The translations under genes and the position numbers were made by a program. From a virus: a DNA stretch of 64,000 bases. The notes under the pieces were generated by a model. It saw nothing but the letters and a program-made list of their open reading frames with translations, was not told the origin of the DNA and did no database searches. Shown here in pieces: positions 1-64,000 of the stretch (the first letter of the stretch is position 1; each line of letters starts with the position of its first letter). Where the stretch lies: positions 1 through 64,000 of IMG/VR virus record IMGVR_UViG_3300046005_001038; one strand, written 5' to 3'.

Positions 1-1
1 A

Positions 2-76
2 AGAGCAATATGGGAGTGTGACCAAGAATTACTCTCCGAACACATGGATGTTAAAAATAAATACCGAGAGATTTGA
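2..76 (+). CDS. 3' end of an upstream gene (partial)
   Basis: A reading frame is open from the window edge and ends at TGA 74-76. It encodes 24 residues ending ...HMDVKNKYREI. The charged composition and direction match the other early genes, so I read it as the C-terminus of a gene that starts outside the window. Nothing in it allows a functional call. It shows that the phage genome continues to the left. Confidence 0.5.
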   Translation, partial: RAIWECDQELLSEHMDVKNKYREI

Positions 77-84
77 TTATTAAG

Positions 85-113
85 TTTACTTTATGGTAAT
101 TATGTGATACGAT
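85..113 (+). promoter_or_regulatory. sigma70-type promoter for the first GIY-YIG gene
   Basis: TTTACT (85-90), a 17-nt spacer and TACGAT (108-113). The expected start point falls at about 119-121, the first bases of the structured leader at 118-169. The promoter at 8822-8850 has the same distance to its leader element. Confidence 0.55.
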
Positions 114-117
114 AGTT

Positions 118-169
118 AAATGCAGATAGGTTCGCTACCGATAAGCCCTTTAGTAAGGTTTCTGCATTT
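118..169 (+). promoter_or_regulatory. Structured leader element, copy 1 (upstream of homing endonuclease)
   Basis: A perfect 9-bp stem (118-126 with 161-169) encloses exactly 34 nt. Inside are a small TCG/CGA hairpin and a second hairpin whose 9-nt loop CTTTAGTAA (148-156) is closed by CC/GG. Copy 2 at 8855-8904 has the same layout with a different P1 sequence, an equal 34-nt interior, loop CTTTAGCAA and closing pairs GG/CC. Copy 3, at the right edge, has loop CTTCAGTAA and GC/GC. The downstream stretch to the start codon (TTCACATTATCCAATTACT and TAAGGATTCA) is also shared with copy 3. This looks like a conserved 5' UTR RNA structure. Confidence 0.6.
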
Positions 170-216
170 AGTATCCACTATTCACATTATCCAATTACTA
201 TAAGGATTCACAAATT

Positions 217-924
217 ATGACAAAAGAAGTAAAATTAAAAGAAAAAGATTTTTATGTTTATACACATTCTCTCGAAGGAGAACCTCCATTTTATGTCGGT
301 AAGGGACTTTTAAAAAGAGTTAAGTTGATTTCACGAAAAAACAAATATCACACAAATATAGTAAATAAATACGGAAAAGAAAATATCATTGTTCGTTCAA
401 TGTTATGTAGGTCTGAACAACACGCTTTAGATTTAGAGGTTAAAATGATAGCTGCTTTAAGAAATGGCGGTGTGAAACTTACCAATATGACAGATGGAGG
501 AGAAGGAGCATCAGGATATATTACATCCGAAGAAACTAGAATTAAACTGTCTGTTGCAAACACGGGTAAGATTCGGTCTGATGAAACCAGAGCTAAAATC
601 TCGGTAGCTGCCACAGGTAGAGTTATTTCTGAAGAAACAAGGGAAAAGCTATCTACATCACATAAAGGCAATGCTATATCCGATGAAACAAAAGCTAAAA
701 TTAAAGCTGCTGCTATTGGAAGGGTTAAGTCTGAAGAACATCGAGCAAAGTTAGCCGCAGCTCAAACTGGAAAAGTCTATTCTGAAGAATCCAAAGCTAA
801 AATGTCAGCATCTAAAAAAGGTCGTGTTATACCAGATGAACATAAAGCTAAATTATCCGCCGCTGCTAAATCATATTGGAAGAAACGAAAACTAGATGAA
901 ATGACTATCGTAACAGTAGAATAA
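217..924 (+). CDS. GIY-YIG homing endonuclease with NUMOD3 repeats
   Basis: 235 residues. Residues about 12-95 form a GIY-YIG nuclease domain (FYVYTHS...FYVGKG, then ...TNMTDGGEGASG). Residues about 100-222 hold seven imperfect 17-residue repeats of the type SEETRAKISVAATGR, which are NUMOD3 DNA-binding modules. Such proteins nick or cut a specific DNA site to spread their own gene. The start follows TAAGGA. The gene has its own promoter and structured leader (85-169) and is not overlapped by neighbours, as expected for a free-standing mobile gene. The target site cannot be read from the sequence. Confidence 0.9.
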   Translation: MTKEVKLKEKDFYVYTHSLEGEPPFYVGKGLLKRVKLISRKNKYHTNIVNKYGKENIIVRSMLCRSEQHALDLEVKMIAALRNGGVKLTNMTDGGEGASGYITSEETRIKLSVANTGKIRSDETRAKISVAATGRVISEETREKLSTSHKGNAISDETKAKIKAAAIGRVKSEEHRAKLAAAQTGKVYSEESKAKMSASKKGRVIPDEHKAKLSAAAKSYWKKRKLDEMTIVTVE

Positions 925-988
925 TTCTTAAATATCGGTTCACGGGAGTCCGACCAAAACTCCCAAACTATCGTAAGGAGAATTTGAA

Positions 989-1294
989 ATGATAATTTAT
1001 ATTGAAAAGCCCGAAGGCACAGTATCCATGAAAGAAATCGTCAGTATCACAGGTGCGTTAACGGAAACACTCAGAGGTAGACTTCGTAAAGCAAAAGTGA
1101 TTCCAATCGGACTATTGAAGGTCGGATGTCACAAAACGAATCTGTACATTCAAGCACAGGTACAACACATTTTAGATGATGATTATTCTAATCACAAGAA
1201 ACAGGTGAGATACTGTAAACGTAAAGATGTGGATACATTAGAACATCCATTTTCCAACACATTGGCGTTACAAGTAATTAGAGGTGGGTTATGA
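989..1294 (+). CDS. Hypothetical protein, possible DNA-binding
   Basis: 101 residues starting after a strong AAGGAGA site. Residues 10-40 (EGTVSMKEIVSITG...LRGRLRKAKVI) could fold as a helix-turn-helix, and the C-terminal half is basic. No family is recognised. A 5-bp hairpin (944-948 with 960-964) lies in the gap upstream. It overlaps the next gene by ATGA and begins an operon that leads into DNA ligase. Confidence 0.7.
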   Translation: MIIYIEKPEGTVSMKEIVSITGALTETLRGRLRKAKVIPIGLLKVGCHKTNLYIQAQVQHILDDDYSNHKKQVRYCKRKDVDTLEHPFSNTLALQVIRGGL

Positions 1295-1584
1295 GTGTTA
1301 AAACGGGAGATTGTATTTACTTTGTACACCATAGGTTGAACGAAATAAAAGAAATTGTAGTAACAGAAGAACAAGCGGATAATATCAACCGTAAATTCGT
1401 TGATTTTGAATTACAGAACCTATTGCAGATGCGAATGTTCGATAACTATAACGATGCTGAAAAGTTCTTATCGGAATTAAACGAATCGTTAATCGCGCAT
1501 TATGAACGTGATATTGAATTGATAACTGATAAAATTGAATTTTTGAAAACACAGAAACCTAGACTAATTAGAGGTGTGATATGA
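1291..1584 (+). CDS. Hypothetical protein
   Basis: 97 residues, overlapping its neighbours by 4 nt on both sides. The N-terminus resembles small phage proteins with a short beta-rich head (GDCIYFVHHRLNEIKEIVV), followed by an acidic alpha-helical half. No function is recognised. Its coupling to the ligase gene suggests co-expression in early DNA metabolism. Confidence 0.7.
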   Translation: MSVKTGDCIYFVHHRLNEIKEIVVTEEQADNINRKFVDFELQNLLQMRMFDNYNDAEKFLSELNESLIAHYERDIELITDKIEFLKTQKPRLIRGVI

Positions 1585-2462
1585 AACCATTTAAACCAAT
1601 GTTAGCTGCAACTATCAAAGATGTAGGGAAAGATGTAAAGTTCCCATGTGAAGTGAGCTTAAAGCTCGATGGAGTGCGGATGATTGTGATTGATTCAGTT
1701 TGTATGAGTCGAAGTATGAAACCTATTCCAAACCTAGCAATTCAAGCAAAATTCGGTAGACCTGAATTCAACGGATTAGATGGAGAATTGATTGTGGGAC
1801 AACCTAACGCTGAAGATGTGTTTAACCTGACTACAAGTCAAGTGATGACAATTAAGGGTTCAACAGCAGGTGTCACCTTCCATGTGTTCGATATGATTAC
1901 TGAAGGTACTAGAAAATTAAAGTTAAATAACATAGATTCGTTAGCTTTTATTCACCCTGAAATTAAACCCGTGTACAATGAAACCTGTGACTCCCTAGCA
2001 GATGTATTAAGTTTAGAAGAACGTGCCTTATCGTGCGGTTATGAAGGGATTATGATACGTTGCAAAGACGGTTACAAACAAGGTCGCAGTACCATTAAAG
2101 AAGGTTATTTGATGAAGCTAAAACGATTCGCGCAAGATGAGTGTATTGTTGTCGGATTTGAAGAAAAAATGACAAATCAAAATCTATCCTTTACAAACGA
2201 AGTTGGTGCGACAGCAAGAAGTTCGAGCAAAGCAGGGTTAGTTCCGACAGGTACATTAGGAGCTGTTAATGTGATGGATATCGTAACAGGTGTTGAATTT
2301 AGTATTGGTTCTGGTTTTAATGATGAATTACGTCAAGAAATTTGGAATAATCAAGATGATTATGTTGGTAAAATAATTACCTATAAACATTTTCCTATCG
2401 GTGTTGTTAGCAAGCCAAGATTGCCCACTTTTATCGGATTCCGCCACGAGGATGATATGTGA
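1581..2462 (+). CDS. ATP-dependent DNA ligase
   Basis: 293 residues, close in size to small phage ligases. The nucleotidyltransferase motifs appear in order: motif I SLKLDGVR (Lys28 is the adenylated lysine), motif III DGELIVG, motif IIIa FHVFDM, motif IV YEGIMIR and motif V LMKLKRF. The C-terminal part (from about residue 195, ...ECIVVGFEEK) fits the OB-fold domain. It would seal nicks during replication and recombination using ATP. The start codon overlaps the preceding gene (ATGA). Confidence 0.95.
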   Translation: MKPFKPMLAATIKDVGKDVKFPCEVSLKLDGVRMIVIDSVCMSRSMKPIPNLAIQAKFGRPEFNGLDGELIVGQPNAEDVFNLTTSQVMTIKGSTAGVTFHVFDMITEGTRKLKLNNIDSLAFIHPEIKPVYNETCDSLADVLSLEERALSCGYEGIMIRCKDGYKQGRSTIKEGYLMKLKRFAQDECIVVGFEEKMTNQNLSFTNEVGATARSSSKAGLVPTGTLGAVNVMDIVTGVEFSIGSGFNDELRQEIWNNQDDYVGKIITYKHFPIGVVSKPRLPTFIGFRHEDDM

Positions 2463-2707
2463 TGAATAAAATGAAAAAGTTACATAGAATCATTCCTAGT
2501 TGGAGTCGTTCAGATGAATATAAGCAGACTTTAACAACACTAGAATTGTTAGATGAAGGAATGAAATACTGTGAAACGAAGTCTTGGAAAATAAGATTCT
2601 TGACAGAATGTATGGGTAGAATGATTGATGAGTTAGGTGTAGATACTCGCACAGTGCTAAGAATCTTAGATTTAGAAAATACTTTTAACGAGGTTGAAGA
2701 TGAATAA
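2462..2707 (+). CDS. Hypothetical protein
   Basis: 81 residues from ATG 2462, which overlaps the ligase stop. An in-frame GTG at 2459 is also possible. The predicted protein is helical and charged (KLHRIIPSWSRSDEYKQTL...). No domain is recognised. Confidence 0.65.
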   Translation: MNKMKKLHRIIPSWSRSDEYKQTLTTLELLDEGMKYCETKSWKIRFLTECMGRMIDELGVDTRTVLRILDLENTFNEVEDE

Positions 2708-2954
2708 ATACGAAGAATTTAAGCTCAAATGTATTGAGCGTACTGACGATGAAGGTTATATATCCGAAGGATTTGTACTTAAAATAAATGGTTATGAGGT
2801 ACGTTATCTGTATATTGATGAAGATGAACGAGAATTTATATTCGTTGATTATGTTGGTGGAATTACGCTATCGAATAACATTTATGCGTTTGAGGTGGAT
2901 GAAAATCGCGAGTATAAAATTGAATGGTTTGTGTTGGAGAAAGAAGATGTTTAA
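2700..2954 (+). CDS. Hypothetical acidic protein
   Basis: 84 residues from ATG 2700, preceded by GAGG. The start lies inside the end of the previous gene. The protein is acidic and probably beta-rich (GFVLKINGYEVRYLYIDEDEREF is part of a strand pattern). No family is recognised. Confidence 0.65.
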   Translation: MNKYEEFKLKCIERTDDEGYISEGFVLKINGYEVRYLYIDEDEREFIFVDYVGGITLSNNIYAFEVDENREYKIEWFVLEKEDV

Positions 2955-3516
2955 ATTTAAACGTGATGACTTAGTTATTATCAAAAATACGATAGGTACG
3001 AGAAACGAAGTGTTCTCGATAAAATCAGTTGATAAGGAGTGTGGGTTCTATATTAGTGCGGATGGACGCGCTTATCGAGAAGATGAAATTGAATTATGGA
3101 GTCCGATGAAAGATTTAACTGGAGGGTATAAAATGAAAAAAGTAGAATTAGGTAAGAAGTATAAAACAAACGATGGGCGTTCAGTTGAACTAATCGCTAT
3201 TTGTGATAAGTTAGGTAAACCTGTAATCGGTATCGTTGATGGGCATAGTGAAATAACACAATGGACTATAGATGGTCGTAAATGGAAAGAAGATGCTGAT
3301 GTGTATTTAGATTTGGTTGAAGTCGCACCTTACGCTGATTTTAAAGTGGATGATAAGGTATCGGTATATCACGCTAATACTGATTCTTATACACACTATC
3401 ATTTTGCAGGTATTGATGATAATGGTAATGCTCTGGTATTTGCTAACGGAGAATCATCATGGACTACGAATGGTACAGTGTTATACTTTAACAATGTTTT
3501 AAAAGGAGATTTGTGA
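2947..3516 (+). CDS. Hypothetical two-part protein, possible gene fusion
   Basis: 189 residues from ATG 2947. About 62 residues in, an in-frame ATG at 3133 is preceded by a strong site (GGAGGGTATAAA). No stop lies between, so the frame makes either one fused protein or two products (long, and short from 3133). The N-terminal part (KFKRDDLVIIKNTIG) resembles small SH3-like phage domains. The C-terminal part has a repeated DGR/DGNA beta pattern. Function unknown. Confidence 0.65.
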   Translation: MFKFKRDDLVIIKNTIGTRNEVFSIKSVDKECGFYISADGRAYREDEIELWSPMKDLTGGYKMKKVELGKKYKTNDGRSVELIAICDKLGKPVIGIVDGHSEITQWTIDGRKWKEDADVYLDLVEVAPYADFKVDDKVSVYHANTDSYTHYHFAGIDDNGNALVFANGESSWTTNGTVLYFNNVLKGDL

Positions 3517-3668
3517 TGACTAACAAATATGGCTTAAAAGATGTGAGAACGATGATTGAACGGCTTGCACATTATTATTCAACACAGTTTCCTGACAATT
3601 CCGATGTTGAAAATTGGCTAATGGCTGAGAACGAAGTTTTAGAGATTGTAGAAAATCGTAAGATTTGA
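3516..3668 (+). CDS. Small hypothetical protein
   Basis: 50 residues. The start overlaps the previous stop (TGATG) after AAAGGAGA. It is helical and acidic (NKYGLKDVRTMIERLAHYY). It ends just before the promoter at 3669. No function is recognised. Confidence 0.6.
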   Translation: MTNKYGLKDVRTMIERLAHYYSTQFPDNSDVENWLMAENEVLEIVENRKI

Positions 3669-3729
3669 TTGACAACAACGCAAATTACTTTAAAATAAGT
3701 TCCGAAGTCGAGGTTTTCTTGCTTCGGAA
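3669..3729 (+). promoter_or_regulatory. Promoter with adjoining hairpin
   Basis: TTGACA (3669-3674), a 16-nt spacer and TAAAAT (3691-3696). An 8-bp perfect hairpin follows (3700-3707 with 3722-3729), then the AGGAGA of the next gene. The hairpin has no T-run, so it is more likely a leader hairpin than a terminator. Confidence 0.5.
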
Positions 3730-3744
3730 TCTAGGAGAATAAAA

Positions 3745-3918
3745 ATGGAAACATGGGTACTAATAATTATTTTACTTGGTGGTAACTCACCTGTGATTTC
3801 TTCAGTTGAGTTTAAAGGTAAAGAAAATTGTATGACAGCTAAATCAGATTTGCATAATTCAACTGTTATAGGACGGTCTAAAATTGACTGTTATTTGAAA
3901 TATGGAGAGTTAAAATGA
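3745..3918 (+). CDS. Small protein with hydrophobic N-terminus
   Basis: 57 residues after TAGGAGA. It has a hydrophobic N-terminal segment (METWVLIIILLGG) followed by a polar part with two cysteines (GKENCMTAK...SKIDCYLK). The gene at 19412-19627 encodes a protein of the same design, so the two may be related. It may be a signal peptide or membrane anchor with a disulfide-bonded periplasmic part. Function unknown. Confidence 0.6.
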   Translation: METWVLIIILLGGNSPVISSVEFKGKENCMTAKSDLHNSTVIGRSKIDCYLKYGELK

Positions 3919-4076
3919 AAGTGAAAGAATTGATTGAATTACTATCTGTAATGAATGAAGAATTAGAAGTTAAGACCTTTAGTAAGGTTGCTGGTTATGT
4001 TCCATTGGAGTATTCAGAAGTTAGTTATACAGTAGAATATGAAGATGAAGTTGGTTTTATTGTGATAGGAGAATGA
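3915..4076 (+). CDS. Small hypothetical protein
   Basis: 53 residues, start overlapping the previous gene (ATGA). The pattern MKVKELIELLSVMNEELEV...YTVEYEDEVGFIVIGE is common in small phage proteins of unknown role. Its coding sequence contains CCTTTAGTAAGGTTGCTGG (about 3976-3995), nearly identical to part of the leader element at 144-164. This is probably coincidence. Confidence 0.65.
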   Translation: MKVKELIELLSVMNEELEVKTFSKVAGYVPLEYSEVSYTVEYEDEVGFIVIGE

Positions 4077-4078
4077 AA

Positions 4079-4882
4079 ATGAGTTTATTAAGTACGGCAA
4101 TTAAAGCAACACAAAAGCAAGGAATGCGTGCTTGTTTGTATGGTCTGGAAGGAGTAGGCAAGTCTAGCCTTGCTGGGAGCTTGAATAATACGTTATATAT
4201 TGCTGCTGAAAAAGGGTACACTAACTTAGATTTAGAACGCAATACCGTTGTTGAAATCAATGAATTTACAGATTTGTTGAACTTGTTTTCAGAAGTCAAC
4301 AGTTTGATTTCATCAGGTGAAAATAAATTTGAAAATATCGTTATTGATTCTGTATCAGCAGTAGAACGAATGTTACACAGATATATTATTAGTACCGACC
4401 CTAAGTCTGTTAATAATCCAAATATCACAATGCTCTCAGCTCTGACAGGTTATGGGTCTGCGTTTAACGTAGCTAATCGGTATTTTACGGACGTATTAGC
4501 ATGGGGGGATTTCTTCGTATCGCAAGGAATTAACTTTATTTTTACGGCACATTGTTTTACGGACGTGCAGAAGGATAGTGAATATCAGATGGAGTTCAAT
4601 TTCATTGACGTAAATTTATATTCACCCAAGTCCAGTAAAAATATAGGAACTCGCGAACTTCTCACACAATTCGTAGATTTGTTAGGATATTTACATTTTA
4701 GTAAGCCTGATAACAATAACGATAAACCTAAGCGTGTTTTAGGTGTTCAGCTTAACGATAGATACCGTGCTAAAAACAGATTTGATGTTGACGATGTTAT
4801 CACAATCCCTCGCGACAACGCTTGGAACGCTGTAGCAGACGTTATTTTAGAATGTTCAGGCAAAGACTACCGTACAACTTAA
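4079..4882 (+). CDS. Sak4-like RecA-fold ATPase (AAA phage nucleotide-binding protein)
   Basis: 267 residues from ATG 4079, chosen because AGGAG at 4067-4071 is correctly spaced (7 nt). ATG 4073 is too close. Walker A is GLEGVGKSS (Lys28) and Walker B is ENIVIDSV at about residue 87. The size and layout fit the phage AAA family that includes the single-strand annealing ATPase Sak4, a short RecA-like protein. With the DUF669 protein, the Cas4-like nuclease and the helicase downstream it probably forms the phage recombination module. The exact biochemical role is inferred. Confidence 0.8.
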   Translation: MSLLSTAIKATQKQGMRACLYGLEGVGKSSLAGSLNNTLYIAAEKGYTNLDLERNTVVEINEFTDLLNLFSEVNSLISSGENKFENIVIDSVSAVERMLHRYIISTDPKSVNNPNITMLSALTGYGSAFNVANRYFTDVLAWGDFFVSQGINFIFTAHCFTDVQKDSEYQMEFNFIDVNLYSPKSSKNIGTRELLTQFVDLLGYLHFSKPDNNNDKPKRVLGVQLNDRYRAKNRFDVDDVITIPRDNAWNAVADVILECSGKDYRTT

Positions 4883-4936
4883 AACCTTTCGCTTCGCGCA
4901 CACAAGGACGTGTTATTTAATTTTGGAGATAGTAAA

Positions 4937-5485
4937 ATGAACAAAGACCAAATTGAAAAACTAATTGATGATGCAAACCTATCATCAACAGCTTCGTTTC
5001 GTATTAGAGAATGGTTTGCTCAGAACACCTTAGTTTCAACAGAAACTAAGGTTGTAGGACTTAATGATTCACAGGTTAAAGCATTGGGAAAAGTAATCCA
5101 TCAAAAATCAATGAATCTAACACTATTTGAAGCAGAAACTTTAGTTGAAAGTTGGCTTAAAACTCAAACCTTTTCACAACAGATGCGTTGTATTGATTGG
5201 GACAATGCACCTGATGACGCTGTAAATGCAGTTGTTTTCGTCCAGTTTTATAATAAAGATAATGTATCAATTAGATGTTGTGACACACTAGGTAAATTTG
5301 AACGCCCCACCCCGCCCGCAACTCGCGTTGAGGTTGGGCAGGTTTGGGATTTTCACGGCAGTTCGGTAGAAATAGTTATGGTTACTGAATTTCAGATTGT
5401 AATGAAATCAATTGAAACAGGTAATTTAAGTATTGATGATGACATTGACGATTTCATTGAAAAATTTAGACGGCTGCAGCCATGA
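4937..5485 (+). CDS. Hypothetical protein with C-terminal SH3-like segment
   Basis: 182 residues from ATG 4937, after the same TTTTGGAGATAGTAAA site type used by the DUF669 gene. The middle contains CIDWDNAPDDAVNAV, and the end (VEVGQVWDFHGSSVEIVMV) resembles small barrel domains seen in phage proteins. No enzymatic motif is seen. It begins an overlapping run of small genes to 6716. Confidence 0.7.
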   Translation: MNKDQIEKLIDDANLSSTASFRIREWFAQNTLVSTETKVVGLNDSQVKALGKVIHQKSMNLTLFEAETLVESWLKTQTFSQQMRCIDWDNAPDDAVNAVVFVQFYNKDNVSIRCCDTLGKFERPTPPATRVEVGQVWDFHGSSVEIVMVTEFQIVMKSIETGNLSIDDDIDDFIEKFRRLQP

Positions 5486-5682
5486 TTAAGTTAATGGGTT
5501 ATCGCAAAGGGTTTGACATACCAGCACCTCTTGAATTCGCACGATGGAATTATCTACCGAGTGTGAAGGAACTTAGAAAGTACGTTAAACCGCCTGATGA
5601 CTATGGTTTTGAGTTTATGTTGCGCGATAGGCAAGTTCTCTTTAATAAAACTTGGTTCTACTTAGAGAGGGTGCAACCATGA
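5482..5682 (+). CDS. Small hypothetical protein
   Basis: 66 residues, overlapping both neighbours by 4 nt. Composition is mixed and basic-aromatic (GYRKGFDIPAPLEFARWNY). No family is recognised. Confidence 0.6.
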   Translation: MIKLMGYRKGFDIPAPLEFARWNYLPSVKELRKYVKPPDDYGFEFMLRDRQVLFNKTWFYLERVQP

Positions 5683-5849
5683 GCATAGAAACAAAGCTAA
5701 GAGGGGAACTAATTAGCCAGTTGATGTGTGACAAGGATGAGCTACTTCAAGCCTTGAAAGATTTGTTAGCTGTTGAATGTATTGACGACTACAGCCTAGC
5801 GCATGAAAAAGCGAAGGATGCGATTGCTAAATTTGAGAGGGTTTTATGA
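5679..5849 (+). CDS. Small hypothetical protein
   Basis: 56 residues from ATG 5679, after GAGAGGGTG. It is helical (LLQALKDLLAVECIDDYSLAHEKAKDAI), a pattern common in small phage proteins of unknown function. It overlaps both neighbours. Confidence 0.6.
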   Translation: MSIETKLRGELISQLMCDKDELLQALKDLLAVECIDDYSLAHEKAKDAIAKFERVL

Positions 5850-5968
5850 GTATATGGGCAGTAGTTATCGGGGTATTTTTTGGAATTGTCGTAGGAAACG
5901 CGGTTGGATTATTTGCTGAATCACTGATGGATGATGAACTTGCTAAGCTCGAGCGCGTGGGAGAATAA
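5846..5968 (+). CDS. Small membrane protein
   Basis: 40 residues, start overlapping the previous stop after GAGAGGG. Residues 3-24 (IWAVVIGVFFGIVVGNAVGLF) form one transmembrane helix, followed by a short charged tail. Function unknown. Confidence 0.6.
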   Translation: MSIWAVVIGVFFGIVVGNAVGLFAESLMDDELAKLERVGE

Positions 5969-5969
5969 A

Positions 5970-6164
5970 ATGAAATACGAAAGATATGAAAAGGTAAAAG
6001 ACGCATTGTTCCCAATTTTAGACAGCGGAATTGAGTACGCTAACTGCGTATTGGACGTTTGTGTGGCATTGGAAATACCAACTTCACAGACTTATTCCGA
6101 AATTGAAGAAGAATTTTGGGAGAAAAAGACAGACGGGTTAGAGCGCGAGGGAGGTTCAGAATGA
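5970..6164 (+). CDS. Small hypothetical protein
   Basis: 64 residues from ATG 5970, preceded by GGGAGA. It is soluble and acidic with two cysteines (ANCVLDVCVALEIP). It overlaps the next gene by 4 nt. No family is recognised. Confidence 0.6.
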   Translation: MKYERYEKVKDALFPILDSGIEYANCVLDVCVALEIPTSQTYSEIEEEFWEKKTDGLEREGGSE

Positions 6165-6238
6165 CCTTTATTGAAATTTACATAATATGCAGCTTTTGTT
6201 TTATTTGTGGCTTCATGGTGAGAGGGTGGTTTGAATGA
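6161..6238 (+). CDS. Very small membrane peptide
   Basis: 25 residues (MTFIEIYIICSFCFICGFMV...), essentially one hydrophobic helix with three cysteines. It overlaps neighbours on both sides and has a GAGGGAGG site, which supports translation. Function unknown. Confidence 0.5.
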   Translation: MTFIEIYIICSFCFICGFMVRGWFE

Positions 6239-6489
6239 ACACACCTGCACCCTGGACTACAAGATGGATTATGCGTGGTGAAAACAGGCTGCAAGTTGCT
6301 ATCGAGTTTGGTCAGGAAATGACGGCAAATGAATTGGATGCAAATTTGGCTTTGATTGCTGCCGCACCTGACTTATTGGACGCTTTGATTTGCATAGTAA
6401 ACACACATGATTCTCAACAATACACAGACACACTTGTGATTAAACAAGCACGAGAAGTAATTTCTAAAATAAGAGGGGAAACAAAATGA
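6235..6489 (+). CDS. Hypothetical early protein of Ead/Ea22-like type
   Basis: 84 residues. The stretch ANLALIAAAPDLLDAL is the recurring motif of many small early phage proteins (Ead/Ea22-like). No activity is known for this motif. Start overlaps the previous gene (ATGA). Confidence 0.65.
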   Translation: MNTPAPWTTRWIMRGENRLQVAIEFGQEMTANELDANLALIAAAPDLLDALICIVNTHDSQQYTDTLVIKQAREVISKIRGETK

Positions 6490-6716
6490 TTAATGTACAA
6501 GATATTATGATTAGCTTAAATGTGACAGAACAACAGGTAGCTATTGCTATTTATTCTGGGAGAATCCCAAAACCAAACGATGAGGGTGGGTGGTATCAAC
6601 AGAGCATTCAAATGTACTTAGATTTGTGGGAACAATCGCTAAATAAAAAGCGTAAAGATGTGAGTCGTAACATTGTCACAAGTAGTGGAATGGAATTTCC
6701 AAAACATTCTCGATAA
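6486..6716 (+). CDS. Hypothetical small DNA-binding-like protein
   Basis: 76 residues. The segment IMISLNVTEQQVAIAIYSG followed by IPKPN looks like the helix-turn-helix and wing of excisionase/AlpA-like proteins, which bind DNA. The rest is basic. The call is by pattern only. It is the last gene before the promoter at 6723. Confidence 0.55.
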   Translation: MINVQDIMISLNVTEQQVAIAIYSGRIPKPNDEGGWYQQSIQMYLDLWEQSLNKKRKDVSRNIVTSSGMEFPKHSR

Positions 6717-6722
6717 AAATGC

Positions 6723-6793
6723 TTGACTACATCGAAAATAAAAATTAAACTGTGTTTAACTTATGAAGTTGTTAGTCTTCTCTAAAACTAACA
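6723..6793 (+). promoter_or_regulatory. Promoter and leader hairpin of the DUF669 gene
   Basis: TTGACT (6723-6728), a 17-nt spacer and TAAACT (6746-6751). The leader contains a perfect 7-bp hairpin (6770-6776 with 6787-6793) upstream of TTGGAGATAG. Confidence 0.6.
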
Positions 6794-6820
6794 AATTATC
6801 AATCTATTGGAGATAGTAAA

Positions 6821-7510
6821 ATGAGTACATTTAATTTTTTCGCTGACACAAACTGGGATGAAGTAAACGAAGCTGGCGAATCAAAACAAGGACTTCCTGA
6901 AGGTGTTGTAAAAGTAATCATTACGGAAAGTGAAGTAAAACCAGGTAACGGTAAAACCGAAGAAGAATCACTTGTTCAACACATCACATTGCAATGTATT
7001 GAAGGTGCGTTCAAAGGTGCTGAAACCAAAGTGTATTATTCTTTGCGTAATCCTAATGAAACTGCGGTAAACATTGCGAAAAGTAACATTAAATCATTGT
7101 GTCTCGCGGTGGGTTCATTTCCAAAGATGTCATTAGCCGAGCTTCACAAGAAGCCCTTTAAAGTTAAAATTGAACATGAACTTCGTAATTTCGTCGATAA
7201 CCGTTCTGGCGCAGCCCGACAAGCAATTAACGCTGTCGTGAAAGGATATTATGCAATCACGACCGAGGTTGTCGGTGAAGATTTACCGCAAGTATCTACT
7301 AAAGAATCGTTAGTTAAGTTAGGTGGTAGTGTAGCTGTTCCTGTAGCGGCTGTAGCACCACAAGGTGCAAGACCTCCTTCTACTCCTCCAGTAGCAACAG
7401 CTCCGCAAGCTCCTAAAGCACCTGTTGCACCTAAAGCTCCTGTTGCACCAGTTGGTGTTACAACTACAGAAGCTGATGTAGACGCTAATCAGCCAGATTG
7501 GCTATCATAA
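6821..7510 (+). CDS. DUF669 family protein, probable ssDNA-binding/recombination factor
   Basis: 229 residues. The N-terminal 150 residues match the DUF669 pattern (FNFFADTNWDEV...LPEGVVKVIITE...LCLAVG). Phage DUF669 proteins sit beside Sak-type recombinases and are regarded as ssDNA-binding-like. The C-terminal 60 residues are Pro/Ala-rich with repeated APKAPVAP, then an acidic tip (EADVDANQPDWLS) like the protein-interaction tails of SSBs. It has its own promoter and is followed by a terminator, suggesting high expression. Confidence 0.8.
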   Translation: MSTFNFFADTNWDEVNEAGESKQGLPEGVVKVIITESEVKPGNGKTEEESLVQHITLQCIEGAFKGAETKVYYSLRNPNETAVNIAKSNIKSLCLAVGSFPKMSLAELHKKPFKVKIEHELRNFVDNRSGAARQAINAVVKGYYAITTEVVGEDLPQVSTKESLVKLGGSVAVPVAAVAPQGARPPSTPPVATAPQAPKAPVAPKAPVAPVGVTTTEADVDANQPDWLS

Positions 7511-7540
7511 GCAATTAACGCTGTAATACAACTAATTTTG

Positions 7541-7577
7541 ACCCTGTAGTTTAGCGTAGCGATTGCAGGGTTTTATT
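7541..7577 (+). terminator. Terminator after the DUF669 gene
   Basis: ACCCTG (7541-7546) pairs with CAGGGT (7566-7571), followed by TTTTATTTT. A TTGACC hexamer at 7538-7543 overlaps the 5' arm, repeating the layout seen in other left-arm gaps. Confidence 0.6.
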
Positions 7578-7596
7578 TTCTTAGGAGTGGATTAAA

Positions 7597-7773
7597 ATGA
7601 ATCCAGAAAAAGAAATGTGTAGACACAAATCCTTTTTTAGAGTAAAAGAAGATTATAAAGATAAATTGTGGGATATTTGTTTGTATTTAGGCTTAGACGA
7701 TGATGATTATGACAAATTAAGAGATTTGTTTGTTGAAGCGATGAATGATAGTTATGTGGTTGGAGAGAATTAA
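7597..7773 (+). CDS. Small hypothetical protein
   Basis: 58 residues after TAGGAGTGG. Acidic and helical (LDDDDYDKLRDLFVEAMND). It precedes the nuclease gene by 1 nt. No family is recognised. Confidence 0.6.
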   Translation: MNPEKEMCRHKSFFRVKEDYKDKLWDICLYLGLDDDDYDKLRDLFVEAMNDSYVVGEN

Positions 7774-7774
7774 G

Positions 7775-8710
7775 ATGGGTAAAATAGCACAATATACACC
7801 AGCAACAATCACATTAGAAATGATTGAAGCAACATTGTACGCAAGTCAAGGTACAGAGTATCGAGGATTATTAAAGAAATGGTACAATATAATCGATGAC
7901 GCTTATCGTCCTAGCTCACCAAAGTCACATAGAAATCATCTAGGTTGCTCTGTGATAGGTAAAGAATGCATACGCTCTATTTGGTATGGTAGCAGATGGG
8001 TGTTAGATACTAAATTTAGCGGACGTATGAATTTACTTTTTAACACAGGGAGTCTATATGAAGCAAGATTTTGTGCATTATTAGATTCAATCGGTATTGA
8101 AGTATTGCAAAATGACCCTTCAACTGGACGACAATGGGGTGTATCTTCAGTAAATGGTCACTTCATGGGTTCAGGCGATGGTGTGGCGATAGGTGTGCCT
8201 GATATTCCTAAAGGTGAAAAATGCTTATTGGAAATGAAATCACATGGAGAAAATAGCTTTAAAAAGCTAAAGAAAGTTGGTGTAGTTGAAGCGAAGCCAG
8301 AACACCATATTCAAGTCCAAATGTACCTTGAGTTAATGGGATTAAAATATGCTATGTATATGGCGGTTAATAAAAATACAGATGAGCTTCATTTTGAAAT
8401 TATCGAACATAATACTTATTTAGCAAATCATTTTTTAGAACGAGCTGAAACGATTATTTGGAGTGATTCAGCTCCTAAAAGAGAGTTTAAAGCAGATTCT
8501 ACTGTATGTAAATACTGTGATTACGCGATGTTATGTCACTTAGGCGACACATCTGAGGTCGATAAGTCGTGTCGCACTTGCCGTTGGTCATATCCATCAC
8601 AACATGAAAATGAAAAATCTTCTTGGATTTGTGGTAAATATCAATGTATCATTCCGAAAGAAAAAGCATTAGACGGTTGTTCAAAATGGGAAATGCGAGA
8701 TTTGACATAA
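7775..8710 (+). CDS. Cas4-like PD-(D/E)XK nuclease
   Basis: 311 residues from ATG 7775. The core is GSGDGVA then CLLEMKSH (PD-(D/E)XK motif) and HHIQVQMYLELMG (QxxxY motif). A C-terminal cluster CKYCDYAMLC and an upstream Cys pair (GCSVIGKECI) fit the iron-sulfur type of Cas4/AddB-like exonucleases. A second Cys cluster (CRTCRW...CGKYQC...GC) at the end looks like a zinc ribbon. It probably resects DNA ends for the Sak4/DUF669 system. Confidence 0.85.
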   Translation: MGKIAQYTPATITLEMIEATLYASQGTEYRGLLKKWYNIIDDAYRPSSPKSHRNHLGCSVIGKECIRSIWYGSRWVLDTKFSGRMNLLFNTGSLYEARFCALLDSIGIEVLQNDPSTGRQWGVSSVNGHFMGSGDGVAIGVPDIPKGEKCLLEMKSHGENSFKKLKKVGVVEAKPEHHIQVQMYLELMGLKYAMYMAVNKNTDELHFEIIEHNTYLANHFLERAETIIWSDSAPKREFKADSTVCKYCDYAMLCHLGDTSEVDKSCRTCRWSYPSQHENEKSSWICGKYQCIIPKEKALDGCSKWEMRDLT

Positions 8711-8717
8711 TTTAAAT

Positions 8718-8753
8718 TTGACAATAAGGCGGGTGTAAAGTTTTTAACGCCTT
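8718..8753 (+). promoter_or_regulatory. TTGACA box overlapped by a hairpin
   Basis: TTGACA at 8718-8723 is followed at once by a hairpin (AAGGCG 8726-8731 with CGCCTT 8748-8753). No good -10 is seen at 17 nt. The arrangement resembles the combined promoter/terminator gaps elsewhere, but a function is uncertain. Confidence 0.35.
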
Positions 8754-8768
8754 ACCAAGTTTGGTTGG

Positions 8769-8789
8769 CGTTAGTACGGTGTACTAACG
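8769..8789 (+). other. Perfect short hairpin in non-coding gap
   Basis: A perfect 9-bp inverted repeat with a 3-nt loop (8769-8777 with 8781-8789, loop GGT), followed by GTAGTCGTTTTG. It may act as a weak terminator insulating the downstream mobile-gene cassette. Confidence 0.5.
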
Positions 8790-8821
8790 GTAGTCGTTTT
8801 GTGATTGAAAACAATAAAGAG

Positions 8822-8850
8822 TTGCTTCAATTACAAGCATGATGTAGAAT
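8822..8850 (+). promoter_or_regulatory. sigma70-type promoter for the second GIY-YIG gene
   Basis: TTGCTT (8822-8827), a 17-nt spacer and TAGAAT (8845-8850). The distance from the -10 box to the first base of the leader element (4 nt between) is identical to the one at 85-118. Confidence 0.55.
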
Positions 8851-8854
8851 TTGT

Positions 8855-8904
8855 ATACGGTCTAGTTCGACGGGACGAAACGGCTTTAGCAACCTTGACC
8901 GTAT
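8855..8904 (+). promoter_or_regulatory. Structured leader element, copy 2 (upstream of homing endonuclease)
   Basis: P1 ATACGGTC (8855-8862) pairs with GACCGTAT (8897-8904) around a 34-nt interior. Inside are hairpin TTCG/CGAA (8866-8869 with 8876-8879) and a hairpin with loop CTTTAGCAA (8884-8892) closed by GG/CC. Relative to copy 1 the P1 stem is entirely different yet still paired, and the loop-closing pairs are inverted. This is covariation supporting a real RNA fold. The following ATCACAATAACCTTAATG and GAGGAATCAA parallel the other copies. Confidence 0.6.
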
Positions 8905-8951
8905 TTGTAAATGCTAATCACAATAACCTTAATGCTATAGAGGAATCAAAG

Positions 8952-9821
8952 ATGTCAGATGAAAGAAATCATTTAATTTATAAAATAAAATCTCCTTCCA
9001 GTAAAGTTTATATTGGACAAACAGTGAATTTAAAACAACGACTTAATAATCATAAAAATAAAAGGTCGTCTTGCATTGCTATTTCAAATGCAATTCAAAA
9101 ATACGGTTGGGATAACATGACCGTTGAAGTATTACATGAAAATCTTACATTAGATGAAGCAAATGAATTAGAAGAATTTGAAATAGTAAATAATAATTCT
9201 TTAATTCCTAACGGATATAATATGCTTACAGGTGGAGCAAATTCTTTACACACGGAAGTAACAAAAAATAAAATAAGCATTGCTAATAAAGGAAAAAAGC
9301 GTTCTGAAGAACATTGTAAACGAATGTCTGAAATAAATACTGGTAAGAAAATCCCACCTGAAATTATTGCGAAGATAGTTGCTACTAATACAGGAAAAAA
9401 ACGAACTCAGGAGTTTAAAGACGCAATGTCCAAACTTCATACTGGAAGAATCATAAAACCTGAATCTATTGCAAAAGCTAAGGAAACTAGTATTAAAAAC
9501 GGAGGATATACTCCAACACAAGATACGATTGATAAATTTAAAACGTCTTATTTTAAGGTCAATTTCATTAAAGAATATGAACTTTATAAAAGTAAAATAG
9601 ACACACTCGATAATAATATAAGTTTTTCAGCAAGAAAATTTGCTGATTGGTTAGGTGTCAATAGTAAAACAGTTCTTAAGAAAATAGCAGATGGACTATT
9701 CGACGGTTTACAAACTGCTAGAGATAATCATAATAGAAAGTTTTATAATTTTACTAAACCTATAATTGTAAATTATTATGAGTCAATGCACACAAAATTA
9801 TTCGGAGATAAAAATGTCTAA
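8952..9821 (+). CDS. GIY-YIG homing endonuclease with NUMOD3 and C-terminal HTH
   Basis: 289 residues from ATG 8952, preceded by GAGGAATCAA. An upstream in-frame TTG at 8805 would run through the structured leader and is rejected. Residues about 4-90 are the GIY-YIG domain (LIYKIKSPSSKVYIGQTVNL). NUMOD3-like repeats follow (EVTKNKISIANKGKKRSEEH...). The C-terminus (FSARKFADWLGVNSKTVLKK) looks like a helix-turn-helix specificity domain. It lies between the nuclease and helicase genes and its stop overlaps the helicase start, so it is a free-standing mobile gene in the replication module. Confidence 0.9.
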   Translation: MSDERNHLIYKIKSPSSKVYIGQTVNLKQRLNNHKNKRSSCIAISNAIQKYGWDNMTVEVLHENLTLDEANELEEFEIVNNNSLIPNGYNMLTGGANSLHTEVTKNKISIANKGKKRSEEHCKRMSEINTGKKIPPEIIAKIVATNTGKKRTQEFKDAMSKLHTGRIIKPESIAKAKETSIKNGGYTPTQDTIDKFKTSYFKVNFIKEYELYKSKIDTLDNNISFSARKFADWLGVNSKTVLKKIADGLFDGLQTARDNHNRKFYNFTKPIIVNYYESMHTKLFGDKNV

Positions 9822-11658
9822 TAAAAGAATTCCAAGAGAGTATCAAAATTGGGCTATGGAAGCTATTTTTGAATCATGTAAAGAAAAAGATGTTAATCCA
9901 GTTATAGCATTGCCTGTAGGAACAGGTAAAGAGTCTGTTCAGTCATTCTTTATTCAAAAAGTGTTGTTTAAAGCTCCTAGAACTAGATTTCTATGTGTTG
10001 TTGCATCACAGGAATTGGTCGAGCAAAATGAAAAAGGATTGCTTGATGTTTGGTCAACTGCACCTACTGGTGTTTATTGTAGCGGGTTAAATAGAAAAGA
10101 AATTGCACAAGTTACGTTTGCTTCAATAGGTTCTATTGCTAAGAAATATGAATTATTAGGTAAAGTTGATATTGTTATGATTGACGAGTGCCAGAATGTG
10201 AGCGTTGTAGCCACTACGATGTACACTCATTTAATAAATTCATTGAAAGCTGTAAATCCTAAATTGCGAGTAATAGGCTTGTCTGGGACACCTTTTCGAT
10301 TAGGACACGGTTTATTATACGAAAATCACCCTGTATTTAATAAATTAGCTTTGACTATGTGTGATTTTGACGGATATAAATACTTCTTCGATAATTACTA
10401 TCTGTGTCCTTTAATATCAAAAAGAACTGTCACATTGTTAGATTATGGCAATGTGAAAAAAGCGAGTAACGGCGATTACGACCAACATCAACTACAAGAA
10501 GCACTAGATAAAGAATCCGTGACAAGGTCGGCATTAGAAGAAATTGTAATGTACGGAGCTGATAGAAAATGCTGGTTGATTTTTGCAAGCGGTGTTGAAC
10601 ACTCAGACCATATTGCGGAGATGCTAAATACAGAATTCGGAATCCCCACTGTGAGTATCCACAGTAAACTTGATGATACCACTAGAAAACAATACATTGC
10701 GGATTATAAAGCAGGTAAGTATAGATGCGCTGTAAATAATTTAGTGCTGACCGTAGGATTCAATCATCCTGCGATTGATTTATTAGCGGATATTGCACCC
10801 ACAACTAGCCCTGTTAGATTTGTGCAAAAATTGGGACGTTCGAGTCGAATGTTATTTAAAGGAAATCACGATATTTCTACATTGGAAGGTAGAAAGGCGG
10901 CTCAAATAGAAGGTGGTAAAATGAACGCTCTCGTGCTTGATTTCGCACGAAATGTTGATTTTCATGGAAGTCTGAATATGGTCGAACCTCCAAAACCAAA
11001 AGGTAAAGGCGGTGATGGAAAACAACCTGTTAAAACCTGCATTGCTTTTGAATGTGGTTGCAGTTCGTTAAACAAATCCAAATGCGATGTTCACTCGACT
11101 TCGGTAATCTGTAATACTATTCATCATCCGTCAGCTAGGTTTTGTGACTGTTGTGGAGCTGAGTTTGTATTTGAAGTCAAAATCACCCACACAGCGAGCA
11201 ACAAAGATATTATTGCCAAAGAAAAAGTTACTAAAACGGATTTAAAAACCCCTAAACCAAAACTCCCAGACCCTGAATCAGAATGGTATCCAGTCCAACA
11301 CATCGAATACAAACGTCAAAAAACTAAATCTGGTGATATGTTAAAGGTTAGCTATAATCCTTCCACACTAGATGCTGTTGAATGGATTGGATTTGAACAT
11401 CCAGATGGTTCATGGCAACGGTCAGCTTCATTTAGCTGGTGGAACAAACGTATTAGCGGTAAATGTCCACGAAGCATCGATGAAGTATTAAAATATGTTG
11501 ACCAATTACCAAAACCTGCTAGAATACTTGTGTCACAAAAAGGCAAGTATTTAAACGTAAAGAAAGTAGAATTTGCTGATGATTTTGTGATGAGTAGATT
11601 GGTTGAAGTTGAATCAGTAAGTATTGCTGATTTGGATAGTGATTCGATTCCTTTTTAG
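9814..11658 (+). CDS. Superfamily 2 DEAD/DEAH-type helicase
   Basis: 614 residues from ATG 9814 (preceded by CGGAGA). Motif I is LPVGTGKE (Lys39), motif II is MIDECQNV (about residue 122, DECQ instead of DEAH/DEXD), motif III is GLSGTPFR and motif VI is QKLGRSSR (about 339). After the helicase core come Cys clusters (CGCSSLNKSKC, CDCCGAEF) typical of a zinc-binding region and a C-terminal unknown domain. It probably unwinds DNA during replication or recombination. No replicative DnaB-type helicase is seen in the window. Confidence 0.9.
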   Translation: MSNKRIPREYQNWAMEAIFESCKEKDVNPVIALPVGTGKESVQSFFIQKVLFKAPRTRFLCVVASQELVEQNEKGLLDVWSTAPTGVYCSGLNRKEIAQVTFASIGSIAKKYELLGKVDIVMIDECQNVSVVATTMYTHLINSLKAVNPKLRVIGLSGTPFRLGHGLLYENHPVFNKLALTMCDFDGYKYFFDNYYLCPLISKRTVTLLDYGNVKKASNGDYDQHQLQEALDKESVTRSALEEIVMYGADRKCWLIFASGVEHSDHIAEMLNTEFGIPTVSIHSKLDDTTRKQYIADYKAGKYRCAVNNLVLTVGFNHPAIDLLADIAPTTSPVRFVQKLGRSSRMLFKGNHDISTLEGRKAAQIEGGKMNALVLDFARNVDFHGSLNMVEPPKPKGKGGDGKQPVKTCIAFECGCSSLNKSKCDVHSTSVICNTIHHPSARFCDCCGAEFVFEVKITHTASNKDIIAKEKVTKTDLKTPKPKLPDPESEWYPVQHIEYKRQKTKSGDMLKVSYNPSTLDAVEWIGFEHPDGSWQRSASFSWWNKRISGKCPRSIDEVLKYVDQLPKPARILVSQKGKYLNVKKVEFADDFVMSRLVEVESVSIADLDSDSIPF

Positions 11659-11667
11659 GAGAAATTT

Positions 11668-11697
11668 ATGAGTAAATTAGGTGTAGGAAATGAGTAA
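11668..11697 (+). other. Nine-codon leader ORF from a duplicated start
   Basis: ATGAGTAAATTA occurs twice, 22 nt apart. The first copy (11668) has the good AGGAG site (11657-11661) but stops after nine codons (MSKLGVGNE). The second (11690) starts the real gene, and its only purine run is too close. Translation of the mini-ORF would deliver ribosomes to the second start. Confidence 0.4.
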
Positions 11698-11977
11698 ATT
11701 ACTCGTCGATTACTGTAATCGTATTGGTTCAATATCAGGTAAGACTAAGTGTGAATCAGGTTATAGTTTCGATGCAGATGAAGAATGTGTTGATGCAGTT
11801 AAAATAACTTACCTAGAAGGCTCAAGGGACGTTAAATGGGAATCAAATGAGAAAATGTATCGTGAAAAAAGAAACGCTCGTAGACGGGAATTGTATCCGA
11901 ATACGAGTGAAGTTAAAAATTCCAAAAGACGTGAGAAGTATAAAATTAACCGTGATAAGAAACGCGAGGAAGAATGA
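11690..11977 (+). CDS. Hypothetical basic protein
   Basis: 95 residues. The N-terminal third has three cysteines (DYCNR, TKCESG, EECVD). The C-terminal half is strongly basic (EKMYREKRNARRREL...KINRDKKREEE), as in nucleic-acid-binding tails. No family is recognised. It overlaps the next gene. Confidence 0.65.
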   Translation: MSKLLVDYCNRIGSISGKTKCESGYSFDADEECVDAVKITYLEGSRDVKWESNEKMYREKRNARRRELYPNTSEVKNSKRREKYKINRDKKREEE

Positions 11978-12192
11978 TGGATGTAATTGAAAAAGATTGG
12001 AATGATTGTTATGATTGCTTAGAAGAAAACGGATTTTCTGAAAAGGACATCCTTACCTTTGCTAGAAAGTATTATCTAAAGTATAGAACAATAGAATTAG
12101 ATAATTTAGCAGGTAAGATGACAGATGAATTAAATTCCTTGCGTGCAATATCTGACAAGTATTTAGAAGCTATTTATAAAGAGATTAACTAA
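11974..12192 (+). CDS. Small hypothetical protein
   Basis: 72 residues after GCGAGGAAGA. Acidic and helical (EKDWNDCYDCLEENGFSEKDI). It ends 1 nt before thyX, so the two are co-transcribed. Function unknown. Confidence 0.6.
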   Translation: MMDVIEKDWNDCYDCLEENGFSEKDILTFARKYYLKYRTIELDNLAGKMTDELNSLRAISDKYLEAIYKEIN

Positions 12193-12193
12193 T

Positions 12194-12925
12194 ATGAAAC
12201 TAAATGAAAAACAAACTGTATTTAATGATGGTATTGGTTATATTCAATTGCTAGATGTGTTTGGCGATGACAAAGTAGTTGTTGATGCGGCAAGAGTGTC
12301 AATGCACAAGGAATCAGACCAATATACAGATGACCAGAATCAACGTCTGATTAACTATCTATTGAACAACAATCATTTTACCCCTGTTTGTCATCCGCAA
12401 ATTAGATTGCGTATTTTAATGCCTATTCTTGTGGCTAGACAATGGTTCAAACACAATATCGGTATTGTGCGTAATGAAGAATCTCGTCGATATGTTGATT
12501 ATTTACCACAGGTATTTACGCCAGACACATGGCGTTCACGAGCAGAGCGCGTTAAACAAGGCTCTATTGATGAACCTGTTGTGAACTCTGCGATGGTACA
12601 GCGTGCGTATGAAAACAGCATTAAAGTCGCATTAGATACCTATGAATTCATGTTAGCTAACGATGTAGCCCCTGAATTATCGAGAAGTGTGTTACCACAA
12701 TCATGCTACGTTGAATTTGTTGAAACAATTTCTTTACAGGCAATGCTCCGTGTGATACATTTACGCACAGATTCACACGCACAGAAAGAAATTCAGTTAT
12801 ACGCTAAAGTGTATGAATCTATCGTAAAAGAACATTTCCCGATGGTTTGGAATGCTTTGAATCCAATTGTTACACAAGAAGTGTCTAAATCATGGTTAAG
12901 CAAATTATTATTTTGGAGAAAGTAA
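12194..12925 (+). CDS. thyX: Flavin-dependent thymidylate synthase ThyX
   Basis: 243 residues, normal for ThyX. The signature region is LVARQWFKHNIGIVRNEESR, where the usual RHR start of the ThyX motif is KHN while NEESRRY is kept. A later ELSRSVLPQSCYVEF matches the dUMP-binding region. The enzyme methylates dUMP to dTMP using FAD and methylenetetrahydrofolate. With NrdAB downstream it feeds dNTP supply for AT-rich phage DNA. Confidence 0.92.
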   Translation: MKLNEKQTVFNDGIGYIQLLDVFGDDKVVVDAARVSMHKESDQYTDDQNQRLINYLLNNNHFTPVCHPQIRLRILMPILVARQWFKHNIGIVRNEESRRYVDYLPQVFTPDTWRSRAERVKQGSIDEPVVNSAMVQRAYENSIKVALDTYEFMLANDVAPELSRSVLPQSCYVEFVETISLQAMLRVIHLRTDSHAQKEIQLYAKVYESIVKEHFPMVWNALNPIVTQEVSKSWLSKLLFWRK

Positions 12926-13135
12926 ATGATATTCGGATTATTTAACAGTAATTATTCAGCCGACAAAAAAGCTAAAGATAAACAAAAGCGAGAGCTGAAC
13001 TCTCGTAGAAATTCAAGCTATGATTATGATAATAGCAGTATGACAGTGTATTCTAATTTCAGTTCAGATTGTTCTAGCTCCTCATCTTCCGATTGTTCTA
13101 GTTCATGTGATAGTGGTTCTTGTGGTGGAGATTAG
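12926..13135 (+). CDS. Ser/Asp/Cys-rich small protein
   Basis: 69 residues, starting directly at the thyX stop after TTTTGGAGA. The N-terminus is hydrophobic then basic (MIFGLFNSNYSADKKAKDKQ). The last 25 residues are almost only Ser, Asp, Cys and Gly, with four cysteines (SDC, SDC, SSC, SGSC). Such tails can bind metal or be highly flexible. Function unknown. Confidence 0.6.
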   Translation: MIFGLFNSNYSADKKAKDKQKRELNSRRNSSYDYDNSSMTVYSNFSSDCSSSSSSDCSSSCDSGSCGGD

Positions 13136-13137
13136 TA

Positions 13138-13386
13138 ATGAAAAATGTTAGTTTTCAAAAACCTTATATTTCACAAGTAGACGGTAAGGTTAAGTTCATC
13201 CCTAGATTACATCTTGTTTCAACGTCATATACTTGTGAAGAAGCATTTGACTTGATTAGAGAGATTCACGATAACATCAATGAGATTAAGATAACCAAAT
13301 CGTTTCTTGAAAAATACAAAGATGACCGTGATGTGGTTGAGAATTTTATTAACGATATGTTTGCGAGAGATAGCGATGCGCACTAA
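13138..13386 (+). CDS. Hypothetical protein
   Basis: 82 residues from ATG 13138, chosen over the upstream in-frame start because it avoids overlapping the previous gene. The N-terminal part is basic and beta-like, the rest helical (AFDLIREIHDNINEIKI). No family is recognised. Confidence 0.6.
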   Translation: MKNVSFQKPYISQVDGKVKFIPRLHLVSTSYTCEEAFDLIREIHDNINEIKITKSFLEKYKDDRDVVENFINDMFARDSDAH

Positions 13387-13615
13387 AAATATATCCGTAC
13401 ATTCTTTAGAGAGTGGTGGTGAAAATATGAATAGAGTCATCTACGATAAAATGCGATTAGAATTTCGTTATTATGGACTTGTGGACATTGCTGATTTTAG
13501 TGTACATTACTTGCGTGAGTTCTTAGGTGACTCACCACAATTACATGATTTACAGGCTTTAGTGGATAATAAGGCTGTAGAACTAGAAAAACAACGAAAT
13601 CTAACTTGGGAGTAA
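13376..13615 (+). CDS. Small hypothetical protein, start uncertain
   Basis: 79 residues if it starts at ATG 13376, overlapping the previous gene. 62 residues if it starts at ATG 13427, after AGAGTGGTGGTG. The shared part is helical (DKMRLEFRYYGLVDIADFSV). Function unknown. Confidence 0.55.
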   Translation: MRTKNISVHSLESGGENMNRVIYDKMRLEFRYYGLVDIADFSVHYLREFLGDSPQLHDLQALVDNKAVELEKQRNLTWE

Positions 13616-13618
13616 GGA

Positions 13619-13771
13619 ATGAATTTTAACATTATGCTAAATGACATCTGTGAAGAAATGTCATTATCAGCAGTAGAAGTATATGAGTTTTCACGTTGGA
13701 TGAATGCTAAATTCAATGATGATGACTTTGATGATGAAGGTAATTTGGTAAGCGGTGAGTTGTATGATTGA
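13619..13771 (+). CDS. Small acidic protein
   Basis: 50 residues. A helix (NDICEEMSLSAVEVYEFSRW) is followed by an acidic tail (NDDDFDDEG). The start follows GAGTAAGGA. It overlaps the next gene. Function unknown. Confidence 0.55.
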   Translation: MNFNIMLNDICEEMSLSAVEVYEFSRWMNAKFNDDDFDDEGNLVSGELYD

Positions 13772-13916
13772 TGCTGCTATACGAGGTTACAAGAATGAAA
13801 AAGCGTATGTCGCTTCCGAAATCAATCGGAAAGAAAAACAAGTTAGTACGCTAAAACAGAAGTACAAAATGTTAGAAAGTAAAATAATTGAATTGGAGAA
13901 AAAGAAAGATGAATGA
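13764..13916 (+). CDS. Small coiled-coil protein
   Basis: 50 residues, overlapping both neighbours. From residue 18 on it is a charged heptad-like helix (INRKEKQVSTLKQKYKMLES), so a coiled coil is likely. Function unknown. Confidence 0.55.
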   Translation: MIDAAIRGYKNEKAYVASEINRKEKQVSTLKQKYKMLESKIIELEKKKDE

Positions 13917-14133
13917 AGAACAAGTACAAGAAGGTCGTAATGCTTTAATCGCATTAGGTTGGGAGTCAGCAAGTATTGATGCGTTTGCTCGTATCACCTG
14001 TAATAATGAGATTAAGAAAGAGATTTCGTCAGGTTTATTACCTTATCTTAACAATGTGGTTAATGATTTAGGTGATTTACAGGCTGATTTGAATGCTTTG
14101 ATTGTTCACATTCAGGAGTTTAATAATGGATAA
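13909..14133 (+). CDS. Hypothetical helical protein
   Basis: 74 residues from ATG 13909, preceded by TTGGAGAAAAAG. Helical throughout (EQVQEGRNALIALGWESA...). No family is recognised. Confidence 0.55.
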   Translation: MNEEQVQEGRNALIALGWESASIDAFARITCNNEIKKEISSGLLPYLNNVVNDLGDLQADLNALIVHIQEFNNG

Positions 14134-14236
14134 GGTTATTGCTGGAATGTTAGCGAGTTATATTGTGGCTATCTACTTAGGTAGTTTAGTGGGTGTTGGA
14201 ATGGTTGTTGTTGATTTTGTGAGAGGTTTAGGATGA
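14126..14236 (+). CDS. Very small membrane protein
   Basis: 36 residues after CAGGAG. One long hydrophobic helix (AGMLASYIVAIYLGSLVGVG) with a short basic end. Its stop overlaps the nrdA start (ATGA), so it is translationally coupled to nrdA. Function unknown. Confidence 0.5.
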   Translation: MDKVIAGMLASYIVAIYLGSLVGVGMVVVDFVRGLG

Positions 14237-16491
14237 TTGTAATTAAGCGTGATGGTAGTGAAGAAAAATTAAATGTTGATAAAGTTCACAAATGCGTAGC
14301 GTGGGCGTGTGAAGGTTTAGAAAATGTATCGATTTCAGATGTAGAAACGAATGCTCGTGTTCAGTTTTTCGATGGTATTACGACAACACAAATTCATTCA
14401 AGAATGATTCAATCTGCGGCTGAATTGATTAGCTTAGAGTCACCTGATTATGAGTATGTGGCGGCTAGGTTACTGCTTCAACAAATTATGAAAGATTGTG
14501 ATAGTTCAGATGGAAACGGGTATCCTACTTATGTTAATCAAGCCGTAAAATTAGGAAAGCTATCTGAAAATATGATTTCACATTATAATTTAGAACCAGA
14601 CAATGATTTAGACACAAACTGGATTGCTTTAGAAGGTTCTATTAAAAATGAAAACAATTTGAAGTTTAAGTATTTAGGATTACAAACACTTTATGACCGT
14701 TATTTAATTCGTAATAATGAAGGTAAAGTTATTGAATCGCCACAACACTTCTTCATGCGTGTCGCTTGTGGGATTTGTTTAAATGAACCTAAAGAAATTG
14801 CAACTGAAAAAGCGATTGAGCTTTATAACTTATTTTCAAATTTTGAGTATATTCATTCGACACCGACATTATTTAATGCGGGTACATTACATCCACAGAT
14901 GTCATCATGTTATTTGAATGTGATGCACGACGGTACATTTGAAGAATCAAATACAAGCATCTTCGGTAATGGTATTATGTCCACAATGGCAGAATCAGCA
15001 ATGTTATCTAAATTTGCTGGTGGTATTGGTACAGATTTCACTTATATTAGACCTGCTGGAAGTTCTATTGCTGGAACTAATGGCGTTAGTTCAGGTGTTA
15101 TTCCAGCATTAAAGATTTATAATGACACCGCCTTATTCTTCAATCAAGGTGGAAAGCGCAAAGGCTCATTCGCACCCTATTTAGAAATGTGGCACGGTGA
15201 TATTGAATCGTATATTGATTTGAAAAAACCAACAGGTGATGAAAGATTGCGTGCTAGAGATATTTTTCCTTATTCTTGGATTCCTGATTTATTTATGGTA
15301 CGAGTTAAAGAAAAAGGTGTGTGGTCATTATTTGATTCGCATTTGTATCCTGAATTACACGAATTGTATGGTGATGAATTTGAAGCAAGATATTTAGAAT
15401 TAGAATCTGATGGTAAGTTTATTAAACAAGTCGATGCGATGGAATTGTGGAAAAAGTCTATTTCGTCATTAGTTGAAACTGGCGCACCAATGATTACATT
15501 TAAAGATGCGTTTAATCTTCGTAATCCACAACGTCATGTGGGTAGCATCAAGTCCTCGAATTTGTGCAGTGAGATTGGCGAAGTTACTAACAATGATGAA
15601 ACGGCTGTTTGTAATTTAGGTTCGTTGAATATGTCACAATTAGAATTTGACGATATTAGACGTACTGTTCCGATTACAATCAGAGCTTTAGATAATGTGA
15701 TTGATGGTAACTTTTACCCAAGCGATAAAGCTAAGAACTCCAACTTTAAACACAGGCCGATTGGTTTAGGAGTTATGGGTTGGTTCGATTATTTGGTTAA
15801 ACATGACATTGATTTTGAATCACAATCGCATTTAAATGAAGCCGATAAAATCTTTGAAGAAATCTCATATTGGGCGATTAAAACATCATGTGAACTAGCG
15901 AAAGAAAAAGGCAAGTATTCTTCATTTGAAGGTTCGGATTGGTCTAAAGGTATCTTACCGTTTATGACTGATAAAAATTATGATGTTGAATCTTTATCTC
16001 AACGATGGATTGATTTAGTGGAAGAAGTTATCGAATATGGTGTGCGTAATAGTGTGATGTTAGCAATTGCTCCAACTGCTACAATCGCAAATATCTTAGG
16101 TACAACACAAAGTATCGAGCCACCACACAAGTTATCCTATATGGAAGAAAACTTGTCAGGTAAGTTCAGAGTGATTGATTCTAGTTTGAAATATAACAAA
16201 CCTAATTTAACAAAAACTGCGTTTGAAATTGACCAAGAATGGATTATTAAATCTGCGGCTGTTAGACAAAAATGGATCGACCAAGCACAATCATTAAACT
16301 TGTTTAAAAAACAAGGAGTGCGAGGAAGTCAGATAAGCGATTGGTATTTCTTAGCGTGGGAATTAGGTTTGAAATCGACGTATTACTTACGAGGTCAAGT
16401 TACTGAAGTCAAGCACAATGAAATCGGAAAAACTGAAGAACCTGTTTTAATGTGTTCAATCGACAACCCTGATTGTGAAGCGTGCAGTTGA
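14233..16491 (+). CDS. nrdA: Ribonucleoside-diphosphate reductase large subunit (class I)
   Basis: 752 residues. An N-terminal ATP-cone (VIKRDGSEEKLNVDKVHK) is followed by the catalytic barrel. Key cysteines are visible: SSCYLNV (about 225), NLCSE (about 443, radical site) and AVCNLGS (about 459), plus the C-terminal redox pair in CEACS. It reduces NDPs to dNDPs together with NrdB encoded just downstream. The preceding small gene overlaps its start, and a terminator-like hairpin separates it from nrdB. Confidence 0.96.
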   Translation: MIVIKRDGSEEKLNVDKVHKCVAWACEGLENVSISDVETNARVQFFDGITTTQIHSRMIQSAAELISLESPDYEYVAARLLLQQIMKDCDSSDGNGYPTYVNQAVKLGKLSENMISHYNLEPDNDLDTNWIALEGSIKNENNLKFKYLGLQTLYDRYLIRNNEGKVIESPQHFFMRVACGICLNEPKEIATEKAIELYNLFSNFEYIHSTPTLFNAGTLHPQMSSCYLNVMHDGTFEESNTSIFGNGIMSTMAESAMLSKFAGGIGTDFTYIRPAGSSIAGTNGVSSGVIPALKIYNDTALFFNQGGKRKGSFAPYLEMWHGDIESYIDLKKPTGDERLRARDIFPYSWIPDLFMVRVKEKGVWSLFDSHLYPELHELYGDEFEARYLELESDGKFIKQVDAMELWKKSISSLVETGAPMITFKDAFNLRNPQRHVGSIKSSNLCSEIGEVTNNDETAVCNLGSLNMSQLEFDDIRRTVPITIRALDNVIDGNFYPSDKAKNSNFKHRPIGLGVMGWFDYLVKHDIDFESQSHLNEADKIFEEISYWAIKTSCELAKEKGKYSSFEGSDWSKGILPFMTDKNYDVESLSQRWIDLVEEVIEYGVRNSVMLAIAPTATIANILGTTQSIEPPHKLSYMEENLSGKFRVIDSSLKYNKPNLTKTAFEIDQEWIIKSAAVRQKWIDQAQSLNLFKKQGVRGSQISDWYFLAWELGLKSTYYLRGQVTEVKHNEIGKTEEPVLMCSIDNPDCEACS

Positions 16492-16516
16492 CCTATAGTT
16501 TAATTTAGTTCATAAT
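16488..16516 (+). promoter_or_regulatory. Promoter overlapping the nrdA stop codon
   Basis: TTGACC (16488-16493, containing the nrdA TGA), a 17-nt spacer and CATAAT (16511-16516). The -10 box runs into the terminator hairpin that begins at 16514, so nrdB could be transcribed separately from nrdA. Confidence 0.45.
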
Positions 16517-16551
16517 AGGTTACACTTAATAAGTGTAACCTATTTTTTATT
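16514..16551 (+). terminator. Strong intrinsic terminator between nrdA and nrdB
   Basis: Perfect 14-bp stem (16514-16527 with 16531-16544) with a 3-nt loop, followed by a T-rich run (TTTTTATTT). It lies directly downstream of the promoter at 16488. Confidence 0.75.
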
Positions 16552-16564
16552 TACGGAGTTTGAA

Positions 16565-17569
16565 ATGATAGACATAAACGATAGACGGTTGATTGATGGT
16601 GAAACGAACAACTTAATGCAAGTATTCCCACTGAAGCACGTTTGGGCTAGAGATATTTTAGATAAAATGGAAGCAAATACTTGGTCGCACAAACAAGATG
16701 ACTTGAGCGAAGATGTCAAACAGTACCGTAGTGGTAAATTAAATGAAGGTAATTTAACTTCTTACAAAAAAGCATTGGCATTTCTATCTAATTTAGACGG
16801 TATTCAGTTTAATAATCTTGCCAATAATATCGGTAAATACATAACTTCACCTGAAGTATCAATGTGTATTAGTCGCCAAATTTGGGAAGAAGTTGTCCAC
16901 GTTAGAGCTTATGCAGACATTGTAGAAACAATGGGTTTTTCACCAGAGGAAGTTTATTGGTTGTTTGAAACAGATGAAATTCTAGCTAGTAAAAATAGAT
17001 ACATTACCGAAGCAAGTGACTTGCTAGGTAGAGAATATTCTGCTAGAAATTTTGTGAAAGCTATTGTGGCTAACATTGCGTTAGAAGGTATTTATTTCTT
17101 TAGCGGATTCTTAACTTTCTTTAATTTAGACCGTCAAGGAATTGTGAGAGGTACTTCTAATCGCATTAAACACATCGCAAGAGATGAAATTACCCACTTA
17201 TGGTTATTTATCACCATGTGGTTTACGCTGAAAGAAGAACAACCCGATATATTCACAGATGATTTAATCAGAGAATGTGAACAAATAATTAGATTGGCTG
17301 TTAAATATGAATGTGAGTGGGGAAAATATATTATTCAAGATGGAGTTTTAGGTCTAACAGATGTGATTATTGATTCATTCATTCAAGATTTGGCAAATCA
17401 AAGATGGAACTCATTAGGATTTAGCGAAGCGTTATTTGTTGATTCTAATAATAAACCTGTTACTAATTTAGCAAAATGGTTTGACAGTTATCTTGATTTG
17501 AATGATACAAAGACTAATTTTTTCGAGGGAAAGGTATTAACGTATGAAACAGAATCTTTGGAGTGGTAA
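16565..17569 (+). CDS. nrdB: Ribonucleoside-diphosphate reductase small subunit (class I)
   Basis: 334 residues after ACGGAGTTTGAA. Metal ligands are visible: QIWEEVVHVRAY contains E and H, with the radical tyrosine four residues after the H (HVRAY, equal to Y122 of E. coli). The second set lies in ALEGIYFFSGF and ARDEITHLW. The protein supplies the tyrosyl radical for NrdA. Its stop overlaps an HNH endonuclease gene, a common site for homing genes. Confidence 0.95.
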   Translation: MIDINDRRLIDGETNNLMQVFPLKHVWARDILDKMEANTWSHKQDDLSEDVKQYRSGKLNEGNLTSYKKALAFLSNLDGIQFNNLANNIGKYITSPEVSMCISRQIWEEVVHVRAYADIVETMGFSPEEVYWLFETDEILASKNRYITEASDLLGREYSARNFVKAIVANIALEGIYFFSGFLTFFNLDRQGIVRGTSNRIKHIARDEITHLWLFITMWFTLKEEQPDIFTDDLIRECEQIIRLAVKYECEWGKYIIQDGVLGLTDVIIDSFIQDLANQRWNSLGFSEALFVDSNNKPVTNLAKWFDSYLDLNDTKTNFFEGKVLTYETESLEW

Positions 17570-17571
17570 TT

Positions 17572-18282
17572 GTGGAAACTAAAGTTTGCATCAAATGTAA
17601 TCTTGATTTAGATATAAGCAATTTTACAAAATCAAGTCGTAATAAAACAGGTTATGAAAACTCTTGTAAAAAATGTAGAAATATAGGTAGGAGAAAAAAC
17701 AGAGCTGAGTTAAGAGAATCTCAAAATTTTAAATATGTAGAAGGAAAAATATGTTTAGATTGTAGGGAGTATAAAGATAGGGGTGATTATTATGTTAGCC
17801 GTAATTGTACAGATGGATTACGCCCAATGTGTAAGAAATGTGCAAATATACGACATAACGAATATGCTAAAAATAAAAGAAAGACTGACCCTATGTTTAG
17901 GTTATCGTCAAGTATAAGAACATATTTGCATAAATCATTAAAAGCTGGAAATTGTACTAAGAGTCAATTAACTGAATCGTATTTAGGTTGTTCAATTGAT
18001 AGATTCAAGAACTATATTTCAGTATGGTTTGAAGATGATTGGAGTTGGGATAATTATGGTAAAATATGGGAAATAGACCATATAATTCCTATCTGTTCTA
18101 TTAAATGCGAAGATGACGCGAAAATAGTATGGCATTTTACAAATATGCGAGCTGCCAGTATTGCTGAAAACCGTTTAAAGTCTGGAAAGATGTTTGATAA
18201 TGGTACAAATGAAATGATAATTTCAATGCAAGAAGCGATGCGAGAATATGCTGAGTATTCACAATCTGTCAGTAGTTCTTGA
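17572..18282 (+). CDS. HNH homing endonuclease with zinc fingers
   Basis: 236 residues from GTG 17572, with GGAG (17560-17563) 8 nt upstream. The in-frame GTG 17563 overlaps that site. Two zinc-finger units come first (CIKCNLDL...CKKC and CLDCREY...CKKC). The HNH core is WEIDHIIPI (about residue 160) with a following NMRAASIAENRLKSGK. It lies immediately after nrdB, where homing endonuclease genes are often found in phages. Its start region (GGAGTGGTAATTGTG) resembles that of the HNH gene after the polymerase. Confidence 0.88.
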   Translation: METKVCIKCNLDLDISNFTKSSRNKTGYENSCKKCRNIGRRKNRAELRESQNFKYVEGKICLDCREYKDRGDYYVSRNCTDGLRPMCKKCANIRHNEYAKNKRKTDPMFRLSSSIRTYLHKSLKAGNCTKSQLTESYLGCSIDRFKNYISVWFEDDWSWDNYGKIWEIDHIIPICSIKCEDDAKIVWHFTNMRAASIAENRLKSGKMFDNGTNEMIISMQEAMREYAEYSQSVSSS

Positions 18283-18308
18283 CACCAACCCACTAGCTAA
18301 CCGATAAT
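18279..18308 (+). promoter_or_regulatory. Promoter overlapping the HNH stop codon
   Basis: TTGACA (18279-18284), an 18-nt spacer and GATAAT (18303-18308). As in the nrdA/nrdB gap, the -35 overlaps the upstream stop codon and the -10 overlaps a terminator hairpin. Confidence 0.45.
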
Positions 18309-18341
18309 ACCGTCACATTAAAGGCGGTATTGTTTTATTTA
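18306..18341 (+). terminator. Terminator after the HNH gene
   Basis: AATACCG (18306-18312) pairs with CGGTATT (18325-18331), followed by GTTTTATTT. Confidence 0.65.
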
Positions 18342-18351
18342 GGAGAGGTAA

Positions 18352-18606
18352 ATGAGCGACAACTTTAAAACCGATGAAATTTCATTGAAAATAACAAGAT
18401 TCTTCGATGAAGAAACAGGTGAACCAATATGTATGCGATACACAGGTTCGCATTACTGTAAATTCTTAGCATTTACTAAATTTGGACAACAACCTGTTTG
18501 TGGTTATTTACACAATGCTGAGATATATGAAGAAACAAGTAGAGGTTTTATTAAACCTACTAACAAATGCCCTTTACACAATGGAGAAACGAAATATGAG
18601 AATTAG
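18352..18606 (+). CDS. Hypothetical protein
   Basis: 84 residues after AGGAGAGG. It contains several Cys/His residues (EPICMRYTG, HYCKFLAF, PVCGYLHN, KCPLH), which may bind zinc. No family is recognised. It overlaps the next gene. Confidence 0.6.
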   Translation: MSDNFKTDEISLKITRFFDEETGEPICMRYTGSHYCKFLAFTKFGQQPVCGYLHNAEIYEETSRGFIKPTNKCPLHNGETKYEN

Positions 18607-18838
18607 CACAAACCCAGATGATGAAGGTTTTCATCCTCTTGTTGCCAAATCTGATTATTTTCAGATTTATTTAGACGGTGTTAATATCACAAATAAATAT
18701 CTACTTCATACCGTCGATGAAGATGAAAATTGGATTGGAATTTATGTAGCTGATAAGAATAAAATTGCAATAGATGAGTACGGTGAACCGATTACTGATG
18801 TGATACACGGTGAAGTTAAAATCAAGTTTAAAAAATAG
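18596..18838 (+). CDS. Hypothetical protein
   Basis: 80 residues from ATG 18596, inside the end of the previous gene and preceded by GGAGAAACG. Beta-rich pattern (YFQIYLDGVNITNKYLLHTVD). Function unknown. Confidence 0.6.
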   Translation: MRISTNPDDEGFHPLVAKSDYFQIYLDGVNITNKYLLHTVDEDENWIGIYVADKNKIAIDEYGEPITDVIHGEVKIKFKK

Positions 18839-18846
18839 GAGAGAAA

Positions 18847-19248
18847 ATGTTTAAGCGTAAAGCAGGTAGTAGTAAATTTGGTGCAAAAAAGACGATTGTG
18901 GAAGATATTAAGTTTGACTCTACTATCGAATCGAAATACTATTTACACCTTAAAGAACGCGCTATAATAGGTGAAATTTTACATCTTGAGTTACAACCGT
19001 CCTTTGTGATTATGGAAGGTTTTAAACGTAATGGTGTGAAGATTAGAGATATTGTTTATCGCGCTGATTTTAAGTATTGGGATGTACAAAAAGAACGATT
19101 GATAATTAGTGATGTGAAAGGCTCGCCAGACGCAACGTATAAACTAAAAGCTAAATTATTCTTAGCATGGTTAGAAAAGAATGATAAAAATGCTTTATTT
19201 CACGAAGTATATTGGAAAAATAAATCGTGGGAGATTATTGAAAAATGA
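18847..19248 (+). CDS. DUF1064 family protein, probable nuclease
   Basis: 133 residues after AGGAGAG. The pattern SSKFGAKKT...FDSTIESKYYLHLK...YRADFKYWD...ISDVKG matches phage DUF1064 proteins. The E-D-DVK arrangement (SKYY, ADFKY, IISDVKG) is that of small PD-(D/E)XK nucleases, so a structure-specific nuclease role such as junction resolution is likely but not shown. It sits in the DNA metabolism arm. Confidence 0.75.
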   Translation: MFKRKAGSSKFGAKKTIVEDIKFDSTIESKYYLHLKERAIIGEILHLELQPSFVIMEGFKRNGVKIRDIVYRADFKYWDVQKERLIISDVKGSPDATYKLKAKLFLAWLEKNDKNALFHEVYWKNKSWEIIEK

Positions 19249-19412
19249 AAAATAAAATAAATTTAATTATTAGTTTTGTAGCATGGTATTGGTTTTGTTT
19301 TTTCAAACAGCATGACTTTTCAAACGGATATGAAATAGCTCTAACTTTGTTAGTTGCAGTTACTTTAGGTAGACAGTTTGCTTCCGATTTTGACGGTAAG
19401 GATACTGATTGA
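19245..19412 (+). CDS. Small membrane protein
   Basis: 55 residues, start overlapping the previous stop (ATGA). Two hydrophobic segments (LIISFVAWYWFCFF and EIALTLLVAVTLG) suggest a two-helix membrane protein. Function unknown. Confidence 0.55.
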   Translation: MKNKINLIISFVAWYWFCFFKQHDFSNGYEIALTLLVAVTLGRQFASDFDGKDTD

Positions 19413-19627
19413 TGATGTGGTTAATCTTTACTTTAGTTAGCACAACATCTATAAAAGATATTGACCACAAATCATTTAAAAGTTATACTGAATGCGAACA
19501 ATATGTAGAGCGACTGAGTAGTAAATCGAAAACTTGTTTTACATCTTACGCAAAATTTAAACAACCTAAGAAGGTGAAATATGAATCTAGCAGGATTATC
19601 AGAGCCAGCACAATTACTCGTAAATAG
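19412..19627 (+). CDS. Small protein with hydrophobic N-terminus and Cys pair
   Basis: 71 residues from ATG 19412 (TGATG overlap). A hydrophobic N-terminus (MMWLIFTLVS) precedes a polar part with TECEQYVE and KTCFTSYAKF. The same design is found at 3745-3918, so these may be paralogues. Possibly exported. Function unknown. Confidence 0.55.
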   Translation: MMWLIFTLVSTTSIKDIDHKSFKSYTECEQYVERLSSKSKTCFTSYAKFKQPKKVKYESSRIIRASTITRK

Positions 19628-19697
19628 TGTTGTTGCTGGTGCGCTTATCGTGGCGATTGTGTTAAGTATTATTGATAATAACAGATGGAAATACTAA
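19581..19697 (+). CDS. Very small membrane protein
   Basis: 38 residues after AAGAAGGTG. One transmembrane helix (LLVNSVVAGALIVAIVLSII) and a basic end. It overlaps the previous gene by 47 nt in another frame. Function unknown. Confidence 0.5.
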   Translation: MNLAGLSEPAQLLVNSVVAGALIVAIVLSIIDNNRWKY

Positions 19698-19698
19698 T

Positions 19699-20019
19699 AT
19701 GAGTAGAGTCGAAGAACGTGTTATAGATGAATTCGAGTGGTATTGTCACAATGACAGAACAAGTTTATTAGCACGATTAGAGTTAAAAGAACGTGCTGAT
19801 GAAGGTTTTAGAAAGTACGGGGTTACATTAGAACGTACTGATTTAACGAAAGAACAATGGTTTCAGCATTTGAAAGAGGAGCTGTTAGATGCGTGTAATT
19901 ATGCTACACGGCTTGAAATGTATGAAGAACTCACATTCACAGAAAAAGACATTTTAGAAGTCTTAAAACGCGATTTATTTCATAGTTTGGAAGGTATTTA
20001 TGAGAATAGTTTGTCTTAA
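19699..20019 (+). CDS. MazG-like protein (possible nucleotide pyrophosphohydrolase)
   Basis: 106 residues from ATG 19699. The central part (EGFRKYGVTLERTDLTKEQW then FQHLKEELLDACNYATRLEM) follows the pattern of phage MazG-like helical proteins, where the EE..D helix binds Mg and nucleotides. If active it would hydrolyse NTPs or dNTPs. It lies near the NUDIX-like gene. Recognised by pattern only. Confidence 0.55.
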   Translation: MSRVEERVIDEFEWYCHNDRTSLLARLELKERADEGFRKYGVTLERTDLTKEQWFQHLKEELLDACNYATRLEMYEELTFTEKDILEVLKRDLFHSLEGIYENSLS

Positions 20020-20155
20020 TCTTAAATGTCCAAGTCACATGACGTGTGCAACATTTATCACAGATATGCAACCTAAGCTACCAGTACGGTATTTGAATTT
20101 TAAGGTTGTTGAAGGTGAAGATAGATGTGCTAATTTTATTAAATTGAGGAGATAG
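20000..20155 (+). CDS. Small Cys-containing protein
   Basis: 51 residues overlapping the previous gene. Four cysteines (VCLNLKCPSHMTC...DRCANF) could form a small zinc site. Function unknown. Confidence 0.55.
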   Translation: MRIVCLNLKCPSHMTCATFITDMQPKLPVRYLNFKVVEGEDRCANFIKLRR

Positions 20156-20158
20156 AAA

Positions 20159-20266
20159 ATGAGTAATGTTTTTGGTATTATCGGAGAACTGATGGAAACA
20201 GCCATCGTAATTTATTTGTGGTACAGAGTAGAAACTTTAACAAAACAAATCGAGGAAAGAAAATGA
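20159..20266 (+). CDS. Very small membrane protein
   Basis: 35 residues after GAGGAGATAG. A hydrophobic stretch (FGIIGELMETAIVIYLWY) precedes a charged helix. The stop overlaps the next start (ATGA). Function unknown. Confidence 0.5.
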   Translation: MSNVFGIIGELMETAIVIYLWYRVETLTKQIEERK

Positions 20267-20943
20267 GTAAATTTGAACAAGTCGTCACAATTAGACGCGA
20301 AAGCGTTAAAGAGTTTTTAACTGATGGTTTCACAGTTATCGATGGTAATACTGAAGAAGTAAAAGCAGAAATGTTTAATAAAGTGTTTAAACCAGAAGAA
20401 ATCGTCATCGGTTCACGTCATTGGTTAGAACAAGATGAAAATTTCTTACAGATTATTCCATCTATTGTGTTTAGAAAACCTGATGGTACGGTGTTGCATT
20501 ATCAGCGCACCCAAGGCACGGGTGAAGGTAGATTACTTGGTAATTACAGTTGTAATATAGGCGGTCACATAAACGTCAACGATTTAGATACGAGTATCGA
20601 TAGAATTAGTCCGATTTTGACAGTCTGGAATAGCATTTTCAGAGAAGTAGCGGAAGAACTTGGTGTTGCTTTAGATTTGGTTGCAAATGTCAATTATGAC
20701 GAAGATTACAATGAATTTAGAGGTATTATTTACGATTCAAGTAATTCTGTCGGAAAAGTGCATATCGGGCTGTTATTTGTGTTCGATGTAGCGCAAGATT
20801 GTGAGTTCAATTCGGGTATTGCTGAATCAGAAGGAATGTTACTTAAAGGTTGGTATTCACCAGCTACGCTTCTACATCATCACGATATTGATGCGATTAA
20901 CTTAGAAAACTGGGCTAAGATTGTGTTAGAATACTTAGCATAA
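20263..20943 (+). CDS. NUDIX hydrolase-like protein
   Basis: 226 residues from ATG 20263 after GAGGAAAG. It has NIGGHINVND and then IFREVAEELGV, the G and REUXEEXGU parts of the NUDIX box, but with a longer insert than the standard box between them. Proteins of this type hydrolyse nucleoside diphosphate derivatives. It may remove damaged nucleotides or act on capped RNA or NAD. The substrate cannot be predicted. A terminator follows. Confidence 0.75.
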   Translation: MSKFEQVVTIRRESVKEFLTDGFTVIDGNTEEVKAEMFNKVFKPEEIVIGSRHWLEQDENFLQIIPSIVFRKPDGTVLHYQRTQGTGEGRLLGNYSCNIGGHINVNDLDTSIDRISPILTVWNSIFREVAEELGVALDLVANVNYDEDYNEFRGIIYDSSNSVGKVHIGLLFVFDVAQDCEFNSGIAESEGMLLKGWYSPATLLHHHDIDAINLENWAKIVLEYLA

Positions 20944-20954
20944 ACAAATAGTTA

Positions 20955-20999
20955 TTGATAAATTCGACGAAGTGTGGTATGATTCTTCGTCGAATTTTT
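20955..20999 (+). promoter_or_regulatory. Combined promoter and terminator before the lysis operon
   Basis: TTGATA (20955-20960), a 17-nt spacer and TATGAT (20978-20983). A perfect 13-bp inverted repeat (20960-20972 with 20985-20997) followed by TTTTT covers the spacer and places the -10 in its loop. The element could end the NUDIX transcript and start the lysis transcript. The palindrome could also be an operator. Confidence 0.6.
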
Positions 21000-21018
21000 A
21001 CGTTTAAAGGAAAGTAAA

Positions 21019-21486
21019 ATGCCATTAACCACAGTTCAAGCAAGCAAATTAGAAGAACACGAAGGATTTAGAAGTAAAGTTTATAAATGTACAGCAGGAT
21101 TGGATACAATTGGGATTGGATATTGTATTCCAGCGAATCCGCTAAATTTATCTAAAGCAGAAATTAAAACGCTGTACGATGTAGGTATCACACATGATAA
21201 AGCCATTTATTATTTAAAAATGGTCTGTAATCAAATAGAAGCTAAGTTAAGTCGAGAGCTTGATTGGTATGATGACTTAGACTCAAACACAAAGTATGTG
21301 TTAATTGATATGGCATATCAAATGGGTGTAGCGGGATTACTCGAATTTAAACAGTCGTTGAAATTAGTTAAAGCGGATAAATATAATGATGCTGCTAAAG
21401 AAATGCTACGCAGTAATTGGGCTAAACAAACGCCTAATCGAGCTAAATCTGTGACCGATATTTTGAAATCAGGTAAGATTCGATAA
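21019..21486 (+). CDS. Endolysin, GH24-type lysozyme with Glu-Cys-Thr triad
   Basis: 155 residues after AAAGGAAAG. The active site is EGFRSKVYKC...T with E15, C24 and T30, spaced E-8-C-5-T as in P21/P22-type lysozymes (Cys in place of the T4 Asp). It cleaves the peptidoglycan glycan backbone. No classical signal peptide is visible, so a holin is expected. First gene of a four-gene overlapping operon. Confidence 0.9.
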   Translation: MPLTTVQASKLEEHEGFRSKVYKCTAGLDTIGIGYCIPANPLNLSKAEIKTLYDVGITHDKAIYYLKMVCNQIEAKLSRELDWYDDLDSNTKYVLIDMAYQMGVAGLLEFKQSLKLVKADKYNDAAKEMLRSNWAKQTPNRAKSVTDILKSGKIR

Positions 21487-21914
21487 TGGCTAGAGAACCT
21501 TGTTCTCCCCCACAATCTGACGACTTAATTGCTAGGCATCAGTTTTATGCACAAGTAAGTTGTCAGTTACACGAATCTAATGTTGACATCGATGGTTTAG
21601 GTCGAAAGACCTCTGTGATGTTTGAACGGCTCGATAACATTAGAGAAGTTGTAAAAATGTACGCGACTAGGGGTAATACCATTATCGCGTGCATTTCTGT
21701 GTTGTGGATGCTTTTAGGTAGCGGCTTGACGATGTATGTGCAATCAGTTATTGAATCTGCAAAACTAACTGTAGAAGCTGTACATGACCTCGAAAAACGA
21801 ATGACGTTAGTTGAAGCTACAAATAACGCTAATTCACCTGCCATTGAAAGTATTGAGAAAATAAAACGGAATTTAGCTACCCTTCAAAACGAAATGGATG
21901 AGAAACATCAATGA
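21486..21914 (+). CDS. One-helix membrane protein, possible holin or lysis accessory
   Basis: 142 residues, start overlapping the endolysin stop (TAATGG). A single hydrophobic segment at about residues 63-85 (NTIIACISVLWMLLGSGLTM) separates a polar N-terminal half from a coiled-coil-like C-terminal half (VHDLEKRMTLVEATNNANSP). The position directly after lysozyme suggests a lysis role. A type III-like holin or inner spanin is possible. No lipoprotein outer spanin is seen. Confidence 0.65.
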   Translation: MAREPCSPPQSDDLIARHQFYAQVSCQLHESNVDIDGLGRKTSVMFERLDNIREVVKMYATRGNTIIACISVLWMLLGSGLTMYVQSVIESAKLTVEAVHDLEKRMTLVEATNNANSPAIESIEKIKRNLATLQNEMDEKHQ

Positions 21915-22336
21915 AAAAGATAGCTCTGATTTTAATGCTCGTTATTAGTTCTCCAATAATGAGCGATACTGTTCCAATTACCAGTTCTGAATTTGCTGTA
22001 TCGAGTATATCTCGATTTGAATTAAGACGTTTGTATTTTATGAAAGACAAATGGGCTGATGGTGTTGGTATTGTGACACTTTATCAACGACCACCACATA
22101 GTTCAGAACACATACGATTTATTAGAGAAACCTTAGAATTAACACCAGCAACATACTATAGAGAATTAGCGTTATCTGTTAATGCAGGTAAAGGTTCTAC
22201 TATTACCATTGTTAATTCTGATGAAGAAATGCTTGACAAAGCAACGGCAAAAGATAATGCGATTGGTTATTTAGATGTAGACACAATTATTTTTACATTA
22301 GATAAAACGACTAAATTACTCAAGGTAACTGACTGA
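21911..22336 (+). CDS. Small PstS-like periplasmic phosphate-binding protein
   Basis: 141 residues. A signal peptide (MKKIALILMLVISSPIMS) is followed by a PstS-like fold signature: VSSISRFELRRLYFMKDKWA, an HIRFIRETLELTPATYYREL helix region, and NAIGYLDVD at the end. This is the short stand-alone PstS-like family found in proteobacteria. It overlaps the membrane protein gene (ATGA) and the porin-like gene (TGATG), so it is made with lysis genes. It may bind phosphate or another oxyanion in the periplasm. The role in infection is unknown. Confidence 0.75.
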   Translation: MKKIALILMLVISSPIMSDTVPITSSEFAVSSISRFELRRLYFMKDKWADGVGIVTLYQRPPHSSEHIRFIRETLELTPATYYRELALSVNAGKGSTITIVNSDEEMLDKATAKDNAIGYLDVDTIIFTLDKTTKLLKVTD

Positions 22337-23436
22337 TGAAAAAAACATTAGCTGTTTTACTTTTAACCTTTACCTGTGGTGTACAAGCAAACGATAATTT
22401 AAGAGCCAATTTATCTGGCTTTATTTCAGCTACTATGTTTAGCGACCCTGATTTCTACGAGAATACCGCTAAAGGTGCAGTAAATATAGACTTAGCTAAA
22501 GGCTCTTATTTATTTCATACACAATTAGCATCATCTACTGATTTTCCAACGGAATCGTTAATTAGTCGAATGACGGTTGAGAAAGTATTTGGTGTAGCAG
22601 ATGGTCACGAAATGTCGATTGTTGTCGGACGATTTCCTAGATTATACTCATTCTTTAATGCGATAACCGATAATGTAGGTACATCTGGTTTAGCGATGTT
22701 GCCGTTATCACAATATAAGCGACGTACAGTCGCTGATAGTAGGATGATTTCTGGTGATGGAATTATGATGAGTTATCGATTTCATCAAGATGATTATTCG
22801 ATAGAATTCACCGCAGACGTTAGTCAGGCTTCAAAAATAAACAATTGTATGATTCACATGGAGTTCTACAACAAACCTTGTGGTTATGCGTATGGTTTTA
22901 AATCTGATAATCCGAACTATGATTTCGGGATAATATATGAAGACCCGACACTCAAAGTCCTCTTAGCTGTCATTGAGATTGACATCAAAGCGTATATCAC
23001 AAATAGAAAAGACCCTGTTGCGTTGGCAACATATACAGTTGGTAATAGATGGCAACACAAACATTATAAGTTTGGTTTTATTAAGCAGCTCGATGATTGG
23101 TGGGTTCAAGCTGAAGGGACTTACAGAAACATTTTAATGGCTGGTGTTGGTAAGGATTATGTACCTTACAATCAGCAAATAGGCGGTGACTTTGTGGTCG
23201 GTTATCATGTTAATGACGACATTTCAGCTTACGTTGGTTATTCACTCAGTCGTTCTGCTATCGGGGATGGTAAATTTGACCTAGATGATAATTATGTTGG
23301 AGCAACTTACGCTAACGGGGATGGTTTTACTTATTCTTTGGAGTATCACATTGGTCGTGGTAGAGATTGGAATAGGTATTTGTCACCTGATGATAATTGG
23401 TCATCTGCTGTATTTTCAATTTCAAAACAATTTTAA
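22336..23436 (+). CDS. Porin-like outer-membrane beta-barrel protein
   Basis: 366 residues. A signal peptide MKKTLAVLLLTFTCGVQA ends with the AxA-like VQA site. The mature part alternates short polar/aromatic strands (GNRWQHKHYKFGFIKQLDDW, VGYHVNDDISAYVGYSL) and ends in AVFSISKQF. A C-terminal Phe after alternating hydrophobics is the BAM recognition pattern of outer-membrane proteins. It is the last gene of the lysozyme/membrane/PstS-like operon. Possible roles are altered nutrient uptake, receptor change or superinfection control. Confidence 0.8.
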   Translation: MKKTLAVLLLTFTCGVQANDNLRANLSGFISATMFSDPDFYENTAKGAVNIDLAKGSYLFHTQLASSTDFPTESLISRMTVEKVFGVADGHEMSIVVGRFPRLYSFFNAITDNVGTSGLAMLPLSQYKRRTVADSRMISGDGIMMSYRFHQDDYSIEFTADVSQASKINNCMIHMEFYNKPCGYAYGFKSDNPNYDFGIIYEDPTLKVLLAVIEIDIKAYITNRKDPVALATYTVGNRWQHKHYKFGFIKQLDDWWVQAEGTYRNILMAGVGKDYVPYNQQIGGDFVVGYHVNDDISAYVGYSLSRSAIGDGKFDLDDNYVGATYANGDGFTYSLEYHIGRGRDWNRYLSPDDNWSSAVFSISKQF

Positions 23437-23450
23437 TTTTAAATTTCCTA

Positions 23451-23488
23451 TTGAACCCTAGTTTATTATTGTGATAGACTAGGGTTTT
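23451..23488 (+). terminator. Terminator with overlapping promoter-like boxes
   Basis: AACCCTAGT (23454-23462) pairs with ACTAGGGTT (23478-23486), then TTAC. TTGAAC (23451-23456) and TAGACT (23475-23480), 18 nt apart, overlap it. The loop sequence ATTGTGATA recurs in terminators at 45171-45201 and 62676-62707 (read on the minus strand). Confidence 0.6.
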
Positions 23489-23508
23489 ACTTTGTGTGGG
23501 ATAATGAA

Positions 23509-23643
23509 ATGTTAAAATGGTTACACCAACTAATCTGTGTTCATGAATATCGTTTAGTCAGAACTAGCGTGTTTAAACCACAGAGTACGTTTAAATTAGT
23601 GTGTTTAAATTGTGGTAAAGTTGTTGAACGGAAGTATAACTAA
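23509..23643 (+). CDS. Small zinc-finger-like protein
   Basis: 44 residues. CVHEYRLVR and LVCLNCGKVVER form a C-x-H...CxxC zinc-ribbon pattern common in small phage proteins. Its stop overlaps the polymerase start. Function unknown. Confidence 0.6.
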   Translation: MLKWLHQLICVHEYRLVRTSVFKPQSTFKLVCLNCGKVVERKYN

Positions 23644-25817
23644 TGTCTAAATATATCAGCTCATTTGACCTAGCGCACTATTCAGGGTTCACACATGATG
23701 AAATTATTGATTTGTTAATTGATAACGATATTGTGTCGGATTCAGAATCAATCCCTAAAATATCACAATCTGAATATGAATTGATTTCAGATGTATTTGA
23801 TGAATCATCACAATCGAGAATAAACACTTATTTTGGCGTTCAGACGGACGTAAAACTTCAGTTTGACCTATTAGGAGGGATAACTGAAATCAAGCCTAGA
23901 AAGCCTAAAACAAAGGTTATTCCCACTCGTACTTGGGAAGCAGATGACTACTTACCTAACTTAGAAGAATCGAAGAATTATCAATATAAGTTCTTCACAG
24001 ATTTATCACGACCGCAAGATGAAGAATTGATATTTGATATTGAGGTTTACGGTAATTATTTCTTAATTATGTTCTTGGGTTATCGCACGGGTAGATGTTG
24101 GTATTTTGAGAAGACTGAAAGTCAAGAACTAGACGTGCAGGGTGTGAAATGGTTTATCGAGAATCACACCCTTATTTCATTTAACGGTATTAAATTCGAT
24201 TTACCGTTATTAGCGATAGCGTTAAATAACGCTAACTTTGATGATTTGTGGAAAGCAACAAAGATGTTGATTCCTGAAGATAAGGGAGAGTTTGTTAGAT
24301 ATTGGGAGATTCCTAAAAAATTTGGAGCAACTCAACTCAAAACTGACCATATTGATGTAATGGAAGTTGCGCCTGGTGTTGGTGTAGGTTTAAAGACGTA
24401 TGGCGCAAGAATTGGCGTTCCAAACCTACAAGACCTTCCTTTCAAAGTTGGGATAGATTTAAACGGTGACCAAATTTCTATTGTGCGAAGATATTGTTTG
24501 AATGACGTTGAAACGACAGCGTATCTATACACGGCTTTGGCTGAAGAAATTGCTATTCGCAAAAGAGCATCGTTAAAATATAAATTAGATTTACGCTCTA
24601 AATCTAATGCACAGTTCTCAGAAGCTGTGATTGTGAAATGTTGTGAGGACGCTAATAAGTCAAAGGTAGCTAGAACTAAAAATGAAGCTCCTGCATTTGT
24701 CACATACACAACGCCAAGCTATATTTCATTTAAATCAGAATTATTAAAAGATGTGTTGAAAGATATTGAAAACTATAAGTTCACTATTGAACATGGTGAG
24801 GTTCAACCTGGAATTTTGTCAGCATTAAAAATACGCATGGGTCAATCTGTGTACACAATGGGTTTGGGCGGATTGCACTCTACTGAGAAGTCAGTATCGC
24901 ATTATGCGAATGACGGTTATATTCTAATGGATGTGGATGTTCGCGCCTACTATCCGAACATGATGTTGTTTCAACAAATGTTCCCTGAAAAACTTGGAAA
25001 AGTGTTCATTAAAGCATTTGAATCTTTAGTCAGAGAGCGAGAAGATGCTAAAGCTAAAAAGATTAAAGCTGTAGATGCAATGCTCAAGGTAGTAATCAAT
25101 AGCGGGTTTGGCAAGATGCTTCAGCTTGTCAGCCCGCTATTTGCTCCAAAACTAGGTATTCAAACAACTGTTGGTGGACAATTATCTATTTTAATGGCGA
25201 TTGAAATGTTAGAATTAGCTGGTCACAGTGTAATCAGTGCAAATACTGACGGCATTGTTATTAGATTGAAAGCAGAAGATTATGATTCGGTTTGGGAAAT
25301 GTTACACGAGTGGGAAGAAAAAACAGGTTTGATTTTAGAAGAAACTCAGTATAAATCTACACACAGTCGGGATGTGAATTGTTACTTCGCGGTTAAGTTA
25401 GATGGTTCTGTGAAGCGTAGAGGGTCTTTCGGTTTAGACATTACTGAAATGCTGAAGAAGAATCCTGTAGGTCTTGTTTGTACCGATGCTGTTGCAAATT
25501 GGCTGAGTGATGGTTCAGATATTGAATCTCACATTAGAAATTGTAAAGATGTGAAGAAGTTCTTAGTGGTTAAGAATGTCACAGGTGGGGCAGTGAAAGA
25601 CGGCGAATACTTAGGAAAAACTGTTCGTTTCTATCACAGTACATCAACAAGTTCTGCGATTCATTATGCTAAGAATGGCAATACTGTAGGAACAAGTGAC
25701 AAATGTCGCCCAATGATGAAATTAACTAAAGACATTCCGATTGATTTGGATTACAATTGGTACATAGACGAAGCGTATAGAATTTTGAAAAATATAGGAG
25801 TGGATTGTGATAACTAA
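23643..25817 (+). CDS. Family B DNA polymerase
   Basis: 724 residues. Exonuclease motifs: FDIEVYG (about 130), SFNGIKFDLP (about 180) and YCLNDVETT (about 284). Polymerase motifs: MDVDVRAYYPNM (motif A, about 432), KVVINSGFGKM (motif B, about 484) and SANTDGIVIR (motif C, about 535). The first Asp of the usual DTDS is Asn here, while the second catalytic Asp is kept. It is the replicative polymerase with proofreading. No terminal-protein gene is recognised. An HNH gene overlaps its end. Confidence 0.93.
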   Translation: MSKYISSFDLAHYSGFTHDEIIDLLIDNDIVSDSESIPKISQSEYELISDVFDESSQSRINTYFGVQTDVKLQFDLLGGITEIKPRKPKTKVIPTRTWEADDYLPNLEESKNYQYKFFTDLSRPQDEELIFDIEVYGNYFLIMFLGYRTGRCWYFEKTESQELDVQGVKWFIENHTLISFNGIKFDLPLLAIALNNANFDDLWKATKMLIPEDKGEFVRYWEIPKKFGATQLKTDHIDVMEVAPGVGVGLKTYGARIGVPNLQDLPFKVGIDLNGDQISIVRRYCLNDVETTAYLYTALAEEIAIRKRASLKYKLDLRSKSNAQFSEAVIVKCCEDANKSKVARTKNEAPAFVTYTTPSYISFKSELLKDVLKDIENYKFTIEHGEVQPGILSALKIRMGQSVYTMGLGGLHSTEKSVSHYANDGYILMDVDVRAYYPNMMLFQQMFPEKLGKVFIKAFESLVREREDAKAKKIKAVDAMLKVVINSGFGKMLQLVSPLFAPKLGIQTTVGGQLSILMAIEMLELAGHSVISANTDGIVIRLKAEDYDSVWEMLHEWEEKTGLILEETQYKSTHSRDVNCYFAVKLDGSVKRRGSFGLDITEMLKKNPVGLVCTDAVANWLSDGSDIESHIRNCKDVKKFLVVKNVTGGAVKDGEYLGKTVRFYHSTSTSSAIHYAKNGNTVGTSDKCRPMMKLTKDIPIDLDYNWYIDEAYRILKNIGVDCDN

Positions 25818-26351
25818 ATTGAAACTACCAAGTCAAGAATATCTTAAAGAATGTTTTGATTATAATGAAGAAACAGGCGAATTAACTTGGAGAGTCAGAC
25901 CTCTAAGTCATTTTAGAGAGGATTGGATTGCTAAAAGATGGAACGGTAAGTTGGCTGGAAAGATTGCAGGAACTTATGATAAAAAAGGATATGTTCAAAT
26001 TAAGATAAATAAAATTTTTTATAAAAAACATAGGTTGATATGGGTGATGTTTACAGGTTCTGACCCTGGAGATTTAGAGATTGACCACATCAATCTAATA
26101 AAAGATGACAATAGATTTGAAAACCTGAGACTTGCAACAGGTAGCGAGAATGCTTGTAATCAGAAAGCGAGGGTTACAAATGTTAGTGGTGCAAAAGGAG
26201 TTTCTTTTGATAAAGAAACTGGTAAATGGAGAGCTTCCGTGATGAAACAAGGAGTTATCCATCATCTAGGCAGTTCAAAACAATAGCTCTTGCGGAAGAA
26301 GCTGTGAACAAAGCAAGGTCTGTTTTGCATGGACAATTTAACAACTCATAA
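25807..26351 (+). pseudogene. HNH-AP2 homing endonuclease, frameshifted
   Basis: GTG 25807 follows AGGAG (25796-25800). The first frame gives 159 residues: KLPSQEYLKECFDYNEETGE, an HNH core (LEIDHINLIKDDNRFENL) and the start of an AP2-type DNA-binding domain, then stops at HHLGSSKQ. In the -1 frame the expected AP2 end continues (TIALAEEAVNKARSVLHGQF) to TAA 26349-26351, matching the ends of the genes at 60141 and 62819. The break lies at TCAAAAC near 26275. It is either a 1-nt deletion or a -1 slip at A-AAA-C. It is inserted behind the polymerase. Confidence 0.8.
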
Positions 26352-26390
26352 TAACGGCGAAGCAAAATCACCTTACTCACGGAGCGAAAT

Positions 26391-26630
26391 ATGATAACAG
26401 TAACAGTATCAAATGAAGATGAATTATATGAAGTTCTCGAACCTTATCTTAGTGGCGAAGAACTTGAAATTTGTAGAAGTGGATGTAAAGAAGATGGTTA
26501 TTATTGTGATTGTGAGCCTTCGCAAGTGTTTAACAGAAAAATACTCGTAAATGACAAACCGTTCTTCTTTTTCACATGGTATGAAGCGACGTGCTTTGAT
26601 TACCCTTGCGTTATTACAATTTTGGAGTAA
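26391..26630 (+). CDS. Small Cys-rich acidic protein
   Basis: 79 residues after ACGGAGCG. It has cysteines in LEICRSGCKEDGYYCDCEP and a hydrophobic aromatic region (KPFFFFTWYEATCFDYPCV). Function unknown. Confidence 0.6.
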   Translation: MITVTVSNEDELYEVLEPYLSGEELEICRSGCKEDGYYCDCEPSQVFNRKILVNDKPFFFFTWYEATCFDYPCVITILE

Positions 26631-26638
26631 AATATAAC

Positions 26639-26667
26639 TTGACACAATAGCTGTATTTTGGTATATT
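26639..26667 (+). promoter_or_regulatory. Promoter of the Rha-P63C gene
   Basis: TTGACA (26639-26644), a 17-nt spacer and TATATT (26662-26667). One of the best sigma70 matches in the window. The start point is expected near 26674, the first base of the structured leader. Confidence 0.75.
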
Positions 26668-26673
26668 CACTAT

Positions 26674-26778
26674 GCCAAAAAGATTTTAAACTTATAACCC
26701 CTTTATACTACATCTAAATTTATTTACATGATAATTTTAGAATCTTTTGGCGAAGATGTAGTGTTGAGGGGTTTTCTT
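26674..26778 (+). promoter_or_regulatory. Structured leader with possible pseudoknot and attenuator
   Basis: Stem B pairs 26696-26702 plus 26707-26715 with 26754-26762 plus 26767-26773 and is followed by TTTTCTT, so it looks like a terminator or attenuator. Stem A would pair GCCAAAAAGATT (26674-26685) with AATCTTTTGGC (26741-26751), which lies in the loop of stem B. Both together make an H-type pseudoknot; otherwise they are alternative folds. It lies between promoter and start codon of the regulator gene. Confidence 0.55.
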
Positions 26779-26795
26779 ATTTCAAGGATATTAGT

Positions 26796-27515
26796 ATGCA
26801 AGATTTAATTAGTAAAAATGATAGTGGTGAGCTAACGGTAAGTTCGATAGTTGTCGCTGAAGTTTTCGGTAGACCTCATGATGCGGTTTTAAAGAGCATT
26901 GATAAAATAAACGCGCAACTTGTTGATATTACCGACGAAGTTCAAATCAACTTTGTGAAAAGCAAAGACGTTAGCGGTATTAGAAATACCAGAACTGCCT
27001 TTTTAAATGAACGTCAATTTTTAATGGTAATGCCTTTTATCGGAGGTAAGAAGTCTTTAGAAGGTCAGATTAAACTTGTTGACGAATTTATACGGCTACG
27101 AAAAGAATTAGATTCTAAAATATCACAAGTTGATATAATCCGAAACTTGCTCCTTTTAGACGCTCCAACTGAATGGGTAAAATTATATCCCGATTCATTC
27201 TATCAGGCTATTATGAGTATTTATGGTCACACGTTTGATAAGACTAAGAATAAGCCATTTTATGCGGCACAGATAACCAGACGCTGGATTTATGATATAA
27301 TTTTACCAGATGAACTTCAAAATGAAATCGACGCTAAACGTAAAGATGAACGTAAGCATACTTGGTTTAATAATGAAAACGGTAGGAATGCTTTATTAGC
27401 ACAAATATCTAAAGTTGAAATGGTCGCACGAATGTCGACTTCGCGAATTGACTTCGAATCTAACTGTGCTAGAGTATTCCTTTCAGCTCCTTTACAATTA
27501 ACTATTACAGTTTAA
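26796..27515 (+). CDS. Rha-type regulator with P63C domain
   Basis: 239 residues after CAAGGAT. Residues about 10-105 match the Rha domain (VSSIVVAEVFGRPHDAVLKS, FLNERQFLMVMPFIGGKK). Residues about 125-235 match P63C (PTEWVKLYPDSFYQAIMSI ... KHTWFNNENGRNALLAQI). Rha-like proteins act in phage gene regulation or antirepression, and P63C is found in phage proteins of unclear role. It has its own promoter, a structured leader and a terminator, and so may be autoregulated. Confidence 0.85.
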   Translation: MQDLISKNDSGELTVSSIVVAEVFGRPHDAVLKSIDKINAQLVDITDEVQINFVKSKDVSGIRNTRTAFLNERQFLMVMPFIGGKKSLEGQIKLVDEFIRLRKELDSKISQVDIIRNLLLLDAPTEWVKLYPDSFYQAIMSIYGHTFDKTKNKPFYAAQITRRWIYDIILPDELQNEIDAKRKDERKHTWFNNENGRNALLAQISKVEMVARMSTSRIDFESNCARVFLSAPLQLTITV

Positions 27516-27523
27516 CCAAAATT

Positions 27524-27560
27524 AAGGATAGCTTAATAATTTTTTGTTAAACTATCCTTT
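27524..27560 (+). terminator. Terminator-like hairpin after the Rha-P63C gene
   Basis: AAGGATAG (27524-27531) pairs with CTATCCTT (27552-27559). The T-run is short, so termination may be partial. Confidence 0.5.
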
Positions 27561-27580
27561 CATTAACAACAAGAGAATTT

Positions 27581-27706
27581 ATGAAATATCCAGATTATTT
27601 GTTTGAAGGTCGTTGTGTTACCACTACTTTCGATAGACAACTTACGTTCATGCAATGTGTAGGCGTTGTATTATTCACGACACTCGTATTAGTATTGTTT
27701 GTATAA
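27581..27706 (+). CDS. Very small membrane protein, possible lysis partner
   Basis: 41 residues after AAGAGAA. A polar N-terminus precedes a C-terminal transmembrane helix (FMQCVGVVLFTTLVLVLFV). It sits directly before the second lysozyme gene, as small holin-type proteins do. No sequence match proves this. Confidence 0.5.
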   Translation: MKYPDYLFEGRCVTTTFDRQLTFMQCVGVVLFTTLVLVLFV

Positions 27707-27719
27707 AAGGAGAATCATT

Positions 27720-28184
27720 ATGATTTCAGCAGCAATAGCATTATGTGTAAGTTCAGTAATTTCGCACGAAGGCTTTCGTCACAAGCAATATAGAGATACA
27801 AACGGATGGAGTATTGGTAATGGTTATTCGCTTACACAAAATCCGTTACACCTAGACAAGAAAACCATAGCAAATTTTAAACGATATGGTATATCAGAGC
27901 TTCGTTCACATCAATTAGTAGCAAAGGTATGCTCACAAAACAAACAGCTCTTAGAATCAAAATATGAATGGTTTAATAACCTATCTGATGCGAGAATGAT
28001 GGTTCTTCTCGATATGAGTTATAACTTAGGTAGTGTGGATGAATTTGATAAAACGCTTAAATATATTAGAAGCGGTAGAACTACAATGGCTTCTGTTGAA
28101 ATGTTAAATTCACGTTGGGCTAGACAGTGTAAAAATAGAAGTGCTGAACTATCGTTTGTAATGAAAACAGGTAAGCTAATATAA
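27720..28184 (+). CDS. Second lysozyme (GH24-like) with altered active site
   Basis: 154 residues from ATG 27720 (AAGGAGAATCATT before it). It is similar along its length to the lysozyme at 21019, but the active-site region reads EGFRHKQYRDTNGWSIGNG: E17, D26, then Ser31 at a spacing one residue shorter than the usual Thr. The N-terminus (ISAAIALCVSSVIS) is hydrophobic up to the catalytic Glu, unlike the first copy. It may be a weakened or altered lysozyme, or a protein anchored by its N-terminus. Confidence 0.8.
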   Translation: MISAAIALCVSSVISHEGFRHKQYRDTNGWSIGNGYSLTQNPLHLDKKTIANFKRYGISELRSHQLVAKVCSQNKQLLESKYEWFNNLSDARMMVLLDMSYNLGSVDEFDKTLKYIRSGRTTMASVEMLNSRWARQCKNRSAELSFVMKTGKLI

Positions 28185-28199
28185 GTTCATTTATATGTG

Positions 28200-28208
28200 T
28201 GGTATAAT
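28200..28208 (+). promoter_or_regulatory. Extended -10 promoter for the GIY-YIG gene
   Basis: TGGTATAAT (TGN-TATAAT) lies 31 nt before the start codon at 28240. The -35 region is poor, as is usual for extended -10 promoters. Confidence 0.45.
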
Positions 28209-28239
28209 ATATTTATATCACACTTTTATACTATTAACC

Positions 28240-28986
28240 ATGACTAATAAAATTTATTGTATTTATATGCACACAAGTCCAAGTGGTAAAAGTTATATTG
28301 GACAAACTTGTAATTATAAAAAGAGATGTAATGACCATCAGAACGAAAAGAACAAATGCACAGCTTTTAAAAACGCTATTGATAAATACGGCTGGGATAA
28401 TTTTACACATGAAATTTTATTAGATGGATTAACTTTAGATGAAGCTAATTACTGGGAAGAATTTTGTATAAAAGAGTTTAATACTTTTGGTGAAAATGGA
28501 TATAATTTAAGAACTGGAGGGTTAAATAGTAATTTATCAGAAGAAACAAAAAATAAAATATCAATTGCTCTAATAGGTAGGGTTTTCTCAGAAAATCATA
28601 GGGAAAGCCTATCTATGGCGGTAACAGGTGTAAAACGAGAACCTCTTTCTGAAGAAAGAAAGCAATGGTTATCGAACTTTAATAAAGGTAAAACATTATC
28701 CTTTGAACATAGGAATAAGATAGCTACTGCAAATACAGGGAAGCAAAAATCAGATGAATGTAAGTTAAAATATAGTAGAAATAGGTATATTAAAACGTAT
28801 GAAAAGATTATAGCCAATCCTGATAAAATTTATGGTGTTAATAAAGGTAGCGAAAATTGTTACCGTGTAATGATTAGCATTGATGGAAAAACTGTCTACT
28901 TAGGTTCTTTTATGACAGAGCAAGCAGCGTTTGATGTATATAAACAAAAAGCATATGAGAGATATTTGGAAGCGTTGAAAGAATAA
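28240..28986 (+). CDS. GIY-YIG homing endonuclease with NUMOD3 and AP2-like end
   Basis: 248 residues from ATG 28240. The upstream in-frame start at 28195 precedes the promoter box and is rejected. The GIY-YIG domain is at residues about 4-90 (IYCIYMHTSPSGKSYIGQT). NUMOD3 repeats follow (EETKNKISIALIGRVFSENH). The C-terminus (NCYRVMISIDGKTVYLGSF then AAFDVYKQKAYERYLEAL) resembles an AP2-type DNA-binding domain, which is more usual in HNH endonucleases. Last plus-strand gene before the convergent terminator. Confidence 0.88.
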   Translation: MTNKIYCIYMHTSPSGKSYIGQTCNYKKRCNDHQNEKNKCTAFKNAIDKYGWDNFTHEILLDGLTLDEANYWEEFCIKEFNTFGENGYNLRTGGLNSNLSEETKNKISIALIGRVFSENHRESLSMAVTGVKREPLSEERKQWLSNFNKGKTLSFEHRNKIATANTGKQKSDECKLKYSRNRYIKTYEKIIANPDKIYGVNKGSENCYRVMISIDGKTVYLGSFMTEQAAFDVYKQKAYERYLEALKE

Positions 28987-29040
28987 ATCAAGTCGAGCAA
29001 AAGAGTTATCACAGATAATGAAAACAGGATTGGTATAGAA

Positions 29041-29069
29041 AAAAGGGAGCTATTATAAGCTCCCTTTTT
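29041..29069. terminator. Bidirectional terminator at the convergence of the two arms
   Basis: Perfect 11-bp stem (29041-29051 with 29058-29068), loop ATTATA, with an A-run before and a T-run after. It serves the plus-strand GIY-YIG gene and the minus-strand tail operon. Confidence 0.85.
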
Positions 29070-29074
29070 ATTAT

Positions 29075-29485
29075 TTATAATAAACTCGCATTATAAAAGA
29101 AAGTATCCATATTTGAATCTGTCATACTTAATGCAGCTTGCAATGCTGAAACCAACGGATTACTACGTTGAACTTCTGTAGCGTATTCCCACTCAATTTG
29201 TGCAGCTTGTGACATTGTTGAAATTTGAGCATTAACAACATCAAGTAAGTTCATTGAGAGTAACTGCAATCGCGCTTGACGCATTGAAATCACAATCGGG
29301 ATATAAACAACTGGCTCAACATAAGGCGGCACAGGCGTGACAAATTCACCATTGATATAATCATCGCCAACATTCGCCGTTTCGGTTTTGACTAATTCCC
29401 AGTCGCTAGGCATTTGGTCTAAGTCCTCATCTAACAACACGATGACATTTTCTACTTTTGAATCTAAAATTTTTGCATATCTCAT
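29075..29485 (-). CDS. Tail fibre assembly-like protein
   Basis: 136 residues from ATG 29485, overlapping the fibre gene stop (TAATGA). The end (VISMRQARLQLLSMNLLDVV...IEWEYATEVQRSNPLVSAL) is the pattern of the small proteins encoded after tail fibres (DUF4376/tail fibre assembly type). The N-terminal part (MRYAKILDSKVENVIVLLDE) is also typical. It probably helps fibre folding or attachment. Last gene of the virion operon. Confidence 0.8.
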   Translation of the reverse strand: MRYAKILDSKVENVIVLLDEDLDQMPSDWELVKTETANVGDDYINGEFVTPVPPYVEPVVYIPIVISMRQARLQLLSMNLLDVVNAQISTMSQAAQIEWEYATEVQRSNPLVSALQAALSMTDSNMDTFFYNASLL

Positions 29486-31020
29486 TATTCCACCCACTCA
29501 ATTAAACAATACCCTGCTGCTCCAGCCGTTCCTGCTGAATAAATAGTTGTATTTGACGAATAACCACCTGCGCCACCATGACCCGAGTTAGCTATTGGGG
29601 ATGTAGCATTAGTGTTTATTGTATTAAATCGTGTGCCACCAGCCGCAGAATCCCCACCACCGTCACCACCTACCCATGTGGCATTACCGCTTAAATGAAA
29701 ACCGTTTCTACCGTATTCATATCCAGCTCCACCTCTCAAAACGCATACATTGTTAGTCGCGCCAGAAGCTCCTATACCAGCAGAACCTCCATTAGCCGAC
29801 GCAGTTACTCCGCCAGATACGCTTGTTGTTCCACCAGGATTCCCATCCTGTCCAGCTCCTCCGTTAGCTGTACCTCCAGCACCGATTGTCACAGTTATAT
29901 TACCTGTTACGGTGAACACACCTTCTGTAATATAACCAGAACCGCCACCACTACCACCAGTAAGTAAATTTGTAGCATGATAATTTCCACATCCGCCAGA
30001 ACCGCCGCCGCCACGCAACGTAATTTTAACTTTCGTCACATTAGCTGGCTTTGTCCATGTTCCAGACGTAGTGAATAATTGAGAAGCGATGGTTTTATCT
30101 ATTTGAATGTTACCTGCTCCGAGAATAGATGTGTTGTTTATCGTTTTAACATCTGTTCCTGAAACAACAGTTCCTAATACAGACCCGTTACCTTTTGCCA
30201 ACCCGTTAATGTTGGTGGGATTCCCTGTATTTACAGAACCAGTAGCACCAGTATTACCTTGAACACCCTGCAATCCACTTAATGAAATCAACCAATCAGC
30301 AAAAGTACCTGTTCCACCAATAGCCGTTACATTAACAATCAATGTCGTTGCAGAATAACTTGTCACTTGCCCGTACATATAATTTGCGGGGTTAGCTGAT
30401 GAAGCGACCGTGACAAATTGCCCTGCAATGAATTGTTCTCCGCTCTGTGTTGTAAAGGTTTTTGAACCTGTACTAATTGTTGTGTTGGTTGTTGATGTTG
30501 AAGTAAGTGTGTTTGATTGTTGGGCTGCGGCATCGGCGGATGCTTGAGCATTTAAAGCATATTGTTTTGCAGAATAACTTGTTCCATCTACAGTTGTCGA
30601 TAATTTAGAAGCCCATAATTTTGCTGATTGAGCGACGTTTCCAACTGCATATTCTTTTGCAGAATACTCAGTTGTATTCCCCACAGTAGTAGTAATCTTA
30701 GTAGCCCAATCTTTAGCTGAACCACCGATTGTGTCTACACCAACGCCACCAATCGCCCATGCTTTAGAACTATAATCCGTACTAAGCACTAAACCTGTAG
30801 TTAAACTAGCCCATTGCGACGCTGTGGTTGCTGATGAATTAGAATTTGTTGCTTGTGTAACAACATAATTAGCTACACTCACATTATCCAAAATAAGCGG
30901 CAATAAGCGTTCTACATGACCGCCGCCATCTAACCCAGTTGTGGGTGAAGAATCGTCCGTGTAAATGTGTTCTATACCATCACTCGACATTGATGCGGGG
31001 ACAGTTACTGTAACCGTCAT
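29485..31020 (-). CDS. Tail fibre with glycine-rich receptor-binding domain
   Basis: 511 residues. The N-terminal half has repeats such as YSSKAWAIGG, SAKDWATK, YSAKEYAVG and SAKLWASK, a known fibre pattern. The middle is Ser/Thr-rich. The last 180 residues carry glycine-rich runs (RGGGGSGGCGNYH, GGSGGGSGY, GGDGGGDSAAGG) like the polyglycine sandwich of T-even gp38-type adhesins. This part probably contacts the host receptor. It overlaps its neighbours. Confidence 0.82.
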   Translation of the reverse strand: MTVTVTVPASMSSDGIEHIYTDDSSPTTGLDGGGHVERLLPLILDNVSVANYVVTQATNSNSSATTASQWASLTTGLVLSTDYSSKAWAIGGVGVDTIGGSAKDWATKITTTVGNTTEYSAKEYAVGNVAQSAKLWASKLSTTVDGTSYSAKQYALNAQASADAAAQQSNTLTSTSTTNTTISTGSKTFTTQSGEQFIAGQFVTVASSANPANYMYGQVTSYSATTLIVNVTAIGGTGTFADWLISLSGLQGVQGNTGATGSVNTGNPTNINGLAKGNGSVLGTVVSGTDVKTINNTSILGAGNIQIDKTIASQLFTTSGTWTKPANVTKVKITLRGGGGSGGCGNYHATNLLTGGSGGGSGYITEGVFTVTGNITVTIGAGGTANGGAGQDGNPGGTTSVSGGVTASANGGSAGIGASGATNNVCVLRGGAGYEYGRNGFHLSGNATWVGGDGGGDSAAGGTRFNTINTNATSPIANSGHGGAGGYSSNTTIYSAGTAGAAGYCLIEWVE

Positions 31021-32216
31021 AATAACTCCTTAATGTTAATTGAAGAACCGTATAAACCAACATTAGGTTGTGTTATCGGGTTTAATTGTGAAAAACGTCC
31101 AATAAATGAACGTGCGTATTGATATGAACCAGTATCTTCTACATCATAAGCATAAAGAACTTCTCTTGTGATACCTTGTGAACGACTTGCTTCATAAATA
31201 CCGCCAAAGGCTTCATCTTCTGTTAAATAGTTCCATTGAATGTCCACTGTGCGAGCTTTTTGCTTTTCGTAGAAGAATTCTGTTCCTGAATTTGACACAC
31301 TGATTTCAGAATTATCTTGAAATCCATGTGAAATAGAACCGTACTCAGGATTGATATTAGGCATCGTGTATTGACCAATGAATAACCGTCCAAATTCAAT
31401 AAATAAATCAGGATGTGTCGCTTCGGTTGAATCATCTAAATCAATGTGTAAATGTGTTCCGACAGGCTGATTACCTGTCAGAACGTCTTTTAAAAATGAA
31501 ATATGAATTTTTGTAAAAGACAGTCTTTGTTCTTCTTCAATTGTTCCTCGCCACAAGTTCGTACTACGCCACGATAAGAATGCTGAATTACTAGGTAGAA
31601 TGCGTTTCCACACATTTACCCATTCAGGCTTGTTTAACACAATGGATTCCGTTTTACCTGACTGTAATCCATAACCCACATACCAAATCGAATACGATGT
31701 TTGAGTGCCATTATTAACGTAATCACCCGTTCTACTAACCGTTAAACTTGTACCAGAATGTGACACAACAGTTGCATTAAAATACGAACCCGATGTATAA
31801 TCATTTTTGTCAGAACTAAATGCGAAGAAACGTAGTTTAGTTCCCGTAGCAATAGTAGGCACAGATGAATTTAACGTCAGCGTAACATTGTTAGTTCCCA
31901 TAATATCGACAGTAGAATTACTATATTCAATAGGAGGTTCATTGAAAACTGAAAACTTAACTTTTGCAGAAGTGCTTAAATTGTGGTTAATCAAACCAAT
32001 CGCACCGAAGATTCGATACGGTAAGTTTTTAAGCGAAGTAGCAAAAGAAACCTTTTTAGCTGAAATTGAACCGAAATTGCTTGTTCTTGCTGTTTCAGCT
32101 AAAATAGGTGTTGTAATGTTACTCAAAGGTAAGTTAGAATTGTTCGTCCAAGTCACTTGATGTAATTTATTTAGTTCAAGTAATCTATTTGGATAAGCAA
32201 TTGCAACGTTACTCAT
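31017..32216 (-). CDS. Tail tip protein, unknown type
   Basis: 399 residues, overlapping both neighbours by 4 nt. It begins SNVAIAYPNRLLELNKLHQV and is beta-rich. The last third (FIEFGRLFIGQYTMPNINPE, ARSFIGRFSQLNPITQPNVG) is typical of proteins lying between tape measure and fibre genes. Its place suggests a tail-tip or hub component. The exact role is not recognised. Confidence 0.65.
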   Translation of the reverse strand: MSNVAIAYPNRLLELNKLHQVTWTNNSNLPLSNITTPILAETARTSNFGSISAKKVSFATSLKNLPYRIFGAIGLINHNLSTSAKVKFSVFNEPPIEYSNSTVDIMGTNNVTLTLNSSVPTIATGTKLRFFAFSSDKNDYTSGSYFNATVVSHSGTSLTVSRTGDYVNNGTQTSYSIWYVGYGLQSGKTESIVLNKPEWVNVWKRILPSNSAFLSWRSTNLWRGTIEEEQRLSFTKIHISFLKDVLTGNQPVGTHLHIDLDDSTEATHPDLFIEFGRLFIGQYTMPNINPEYGSISHGFQDNSEISVSNSGTEFFYEKQKARTVDIQWNYLTEDEAFGGIYEASRSQGITREVLYAYDVEDTGSYQYARSFIGRFSQLNPITQPNVGLYGSSINIKELL

Positions 32217-34627
32217 AATTTGTAACCCATTAAGTTCATTGTAATTGATTTGCGTTTAATATCCATTTCATACCCGATAAGTCTAAATTTAACTGTCTGA
32301 TTATACCACAATCTATCATACTTTACAAGAACTGTTTGACCTATTTTTATATCAGGTAATGTACTAAAATAAGCCGTTAATGACACCACATCACAGCGTT
32401 TTTTAAAATAAGCAAGCAATCTATCTGTCACAGTTTGTGTATTAGCTTGCGATACCAATAATGATTCAAATTGTAATCGTTGTGATTGAGGATGTTTTTG
32501 TTTAATAATGGTATCAACCGATTCCTGTGTGAGATATTGTTGTAACAATCTCGCTTTTCTTGCTTGTGTGGTCGCACCTAATACATCTTTTTGTACTGTT
32601 TCAATCTTACCGTATTTGCCCACAACTGAATAATACGGAACACCGTTTTCACCTACACCAGTAGCTGTTCGTTCACATGATGTGATTTGATAAGGTAGAA
32701 TTGAAATATCGGCTGTTGTAGATGGTTCTTCATAAATATCTGCATTCATAATATACGAACTGTTATCAATCGAATCACCAAACCACCAATAACCACCGAC
32801 AGACTTCACAATTGAATCTAACACAGACCTAAAACTGGCTTCTTGATTGATATACAATCCAATTCCACCAGAACTAACCGAATTCAACTTTGTAATAGCG
32901 GATGAATTTACTGTGATAGATTTGCTTGTAGCATAAGTAACGGACGAGTCTGAAAAATCAGCAGTAATTTCAGTTAATGGGATTGGAGCGTAAGGATATT
33001 CTGTACTATTCAAAGGTGTGACTTTAAATAGATTCTGATACGCAATCCAAGTACCCTGTGCAGGTGTTGTTGCATTAAATGTACTTAATGAACCTGTCAC
33101 AATGCCCGATGTAAATTTAACACCGCTATTGTACACATTCTCAATGATAGTTGACGTTGTACCGCTAACTTGATATTTATTAGTTGGTGCATCGATTAAT
33201 GTCGGTGTTTCAAATATCGTTCTCATTCCTGATGAAAAACTAATTGATTGACAGACTTTATTAAAGACTTCCCCTGCTGAAATCACACTTGGTTTCAAAA
33301 CTGAAACAGGTGTTGATATAGTTTTAATATAGTCTGTCGCAAAGCTACCTTGTTCTAATTGTGCGCCCCAGATGAATACTCCTGATGTGCCATCACCCGT
33401 GTAGCCTAGACTTGAGCCTTGAAATAATCTCGCCCACATTGTAAAAGAAACCACACTAATGCTTACAGTAAGTGTACAGCGAACCCATCCGTTACCTGCA
33501 TCTGTTATTGTGGCAGAGGGTGAGGTGTAGCCAGTTCCTACCACGCTTGGTGCAGATAAAATGGTGTTATTTGTGGTGTCAAAACCAACAAAACAATAGT
33601 TAGCAGACCCGTCGGAATTTCTAAGCCATATTGAGAAGTTGCGCTCAGAACTCTTAACGTATATGGACGCTGTGTATGTATTCGTACCTGAATTAGATAT
33701 GACGATGCTATTAGTGTAATGTAGTGTATTAACTGTATTCTCAACCAACTTATCCGCAGTCAAAGTACCGTCTGGTGAGGTTGTTGCATTTGCGGTGATA
33801 GTCGCATTAGATTTAGTCCAAGCCACATTATCAAATTGTTCTGAATAAGTTAGTAAGTTTGTCCTATAAGCAACAACTACTTCTCCATCATGCGCGTCAC
33901 AAGTGATTTCCTGATGATTATGGTCACCAACTTTGAAATACCCTTGAAAATGATGAAATTCACCTGCTGACACATTGTCTGAAATCAATTCAGCTAATGA
34001 TACACACTCATGTGATTTAGTGAGAGCAACACCTTTATCATAAACAGCATCTATCACACAGGTTGATAAATCACTCACTTGAAATAAATCAATGTTCGCA
34101 TAACACATTACAGGTGACGCATTAGTCACAGTACCATAAACACGAGGTTTAACATTACCCATCACATCTGTTGGTAACCCTTCAACTCCACCTCCACCTG
34201 TGTATCTTGCTTGCGTTAAAGGTGTGTCTAAAGATTCAGATAACGATTTTAACGTCAAATAAATTGAATTACCACGTTGATTAATTCTCGTCACAATACC
34301 TTTGAACCATGTTGTGACGACATTATTAGCATCGACTAACTGTAATGTACAATCACGACCATCTAAATAATAATCTGCCAGATAATTTAATCCACCATCT
34401 GTATTATCAAGTTCGATTTCACCAATAGATGATTGTCCTGATATGTTTGGTAATAACCCTCCATCATTAACCGCAATCGTAACCCTCGCAGGCTGTTTCA
34501 TGCGAGGTTGATAATAAATACCGTTTGAATCTTTATAGCCATCATCTGAAAAGTAGATGACGCTGGGCGAACCCAGCGAATCTAAAACATTGATGGTACA
34601 AATCCAAGAACCTTGAATTTTAGCCAT
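32213..34627 (-). CDS. Large tail tip protein with carbohydrate-binding-like insert
   Basis: 804 residues. The N-terminal part (QPARVTIAVNDGGLLPNISG, TDGGLNYLADYYLDGRDCTL) and the C-terminal part (LLAYFKKRCDVVSLTAYFST ... IGYEMDIKRKSITMNLMGYK) form the tip core. Residues about 258-440 are a beta-rich insert (YSEQFDNVAWTKSNATITAN, ASIYVKSSERNFSIWLRNSD, GAQLEQGSFATDYI) of the carbohydrate-binding type found in phage tail proteins. It probably connects the tail tube to the receptor-binding fibre. Confidence 0.7.
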   Translation of the reverse strand: MAKIQGSWICTINVLDSLGSPSVIYFSDDGYKDSNGIYYQPRMKQPARVTIAVNDGGLLPNISGQSSIGEIELDNTDGGLNYLADYYLDGRDCTLQLVDANNVVTTWFKGIVTRINQRGNSIYLTLKSLSESLDTPLTQARYTGGGGVEGLPTDVMGNVKPRVYGTVTNASPVMCYANIDLFQVSDLSTCVIDAVYDKGVALTKSHECVSLAELISDNVSAGEFHHFQGYFKVGDHNHQEITCDAHDGEVVVAYRTNLLTYSEQFDNVAWTKSNATITANATTSPDGTLTADKLVENTVNTLHYTNSIVISNSGTNTYTASIYVKSSERNFSIWLRNSDGSANYCFVGFDTTNNTILSAPSVVGTGYTSPSATITDAGNGWVRCTLTVSISVVSFTMWARLFQGSSLGYTGDGTSGVFIWGAQLEQGSFATDYIKTISTPVSVLKPSVISAGEVFNKVCQSISFSSGMRTIFETPTLIDAPTNKYQVSGTTSTIIENVYNSGVKFTSGIVTGSLSTFNATTPAQGTWIAYQNLFKVTPLNSTEYPYAPIPLTEITADFSDSSVTYATSKSITVNSSAITKLNSVSSGGIGLYINQEASFRSVLDSIVKSVGGYWWFGDSIDNSSYIMNADIYEEPSTTADISILPYQITSCERTATGVGENGVPYYSVVGKYGKIETVQKDVLGATTQARKARLLQQYLTQESVDTIIKQKHPQSQRLQFESLLVSQANTQTVTDRLLAYFKKRCDVVSLTAYFSTLPDIKIGQTVLVKYDRLWYNQTVKFRLIGYEMDIKRKSITMNLMGYKL

Positions 34628-37600
34628 TTACTTGTTTCCTTGTGGTTGAATCAATTGAATCGAGTTTGTCATTTGTAACTTCGTTTTGTTTAATTAATGT
34701 TCGGAAAGCTGCTTGCATGACTTCAATTTGTGCTTGCAACAGTTTGTTTTGTGTTTTCAACTCAGCTAATTCTTCTTCATTATTACCTGAATCATTAGCG
34801 GCAATCGCTCTCACACCTAATGAACCATTTATATTGGCCAAAGGCATGATTGCTTCTGAACCTGATTCACCCATCAAGCCCATATTGAACACAGTGGGTT
34901 TAGACACAATGCCATTTGTGAATGCACCGCCTGATGCAAAATAACCATTTGTAGAGAAATACCCATTTTTAGCATCCATATATTTTTCAAAATCTTGCCA
35001 ACTACTAAGTCCTAGCTTGCGTAACATTCCTTCTACATCGGTGTAGTCACCATAATAACCTACATTTATCGCTTCACCTTCTAAGACGGAAGTTCCGTAA
35101 TTAAAATATCTAGGTGTTAGTGTAGGTGTTGACGTAGCAATATTAGAAGGAGGTATGCTTGGAATTACTGGTGATGGTACAACAGGTAATTCAGGTACAA
35201 CTGCTGTAGGAATTTGAACTCCTACTGAAGCTCCCGCGTTAGCTGCATTTTGTGCAGTTATTTGTGCGCCGATTGCTTGTAATGCTGCTAAAGCTGCGTT
35301 GGCTGCGGCAACAATATCATTGATAGATTGAATCAATGCTGAGGTATTAGCTGCTGGAAATACCATTACTGGAATTTCAATATCTGAGAAAGTTTCGATA
35401 ATTCTAGCTAGCTCATCTTTTAAAGCCGTACCGCCTCCAACACCAATACCTGCCATAAGTTCGTTAAACGCAAGTGCGAATTCGCTTTCAGGGTTTAATG
35501 TCAATTTAACATCTTCAACAAATGTTGCCAGAATGCCTGTTGCAGAATCTAAAGCAGATGTCTCAGTATCTAACAATAGTTGGCTGATATTCAAAGCAGA
35601 AATCATGTCGGTCATACCTACGGAGATTGTACCTAACACATCGGTCATTGTATCGGTTAATTCCGCAGTAGGAACTTCTATTTTGGTTTTAACAACGGCA
35701 TTGTATTTATCTAACGCTTCAGATAGGTTTGTCATAAATGAAATTTTATCTTCATCTGACATTTCAGGTGTTGCAACCACACTTAATGTAGCAGTCGTGG
35801 TTAAAACTAGATTTTCGGCAGCTTTTGCTTTGATTGAATCATTAAACGTACTTATTGCCACTAATACTGTGCTACTAATTGCTTTTTCAAACACATCTAA
35901 CGCAGGAAGTTTTAACGAATCTGAAATTTCAGAGCTTGATTTTAATGTGTTATAAGCAGCGTAAGATTTCTCAATAGCATCGCCGATAACAGTACCTTTT
36001 AAAGCATCAGGTAGAGCGAAGATTCCTGTTTTAATATCTTCTAATAAATCAACCATTCGCAACTGCGGGTCAACTTGTTGTGGTAGCACACTTACAGCAT
36101 CAATCACTTGTTGTATCAACTCATTACCTTCTTTAGACGAACCATAGAAGTTACGAATTGCAGTAATTGTTTGGTCTGCCGTACCTGTGATAGAACCTTC
36201 AATAGCTGATTTAATATCAGCAACTGTTTTTCCAGTATTAGCAATATCGGTTTGTGCCATATATTTATTAAGATTAGCAATTGTGTTTTTGTCAGTAATA
36301 CCCGACATATCAATTGAACCCACACCCGTAGATGATTTATAAGCTGATAATTGATACGCCAATTTACCTTGTGCTGTATCTAATTGTGACTTAGTAGAAC
36401 CTAATTGTGTGATTTGTAATCCGATAGCCCAATCAGCGATAGCGCGTCTAAAATCGCGTAATTGCTGTATTGATTTTGACAAATCAACTTTATTTAAATT
36501 ATCAACATACATTTTGACCATTGCATCAGACTTTTTCAAAGTACCTTCAACACCAGAAATCGTTTCGTTTCCATACTTTTTAATCATGTCGTTTTTGTAC
36601 TTTTCTAATGCAAGTACCTTTTTACCTGCTTCATCAGCTAATGCGTATTTAGCATCGTAACCAGCTTGTTCTGCATCATCTAAGAATGATTTCGCCTTAT
36701 TGATGTCACGAGTTAATTTCATGGTTTCGATGAATTCTTTCGCTGCACTAGATGCTTCTCCGAACACAGAATTGATTTCAGCGATTTGAATGTTAAATTC
36801 AACTAAGCTACGATTATATTCGTCTAAACCTGCAACAGCTAATGCGTTTGATAATTCTTTACGTTTATTAGCAATGTCTTGTGCTGTAGCTACTTTAACT
36901 TCTGTCAAACCCGATGCGTTTCTAGCATCTGTAATGGCTTTAGTTTGACGTAACATATCAATGTAGGTATTTGCCGCATCTGAACCTTCACCGAACATAT
37001 CGTTAATCGCTTTAATATCTTTTCCTAATTGATAATCTCCTTTTTGTGTATCAGACATTCCTGCTACTAATAAGTTATCCTTCAACTCATTGTATTTACC
37101 TGTAACTAAAGATTGCTCTTTTGCACGTTGTAAAATCAATATGTCGTTTATTTTAGTAGACGATTCATTATTCATTTCTCTAGCAATTCGCAATTCTTCA
37201 GCATTTTGCATCATCCGTTTGTTATATTCAGATGTTAATTGATTTTCAGACGTAATCAAACTATCAATCGATAACTTTTGTTTTGCTGCATAGTCAGCTT
37301 TGTTTTTCGTATCAATCAATGCGTCGGAATATGCTTTTAACGAGCGTTCAGTCACATTAACTGTTTCAGTAATACCGTAGAACTTCTTATCAGTTTCAGA
37401 TAACGTCGCGTTCCAACTAACGATGCTAGGTAATAAATCGCTGTCGATTTGAGAAACTAAAGAACTAATATCTGTACCGATACTCAATTCAGTCAATGAA
37501 TCTTTTGAAGCCTTAGCAGTCATGTAATCTTTAGACTTTGTAGTCGATAAAATTACATCTGTAATTTTTAACACAGATTGTTGTCTTTCTAACACAGTTT

Positions 37601-40600
37601 GTAATGTTTCTGTAGAATCAATTAAGCCTGATACGACTTTGTTGATGCCTTCTGATTGTGACGTAAGATTATTCATCCAATAATCCATCACCTCAAGTTG
37701 TGTTGACGTATCTTTAATTGATAGAATCGTACTAACTTGTTTCAATAAATCATTAAATATCGGATTAGATTTATCGATTTTAAACGTACTTGCGATAAAT
37801 GCTTCAGGATTCTCTTTAGCAGTAGTAAGCTGTTGTAAACGAGTTTCGTTTTTATCAAACATAGATAGCATACTTGTCACAAACAATCCGTTTGCACCAG
37901 TTTGATTATCCAACTTACCTTTGATTTCATCTAAATCTGACTTTTTAATATCCGATGTTTTCAAATTCATCAATGCGTCAACAGAACCTTTAGCGAATCG
38001 GTCTGCCCATTTCTGAACACGCTCTGAGTCAAAACCCGCCATGTCTTGGGGTAATAATGCTTTAAGACTAGACGTGCCTGTTAATAGATTTTGTAATGTG
38101 GTAGAATTTTCATTCACACTTTTGAAAGTTGCATCAATTGACTTTTTCAAATCTAAATTATTCAAATCTGTGTTCACAGTGGTGATATTGTAACCTGGTG
38201 AAACAGAGAACATTTTTGAATAGTTTTCAATGTTACTTACAATACGAGTTTCATTGTCTTTTAACACTTTACTGAACGTATTGAAGAACGCTGTGTCTTT
38301 AGTAACGTCTTTTTTATTTTTAGCATCTAAGTCAGAGAGTTTTAAATCAACAATCTTACTTACATCACCACCTGTGTATTTATTAGCATAGGCTTTTGCG
38401 TAAGTAGCATTTGTTTTTTCTAAATCACTACCTGTCACAGAAGATTCTGTAATTTTAAAGTCAGTTGGAGCTTTAGTTGTGAGTGAATTGAGCAATGTAA
38501 TCTGATTATTGATATTAGTAAAAATCTCACTTAGACCTTTATTCGCAATATCAAATTTTTCACCTTTAGACGTTACGACATTAAAGAATTTGTCAATAGC
38601 TGACGTAAAGTTTTTCAAACCATCATTTGCTTTACCTGTTGAATCGTACATTTGAATCAACTGCTCAGACATAATTGCAAAACCTAACGTGCCTAAATTT
38701 TTACTTTCTACACCGAGGTCTTTGAATTTTTCATTAACTTGGTTAATATCAATCGCAACTCGCGTTAAGGTTTCAAATGCGCCTTCACCCATGCGTTTAA
38801 ATCTATCTAAGAATCCATTAGTCACATCATCTGCAATTAAATCGAATGTTGTGTTTAACGAATCACTTACTTTTTTCGTAATAGCATCAGATTTCAAACC
38901 TTTCAAATCTAATTTTATTTTAGGAATAATCGCTTTAGTATCGCTTACTACTTGCAATCCTAAGATGTTCAAAGATTTAGATAGTTCTGTTGAAAAATAA
39001 CCAAACACACCTTTAAATGAATTTGTCATTTCATTATTAACACCATTGATAGTGTCATAAATCTTAACTGTGTCTGAGAACCAACCTTTAGTTGTCGCTT
39101 TTATTTTTGAATAATCATAAACTTTTAGCGCGTCAGCAGCTCCGCCAATGATGAATTGGTTAGCTTGCATTGTAATACCTGAACCAATTGCTTCAAATTT
39201 AGTTTTACCGATACCTAATAATTTACCTAAACCAAATTGTAATCCCGCTAAAATTAATCCACCAGCAAGTCCTATGATAGCTCCCCCAACCATCATCCCT
39301 GTTGAACCAACCCCCACTCCAACAGAAGTGGCAGTCCCCATACCTACCGCAGTTGCGGCAGACGCAGCTAATGCACCACCAGCAAGCCCCATACCAGCAG
39401 CTCCCATCGCAGTTGATGAAACCAAACCAGCTCCAATCATACCAGCAGAACCCGCAGGATTTTTAGAACTTGCTGTCATTCCAGTAGTAGAACCAATCCA
39501 ACCACCTTGTCTGTTTACCGCTAACGAGATTGTGTTATCAACTGCCTTTGTGATATTTTTAAATCCATCCGCAATATCGCGTAATGCACCGTATTCTTTC
39601 ACATGGATAGATTGCAATGTATTTGTGATATTATCGACTGAGCGAGAAGATTCTGACGATGCTCCGTACACAGAGCTAGTAAAAGCCGATTCAGGTGTTG
39701 AAGTGTCTACAGGTTTAGTTTTGAAAAGCGTTTGCATTAAACTAATCGCCATTCCACCAATCATTGCTGCTCCACCAGCTAACCAGTTTCCTGACATCAT
39801 CGCATTCATACCGATGTTCATTAAACTTGAGCTAATATTAGACACAAGGTTTTTAAACATATCGCGAAACGCATCAGTAAAGGATTTACCTTTAGTCAAC
39901 ACATCTGTGAACATGGTTGTAAAACCTGATGTAATTGAACCTGTCACAGTATCTTTAACAGAGGTTAATAGTTTTAGATTTTCTCTCGTATCAATCAAAT
40001 CTCTAATTTCTTGTGCCTGTGTTCCTGTCGCTCCTGCTTGTTTGATTTTAGACTGTTTTTCTAACTCTAATGTAGAAGTTGTCAAAGAGGTTAGTAAATC
40101 GTCATTACCTTTAATTAAATCAGGTATAACATTACGTTGTTGTTCTTTTAGTGATAATTGAATACGATATAAGTCAGTAATTTCTTTATTCTTAATAAGA
40201 AGTTCAGAATCTGTATCAAGCAACATAGTTTCAGTATCTACTCTCATTGCAGCGTAAGCAGAATTTCCAGTTTGTTTGAATAATTTTTCATATTCATCAG
40301 CCATATCTGTTAATTCTTTTTTGGTTGCTGATAATTCATCACGCAATTTTAATTGCTCTTTAATCGAACTATCTATTGCAGGAACAGCGAATCCACCGAG
40401 TTCTTTAGCTAAATCTTTTGCTTTTAGTGACACATCTTGACGTTCTCGCAATTCATCAAACGCATGACTATAAGCATACCCAGCTTTTTCTAGCTTTAAT
40501 AAATCTTGAAGTTCACCAGCTCTACGACTACGCTCTGTATCAGCAATTTCATTCGCTTTAATGTATGCTTGGTCTTGCCAACCAATTTGTTTTCTAATTA

Positions 40601-43600
40601 AAGTTAATTGTTTATCTAATTCTTCAGCTCTTTTAGCATCTGACTTTAAAATAGCTTCATTGCGTTGTTTCTTGACTTCATCAAACTCAGCCAATCTTGA
40701 TTGTAATGTAACGAATTCTTGTGATGCTTTTACTTGTGATTCTGAACCTCCCATTCTGCCCATTACTAGAGGAACATAATCTTTTGTTTCAGGTCGAAGA
40801 TGTGACATCCAATCTTTACCATCAACTTTTGATTTTTCTATTACTGATTTAACTCGATTTTCACCAGCGTTGTATCCCGCTAGTGCTTTAGTTAAATCAC
40901 CGTCAAACATTTTCAATAATTGATTTAGATATTTGTTAGCAGCTTTCACGGCTTGCTCAGGGTCATAAGCATCTATGCCGAAACCTTTAGCTGTAGCTGG
41001 CATAAATTGCATCAATCCCATTGCACCTGCTCTTGAAGTAGCGTTTGCTATACCTCGTGATTCTTGTGCTGCAACAGCTCTTAGCAATTCTGGAGAAACT
41101 TGACCTGAAGCATATTTTTGAAATAAAGGATTGTACTTGTCTAATCTTTTTACTGTATCCTCAGTATCAACAACAGCTTTGATTTTGATAGGATTTTTAA
41201 CAGAATGTAACTCGACCTGTTTATTGACTTTTTCTAATTCTTGCTTTAACCATTCATCATCTACTTGGATTTTAGGTGTGAGTGATTCGAGAGTTGATTT
41301 TGCTTCTCTGGCTGATTTGTCTGCTGCTTCTTTTGCTAAATCAGCTTCTACTTTCGCAGCAGCTTTATTTCTAGCATCAGCTACCATTTCAGGAGCTTTG
41401 ACTGATAAAAAGTCATAGTATTCTGTTGTACCGACAGTACCTGCTTTTTCTTTTAATTGTTTTGGTAAGAAATTGTATGTTTTATCTAATAAATCATTTG
41501 TTTCTTTTTTAATGCGGAAAAGTTTATCGTTTGCTTGTGTAAGCTCTTTTGTTTTCTCTATCTCTTGCGATAATGCTTTACCGAAAGCCGTTTTAATATC
41601 TAATTGTTCTACTTGAAGTTTATTCAACCCTTGTGTACGTTTTGCTTCGGCTATTTTTTCTTCTTCATTGATACTGTCGATTTCCTTTTGTTTTTTTAAC
41701 TGCTCATCTAATAAAGCTCTCTCGGCTAATAATTTAGATTTATCATACACTCCTATCACATCAGAAACAGCAGTTCCTAAACGCGATTGTTTTTCGTGCG
41801 CGTTAATAGAACTATCTATTTCACGCATACGTTCAATTAGTTTTTGTTGTTCAGTTTTAGAAGCCTGTTCTTCTTGACTTTTAGAATAACCGTACATCCC
41901 AAGACCTGCAACTGCACCAACAGCTAAACCTATAGGACTTCTACTCATTAAAGCCATACCCGCAGCCGCTTTTTCTGAATTTAATGCTACTGTAATTAAA
42001 GCTGCGCCTAATGCAGTTACTCCAGAAACTAATAAATCCATGTGTTCGCCAATTGCTAACATGGATTTAAAGAATAAATCGCTGGCATGACTACCTTCGT
42101 TCATTCTTCCGACGAATTTAGTAAAATAAGTTTCTACTTCAGTAAAACCTTGTGCAAATGTTTTATGCGTTTTTTCAAAAGTTTTATTTATCTCATCGTT
42201 ACCTAAAAGGATAGCTTTAAAAAACGCTTCAGATGTTATTTTTCCATCATACATAGCATTTCTTAAATCAGCTATTGTTTTAATGTGTGTTGGTGAGTTT
42301 TTAATAGCTTCTATTTCAGCAGCAGTCGCTCCTCGTAAAGCAGCTTCTTCTAATTTTATTGTTTTAGCTGCTTCATCATAATGTTTAACTACAATTCCCA
42401 TCACATTAGGCATACTATCAAGAATAGACTTAAACTCTTGACCTCTGACCGTCACACCGCCTAACGCTTGTTCTAACTGTAACAAGCCACCTCTAACTGC
42501 ATTAGGGCTTGTACCCATGATAGCCAGAGCTTTTGTTACTGTGTCAATAGCCTTTACTGTATCGGATTGAGTAGCGTTAAGTGACTCGGAAGCTCTTGAC
42601 ATTCTTAAATACAATGTAGTAATAGAGTCTAATGGAGCGCGAGCATCGACAGCAAGTTTAAACAATCTTTCTTGCATACCAGCCGCATTACCTGTCTTTT
42701 CAGTAGCGATGCCTACAGCATTGGTAAAATGTGTCCAATGGTCAGCGTATTCCATAATCTGACGACCTGACATTGCTACACCAACCATCATTAAGGTTTG
42801 TTGAAGTTTGTTTAGACTGTTTGAGAGTTCGTTGATGACTGATGTTTGGTTACCTGAACCTGTTTGACGACTTTGTGAAATTAACTGTTGTTGACGATAT
42901 GCTAAGTTATCTGCTTCTTGTCTACGAATTTCAGCTTCTATTCTAGCTGAATCTGAAAATCTAGTTTGATTTTGAACATTAACACTTCCCATTTGAGAAG
43001 TCATTGAAGATAAACGTGGTGGAACATAGGTAGATGATTGTGACATCGCAGCAGTCATCGCGTGAGTGTGTGCAATTTTATCAGCAAGAATAGCAGCATC
43101 AATTTCTTTTAATGTTTGTCTACGCGCTCTCCATGCAGCAAGTTCTCTTTCCATATCAGTTTGAATAGCTTGTTCGTATGCAGAGTTATAACTACGTTGG
43201 TCAGACAACTCTTTATCTTTTCTAGCTTTTTCATCAGCCATATATTTTAAATGAATCGCTCCTAATTCATTATAATGATTATCAATCTGTTTTTTAGCGT
43301 CTAAATATCCTTTTAAATCTCTCTCCCACTCTTTATAGTTCACACCGTCTGACGCGCGAGTAGCAGCTACATTAGGTCTATCGGTAGCCATTTTGTTATA
43401 TTCAGCAGTAACAACTACTGACGCTTTAACTGAGTTTTGTAATTGTGTATTTATTTCCCTAGAGATGTTAGCTACTTGCTGACCTATATTTTTGTTATCT
43501 ATCAGCAAACCAATGATAATTTCTTTGTGACTAATATCAGCTATTAAAGAATTTATTTTCGATACAGATTCGCTTACCTTTTTTACTGTAGCGTCCATCG

Positions 43601-43880
43601 ACTTAGAAATCTTTTCAACATTATCAATATCAACTGTTATTTTAATTGGCTTTTCTAATTCCTTTTTATTCTTATTGATTTTTTCTTCGACACCAGCTAA
43701 AGGATTCGTATCAAATGATTTAAATTTTAATTCAATATCATTGATTGCTTTTAAAGTCTTTTCTAACGCGCTAAGATTAGTATTTGCGGTAGCCGCTTTC
43801 TCGCCCACACTCTGTAACGTACTACTCGCATTATCCGTTACTTTAACTTCAATACTGACGCTATTATCGATTTCTGACAT
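34620..43880 (-). CDS. Giant tape measure protein with lytic transglycosylase domain
   Basis: 3086 residues. Residues about 360-500 match the tape-measure N-terminal domain (GGVTVRGQEFKSILDSMPN). Residues about 920-1040 are an SLT transglycosylase (AAQESRG, GLMQFMPATA, LAGYNAGENR, ETKDYVPLVMGRMG). A long Gly/Ala hydrophobic region lies near 1480-1560. Coiled-coil segments with internal repeats fill the rest (FGEGSDAANTYIDMLRQTK and FGEASSAAKEFIETMKLTR). The C-terminal GESGSEAIMPLA motif is typical. It sets tail length and may help DNA cross the cell wall. Confidence 0.95.
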   Translation of the reverse strand: MSEIDNSVSIEVKVTDNASSTLQSVGEKAATANTNLSALEKTLKAINDIELKFKSFDTNPLAGVEEKINKNKKELEKPIKITVDIDNVEKISKSMDATVKKVSESVSKINSLIADISHKEIIIGLLIDNKNIGQQVANISREINTQLQNSVKASVVVTAEYNKMATDRPNVAATRASDGVNYKEWERDLKGYLDAKKQIDNHYNELGAIHLKYMADEKARKDKELSDQRSYNSAYEQAIQTDMERELAAWRARRQTLKEIDAAILADKIAHTHAMTAAMSQSSTYVPPRLSSMTSQMGSVNVQNQTRFSDSARIEAEIRRQEADNLAYRQQQLISQSRQTGSGNQTSVINELSNSLNKLQQTLMMVGVAMSGRQIMEYADHWTHFTNAVGIATEKTGNAAGMQERLFKLAVDARAPLDSITTLYLRMSRASESLNATQSDTVKAIDTVTKALAIMGTSPNAVRGGLLQLEQALGGVTVRGQEFKSILDSMPNVMGIVVKHYDEAAKTIKLEEAALRGATAAEIEAIKNSPTHIKTIADLRNAMYDGKITSEAFFKAILLGNDEINKTFEKTHKTFAQGFTEVETYFTKFVGRMNEGSHASDLFFKSMLAIGEHMDLLVSGVTALGAALITVALNSEKAAAGMALMSRSPIGLAVGAVAGLGMYGYSKSQEEQASKTEQQKLIERMREIDSSINAHEKQSRLGTAVSDVIGVYDKSKLLAERALLDEQLKKQKEIDSINEEEKIAEAKRTQGLNKLQVEQLDIKTAFGKALSQEIEKTKELTQANDKLFRIKKETNDLLDKTYNFLPKQLKEKAGTVGTTEYYDFLSVKAPEMVADARNKAAAKVEADLAKEAADKSAREAKSTLESLTPKIQVDDEWLKQELEKVNKQVELHSVKNPIKIKAVVDTEDTVKRLDKYNPLFQKYASGQVSPELLRAVAAQESRGIANATSRAGAMGLMQFMPATAKGFGIDAYDPEQAVKAANKYLNQLLKMFDGDLTKALAGYNAGENRVKSVIEKSKVDGKDWMSHLRPETKDYVPLVMGRMGGSESQVKASQEFVTLQSRLAEFDEVKKQRNEAILKSDAKRAEELDKQLTLIRKQIGWQDQAYIKANEIADTERSRRAGELQDLLKLEKAGYAYSHAFDELRERQDVSLKAKDLAKELGGFAVPAIDSSIKEQLKLRDELSATKKELTDMADEYEKLFKQTGNSAYAAMRVDTETMLLDTDSELLIKNKEITDLYRIQLSLKEQQRNVIPDLIKGNDDLLTSLTTSTLELEKQSKIKQAGATGTQAQEIRDLIDTRENLKLLTSVKDTVTGSITSGFTTMFTDVLTKGKSFTDAFRDMFKNLVSNISSSLMNIGMNAMMSGNWLAGGAAMIGGMAISLMQTLFKTKPVDTSTPESAFTSSVYGASSESSRSVDNITNTLQSIHVKEYGALRDIADGFKNITKAVDNTISLAVNRQGGWIGSTTGMTASSKNPAGSAGMIGAGLVSSTAMGAAGMGLAGGALAASAATAVGMGTATSVGVGVGSTGMMVGGAIIGLAGGLILAGLQFGLGKLLGIGKTKFEAIGSGITMQANQFIIGGAADALKVYDYSKIKATTKGWFSDTVKIYDTINGVNNEMTNSFKGVFGYFSTELSKSLNILGLQVVSDTKAIIPKIKLDLKGLKSDAITKKVSDSLNTTFDLIADDVTNGFLDRFKRMGEGAFETLTRVAIDINQVNEKFKDLGVESKNLGTLGFAIMSEQLIQMYDSTGKANDGLKNFTSAIDKFFNVVTSKGEKFDIANKGLSEIFTNINNQITLLNSLTTKAPTDFKITESSVTGSDLEKTNATYAKAYANKYTGGDVSKIVDLKLSDLDAKNKKDVTKDTAFFNTFSKVLKDNETRIVSNIENYSKMFSVSPGYNITTVNTDLNNLDLKKSIDATFKSVNENSTTLQNLLTGTSSLKALLPQDMAGFDSERVQKWADRFAKGSVDALMNLKTSDIKKSDLDEIKGKLDNQTGANGLFVTSMLSMFDKNETRLQQLTTAKENPEAFIASTFKIDKSNPIFNDLLKQVSTILSIKDTSTQLEVMDYWMNNLTSQSEGINKVVSGLIDSTETLQTVLERQQSVLKITDVILSTTKSKDYMTAKASKDSLTELSIGTDISSLVSQIDSDLLPSIVSWNATLSETDKKFYGITETVNVTERSLKAYSDALIDTKNKADYAAKQKLSIDSLITSENQLTSEYNKRMMQNAEELRIAREMNNESSTKINDILILQRAKEQSLVTGKYNELKDNLLVAGMSDTQKGDYQLGKDIKAINDMFGEGSDAANTYIDMLRQTKAITDARNASGLTEVKVATAQDIANKRKELSNALAVAGLDEYNRSLVEFNIQIAEINSVFGEASSAAKEFIETMKLTRDINKAKSFLDDAEQAGYDAKYALADEAGKKVLALEKYKNDMIKKYGNETISGVEGTLKKSDAMVKMYVDNLNKVDLSKSIQQLRDFRRAIADWAIGLQITQLGSTKSQLDTAQGKLAYQLSAYKSSTGVGSIDMSGITDKNTIANLNKYMAQTDIANTGKTVADIKSAIEGSITGTADQTITAIRNFYGSSKEGNELIQQVIDAVSVLPQQVDPQLRMVDLLEDIKTGIFALPDALKGTVIGDAIEKSYAAYNTLKSSSEISDSLKLPALDVFEKAISSTVLVAISTFNDSIKAKAAENLVLTTTATLSVVATPEMSDEDKISFMTNLSEALDKYNAVVKTKIEVPTAELTDTMTDVLGTISVGMTDMISALNISQLLLDTETSALDSATGILATFVEDVKLTLNPESEFALAFNELMAGIGVGGGTALKDELARIIETFSDIEIPVMVFPAANTSALIQSINDIVAAANAALAALQAIGAQITAQNAANAGASVGVQIPTAVVPELPVVPSPVIPSIPPSNIATSTPTLTPRYFNYGTSVLEGEAINVGYYGDYTDVEGMLRKLGLSSWQDFEKYMDAKNGYFSTNGYFASGGAFTNGIVSKPTVFNMGLMGESGSEAIMPLANINGSLGVRAIAANDSGNNEEELAELKTQNKLLQAQIEVMQAAFRTLIKQNEVTNDKLDSIDSTTRKQVNG

Positions 43881-43891
43881 CTTTAAATTCC

Positions 43892-44602
43892 TTATTTATC
43901 GGTTTCTGATTGTTTATTGTAATGCTCTAAAAATACCCTATCTAACATCTTAATAACTCGTGTTTCATAAGGTGATAATTTATTCCCTGTCAATGTACAC
44001 CATGCCACAATTTCTGTGTAACTAATCGCATTTACACCCATACCTGATTGTCGTGTTGAATTCAAATCTAGGATAAATTCCCACAAATATACGACGCAAT
44101 CTGGTATAGGTTCACATTCTAATTGTGGTGGAGTAACGCCTGTTTGACGTTTGATAGATTCTAACTGTTCTTTAAGTGTAGAACCGTCTTTTTGTTTGCT
44201 AGACAATTCTAATTCATGTTTAGCGAAGTTAATCAATCCTTCGACCATTGTGTCCAATTTAGACGATAATTCGTTTGATACGCGAAGAATCTGATGCCTA
44301 ATGAATGGATTAGTCGAACACAATGTGTGAGCATTCTCTTTCGTGAAAGGTTCAGTGATTCCATCCCAACCGACAATTCGACTTGATGCGGCAAGAACTT
44401 CGAGTTCCAATTCATTCACAGTAGAATGACCGTTTTGAAACTCAGCGATACGTTGTGCTAGTATAACCTGTGATTTTAATGTGGTAGATGCTTGTTCTGC
44501 ATGAGCTGATGTCACAGTGATAAATAAACCTATCCCTTTACCTGTCAGTTCAGAGGTAACTTCAAAAACATAAGGTGTTTCGTCGATAGGGAGTATTTTC
44601 AT
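43892..44602 (-). CDS. Tail assembly chaperone-like protein, long form
   Basis: 236 residues. The part IVGWDGITEPFTKENAHTLC and STNPFIRHQILRVSNELSS is shared with the shorter protein at 46376-46771 (IVGWSGIEEAFSPELAIELV, TNPSIREQVMTASSNMS). In phages such a short and long pair with a common head is typical of tail chaperones that load the tape measure, but usually made by frameshift from one locus. The long form here has an extra C-terminal domain (VVYLWEFILDLNSTRQSG). No Shine-Dalgarno site is visible before ATG 44602; a 7-bp hairpin is there instead. Confidence 0.7.
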   Translation of the reverse strand: MKILPIDETPYVFEVTSELTGKGIGLFITVTSAHAEQASTTLKSQVILAQRIAEFQNGHSTVNELELEVLAASSRIVGWDGITEPFTKENAHTLCSTNPFIRHQILRVSNELSSKLDTMVEGLINFAKHELELSSKQKDGSTLKEQLESIKRQTGVTPPQLECEPIPDCVVYLWEFILDLNSTRQSGMGVNAISYTEIVAWCTLTGNKLSPYETRVIKMLDRVFLEHYNKQSETDK

Positions 44603-44607
44603 AAGTA

Positions 44608-44630
44608 ATTAGACATGGATTTGGTCTAAT
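44608..44630 (-). promoter_or_regulatory. Leader hairpin before the long chaperone gene
   Basis: A perfect 7-bp stem (44608-44614 with 44624-44630) lies 6 nt upstream of the start codon at 44602. No ribosome binding site is seen between them. Confidence 0.5.
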
Positions 44631-44631
44631 T

Positions 44632-44660
44632 ATTATTTCATAAATGATGGTAAAAGTCAA
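44632..44660 (-). promoter_or_regulatory. Promoter for the chaperone/tape measure operon
   Basis: On the minus strand: TTGACT (44660-44655), a 17-nt spacer and AATAAT (44637-44632). It follows a terminator and precedes the long chaperone and tape measure genes. Confidence 0.6.
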
Positions 44661-44675
44661 GTAGTGATGATAAAT

Positions 44676-44704
44676 AAAAACCCGATGGTTTAGGTCGGGT
44701 TTTT
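44676..44704. terminator. Terminator after the 44711 gene
   Basis: 10-bp perfect stem (44676-44685 with 44695-44704, AAAAACCCGA/TCGGGTTTTT) with a 9-nt loop. It can work in both directions. On the minus strand it ends the small cassette read from 46.1 kb or 45.1 kb. Confidence 0.8.
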
Positions 44705-44710
44705 ATTTAT

Positions 44711-45148
44711 TTAGTATCGTAGTAATGCGTAGTTAAAATCATTTTCATCACAAATAGAATATGTTACATTCTTACGACCAGCTATCTTTAAAACATTTTC
44801 ATTAGAACAGTAAGTTATCACAAAATAACCATCAGAATTACTAACCGTCAAAGTATCCAATGTGCTATTATCAATTTTAAAACCGTTCTCACCTGACCAG
44901 CGTTTAAAAAATGTAATCCAAACAGAATCACCTAAATTTTTTCTTAAATCAGATAAATGCTTTATAAAATATCCAACAGAACATCCTTCGTAAATGTTAT
45001 TTTCAATAAAATATTTAATTCCGTTTTCAAATAATACCTCATCAATCCTACTCTCAATCACACTATCTCCGCCATCAGCCACTTCTTCATCACAAGTAAA
45101 GCAACCCATAATCTCATTGCGTAGTTTGATTAGTTCTTGGTTATTCAT
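44711..45148 (-). CDS. Hypothetical protein in the tail-region cassette
   Basis: 145 residues after AGGAGAAAG (minus strand). It is acidic, with GCFTCDEEVADGG near the start and an alpha/beta body (YFIKHLSDLRKNLGDSVWIT). No family is recognised. It lies between terminators, so it belongs to an inserted cassette rather than to the tail genes. Confidence 0.65.
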   Translation of the reverse strand: MNNQELIKLRNEIMGCFTCDEEVADGGDSVIESRIDEVLFENGIKYFIENNIYEGCSVGYFIKHLSDLRKNLGDSVWITFFKRWSGENGFKIDNSTLDTLTVSNSDGYFVITYCSNENVLKIAGRKNVTYSICDENDFNYALLRY

Positions 45149-45170
45149 TTCTTTCTCCTAGATAAATAAA

Positions 45171-45201
45171 AACCTAGCTTATCACAATGATAGGCTAGGT
45201 T
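45171..45201 (-). terminator. Terminator after the KilA-N cassette
   Basis: AACCTAGC (45171-45178) pairs with GCTAGGTT (45194-45201). On the minus strand it is followed by TTTTATTTAT. Its core ATTGTGATAAG is shared with the terminator at 62676-62707. Confidence 0.7.
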
Positions 45202-45220
45202 CAAATGAATTAACAGTTAC

Positions 45221-45400
45221 TTACGAAATCGCACCAGTATAAAGAGGTGTATATTCATACAAACAATTATAGTCGCTAATATAACTTAACGGAATTGGAT
45301 TTTCCGTTGCCAAAAACGATAGAATTTCATTTTTAATTTCTAAGAATTTTAAAGATTCATCATCGTTTACATATTCAAAATCAGATTTTAATTTAATCAT
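45221..45400 (-). CDS. Small hypothetical protein
   Basis: 59 residues, ATG at 45400 after TAGGAGCTTAAA (minus strand), 1 nt after the KilA-N stop. Acidic helical start (KLKSDFEYVNDDESLKFLEI), then aromatic end. Co-transcribed with the KilA-N gene. Function unknown. Confidence 0.6.
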   Translation of the reverse strand: MIKLKSDFEYVNDDESLKFLEIKNEILSFLATENPIPLSYISDYNCLYEYTPLYTGAIS

Positions 45401-45401
45401 T

Positions 45402-46148
45402 TTAAGCTCCTAATAAAGTTGGTTGTGATTGATTGTCTAATGACAATAGTATTTTATCTTTAAATCGTTTATCAAACAAGCCTTTTAATTTAATTGCTCG
45501 TTCAGAATAATCCATCTCAGCATTGATGAATACAGCGTTGTGAGATTCGAGAAATTCAAACGCATCTAATTGAACTTTGTTTAATCCATCTCTGATATTA
45601 GCGTTACTATCTAAATTTAAGACTTCTTTGTATTTCTTAGCTCTCATTCCAAGCACAATAAGATTTAGTAAATCCGCTTCTGTTGTGTACGCAAAGAACG
45701 GTGCGACTTTACCTTTTTCTTCGTAGCTAAGTTTGGTCGCAAAGGTCATGTTTTTGTATTCTTGTTTCACACTACCGCGAATCGCTTTCCATTCAAGCTC
45801 AGTTTTCTCTTGCACAACTAAAGTATCGTAAGCTCTAATTACATGAAGATGAAAAGTAGGGCTAAGCCACATTGCATAAGCATAAACAAGTTCTTTACAA
45901 GCATACGTCCCTTGCTTATTTCCGCCGCTAATCACGATTAAAGGCTCTATAACTTGTTGATTTATATCCGAAGCTACCATGGTAGCCGCGCTAATTTCAG
46001 CAACAAGCTCCTTAGTGCTAGGATTATCTAACCAAAATTGAGGACGTTTGTGTGATTTCCCACCAGATGCTTTATGAAGGTCGTTTAGACGGAATCTTAA
46101 ATTTTCGTCTTGTTTGATTACTACGTTTGAGATAACTAAATTAGTCAT
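45402..46148 (-). CDS. KilA-N domain protein
   Basis: 248 residues from ATG 46148, preceded by AAGGAAACC. An in-frame start 45 nt upstream would read through the leader hairpin. Residues about 15-115 are the KilA-N DNA-binding domain (RFRLNDLHKASGGKSHKRPQ, GTYACKELVYAYAMWLSPTF). The C-terminal half is helical (LEWKAIRGSVKQEYKNMTF) and includes a possible ORF6C-like end. KilA-N proteins bind DNA and act in phage regulation or antirepression. It has its own promoter, leader and terminators inside the tail module, like a moron. Confidence 0.85.
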   Translation of the reverse strand: MTNLVISNVVIKQDENLRFRLNDLHKASGGKSHKRPQFWLDNPSTKELVAEISAATMVASDINQQVIEPLIVISGGNKQGTYACKELVYAYAMWLSPTFHLHVIRAYDTLVVQEKTELEWKAIRGSVKQEYKNMTFATKLSYEEKGKVAPFFAYTTEADLLNLIVLGMRAKKYKEVLNLDSNANIRDGLNKVQLDAFEFLESHNAVFINAEMDYSERAIKLKGLFDKRFKDKILLSLDNQSQPTLLGA

Positions 46149-46168
46149 TTTGAGGTTTCCTTTATGGA

Positions 46169-46209
46169 GGGCAGTTCTGAAAGAGGGTAACATCGAACCC
46201 TAACCGCCC
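46169..46209 (-). promoter_or_regulatory. Nested leader hairpin before the KilA-N gene
   Basis: GGGCAGTT (46169-46176) pairs with AACCGCCC (46202-46209) with one G-U in RNA. Inside, AGGGT (46184-46188) pairs with ACCCT (46197-46201). The structure is within the transcript from the promoter at 46292 and ends about 20 nt before the start codon. Confidence 0.5.
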
Positions 46210-46263
46210 ATATTCATAAAAGATATTTTGATGTGTTTTATAATGCTTTCAGACATTACGGAT

Positions 46264-46292
46264 ATGCTACCATAATTTAATTAGTCTGTCAA
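46264..46292 (-). promoter_or_regulatory. Promoter of the KilA-N cassette
   Basis: On the minus strand: TTGACA (46292-46287), a 17-nt spacer and TAGCAT (46269-46264). Confidence 0.7.
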
Positions 46293-46321
46293 GCACTTTA
46301 CACATTCTACACGCAAAGAAA

Positions 46322-46351
46322 AACCCTGTCAATAATTAAATTAACAGGGTT
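46322..46351 (-). terminator. Terminator after the short chaperone gene
   Basis: AACCCTGT (46322-46329) pairs with ACAGGGTT (46344-46351). On the minus strand it is followed by TTTTTC. Confidence 0.75.
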
Positions 46352-46375
46352 CGTCTTTTTTCTATGGAGATAGAA

Positions 46376-46771
46376 TTACTTTGTGAAGTTACTCATGTTA
46401 GAACTCGCAGTCATAACCTGTTCACGGATTGACGGATTAGTTTTAACTAATTCAATCGCTAATTCAGGTGAGAAGGCTTCTTCAATACCTGACCAACCAA
46501 CAATACGTTTTGCTGCTAATTCAATGCCGAACATAATGTCGTCTTCGACTTTCTCAACAGGAGCGTCTTTACCCTTTTTAGTTGCAATACGTTGTGCTTC
46601 ACGTTTACCGTTTACTGCTTTCGCTACTAAATCAGAAATCACTTTACTGTGTTCGCCGATAATATCAATTGTAATACCAGTAACCGCACCAGACTGTTCG
46701 TCAATGATGTCCAATTTGTAAGGTGTGTCGCATTTTTTTTCTACGTTTAATGAACTTAATGAAATTGCCAT
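46376..46771 (-). CDS. Tail assembly chaperone-like protein, short form
   Basis: 131 residues from ATG 46771, after TTGGAGATATACAAT. N-terminal beta part (PYKLDIIDEQSGAVTGITID), then a helical part (IVGWSGIEEAFSPELAIELV and NPSIREQVMTASSNMSNF) shared with the protein at 43892-44602. It lies right after the major tail protein gene, the normal place of a tail chaperone. It has its own strong promoter and terminator. No slippery site leading into the long form is needed here, because the long form is a separate gene. Confidence 0.75.
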   Translation of the reverse strand: MAISLSSLNVEKKCDTPYKLDIIDEQSGAVTGITIDIIGEHSKVISDLVAKAVNGKREAQRIATKKGKDAPVEKVEDDIMFGIELAAKRIVGWSGIEEAFSPELAIELVKTNPSIREQVMTASSNMSNFTK

Positions 46772-46827
46772 ATTGTATATCTCCAATAGTTATGTTAAAA
46801 TTTTATTGCCTAATTGCAATACACGCG

Positions 46828-46856
46828 ATAATAGCATAGTGATTGGAAGATGTCAA
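46828..46856 (-). promoter_or_regulatory. Strong promoter of the short chaperone gene
   Basis: On the minus strand: TTGACA (46856-46851), a 17-nt spacer and TATTAT (46833-46828). Confidence 0.75.
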
Positions 46857-46899
46857 GTTTTTTGTTGTATTTTATTTTGTTTGGTGATAGGAGTTGAAA

Positions 46900-47742
46900 A
46901 TGGAAGAAAGATTACATTGTATCTATATGATTACGAGTCCGAATGGTAAAAGTTATGTTGGACAAACGATGAACTTTGAAAAAAGAATGCGGGAACATAA
47001 TAAAACGACTAGCGGTTGTTTAGCTATCCGAGATGCTATTTTAAAATATGGTTTTGAAAATATGAAAGTTGAAATCTTATTGAAGAACTTAACGATTGAT
47101 GAAGCTAATAAGTATGAAGAATTTTATATTAAAGAACACGGTACTTTATCTCCAAATGGATATAATCTAAGAGAAGGTGGTTTAAATCATACTTTGTCGG
47201 ATGAAATTAAGAGAAAGATTGGAGATAAGAATAGAGGGAGAATTAAAACGCCTGAACAAATAGAAGCGAATAGGCAGAAATTATTAGGTAGGAAAAGCAG
47301 TGATGAAGCTAGATTAAAAATATCAATTGCTTTAAAAGGTGTACCTAAATCAGAAGAACATAAAGAGAAAACTAGACAATCTCATATTGGAATGAAAGCG
47401 AGTGAAGAAGCTAAGAAGAATATGTCTTTAGTTCATTTAGGAAAACCATTAGCTAAAGAAATAGTAGAGAAATTATCTAAAATAAGAGATGAAAAATTAT
47501 TCAATAAAGAGTTCCCACACTATTTAGCTAACATTTCTAATTTACCCGACGATACTGAATTTAGCACTAAAGAATTAGCAGATTTGTTAAATCTAACAAA
47601 AGGTACTTTAACTAAAAGAGTTATCAGAGGTAATTTTCCTAACAGTTACCATACATTCGTTAAAGGAGGTAAAAAGTATTTAATACCGATTAAAGACGTT
47701 CATGATTTTTATACAAAAAATAACCTCTCGGTATTGAACTAG
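46900..47742 (+). CDS. GIY-YIG homing endonuclease with NUMOD3 and C-terminal HTH
   Basis: 280 residues from ATG 46900 (AGGAG 6 nt upstream). GIY-YIG domain at about 3-90 (LHCIYMITSPNGKSYVGQTM). NUMOD3 repeats follow (EEHKEKTRQSHIGMKASEEA). The C-terminal helix-turn-helix (FSTKELADLLNLTKGTLTKR) is related in design to the end of the 8952 gene. It is the only large plus-strand gene within the virion arm, inserted between major tail protein and chaperone. Its end forms part of a bidirectional terminator. Confidence 0.9.
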   Translation: MEERLHCIYMITSPNGKSYVGQTMNFEKRMREHNKTTSGCLAIRDAILKYGFENMKVEILLKNLTIDEANKYEEFYIKEHGTLSPNGYNLREGGLNHTLSDEIKRKIGDKNRGRIKTPEQIEANRQKLLGRKSSDEARLKISIALKGVPKSEEHKEKTRQSHIGMKASEEAKKNMSLVHLGKPLAKEIVEKLSKIRDEKLFNKEFPHYLANISNLPDDTEFSTKELADLLNLTKGTLTKRVIRGNFPNSYHTFVKGGKKYLIPIKDVHDFYTKNNLSVLN

Positions 47743-47752
47743 AGAGGTTATT
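47719..47752. terminator. Bidirectional terminator inside the end of the GIY-YIG gene
   Basis: AATAACCTCTC (47719-47729) pairs with GAGAGGTTATT (47742-47752). The A-run before it gives a T-run on the minus strand, so it probably ends the major tail protein transcript. It overlaps the last codons and stop of the endonuclease. Confidence 0.7.
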
Positions 47753-47773
47753 TGTGAACAATACGTTTTTAAA

Positions 47774-49522
47774 CTACGCAGTTTGTGAGTATTCTTGAAT
47801 GCTCAAAGTTGTCGCTTCATACCCTTGTGAAGAATCCGCCAACAATGCCGTAAAAGGAACTGTCATCACAATAGATTGTGCATCGTCTTTTGATGCACCG
47901 CCTGTTTTAATACGAGGAAACACAAACGACATGAATGCAGAATTAACTGTGTTTGAAGAAGATTCTGTAAACACAGCAATCAATGTAGCATCTTCTGAGT
48001 TCAAGAAAATATCACGGAATACAGTATCTTGGAAATAAATACTCGCATTACCACTTACGTTTACTTTACCTAATGTTACGTCAGGAGATGTAGTAGAACC
48101 AATAACTTTTAGAGTTTCTCCATTACCGTTAATTGTGAAATCCAAAGAGGTAATCAAACCAACTTTGTAAATTTGACCACTTGCACCTTTTTTATCTTTA
48201 ATGTACAAGTTACCTACAGCAGAAGAATATACAGCATCAATTGCAGGGTCTAAAGGAACATCACCTGACAATGTTTCCATCATCGATTTATCTTTATCCC
48301 ATGCACCAGAAGTAGATGTACTTCTATCCCATTTCACAGTTTCTGTTGATGGGGTAGTCATCGAAGTCCCCATAACCGTGAAATCTACAGTAGCCAAACC
48401 ACTTGTTGGTAACTTCACAGCCCCTTGCGTAATACGAACACCTTTGAATAATTCAGAATAAGGAGCATCTGTTTGATTTGGTTGTTCATGACTAATATCA
48501 TAATAATAATGTTCTAATTGGAACGATTTTTTCTTATGCCCTGACAACGGTACAAATGATTTTTGTCCTAAAACTTGGAATTTAGTACCGATTGCGAGTG
48601 AACCACCTACAAACGTAACAGATTCCATTGTGTTAGCAGCTACTACTGTTAGTGCTTGTGTTGTAATATCTTTAGCAATAACTAACAAAGGTATGTTCGC
48701 TACTGATGCACCATTAGCAGTCGCTGTAGAAGCTCCTACATTAGAAATAGAGAAGATTTCGCCAACTTTAATACCTGCGAATTTATTACTCGCTAAAGTT
48801 CCAGCATCTTCAGTACCTACTGTACCTTGGTCAGCCGAGTTAGGAGTAATAATAGCTACGTTAGCTGTTGCAACGCCTTGTCCTTTAACAGTGTTAGCTG
48901 GTGCAACAGCTAGTGTTCCTGCTACAGTTAAAGCAAATTCTTCAGGCGAATAGAAGTCTTTACGCAATAAAGCTGAGATGAATTCACTATAAGTATAAGA
49001 CGACAATTCTGCGGATAATGTACCATCAATTGTCTGTGCGCCAATACGATAGTCAACAATTTGTTGTGAACTGTTTACTTCGTTACTTGAATAGGATTCT
49101 TTTTTCAAATCCAAGTTTGAAGATACACGGCGCAACTTCTTAGGTTTTAATTTTTTACCAGCAGATGTCCATGCTTGAGTTGCTGTAGTTGTTCCGATAA
49201 CTGGCGCAATAACAATACCTCTATCAAGTTTGATGGTTACAGATGTGGTTGTTGTATCAACCAATGTAGTAGTGTAATAAACTTGTGTACTGTTACTAAA
49301 TACAATTTTAGTACCGATGTTTAAATACGTTGAAGCTGTACCTGAGCTTAACGTAATTTTAATTTCATCATCACCAATGTTATAAGTACCGCCAGCAGCA
49401 GGAGCTGTTACACCTGTAATAGTCGCTGTTGTTTGCGTTGTAGTCGGTTCTAATTCAACCACACCTAGTGTGGTTTCTGGTACATAAATTAATTGTTTAA
49501 AAATATTACTGGCAATAGCCAT
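47774..49522 (-). CDS. Major tail (tube) protein
   Basis: 582 residues after AAAGGAGTTCAAC. It begins with SNIFKQLIYVPETTLGVVEL and is rich in beta strands and Thr/Ser/Gly. The central and C-terminal parts (VRITQGAVKLPTSGLATVDF, GLITSDFTINGNGETLKVIG-type strands) match phage major tail proteins. An extra Ig-like N-terminal region (TATITGVTAPAAGGTYNIGD) lies at residues 30-115. Position after the tail terminator gene and before the chaperone supports the call. Confidence 0.85.
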   Translation of the reverse strand: MAIASNIFKQLIYVPETTLGVVELEPTTTQTTATITGVTAPAAGGTYNIGDDEIKITLSSGTASTYLNIGTKIVFSNSTQVYYTTTLVDTTTTSVTIKLDRGIVIAPVIGTTTATQAWTSAGKKLKPKKLRRVSSNLDLKKESYSSNEVNSSQQIVDYRIGAQTIDGTLSAELSSYTYSEFISALLRKDFYSPEEFALTVAGTLAVAPANTVKGQGVATANVAIITPNSADQGTVGTEDAGTLASNKFAGIKVGEIFSISNVGASTATANGASVANIPLLVIAKDITTQALTVVAANTMESVTFVGGSLAIGTKFQVLGQKSFVPLSGHKKKSFQLEHYYYDISHEQPNQTDAPYSELFKGVRITQGAVKLPTSGLATVDFTVMGTSMTTPSTETVKWDRSTSTSGAWDKDKSMMETLSGDVPLDPAIDAVYSSAVGNLYIKDKKGASGQIYKVGLITSLDFTINGNGETLKVIGSTTSPDVTLGKVNVSGNASIYFQDTVFRDIFLNSEDATLIAVFTESSSNTVNSAFMSFVFPRIKTGGASKDDAQSIVMTVPFTALLADSSQGYEATTLSIQEYSQTA

Positions 49523-49547
49523 GTTGAACTCCTTTTATCTTAATCGA

Positions 49548-49958
49548 TTAAGCAAAAATATCGGCTGTAAAGAATACCCTTACAACCACTACAAATCGGT
49601 CCACCTCATTAGGTAAAACGCGAATGTCTGGTGTTTTATCGCACACAATACGGCGATTATCTTTCATTAAAACAGTTCCACGTTTAAATACTGCGCGGAT
49701 TTTCTCTGCTTGTGTCATAACAGCTATTGTTCCGTTACCTAATGGATAACGAAGTGTAACTTGAAAAATTCCTCTTTCTCGATACATACCTGGTGAAAAT
49801 ATCACAGGGTCATCAGGTGTATTCATCATTAAATACGCTGATTGATACGGAATACCTGTAACAGGTGTGAACGCTACATTTTCAAATTGTGTTGAAACTT
49901 TTGGTGTGAGAGTAGCGAGTTGTGTTTCTAATGCAGAACGAATTGATATTTGACTCAT
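49548..49958 (-). CDS. Tail terminator-like protein
   Basis: 136 residues. SIRSALETQLATLTPKVSTQ, RGIFQVTLRYPLGNGTIAVM and AEKIRAVFKRGTVL follow the DUF4128/gpU-like pattern of tail completion proteins. It overlaps the 49955 gene. It probably caps the tail tube and joins it to the head. Confidence 0.8.
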   Translation of the reverse strand: MSQISIRSALETQLATLTPKVSTQFENVAFTPVTGIPYQSAYLMMNTPDDPVIFSPGMYRERGIFQVTLRYPLGNGTIAVMTQAEKIRAVFKRGTVLMKDNRRIVCDKTPDIRVLPNEVDRFVVVVRVFFTADIFA

Positions 49959-50425
49959 TTCGATACCTGCTTCGCTTTAGCTAAAAATGATGACGTTTGT
50001 TGTGTAACTAATCCTGCTACAGCATGAGGTTTTGATTGTGACTGAGGATTATGAATAGCACTACCGTATTCAATTGCTTTAGCATAAGACACATCATTGG
50101 TAAAATAATGTTTCGTGAACAATAGTTTATTTGACGCAATTTGTTGCTTTAATCTTCTACCTGTTTCACAATCTTTTTGTTGAAATGAATTATCACGAGT
50201 ATCTTCTAATTCAACGTACACAGGTGAACCAATGGAATGTAACCAGTTTGATTTATATTTACCTGGTGTATAATCTTCTGGTTGAAATGACCACATATCA
50301 GGCTGTCCTACAGGTGAACGATACATCAATTCATCAACCATTAGATTAAGTGTGTTGTCCACAACAACCTTCGCTCTATCATGAACCTTCTTTGTGAAAT
50401 ATCCTTCCAACTGATTCAGATTCAT
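49955..50425 (-). CDS. Neck protein, HK97 gp10-like
   Basis: 156 residues. A helical start (YFTKKVHDRAKVVVDNTLNL) with RSPVGQPD (the common SPVDTG-type motif), then NDVSYAKAIEYGSAIHNPQS, which matches the Y-x-EYG signature of HK97 gp10-like head-tail connectors. Overlaps both neighbours. Confidence 0.8.
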   Translation of the reverse strand: MNLNQLEGYFTKKVHDRAKVVVDNTLNLMVDELMYRSPVGQPDMWSFQPEDYTPGKYKSNWLHSIGSPVYVELEDTRDNSFQQKDCETGRRLKQQIASNKLLFTKHYFTNDVSYAKAIEYGSAIHNPQSQSKPHAVAGLVTQQTSSFLAKAKQVSK

Positions 50426-50784
50426 TACGCGATTCCTCGTAACGCTACTTCAAATAATAAGTTTATTCCTGCTGGATTCGTTTCCGTAACATTCACCACA
50501 GTGTAATCTTTACCGTTCACAGTAATAATGTCGCTATTTTCAATTGTAGAAATTCCTGTTGGTTGAACGAGGAGCTTCTTATCGCCTTTTAAAATCGTTG
50601 TACCGTTAATATCTTTTTCACCATAATCAAATAACACACCATTTAACACATAAGTTGATTGTGTGTTAGTAACTAAACCTGTATCAACATCATATTCACC
50701 GTACATATTTCGAGTTACTGTGATTCTCTGACCAAATTCAGTCACAATATCATCTACCGTTAAAGCTAATTCAGACCAGTTCAT
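50425..50784 (-). CDS. Head-tail connector/stopper-like protein
   Basis: 119 residues. ITVTRNMYGEYDVDTGLVTN and VNGKDYTVVNVTETNPAGIN fit the small beta-barrel stopper proteins of the neck. It overlaps both neighbours by 1-4 nt. Assigned by pattern and order. Confidence 0.7.
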   Translation of the reverse strand: MNWSELALTVDDIVTEFGQRITVTRNMYGEYDVDTGLVTNTQSTYVLNGVLFDYGEKDINGTTILKGDKKLLVQPTGISTIENSDIITVNGKDYTVVNVTETNPAGINLLFEVALRGIA

Positions 50785-51326
50785 CGAATCACCTGTGTTG
50801 GATTTGATTTAAGATACGGTTTGATGAGTAAATCTGCTGTAGGATACGATGCAAATAAATCAGCGCGTCTTGAGTTATAACCGAAGTTAGTTTCTTTTTC
50901 AATTGAACCGACTTTAACACGACTACTCATCATCGCATCTGACGCAACGTCTTTAATGAGCGTATTTTTACTCGCTCTAATCGCATATTCACAAGTGGCT
51001 TTTTTGATTGCGGTAGGAATATCTACACCTAAAACTAATGTCGGGTCGAGTTCATCGTAAATGAACGTATCAATTGGCAAACCTGATGTAAGTGTAGCTG
51101 GAAAGAATAACGATTGTGATAAATTAAATTTAGTACCTCGTAGTTGACTTCCGAATCGCATTTCAATATAATCTGTCGCAAGAATTAAAGATGCTTTTTT
51201 AATATCATCATCTAATACATCCCAAGTCACTGCGTTCCTATCTTCAAAATAAGACGCTGCGAATGTTAAATCACAATACGAGTTAGCATTCGATAATCCA
51301 GTTCCATCTTCTACTACAAATGCCAT
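50781..51326 (-). CDS. Head-tail adaptor (DnaT-like family)
   Basis: 181 residues after TTGGAGTTAAT. VVEDGTGLSNANSYCDLTFA, ASLILATDYIEMRFGSQLRG and SSRVKVGSIEKETNFGYNS follow the pattern of phage adaptor proteins often labelled DnaT-like ssDNA-binding. In this position it is more likely the head-completion adaptor. First gene of the connector operon, with its own promoter. Confidence 0.75.
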   Translation of the reverse strand: MAFVVEDGTGLSNANSYCDLTFAASYFEDRNAVTWDVLDDDIKKASLILATDYIEMRFGSQLRGTKFNLSQSLFFPATLTSGLPIDTFIYDELDPTLVLGVDIPTAIKKATCEYAIRASKNTLIKDVASDAMMSSRVKVGSIEKETNFGYNSRRADLFASYPTADLLIKPYLKSNPTQVIR

Positions 51327-51365
51327 ATTAACTCCAATTTATTTTAATCATATTGTGATTCTTCG

Positions 51366-51394
51366 ATTTTACCATTATTTTTAATCTTTGTCAA
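51366..51394 (-). promoter_or_regulatory. Promoter of the connector and tail operon
   Basis: On the minus strand: TTGACA (51394-51389), a 17-nt spacer and TAAAAT (51371-51366). It begins 1 nt after the lipase stop codon, with no terminator between. Confidence 0.75.
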
Positions 51395-51967
51395 CTACTT
51401 ATTGATGTTTTTAATGTAAGAAGCCATATTATGCGCGAATAGAATCTGATTACCTTTTAGTGTTATTTTTTTACCGTAATGTCTGTAAGGATACATTGGA
51501 ATATACGGTGCGTAATCAAATCTATTAACAACTCGTAAATGGTTTATTTTTGCTTCTGACAAGACGTTTATGAACTTCTCTGTACCAACTCTAGGACTAC
51601 CAAAACTTATGACTCTAGCGTTAAATAACGGCGCTAGAATCAACGCGACTGCTCCGCCTAAACTGTGACCGATAAAGATGACTTCTTTTGACATATCAAC
51701 TTCATCAATCAGTTTAGATACAATAGCGTTTGCATATTCATTAAACCCACTTTGAATTCCATCACAAGTGGGTTTAAACGATAAATCGATGAACCAATCC
51801 TTTAATTCGTCTGTTCCTCTGAACACAACATATTGATTTTTTCTATCTGTCAAAATATATGCTTGACATCCTTCAGCGTCGATGAATCGTGTCGTAAATT
51901 CGTTTAAACTCAATTCATCACAATAGGATTTATCTGCTAAATGTGCATAGAACAGAAGCTCGTTCAT
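51395..51967 (-). CDS. Class 3 lipase-like hydrolase
   Basis: 190 residues. An alpha/beta hydrolase of the Lipase_3 family: QYVVFRGTDELKDWFIDL, the nucleophile elbow FIGHSLGGAV (Ser102), then ISFGSPRVGT, Asp151 in NRFDYAP and His179 in LFAHNM form the triad. Its start overlaps the small fibre-like gene. No signal peptide. In this receptor-binding island it may act on the host surface or on lipids during entry or release. The substrate is unknown. Confidence 0.88.
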   Translation of the reverse strand: MNELLFYAHLADKSYCDELSLNEFTTRFIDAEGCQAYILTDRKNQYVVFRGTDELKDWFIDLSFKPTCDGIQSGFNEYANAIVSKLIDEVDMSKEVIFIGHSLGGAVALILAPLFNARVISFGSPRVGTEKFINVLSEAKINHLRVVNRFDYAPYIPMYPYRHYGKKITLKGNQILFAHNMASYIKNINK

Positions 51968-52170
51968 TATTGTTTAGTCCACAGACCTGTATTAGTCAGA
52001 TTTCCATTTAACCATGTAAATGTTTGTTTATAAGTAAAACCGTTAAAATCAACAAACGTGTCTGTAATTAAATTACCTGAACTATCGTAAGTAAAATTAT
52101 GCGCTGCTACATATTCTGGGAAAATAATGTTATTATCAGAAGCAATAACACCGTAATCTAAATCACTCAT
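51967..52170 (-). CDS. Small fibre-related domain protein
   Basis: 67 residues from ATG 52170 (AAGGAGTGATT before it). The sequence HNFTYDSSGNLITDTFVDFN...YKQTFTWLNGNLTNTGLWTK closely resembles the end of the protein at 54318-54632 (SFGYDSSGNLISDTYTDSN...). It is a repeated small module, perhaps a trimerising or capping domain of the fibre system. Confidence 0.7.
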   Translation of the reverse strand: MSDLDYGVIASDNNIIFPEYVAAHNFTYDSSGNLITDTFVDFNGFTYKQTFTWLNGNLTNTGLWTKQ

Positions 52171-52287
52171 AATCACTCCTTGTTATTGCAGACGTTAAGC
52201 CTTTTGTTATTGGGTTTTGCCAAGCTATTCTTTTCATAAGTCTTGTCTGCCTGATTGAGTCATCTTAATTTGTTTGTCAGGACGAGG

Positions 52288-54321
52288 CTATAAAGTAACA
52301 TTCTGGCTTGTTGCATCAACAGACACTTGCCCACTTGCTAAATCAGTATTTGTAGTATTTCCAGTTACACTCAAGCTCGTTGCACGGCAACGCACGTTGG
52401 TAGATGTAGTTGCATAAATACCTTTTAAGAACCCCGTGACTGTTCCACCCTCAACCGCCACATCAGTACATCCTTGCCACCGAATACCTGTTCCAGCGGC
52501 AGTGGTATCGGATAACCGCCCAATTCTTACAATTCCGTTTGATGATGTGTTCATTCTAACAACTCCAACACCTCGATAGCCAGTGGAATAAACCTTACCT
52601 ATATCGAACTTTGATGCCGAAGGTAAATCAAGAAGGGTTATGGATGGCAAATACTGAGCATCCGCCCTAATGCACCCTATATTGACTACACCATCGTTAT
52701 TTGGACCAATAATAATAGTCGTAGGGGATGTTGAGTTGCCTGTTTGATTATGCCTCATTGCACCGATAAAACACTCACCTAACATTACTAACACAGTACC
52801 TGGGTGTCCGTATGATGTATCTATCAACTCCGATACAAGAGTTGTGTAGGCTTTGACCGTGATAACAGTGTTAATAATAGGGTTGCCTTGCGTTGATTTA
52901 CTTAATGCTTTTATTCTTGTATTGTATAAACAGCTTCTAAATGAGCCAGATGGCGGACTACCTGCTGCGATTGTTATATAACTATACCCAGTGTCCACAG
53001 TACATCCAGAAGCATTAGCTACGTCTATATAATCTATTTGAGCCAATGCGATATTTCCTGGGTTGTTAATATCCCCGATAGATATACCTCTATGTGTAAT
53101 AGACAAGCATTCTAACGAGTGAATTTTTGGTACCGTCCACGATGGTGGTGTGTAAATTGCATTTTGTGTATCTTCAATTCTAAAGTCATACAACGCATTG
53201 CTCCGTGTTCCAGCAATTTGATTAACAGTGATGTTATCAACTTTTAATCCAGAGCATCTTTTTAGCCATACACCTGTTAGCTCCTTAGATTGTGATAAAG
53301 TCTGAGCTTCTTGTAACGTCCTATCATGTGTACCGTACCCCCAGCCGTCTACGCGAATAGAGTTAACTGTTTGATTTGCGCCAATAAGATATACCCCATG
53401 ACCAGCACTATCTTTAACCCAAATATCCCCGTAGGTATTATCGTGGCAGTCTGATGAATCTACAACAAACGCCCCGTCTGTGTTGTACACTGTGCCAATA
53501 CATGGGCAATCCTCTACTATAAAGTTACCAAATTTTGTGTTTGTAATAGATGAATACATATGTACTCCTCTACCATAAATTCCTGTCAAATGTTTAGTTG
53601 CGTCTGATTTGCAAATTACGTTTAGAAGGGATAGGTCGGAGTCTTGCACCCCTATAGCTCCAAATCTATCGTAAGTGGTTATGTGTCCAGATAGTATTAA
53701 GTCAGAGAGAGCTGACGCGGTAGAAGGAAACCCTGCACTGGGGATAATATGAATCAAACCTGAGAATTCAGCCCCCTGTTGGAAGTGCATTTTAGCCTTA
53801 GAATGGCTGGAGTTTAAATTAAAGGATGTGCAGTACAGTCCAGCAACCCAATCAATAGTAATGCCAGGAACAGTGGAATTAGTTAATACATTTGCCAGGC
53901 GTGTTGCATAATCTCTTTCCCAGTATGTCCCTATTCTTGCGTTCCCCGTGCCTGAGCCAGTTGCGGCTATATTTAAAGTTGCACCCGACCCATCAGGTAG
54001 TATTGAGATTATTTTTGGAGGTGTGCCACCGTAACTACCTGTTGACAAAGGCGAACAAACTACCATGCCTATCATATTGTTGTTAAATGCCCCAGCAGAC
54101 GCAGCTAAAGTAGTTGTCGCATTAAACGTAATGTTTAATACGTCCGACCCATCTGGGTAAATACCATAACGTCTAACGTCCCCGACAGGGTAGTTAGGGT
54201 TTATAACTCCAACCTCTTTGATTGGGTACTCAGCAACAGGTGTATGAGCATACCCACCCGCAGTCCCTCTATCCTTCTTAAACTCAACGCCAGCTTTCGC
54301 CGCTTCAACTATAAAACTCAT
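52288..54321 (-). CDS. Tailspike-like right-handed beta-helix protein
   Basis: 677 residues from ATG 54321, overlapping the preceding stop. The N-terminus (SFIVEAAKAGVEFKKDRGTA) is followed by a long run of short beta repeats (DSDLSLLNVICKSDATKHLT, YGDIWVKDSAGHGVYLIGAN, GCTDVAVEGGTVTGFLKGIY), typical of pectate-lyase-like beta helices. Such spikes bind and often cut surface polysaccharide. Base composition looks more GC-rich than the neighbours, which suggests separate origin. No specific catalytic residues can be assigned. Confidence 0.78.
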   Translation of the reverse strand: MSFIVEAAKAGVEFKKDRGTAGGYAHTPVAEYPIKEVGVINPNYPVGDVRRYGIYPDGSDVLNITFNATTTLAASAGAFNNNMIGMVVCSPLSTGSYGGTPPKIISILPDGSGATLNIAATGSGTGNARIGTYWERDYATRLANVLTNSTVPGITIDWVAGLYCTSFNLNSSHSKAKMHFQQGAEFSGLIHIIPSAGFPSTASALSDLILSGHITTYDRFGAIGVQDSDLSLLNVICKSDATKHLTGIYGRGVHMYSSITNTKFGNFIVEDCPCIGTVYNTDGAFVVDSSDCHDNTYGDIWVKDSAGHGVYLIGANQTVNSIRVDGWGYGTHDRTLQEAQTLSQSKELTGVWLKRCSGLKVDNITVNQIAGTRSNALYDFRIEDTQNAIYTPPSWTVPKIHSLECLSITHRGISIGDINNPGNIALAQIDYIDVANASGCTVDTGYSYITIAAGSPPSGSFRSCLYNTRIKALSKSTQGNPIINTVITVKAYTTLVSELIDTSYGHPGTVLVMLGECFIGAMRHNQTGNSTSPTTIIIGPNNDGVVNIGCIRADAQYLPSITLLDLPSASKFDIGKVYSTGYRGVGVVRMNTSSNGIVRIGRLSDTTAAGTGIRWQGCTDVAVEGGTVTGFLKGIYATTSTNVRCRATSLSVTGNTTNTDLASGQVSVDATSQNVTL

Positions 54322-54632
54322 TGTTTCACCCAATTGCTAGTTGCAGTTAAATTACCGTTTGTCCAAGTGAAAGTTTGCGTATAAGTATTGCTGTTGCTAT
54401 CTGTATAGGTATCAGAAATTAAATTACCAGAAGAATCGTAACCGAAAGAGTGATTCGTTGTTGAATTAGGATGTACAGCCAGTCCATCAGAAGCGATTAT
54501 TTGAGGAACGCCAGAATCTCCTTTTTCACCTTTATCTCCCTTTAGACCTGCGGGAAATGCTTGTACTACCGTTTGAACAACAGGGGATACTTGAATAGTT
54601 TGTTGATTTTGATTTACAATAATATCTGTCAT
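54318..54632 (-). CDS. Collagen-like fibre connector protein
   Basis: 104 residues. It has a short collagen-type stretch (AGLKGDKGEKGDSGVP), then a C-terminal module shared with the 51967-52170 gene. The overlap with tailspike and the 54629 gene suggests a stepwise fibre assembly: base, collagen stalk, spike. Confidence 0.7.
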   Translation of the reverse strand: MTDIIVNQNQQTIQVSPVVQTVVQAFPAGLKGDKGEKGDSGVPQIIASDGLAVHPNSTTNHSFGYDSSGNLISDTYTDSNSNTYTQTFTWTNGNLTATSNWVKQ

Positions 54633-55006
54633 ACAATCGCTTCCGTCACTTCAGGCACAACAACAACTTTATCTTTATAATCTGCAATAGGCGGTAATAC
54701 TGTTGTGATACTTGAGCCTACTTTTTGTTGAATATCATAATAATATCGACCTACAGGAACTTGTTTGGTCACACTAGCAGGGACAGTTAAATAACAAATA
54801 CCGTTAAGTGCTTCATCATTTACATTATCACCTACAGTAGTCACAAACTGCATAGCGGCTTGAGCATCTGAATTATCATAACTCGCTTTTAATGTCAACC
54901 AAAACTTATAACCTGTAATATCAACAGCAATCCCTGCTACATCATTCACAGTTAGCTTAATGTTATAATCATCGCCTACTCTAAAGTCAGGAATCCACTT
55001 AGCCAT
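54629..55006 (-). CDS. Baseplate-type (BppU N-terminal-like) protein
   Basis: 125 residues after AAGGAGTAATTT. KWIPDFRVGDDYNIKLTVND, VDITGYKFWLTLKAS and VGRYYYDIQQKV match the small beta-sandwich proteins (BppU-like) that anchor receptor-binding proteins. First gene of the receptor-binding island. Confidence 0.7.
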   Translation of the reverse strand: MAKWIPDFRVGDDYNIKLTVNDVAGIAVDITGYKFWLTLKASYDNSDAQAAMQFVTTVGDNVNDEALNGICYLTVPASVTKQVPVGRYYYDIQQKVGSSITTVLPPIADYKDKVVVVPEVTEAIV

Positions 55007-55016
55007 AAATTACTCC

Positions 55017-55157
55017 TTATTTCTTACGTTTAGCTTTCGCTTTCTTAGCCACAGATAGAGCGATTGCAATACTTTGCTTTTGTGATTTTCCTGATTTCAT
55101 TTCGGTTCTGATATTCGATGAAATCGTTTTCTTACTGTAACCTTTTTTAAGTGGCAT
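55017..55157 (-). CDS. Small basic DUF6496-like protein
   Basis: 46 residues (MPLKKGYSKKTISSNIRTEM then KSGKSQKQSIAIALSVAKK...). The pattern K-S-x-x-Q-x-I-A-I-A-L-S is the one of DUF6496, a very short protein family encoded near capsid genes. Highly basic, so it may bind DNA. Function unknown. Confidence 0.7.
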   Translation of the reverse strand: MPLKKGYSKKTISSNIRTEMKSGKSQKQSIAIALSVAKKAKAKRKK

Positions 55158-55162
55158 GAGAG

Positions 55163-55486
55163 TTAATCCTCATTACAAATAAGAATTGCAGTTACTGTTC
55201 CAGTATTAGCAGTGACATCTAACACAATTTTGTCCGCAGATGCGATAACATGTCTACCTGTTGCAGAAAGTGTAGTTAAGGTAGCATCTTTAGCAGTTTC
55301 ACCAAAAGCATTACTTTTAACAACCACAGTAGCTGTAGCTGAAATGTGTACAACAAGCGTAGATAAAGCGGGTGCGAACAAACAGTTACTTCTAACAACA
55401 GCCGTTGTACTGTGTTTAGGTAACTTGCGTACAACACCGCTAATCGTCTGTTCAACTTCAAAGAAACTGTATGTATCGTCACTCAT
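55163..55486 (-). CDS. Probable small capsid/structural protein
   Basis: 107 residues. Beta-rich with many Val/Thr (STLVVHISATATVVVKSNAF, ADKIVLDVTANTGTVTAILI). Its position among capsid genes suggests a decoration or head fibre base protein. No family is recognised. Confidence 0.6.
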   Translation of the reverse strand: MSDDTYSFFEVEQTISGVVRKLPKHSTTAVVRSNCLFAPALSTLVVHISATATVVVKSNAFGETAKDATLTTLSATGRHVIASADKIVLDVTANTGTVTAILICNED

Positions 55487-55489
55487 ATC

Positions 55490-56038
55490 TTATACTCTGG
55501 CTAATTGTGGGAATAATTCTTTTAAATCATCAAACGACAAACCTAATTCTTCAAACTTTTTAAGTTTTTCAGAGCGTTCCATACGTTCTTTTGCTGTCGC
55601 AGCTACATAATGTGAGATTGCTTCTGCGAATTCTTCATTAGGTGTTGGTTTTACGAGCTGTGATGATAATTCATCTACTTGTTTTTGTAATTTAGCTAAT
55701 TCAGTTTCTGTAGAATCTGCTTTATTACGAAGCTCCTCGAATTCAGCACTGGCTACCGCGATTGCGGCTTTCACTTCATCTTGTGACAAAGATTGTACAG
55801 GTTCTTCAACCACAATAACTTCTTCTACAGTAGCTACGCTAGCATCAACTGGAGCAGTTGTGTACGTTGCCACAGTATCACGAGTTAACCCTAATGCGAC
55901 TTTATTGAGTGCTGAACGAGTTAATTTACTATCACCTGTTAATGCTTTAACAGCATCTAACATAGGTAAACCGTCATCTGTCCACAAGGTTGCGTCATTC
56001 GGGTCTAATGCTTTTAAAACGTCTAATAATTCTGCCAT
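55490..56038 (-). CDS. Structural protein downstream of capsid gene
   Basis: 182 residues from ATG 56038, after CAGGAATATAAA. The N-terminus DPNDATLWTDDGLPMLDAVK ... SKLTRSALNKVALGLTRDTV has a WTDDGLP pattern found in small proteins encoded beside phage capsid genes. The C-terminal half is a coiled coil (EFEELRNKADSTETELAKLQ). Possibly a head-associated factor. Exact role unknown. Confidence 0.65.
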   Translation of the reverse strand: MAELLDVLKALDPNDATLWTDDGLPMLDAVKALTGDSKLTRSALNKVALGLTRDTVATYTTAPVDASVATVEEVIVVEEPVQSLSQDEVKAAIAVASAEFEELRNKADSTETELAKLQKQVDELSSQLVKPTPNEEFAEAISHYVAATAKERMERSEKLKKFEELGLSFDDLKELFPQLARV

Positions 56039-56093
56039 TTTATATTCCTGTAAATACCCTTCCTTCACACAAAGCAAAGGAAGGGTTAAATTA

Positions 56094-57152
56094 TTAAGAT
56101 TCTTGTGTAATTAAACGAGCAATGTTGACTTGTTTGCGTTCAGGGTAACGACGCGACCAGTTAGCAGCAGTCGCTAATGCAGTATTACTTGCACCGCCTT
56201 CTGTAGCAGTACCGATGTACGAAGTACCTTCAGGTGCAACCACAAATTCTTGACGACTGTATAAGGTTTCAATACCACCACCATTACCGCCGTTAGGAGC
56301 GCGGAACACTTCACTAGGAATACGAGGAGAACCCATACCTAATTGTAATGCACCACTACCTAAGATGTAAGTGTAGTATTTACCAGCCAATCCTGTACCA
56401 GAAACACCTGCTGGCATCATATTATCAGACACAACTTCCATATCCATAAATGTTGGAATGTTACGTTTTTCTTGTGAATCAGGTACAAAAGTAATCATGT
56501 TACGTTTTAACATACGCGCATATACAACAGGGTGTACTAACAATGTACGCAAACCATCCGCACTATCACCCATTGTTGCTAAGGTATCAATCAACAATTC
56601 AGCAGAGAAACGAGTTGTATCACTTGCTGATTGTGGTGTACCTGAAGGCAAACCTGTGTTTGTTGAAGCATCATAAGTTAAATCATATTGTGTATGCGTA
56701 TCTGAACCTGATGCCGCAGCATCGTTATCAGCAAATACACCTGCTAAGGTAGCAAGGAATGTTTTTTGTAAATCCCAAGCCCAATAAGATGCTACACGGT
56801 CACCAATACCTTTTAACGGGTCTGCACCTGTTAAATCTGCTGCTAAATCAGCAGCAGTCCATGATTGGTTTCTGCTCAAGCGTTGTTGAACGATTGACGC
56901 GCCTGTAATTGCATTCGGAGTAGAAGTAGCGGTATCATCTGAACTCGATACGTTAGATACGTTACGAACTAAATCTTTGTAGAAAGGCATTGTTACAATG
57001 TTACCGCCACCAGACAAGAAATTGTCTAAGAAGCCTGAACGTGCAACAGCACCTGATTGAATGAGTTTTGATTTTTCTTGTGTGCGTAAGAACACATACG
57101 GATTAAATACTTGTGGTACTAATAACGCTGTACTTAAAGTTGCGACTGCCAT
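56094..57152 (-). CDS. Major capsid protein
   Basis: 352 residues after AAAGGAATTTCCAA. VPQVFNPYVFLRTQEKSKLI, FLSGGGNIVTMPFYKDLVRN, LLVHPVVYARMLKRNMITFV and YTYILGSGALQLGMGSPRIP fit the phage coat protein family (HK97 fold expected). It has its own promoter and leader hairpin, consistent with the highest expression among head genes. It lies after the scaffold gene. Confidence 0.88.
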   Translation of the reverse strand: MAVATLSTALLVPQVFNPYVFLRTQEKSKLIQSGAVARSGFLDNFLSGGGNIVTMPFYKDLVRNVSNVSSSDDTATSTPNAITGASIVQQRLSRNQSWTAADLAADLTGADPLKGIGDRVASYWAWDLQKTFLATLAGVFADNDAAASGSDTHTQYDLTYDASTNTGLPSGTPQSASDTTRFSAELLIDTLATMGDSADGLRTLLVHPVVYARMLKRNMITFVPDSQEKRNIPTFMDMEVVSDNMMPAGVSGTGLAGKYYTYILGSGALQLGMGSPRIPSEVFRAPNGGNGGGIETLYSRQEFVVAPEGTSYIGTATEGGASNTALATAANWSRRYPERKQVNIARLITQES

Positions 57153-57241
57153 TTGGAAATTCCTTTATTAAATTAGTTAATTGATTTATTCATATTTCAT
57201 CCTTTGCCCATGCAAGTAATTGAAAGTTAATTGTGTATTGT

Positions 57242-57257
57242 ATCTACCCATGTAGAT
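57242..57257 (-). promoter_or_regulatory. Leader hairpin of the capsid mRNA
   Basis: ATCTAC (57242-57247) pairs with GTAGAT (57252-57257) with a 4-nt loop. It is close to the expected 5' end of the transcript and could stabilise the message. Confidence 0.45.
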
Positions 57258-57267
57258 TTATCGCTGT

Positions 57268-57296
57268 ATGCTACACGAAAAGTATTTAAAAGTCAA
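57268..57296 (-). promoter_or_regulatory. Promoter of the major capsid gene
   Basis: On the minus strand: TTGACT (57296-57291), a 17-nt spacer and TAGCAT (57273-57268). Confidence 0.7.
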
Positions 57297-57344
57297 GCAT
57301 TATTTAGTGTAGATGTCAAATTTATTTTCGATGAATAAAAAGAA

Positions 57345-57374
57345 ACCCTTTAACAGTTTTAATTATTAAAGGGT
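57345..57374 (-). terminator. Terminator between scaffold and capsid genes
   Basis: ACCCTTTAA (57345-57353) pairs with TTAAAGGGT (57366-57374). On the minus strand it is followed by TTCTTTTTATT. Confidence 0.75.
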
Positions 57375-57394
57375 CGAGTGTAGGAGGACTAAAA

Positions 57395-57484
57395 ATGAGA
57401 ACAAACCAAGACTATGAAATCTTATTAAAAACTCTGTTTAGAATTCTTAATAAGATTATCTTATCTATTGCTAGAAAAAGATAA
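57395..57484 (+). CDS. Possible 29-residue plus-strand peptide
   Basis: ATG 57395 is preceded by AGGAGG at a 7-nt distance, the strongest ribosome site in the window. The peptide is basic and amphipathic (MRTNQDYEILLKTLFRILNK...). It runs opposite to all surrounding genes and no clear plus-strand promoter is seen. Uncertain. Confidence 0.35.
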   Translation: MRTNQDYEILLKTLFRILNKIILSIARKR

Positions 57485-57499
57485 TCTTAACTGGAGGTA

Positions 57500-57528
57500 A
57501 TTATTTCACACTATAATCACAGTGTCAA
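57500..57528 (-). promoter_or_regulatory. Promoter just after the scaffold gene
   Basis: On the minus strand: TTGACA (57528-57523), a 17-nt spacer and AATAAT (57505-57500). Confidence 0.6.
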
Positions 57529-57532
57529 GCAT

Positions 57533-58312
57533 TTATTTAGCTTGTTTAGATAATCTTTCCGCTAAGGTCGGGTTCTCTGTCCACATCTGTGCTTGTTCAG
57601 TTAAATTACCTGTCGCAAAAGGATTGTTGCCTTTATACGCTCCATTACCACCTTTTGCACCACCACCTACGTTATCACCCCAGTAATAAGGGTTACTTGC
57701 TTGTTGTTCACTTAACCACACTTCAAATGGCATATAACCTGTCACACCGTTGATACCGTCTTTCGTTAAGAATTTACCATCATCAGTTTCTGTGAATAAG
57801 CGTTCTGCTTTCATTAGCACGGTTTCTTCAAAACGAGGGTCAATTTTAGCAGCTTTGATTTTAGCCACAAATTCATCATTCATTCGACGTTGACGGTCTA
57901 CTTGTTCAAAGTACGCAACACGCTGTTCTAATTCAGCCGCTTTCTTAGAAATTGCATCACGTTCAGCCATCAAAGGTTGTGTTTGACTTTTTGCGCGTGC
58001 ATTTGCCATTTCTTCTAACTTAGCTACATCTACCGTAGAACCTTTCGCTAATTCTTCTAATTCAGCGATTCTCGCTAATTGTGCTTGTACAGATTCAGGG
58101 TCTAATTCGCCAAAATGTGATAACTTCGCTTTGACTTGTTTGTGGTCATTGCGTTCTTTTTCTAATGCGCCTTGCACTTTCGTGAATTCACTTAACGGTT
58201 TCACACCTGCTACATCCAACACATATTTGCTACCATCAGCCGTTGGTGTGTAGAATGAATGTAGTGTTTCATCTAATGAATCTAAACTTGTAATTTCGTA
58301 TTCTAATGCCAT
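57533..58312 (-). CDS. Head scaffold-like protein
   Basis: 259 residues from ATG 58312, after GAGAGATATTAAA. Highly charged coiled coil (SEFTKVQGALEKERNDHKQV, AERDAISKKAAELEQRVAYF), low aromatic content and an end with GGGAKGGNGAYKGNNPF. Its position between portal and capsid genes is that of scaffolding proteins. No protease motif is seen. Confidence 0.8.
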   Translation of the reverse strand: MALEYEITSLDSLDETLHSFYTPTADGSKYVLDVAGVKPLSEFTKVQGALEKERNDHKQVKAKLSHFGELDPESVQAQLARIAELEELAKGSTVDVAKLEEMANARAKSQTQPLMAERDAISKKAAELEQRVAYFEQVDRQRRMNDEFVAKIKAAKIDPRFEETVLMKAERLFTETDDGKFLTKDGINGVTGYMPFEVWLSEQQASNPYYWGDNVGGGAKGGNGAYKGNNPFATGNLTEQAQMWTENPTLAERLSKQAK

Positions 58313-58446
58313 TTTAATATCTCTCGTTTTGTCGGACACCATTGCCCATTTTGTGAACCACCATTGGTTCGGTAAGTTGAGTCTTTTATTATCCTGTGTC
58401 TACTCAGCACAGTTCGATGCAACTTGTTATACTGTCGTGCTTCAGT

Positions 58447-59952
58447 TCAATCTCCGTTAATCGGGTCATTATTCACAGTAACACGGTCAACATTCATCGA
58501 TGCTGTCGGTTGTTGTACTCCGTTACTTGAATTATCAGGAACTTCTATCGGAGGAGATAAGTCATCCTCTTTCATTAACTTACGTTCTTCTTCATAACTA
58601 AGTTTCGTATAACCTTGGTCTTTAAGAATTGTATGAACTGTTTTATCAGCTAACGGTAATAAGCCTGTATTTTTAGCAGCAATCAACTGTGCAAAGTCTT
58701 GACCTTTCATATCTTTGTCAGAGAACTGTAAGTTAGGAATAACTTCAACTTTTGAATCATCTAATCCCATCCATCTAGCACACTTCTTCAACAATTCTTC
58801 GAGTGCATAAGCAGATGTGACAGCAACTTGATTTAAGTTAGCCGTTTGTGCAGCCATACGAATTTTAAGTGCGTCACCTGATTCTTGTTTAGAATTTCCA
58901 TTCATCAACTGACCAGCTTTTGTCACAGCCGCTTGTTTATCGTTCTCAATTGCTTGACGCATTTCAGCCAAACCAGATGAACTCACACCGATAAACTTCG
59001 CATCACCACCCATATCAACATCAATTCTTGCACCTGCGCCAACACGAGTTGCTTCGTCTTGTCCATGACTAATACCACCTACCACAACTAAGGTATCTTG
59101 TCCTTGCATATACAAAGTGTGACGATAATCCGCTTCAGCCCGATAGATGGCAAGTGATAGATTCGCTAAACCTAATAACGGTGGTACATCAGGTGTCGCT
59201 AAAATATCTTTCGAGTTAGCGAACACAAAGGGGATTTCATTTAAGGATTGACCACGATAAATAGGTGTCACGAAGGATTCTAACGTAGGATTTTCGTTTG
59301 AATAGTTCATCACAGATTGTGAATATGTTGCATTCTGATAATCTTCTTCATTCACATTAAAATCACCTAACGCTAAGAACCGATAGCGAGGTTGTTCTGA
59401 CCATGACACCCCTTGTCGCATCCATGTGGTTTCGTCCAACACAACTAAGTTAAGGGCATTAAATCCTACGTTGTCAGAACCTTCATCCCAATTGACGATG
59501 TTTTCTGCATTGTACATTGCAATATACGGATTACCACTACCACTTGAGTCAATATCTAGCAATAAACCTACACGACCTGTAATGAACTGTTGTGAATGAA
59601 TTCTACGCAATAAATGGTCTAAATTATCACCGTTAATCGTCGCTTTAGTACGCAAGAATTCCATTTCTGGCGGTAATTTGATTTGTGTCGGTCTATAGTG
59701 TAACAATCCGATATAACTTTCGACTGCATCATGCACAAAGTTGTGATAGACAGCGCGTTTCTTATAAGATTCATAGGACTTATAACCATCTTCACTAACA
59801 CTCATTCCATCTAAAACTTGACCGCCTGTAGCAGGTAAATACGTCTGTCCTTTAGATTTAACTTGTTTCTCACCTTTGTAACAATCACGCATAATCAACC
59901 AATCTTCGATTGATTCATCATATAGCGGATGTGTTGAAACTGTGCTTGTCAT
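58447..59952 (-). CDS. Portal protein (DUF4055 type)
   Basis: 501 residues. The N-terminal motif HPLYDESIEDWLIMRDCYKG, then KRAVYHNFVHDAVESYIGLL and FITGRVGLLLDIDSSG, match DUF4055 portal proteins. The end is Pro/Asn-rich. It forms the dodecameric gate for DNA. A 104-nt gap (58343-58446) with two short hairpins separates it from the scaffold gene. No terminase gene precedes it within the window. Confidence 0.88.
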   Translation of the reverse strand: MTSTVSTHPLYDESIEDWLIMRDCYKGEKQVKSKGQTYLPATGGQVLDGMSVSEDGYKSYESYKKRAVYHNFVHDAVESYIGLLHYRPTQIKLPPEMEFLRTKATINGDNLDHLLRRIHSQQFITGRVGLLLDIDSSGSGNPYIAMYNAENIVNWDEGSDNVGFNALNLVVLDETTWMRQGVSWSEQPRYRFLALGDFNVNEEDYQNATYSQSVMNYSNENPTLESFVTPIYRGQSLNEIPFVFANSKDILATPDVPPLLGLANLSLAIYRAEADYRHTLYMQGQDTLVVVGGISHGQDEATRVGAGARIDVDMGGDAKFIGVSSSGLAEMRQAIENDKQAAVTKAGQLMNGNSKQESGDALKIRMAAQTANLNQVAVTSAYALEELLKKCARWMGLDDSKVEVIPNLQFSDKDMKGQDFAQLIAAKNTGLLPLADKTVHTILKDQGYTKLSYEEERKLMKEDDLSPPIEVPDNSSNGVQQPTASMNVDRVTVNNDPINGD

Positions 59953-60131
59953 TAAATAGCTACCTCAACGGCTTCTACTACTACGTCGTCTACTTCAGGA
60001 TTAGTCAATACATCAACAATCGTTTCAGCAATCTTTTGTGTAGCAATGCCTTCTACGGCAGAGCCTACATCTTTAGCTGCGTGTTCGATTCCGTGTTCTG
60101 CTTTTTTTAACGCTTTACTGATTTTACTCAT
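59952..60131 (-). CDS. Small amphipathic protein before the portal gene
   Basis: 59 residues from ATG 60131, after TAAGGGGTGAAT. SKISKALKKAEHGIEHAAKD forms an amphipathic basic helix, and the rest is acidic (NPEVDDVVVEAVEVAI). It overlaps the portal start (TAATGA). Function unknown. Confidence 0.6.
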   Translation of the reverse strand: MSKISKALKKAEHGIEHAAKDVGSAVEGIATQKIAETIVDVLTNPEVDDVVVEAVEVAI

Positions 60132-60140
60132 ATTCACCCC

Positions 60141-60701
60141 TTAATTATTAAAATTATCTATGCTATCTTCTAAATATAAAAATTCGCCAAAATACAGATG
60201 CGCTGCTTCACAATACTTACTATACGCTTCTTCTGCTGTATCAAACAAGCCTAAGTTTAAACGTACTGAATTTACAGTTATTCTCGCTCTAAACTTGTTA
60301 CTTTTAGTTGCAGTAACTCCTTTGAACCCAGTAGTGTTATTTATTTGTCTTTTTGAATGCTGATGATTTTCAGTATGTGTGCAATTTCTGATATTTTCAA
60401 TTCTGTTATCTGATGTATTGAAGTTAATATGGTCTATATGATTTGGGTCTGTACCGTATATCATTTTGTACACTATTCTGTGCGCTCTATATTTTATACC
60501 GTTTATTTTTATTGCAATATAACCTCTAGTTCCAGCAACACCTGCCTTTTTATTAGCGTTTTTAACATTCCAAGCGTTAGTATATTGCATATTTTTGAAA
60601 TGACTTAACGGTCTTTCTTTCCAATACAACTCTCCTGTTTCAGAATCGTAATTGAAACATTCATGTAGATAACTCTGTTCTGGTAATAATTTAATTTTCA
60701 T
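60141..60701 (-). CDS. HNH-AP2 homing endonuclease
   Basis: 186 residues from ATG 60701 (GTG 60710 also possible). The order is LPEQSYLHECFNYDSETGEL, HRIVYKMIYGTDPNHIDHIN with the HNH core HIDHINFNTSDNRIENIRNC, then an AP2-type DNA-binding end (GFKGVTATKSNKFRARITVN ... LGLFDTAEEAYSKYCEAAHL). Closely related to the genes at 25807 and 62819. It overlaps the end of the holin-like gene in another frame, so it may have inserted there. Confidence 0.9.
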   Translation of the reverse strand: MKIKLLPEQSYLHECFNYDSETGELYWKERPLSHFKNMQYTNAWNVKNANKKAGVAGTRGYIAIKINGIKYRAHRIVYKMIYGTDPNHIDHINFNTSDNRIENIRNCTHTENHQHSKRQINNTTGFKGVTATKSNKFRARITVNSVRLNLGLFDTAEEAYSKYCEAAHLYFGEFLYLEDSIDNFNN

Positions 60702-60957
60702 CTGTTTCACTTCTAACTACATTATGTCCAGCTACTAATGCTAGCGAACCTATCACAATCTTGGTTGCTGTTTCGGAATCAATCTCTAAAGAATAGGTCA
60801 GAATGATTGGGATTATAATTATTAAACCTTGATAAGTGCTAGGTTCTTGTAGCCTTTTTCTTATCCATCTTGAAATAAAATTAGATTTTACATCTGAACT
60901 ACTGTTGGATTTCTGTAGTGTTTCTGTAACTAATTTAATAATCTCTTCTTCTGTCAT
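60691..60957 (-). CDS. Holin-like two-helix membrane protein
   Basis: 88 residues from ATG 60957, after AAGAAGGTGG. WIRKRLQEPSTYQGLIIIIP then TATKIVIGSLALVAGHNVV resembles the phage holin family with the RLxEPSTxxG motif before two membrane helices. A holin in the virion arm, far from the lysozymes at 21 and 27.7 kb, would still be timed with late genes. Assigned by motif. Confidence 0.65.
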   Translation of the reverse strand: MTEEEIIKLVTETLQKSNSSSDVKSNFISRWIRKRLQEPSTYQGLIIIIPIILTYSLEIDSETATKIVIGSLALVAGHNVVRSETDEN

Positions 60958-60980
60958 ATCCACCTTCTTTATAAGAACCC

Positions 60981-61009
60981 ATACTATAAATATAGGTTCT
61001 TACAGTTAA
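60981..61009 (-). promoter_or_regulatory. Promoter of the holin-like/portal operon
   Basis: On the minus strand: TTAACT (61009-61004), a 17-nt spacer and TAGTAT (60986-60981). An AAGAACC/GGTTCTT inverted repeat overlaps it and may be a weak terminator for HU. Confidence 0.45.
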
Positions 61010-61021
61010 GAACAATTTAAA

Positions 61022-61294
61022 TTACTTAGCTTGTTTAAACGCGAGGTAATTTTTAGCTTCCGTAGCAGGTAAGTCCATTGCTTCACCTGTAGCTGGATTA
61101 CGTCCTGCTCGTGCTGGACGAGCTGCGCGAACTTTCGTCTTAAACGAACCGAAGTTAGGAATACGAACTTCATCGTTAGCAGACACAGTAGTGAACACAC
61201 AATCAACAACTGCACGAACTTTATCATTCGTGAGTTCTACACCTGTGTTAGCTAATTGTACTTTTACTTCTTTTAAAAAATCTTGAAACGTCAT
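61022..61294 (-). CDS. HU/IHF-like DNA-binding protein
   Basis: 90 residues from ATG 61294 (AAGGAT 8 nt upstream). The upstream in-frame ATG overlaps the promoter and is rejected. TFQDFLKEVKVQLANTGVEL, VRIPNFGSFKTKVRAARPAR and RNPATGEAMDLPATEAKNYL are the HU fold with the DNA-binding arm (RNPATGE). It would bend and compact phage or host DNA. It has its own promoter. Confidence 0.92.
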   Translation of the reverse strand: MTFQDFLKEVKVQLANTGVELTNDKVRAVVDCVFTTVSANDEVRIPNFGSFKTKVRAARPARAGRNPATGEAMDLPATEAKNYLAFKQAK

Positions 61295-61349
61295 TGGTAA
61301 TAAATCCTTGTGTTTAGTTAAAAAATATGTTATTTGTAAATCTGATGCG

Positions 61350-61378
61350 ATAGTATCATAGTGTTTAAGCGATGTCAA
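61350..61378 (-). promoter_or_regulatory. Promoter of the HU gene
   Basis: On the minus strand: TTGACA (61378-61373), a 17-nt spacer and TACTAT (61355-61350). Confidence 0.75.
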
Positions 61379-61403
61379 GTGTTTTGTTTAATAAATAAGT
61401 GTA

Positions 61404-62082
61404 TTAGCCGCAGGTTTTTAGGGTTACTTGTAAATTTACCGCTGTCACTGTGGTTGTAGCTGCTGCTGAAAATCTGTGCCAAAGAGTCAGATACTCATCT
61501 ATTGTTGTGTCTAAGCTCGCTATAATCCCGCTAGGTGAAAGTGAGGAGTTTGATTGTGATCCTACATATCCAACAGGAATTGTTATAAATTGTATCTGAG
61601 TTGTGGAAATCAATTTAAACGCCGTTTTGTAATGAACTAGACCGCTTCCAGCGGGAGTTCCTGTCGGCGATTGACTTATAGTTGGGTCAGATGATGTCCC
61701 ACTTACGCCGCCAAGGAAACCCATTACTCCAGCATCACCTGCTGCCACGGCTTTTCCTAGTAACGAATCTAATGTAATGACATCCCAATCTTAGCTAATC
61801 CGCCATGCAGCTTCACGGATTCAAGAGCCGTTGTTGATGTAGATGTAGATATTCCGCCCGTCATTACTCGTGCTAAATCAACACTTCCACCAACAGCCCT
61901 ATATCGAGTTCCATCTGAGTACCACTCAGAACCACCTATACCTACGTCTGTGATAATAATTCTATCCACAAAAGGACTTAACGATTTAATATTAGGTCTG
62001 TTAGCCCAAGTAGTTACATAAGTATAGATAGGATTTGTATATTCCGACCTTGTGTCCCAATGTATTTTATATCTGCGCCCAT
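61404..62082 (-). pseudogene. Fibre-like gene broken by two -1 frame changes
   Basis: Three frames appear to be parts of one gene. It starts at ATG 62082 (TAGGAG 8 nt upstream, MGADIKYIGTQGRN) and stops at 62014. A second frame, open to 61769, encodes TTWANRPNIKS...FVDRIIITDVGIGGSEWYSD, a phage structural-protein pattern. A third, to 61404, encodes DSLLGKAVAAGDAGVMGFLG...HFKTAFKLIS-type sequence. It could start from GTG 61748 with AGGA upstream. The first ORF-like start at 62122 lies inside the promoter and cannot be used. Either the gene has decayed or two bases are missing in the sequence. Confidence 0.55.
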
Positions 62083-62112
62083 TTTCAAAACTCCTAGTTA
62101 TAGTAAATTGCG

Positions 62113-62141
62113 AGTATAGCATAATTTTACAAAATTGTAAA
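62113..62141 (-). promoter_or_regulatory. Promoter of the broken fibre-like gene
   Basis: On the minus strand: TTTACA (62141-62136), a 17-nt spacer and TATACT (62118-62113). The predicted start is near 62106, downstream of the ATG at 62122. Confidence 0.65.
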
Positions 62142-62168
62142 TGATTTAGTTTATTTTAGGCAATAAAA

Positions 62169-62200
62169 AACCCTTAATTGAAATAAATCAATTAAGGGTT
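62169..62200 (-). terminator. Terminator after the 62219 gene
   Basis: Perfect 12-bp stem (62169-62180 with 62189-62200) with an 8-nt loop. On the minus strand it is followed by TTTTTTATTG. Confidence 0.85.
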
Positions 62201-62218
62201 AAAAGGAACAAACAATTG

Positions 62219-62422
62219 TTAATCCAACATTTCCAAACACACCAAACATTTTAAATCAAACGAATCACGTTTAATATCACCGAAATCAGCCCACACAACA
62301 TCTGCGTTTAACACACCACAATCACACTCAGATAATTCTTCAATCGTCATAGGCATTGATTGGTCTAAATCAGACGTTAAAAATACGACATCACCTACTT
62401 CTGGTACAAATTCTACTTTCAT
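62219..62422 (-). CDS. Small hypothetical protein
   Basis: 67 residues after GAGGAGATTAAA. Acidic, with a beta start (KVEFVPEVGDVVFLTSDLDQ) and cysteines in SECDCGV and LKCLVC. Similar small proteins occur in many phages. Function unknown. Confidence 0.65.
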   Translation of the reverse strand: MKVEFVPEVGDVVFLTSDLDQSMPMTIEELSECDCGVLNADVVWADFGDIKRDSFDLKCLVCLEMLD

Positions 62423-62447
62423 TTTAATCTCCTCGTTAATAAAGCAG

Positions 62448-62648
62448 TTAGTCTACATGATTTGATATGTTCTTGTCAAGTAATTCTTCATCACAACACC
62501 ATGAAGTTTGTTTATAGTCTTCTGGGTTTGGTTTTTCTTTCTTACCGAAGATTCTATCGTAACCTTCTGCGTATTTGGATTGGTTTGTAGGTCTTGAAAT
62601 ACTTCCTTTACCGCCGTCCCATTTAGAGTGATTTCTTTCTAGTTTCAT
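62448..62648 (-). CDS. Small conserved phage protein
   Basis: 66 residues. KWDGGKGSISRPTNQSKYAE and GYDRIFGKKEK form a pattern (KGSxxRP...YxxGYDRIFGKK) seen in short phage proteins of unknown function. It is co-transcribed with the 62219 gene. Confidence 0.7.
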   Translation of the reverse strand: MKLERNHSKWDGGKGSISRPTNQSKYAEGYDRIFGKKEKPNPEDYKQTSWCCDEELLDKNISNHVD

Positions 62649-62675
62649 TTTTTTTATTACCTTAGTTAATTGAAA

Positions 62676-62707
62676 AACCTATCTTATCACAATGGATGAG
62701 ATAGGTT
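62676..62707 (-). terminator. Terminator upstream of the 62448 gene
   Basis: AACCTATCT (62676-62684) pairs with AGATAGGTT (62699-62707). On the minus strand it is followed by TTTTTC. It shares CATTGTGATAAG with the terminator at 45171-45201. Confidence 0.65.
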
Positions 62708-62725
62708 CAAGTGGTTGATATTGTT

Positions 62726-62805
62726 CCGTTACCTGAATATAGGTAACGGTTTCATTAGTTCCGCGCTCTGTCTGTTTTTAACTCCATGTATTACACGGAG
62801 TTAAA
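62726..62805 (-). other. Two perfect hairpins in the gap after the double HNH gene
   Basis: Hairpin 1: 62777-62785 with 62797-62805 (TTTAACTCC/GGAGTTAAA). On the minus strand it comes first and is followed by AAAC, so it could be a weak terminator. Hairpin 2: 62726-62734 with 62741-62749 (CCGTTACCT/AGGTAACGG). No reading frame lies here. Confidence 0.6.
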
Positions 62806-62818
62806 GTTTATTTAAAGT

Positions 62819-63919
62819 TTAACCGTGATTCGCAAATTCACCGTGTAGTTCGGTAGATGCTTTGCAGTAGGCGGCGTGTGCTAGTTCAGCGGTGTCGTGA
62901 TGTCCTAAATTTATAAGTTTTCCTTCATGTCTAATTCTAGCTTCCCATCTACCGCTTTTTCTAAGTCTAACTCCTTTGAAGCCAGTAGTGTTATTGATTG
63001 CTAAAACTGTATTTCTACAATTTTCCATACGCGAACATAGGCGTAAGGTCTCAATACGATTATCTAACCTATCTCCGTTGATGTGGTCAATTACCTTATC
63101 ATCAGTAGGTTCTACTCCTGTACATATCCAATATATTAGTCTGTGTACCCGATAACTAAAACCATGTAGGTTTATAACTCTATACGTTTCACGAATACTA
63201 CCCGCTATTTTTCCAGAAAACATAGTGATCCAAGCATTATATGATTTTTTATTTTTAAAATGGGTTTCAGGTCTATTTATATTCCATATTAACTCGCCGT
63301 TATCATACACTAAGCATTCCTTTAAATATGATAAATCTATATTTCTACAATTAGTCTTATTATGCTTAACAGTTGCATCGTCTAAATGTGACCAATCTTT
63401 TTCTTCAGCTTCTTTGCGAGCTTTTATTGCAGATTCTTTATCTTTGAAAAATCCTAAATGGATTATATTCCCTTTAATAGTTATTAAAGCTCTCCACATA
63501 CTACCCTTCTTATCAAATGAAACGCCTTTTGTTCCAGATGTATTATTCTTAGATTCACTGGTGTTATGACAATTTATATCCTGCGTCACATCTCTGAGAT
63601 TTTCAATTCGACTATCTAACTTGTCTTGATTTATATGGTCTATTACACCAACGGGGTCTTTACCAGTATGATATTTCCATATTACTCTATGAGAAGCAAT
63701 AGCAGAATAACCTCCAACGGAGGTGGTTTTATAGCTCATTTTACTTGTACAAGTCGATGCTAATTTCCCTGCAAGTCTAGCATTAAATGAATTAAACCCT
63801 CTGTCTGAATTAAAATGTTCTCTCGGTCTTTCTTTCCAAAACAAATCCCCAGTTTTTTCATCATAATTAAAACATTCATGTAGATATTCTTGACTAGGGA
63901 GCTTTCTTGTCTTTGACAT
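62819..63919 (-). CDS. Tandem double HNH-AP2 homing endonuclease
   Basis: 366 residues made of two consecutive modules. Module 1 (about 1-185): LPSQEYLHECFNYDEKTGDL, HNH core VIDHINQDKLDSRIENLRDV, AP2 part GTKGVSFDKKGSMWRALITI. Module 2 (about 190-366): LSYLKECLVYDNGELIWNIN, HNH core VIDHINGDRLDNRIETLRLC, AP2 part GFKGVRLRKSGRWEARIRHE. Related to the single-module proteins at 25807 and 60141. The start follows TAAGGAATCAA, and its leader is copy 3 of the structured element. Confidence 0.9.
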   Translation of the reverse strand: MSKTRKLPSQEYLHECFNYDEKTGDLFWKERPREHFNSDRGFNSFNARLAGKLASTCTSKMSYKTTSVGGYSAIASHRVIWKYHTGKDPVGVIDHINQDKLDSRIENLRDVTQDINCHNTSESKNNTSGTKGVSFDKKGSMWRALITIKGNIIHLGFFKDKESAIKARKEAEEKDWSHLDDATVKHNKTNCRNIDLSYLKECLVYDNGELIWNINRPETHFKNKKSYNAWITMFSGKIAGSIRETYRVINLHGFSYRVHRLIYWICTGVEPTDDKVIDHINGDRLDNRIETLRLCSRMENCRNTVLAINNTTGFKGVRLRKSGRWEARIRHEGKLINLGHHDTAELAHAAYCKASTELHGEFANHG

Positions 63920-63964
63920 AATTTTGATTCCTTACAGTTATTGGATATTGTGAACAGTGTCTAA

Positions 63965-64000
63965 TGATTGTGGAAGGCTTACTGAAGGCTTTTCGAGTTC
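63965..64000 (-). promoter_or_regulatory. Structured leader element, copy 3 (cut by the window edge)
   Basis: Read on the minus strand: CGAAAAGC, loop CTTCAGTAA (63987-63979) closed by GC/GC, then the expected P1 3' strand CCACAATCA (63973-63965). The downstream TTCACAATATCCAATAACTG and TAAGGAATCA match copy 1 closely up to the start codon at 63919. The P1 5' strand and the promoter would lie beyond 64000. Confidence 0.5.

Follow-up and report, generated by a model that had tools for sequence, protein, structure and literature searches.

A probable phage copy of a bacterial porin and short-PstS sensing pair inside a lysis gene unit

The lysis unit and its genome context

The window, meaning the whole 64,000-nucleotide stretch of DNA that was analyzed, belongs to a virus record of 79,832 bases with tape-measure and portal genes of the siphovirus type. 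Four genes form one compact unit in it, closed by a strong intrinsic terminator: lysozyme 1, a one-helix membrane protein, a short secreted protein with the fold of a PstS lobe, and an outer-membrane porin-like beta-barrel (Table 1). A preliminary description had placed these genes, with overlaps of 1-4 nt, in a unit of lysis genes behind one promoter-like site, and the open reading frames are confirmed. Its statement that the last two are "fused" into the lysis operon was misleading, because the proteins are separate and the genes merely overlap. Both the PstS-like protein and the barrel begin with signal-peptide-like N-termini.

Table 1. Features of the lysis unit and of other parts of the window
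Feature	Position	Strand	Remarks
Promoter-like TTGATA-17-TATGAT	20955-20983	+	TG extended -10; directly 5' of lysozyme 1
Lysozyme 1	21019-21486	+	PF00959, E = 8e-12; no signal peptide or hydrophobic segment
One-helix membrane protein	21486-21914	+	TM segment 65-85 predicted; overlaps lysozyme gene by 1 nt
Short secreted PstS-lobe protein (VpvB-type)	21911-22336	+	overlaps one-helix gene by 4 nt
Outer-membrane porin-like beta-barrel (VpvA-type)	22336-23436	+	C-terminal Phe; overlaps PstS-like gene by 1 nt
Strong intrinsic terminator	23453-23487	+	3' of barrel gene; closes the unit
Second lysozyme	27699-28184	+	N-terminal hydrophobic segment (SAR- or signal-like); PHROG lysozyme matches; outside the unit
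Inverted repeat followed by T	about 20961-21000		overlaps the promoter-like site
241-aa protein	20218-20943		directly upstream of the unit; weak NUDIX similarity (PHROG 8902, unknown function)
Tape-measure protein, 3086 residues	34620-43880		internal transglycosylase/endolysin-like stretch at about 830-1130
Homing-endonuclease-like proteins (HNH, NUMOD3, GIY-YIG)	25807-26286, 217-924, 8805-9821		one of them immediately follows the gene for DNA polymerase
Gene direction changes from + to -, with change of GC skew sign	about 28000-29000		resembles a convergent junction between an early/replication half and a structural half

The promoter-like site is a consensus match only, and such matches are no more frequent in the region than in shuffled sequence. 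A promoter-like site with 17-nt spacing and the TG also precedes the same lysozyme gene in two related phages, L003 and L089, and terminators are found at the equivalent place in both (3582-3613 in L003; 2985-3015 in L089, 3' of the gene for an XhlA-like protein). Rfam and tRNA scans found nothing. Another contig from the same sample, L056 (IMGVR_UViG_3300046008_000572), encodes a portal that is 100% identical, and lysozyme 1 and the pair of secreted proteins were not found on it; it probably represents part of the same phage or of one very close to it.

Conservation in a sister phage

L003, a 25.7-kb IMG/VR contig, has all four genes in unchanged order. Because the cassette is present there gene for gene and the differences fall at third codon positions (by codon position 1/2/3, 28/14/75 for the PstS-like gene and 47/14/182 for the barrel gene), the cassette is far from chance and the genes at 21019-23436 are real. 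Among all proteins shared by the two phages the barrel ranks first in identity (88%) and the PstS-like protein second (79%), with the TM protein at 66%, lysozyme at 61% and DNA polymerase (PolB) at 54%. Divergence at 4-fold sites is 0.62-0.70 for DNA polymerase and the genes of the cassette alike, and therefore all five are of equal age and the gap in identity reflects purifying selection. By this measure of the two sequences, the PstS-like protein and the barrel are under strong purifying selection, stronger than that acting on DNA polymerase. Recent exchange as the source of the high barrel identity was considered and rejected, because 4-fold sites are no less diverged in the barrel gene than in PolB. 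The lineage with the TM-PstS-barrel arrangement is known from two phages only, that of the window and L003.

The extreme constraint on the barrel argues that its function is important to the phage. One candidate function is outer-membrane remodelling, in which the PstS lobe would deliver or open the barrel, and the barrel would block superinfection, mask or replace a receptor, or prevent loss of progeny onto debris. A secreted porin-like barrel under such strong constraint would suit this role. However, from residue 96 on the predicted loops are conserved like the strands (changes at 5 of 108 loop and 12 of 163 strand positions), unlike a surface driven by antigens or phages, and remodelling leaves unexplained why the barrel has a near-obligate small periplasmic partner. 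On balance we consider it unlikely.

Folds of the two secreted proteins

The AlphaFold2 model of the PstS-like protein (pLDDT 86.5) matches PstS structures in Foldseek, so that the fold proposed in the preliminary description is borne out for one PstS lobe only (TM-score 0.63 by the query and 0.34 by the target). The canonical SGT loop is absent from the phage sequence, and so is the two-lobe arrangement of PstS around a phosphate site. The barrel model is less certain (pLDDT 64.5), and its best Foldseek matches are general 16-strand porins, with OprP and OprO lower; these matches uphold the earlier description of a porin-like barrel.

Sequence searches with the two proteins gave little. Neither has a usable match in Pfam, PHROGs or NCBIfam, a search of the PDB by sequence returned nothing meaningful, and tblastn against INPHARED with either protein gave no match. 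Scans of IMG/VR with the PstS-like protein, the barrel, the family alignments and queries from phage NCTB (see below) recovered the sister contig only; these scans use short exact patterns, by which distant relatives are missed. The BFVD structures contained no phage protein that stood out as a short PstS lobe.

A bacterial family of sensing pairs

Bacterial relatives of the pair came from a genome scan whose query alignment had been started from weak plasmid matches. It yielded 46 loci where genes for short secreted PstS-lobe proteins adjoin genes for barrels with an aromatic C-terminal residue. When 395 genomes from a single order were searched, 179 had a related gene (some may be full-length PstS), and at 29 of the 30 best loci, a few of whose genomes were already in the 46-locus set, the barrel adjoins the short PstS. 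A gene pair of this kind, which the preliminary description had suggested looking for in host genomes, does exist in bacteria. In the GGDEF/EAL-linked subfamily the barrel gene lies 3' of the PstS gene (12 of 12), followed by a dCache_3-GGDEF-EAL gene where the flanks are longer; in the other subfamily the barrel is usually 5' of the PstS gene, with MCP or hybrid-kinase genes nearby. The partners of the bacterial pair are signal transducers (dCache-GGDEF-EAL, MCP, hybrid kinase), and in the loci that were read no genes for a Pst ABC transporter were noticed.

A pair of this type has been described in Vibrio cholerae, where VpvA is a porin, VpvB a periplasmic binding protein and VpvC a diguanylate cyclase (PMC12456836). 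VpvA and VpvB contribute to c-di-GMP and rugosity, and the two-gene operon vpvAB is widespread and was proposed to be a stand-alone sensing unit to which the cyclase was linked later (PMC12456836). The phage proteins have the features of the broad family, namely a short secreted PstS lobe (mature length about 110-130 residues), an adjacent aromatic-ended barrel and homology of this barrel to the host barrels of the same subfamily. The region 21911-23436 is very probably a phage copy of the bacterial porin and short-PstS sensing pair, of the VpvA/VpvB type and from the GGDEF/EAL-linked subfamily, the assignment to VpvA/VpvB being made from the published description (PMC12456836) and not from V. 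cholerae sequences. No GGDEF domain was found in the window phage, the L003 phage or NCTB, no MCP domain in the window phage or NCTB, and the diguanylate cyclase gene that completes the three-gene VpvABC operon is absent from the phage. A limited search of the open-access literature found no report of phages carrying a porin-periplasmic sensing unit. What is new is the setting, phage-borne, enzyme-free and within a lysis unit; the type of bacterial sensing pair is already known.

The subfamily assignment draws on both proteins. A profile built from bacterial sequences only matched the phage PstS-like proteins with E values of 3e-19 (window) and 4e-21 in a search of 2 targets, and the profile of the GGDEF-linked subfamily gave 7e-14 (window) and 5e-15 at Z=4000; the phage proteins score higher with this subfamily than with the other. 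At 17 residues that distinguish the subfamilies, the window protein has 6 of the GGDEF-linked type and 3 of the other, and L003 has 8 and 2. For the barrel, hhalign against the GGDEF-linked host barrels gave P 85% (E 6e-6, 326 columns), and against those of the other subfamily P 0.9%. HMMER with a host barrel profile (Z=4000) gave E values of 1e-4 (L003) and 0.0085 (window), moderate evidence by itself for a link to the GGDEF-linked subfamily. Because the type-ii barrel profile also matches the other porin subfamily, HMMER scores alone were not used here, and the barrel was assigned from hhalign, gene order and its PstS partner. No close bacterial relative of the phage barrel was found in bacterial genome contigs or in the 395 genomes of one order.

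These results bear on the earlier suggestion that the pair is a set of auxiliary genes for phosphate uptake, a PstS with an OprP-like porin. The PstS fold is in its favor, and pstS is a known phage auxiliary gene (PMC9958192, PMC10987575). But the phage protein has one lobe only and lacks the SGT loop, OprP and OprO are not the best structural matches of the barrel, the bacterial partners are signal transducers, and Pst ABC genes were not noticed beside them; the uptake role is accordingly highly improbable.

The window lineage has nonetheless moved far from its family. In both the window and L003 proteins Trp86 is replaced by Leu and Pro98 by Ile, within a stretch (W..xF[ST]G....P) whose Trp and Pro are otherwise invariant in the family, and the TPG before AIGY, kept by nearly all bacterial members, is also lost. 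The Trp/Pro stretch is a conserved feature with no known role in defining function. The stem leading to the window lineage is very long, at about 7 changes per site, after which the protein is frozen. Because the family-invariant Trp and Pro are gone, a loss read here as divergence inside the family, the window protein is, on sequence grounds, a divergent VpvB-type protein rather than "a VpvB".

A second phage with a pair

A Thalassotalea PstS from the other subfamily, used as tblastn query, led to jumbo phage NCTB, in which the genes for a 151-residue short PstS and a 395-residue barrel overlap by 4 nt (BN7874_180/179, LT598654.1). The NCTB pair falls with the other, MCP/kinase-linked subfamily (8e-20 and 3e-36 at Z=4000). 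It keeps the family Trp, Gly and Pro, and in part the set of residues lost from the window lineage. The annotated start of BN7874_180 is about 200 nt late; the full open reading frame has a signal peptide (L093 5866-6321; LT598654.1 139911-140366). No lysis, one-helix or partner gene was recognized adjoining the NCTB pair, and no portal is shared by NCTB and the window phage. Because the two phages are unrelated and the NCTB pair belongs to the other subfamily, phages most likely captured the pair at least twice, apparently from different branches.

The replaced slot in the lysis unit

Related phages that lack the pair indicate what the cassette has replaced. In L088, L089 and L090 the same lysozyme is followed by an XhlA-like protein and then DNA polymerase; the XhlA-like protein has an N-terminal coiled coil and a C-terminal helix, and is so called from its layout, as it has no family match. 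In the window and L003 its slot holds the one-helix protein, the PstS-like protein and the barrel. In L089 the promoter-like site and the terminator bound lysozyme and the XhlA-like gene, and since slot and bounds are the same, TM-PstS-barrel behaves as a three-gene replacement in one transcription unit. Lysozyme 1 is 52-73% identical in related phages without the pair, a range that includes its value in L003. The second lysozyme is also present in L003, L088, L089 and L090; the phage group seems to carry two lysozymes, of which the first alone is inside the unit studied.

The one-helix protein consists of a first part of about 64 residues, one hydrophobic segment and a predicted periplasmic part of about 57 residues, with a weak charge bias. 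Its C-terminal tail, a region picked after looking, is its best conserved part, with 23 of 26 residues identical in L003. It has no family match in Pfam, PHROGs or NCBIfam, and no other phage match in INPHARED or in IMG/VR, where the scan missed even the sister copy.

The place in the lysis unit raises the possibility that the pair serves envelope breakdown, replacing spanins or disrupting the outer membrane at lysis, the more so as family searches recognized no spanins near the unit. Related phages without the pair are likewise without a recognized spanin at this locus, and therefore that absence says little. A porin barrel and a PstS lobe resemble no spanin, and neither leader has the lipobox of a spanin pair. 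We judge a role in breakdown very unlikely.

Possible roles of the pair

The reading preferred here, held tentatively and at somewhat less than an even chance, is that the pair has been rewired as an envelope relay of barrel, PstS lobe and one-helix protein that tunes lysis. The pair would have been cut off from its cytoplasmic signalling enzyme and rewired to the membrane protein of the lysis unit. The barrel would sample a signal in its own outer membrane or outside the cell, which the PstS lobe in the periplasm would pass on. The receiver would be the product of the preceding gene, the one-helix membrane protein, which by predicted topology may be a holin of the T4 type or a holin accessory, and the relay would tune when or how lysozyme is released. 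The losses of Trp86, Pro98 and the residues before AIGY on a long stem, followed by freezing, form the pattern expected of a changed partner. The one-helix protein is proposed as receiver because it is the sole new partner encoded with the pair, has a conserved periplasmic tail and a predicted topology like that of the T4 holin. Against the holin reading, no family match marks it as a holin. The more specific claim, that the phage times lysis by reading a signal at the cell surface through a sensing unit rewired to its own membrane protein, we regard as doubtful.

NCTB counts against the relay. Its pair stands apart from recognized lysis or one-helix genes, so such a receiver is not a condition for the pair to be useful, and this speaks for an effect on the outer membrane or on host receptors. 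In the latter case the phage PstS lobe and barrel would act, as agonist or decoy, on host dCache-GGDEF-EAL, MCP or kinase receptors, changing c-di-GMP, motility or biofilm. The bacterial pair feeds such receptors, judging by gene context; contributions of VpvA and VpvB to c-di-GMP and rugosity, the frequency of related genes in the order searched, and the retained family residues of NCTB point the same way; and phage proteins targeting host sensor kinases exist (PIT4, PMC10714779). However, the window lineage has lost the most invariant residues of the family, and expression from a lysis unit would be late for a signalling benefit. We consider such manipulation of host receptors somewhat unlikely for the window phage.

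Were either the relay or the action on host receptors true, a phage could read or fake envelope signals, timing lysis or bending the c-di-GMP and chemotaxis signals of its host. With no enzyme attached, the phage pairs also provide a natural way to test whether vpvAB works as a sensing unit in its own right, as has been proposed.

Comparison with known systems

Among the closest known systems are the chromosomal short PstS-barrel-dCache_3-GGDEF-EAL operons of Colwellia, Halomonas, Nitrosomonas and others (L036, L048, L035). Gene order is the same, the pairs have in common the subfamily-type residues Met44, Trp48, His67, Met107 and Leu121, and the barrels share a motif from GR to DG and a C-terminal W...F. 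The phage copy differs in being about 13-28% identical to these, in its loss of the invariant Trp/Pro and in having no GGDEF-EAL gene. VpvABC and vpvAB resemble it, by description, in that a porin gene adjoins the gene of a short periplasmic binding protein; the phage pair lacks the cyclase, has the order PstS then barrel, and lies inside a lysis unit. NCTB and the window both have a short PstS overlapping a Phe-ended barrel with no GGDEF or MCP, but differ in subfamily, in the phage that carries the pair and in its distance from recognized lysis genes. Phosphate uptake by PstS and OprP shares with the phage pair a PstS lobe fold and a porin-like barrel, and differs in that the phage has a single lobe, no phosphate loop and no transporter.

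For the proposed relay, the relevant comparison is with T and RI of phage T4, in which the one-helix inner-membrane holin T is regulated by the secreted periplasmic protein RI (PMC11413866). The layout is alike, a one-helix protein with a periplasmic domain together with a secreted periplasmic regulator, and homology is not claimed. No sequence similarity was found between the two systems, and that of T4 has no barrel partner.
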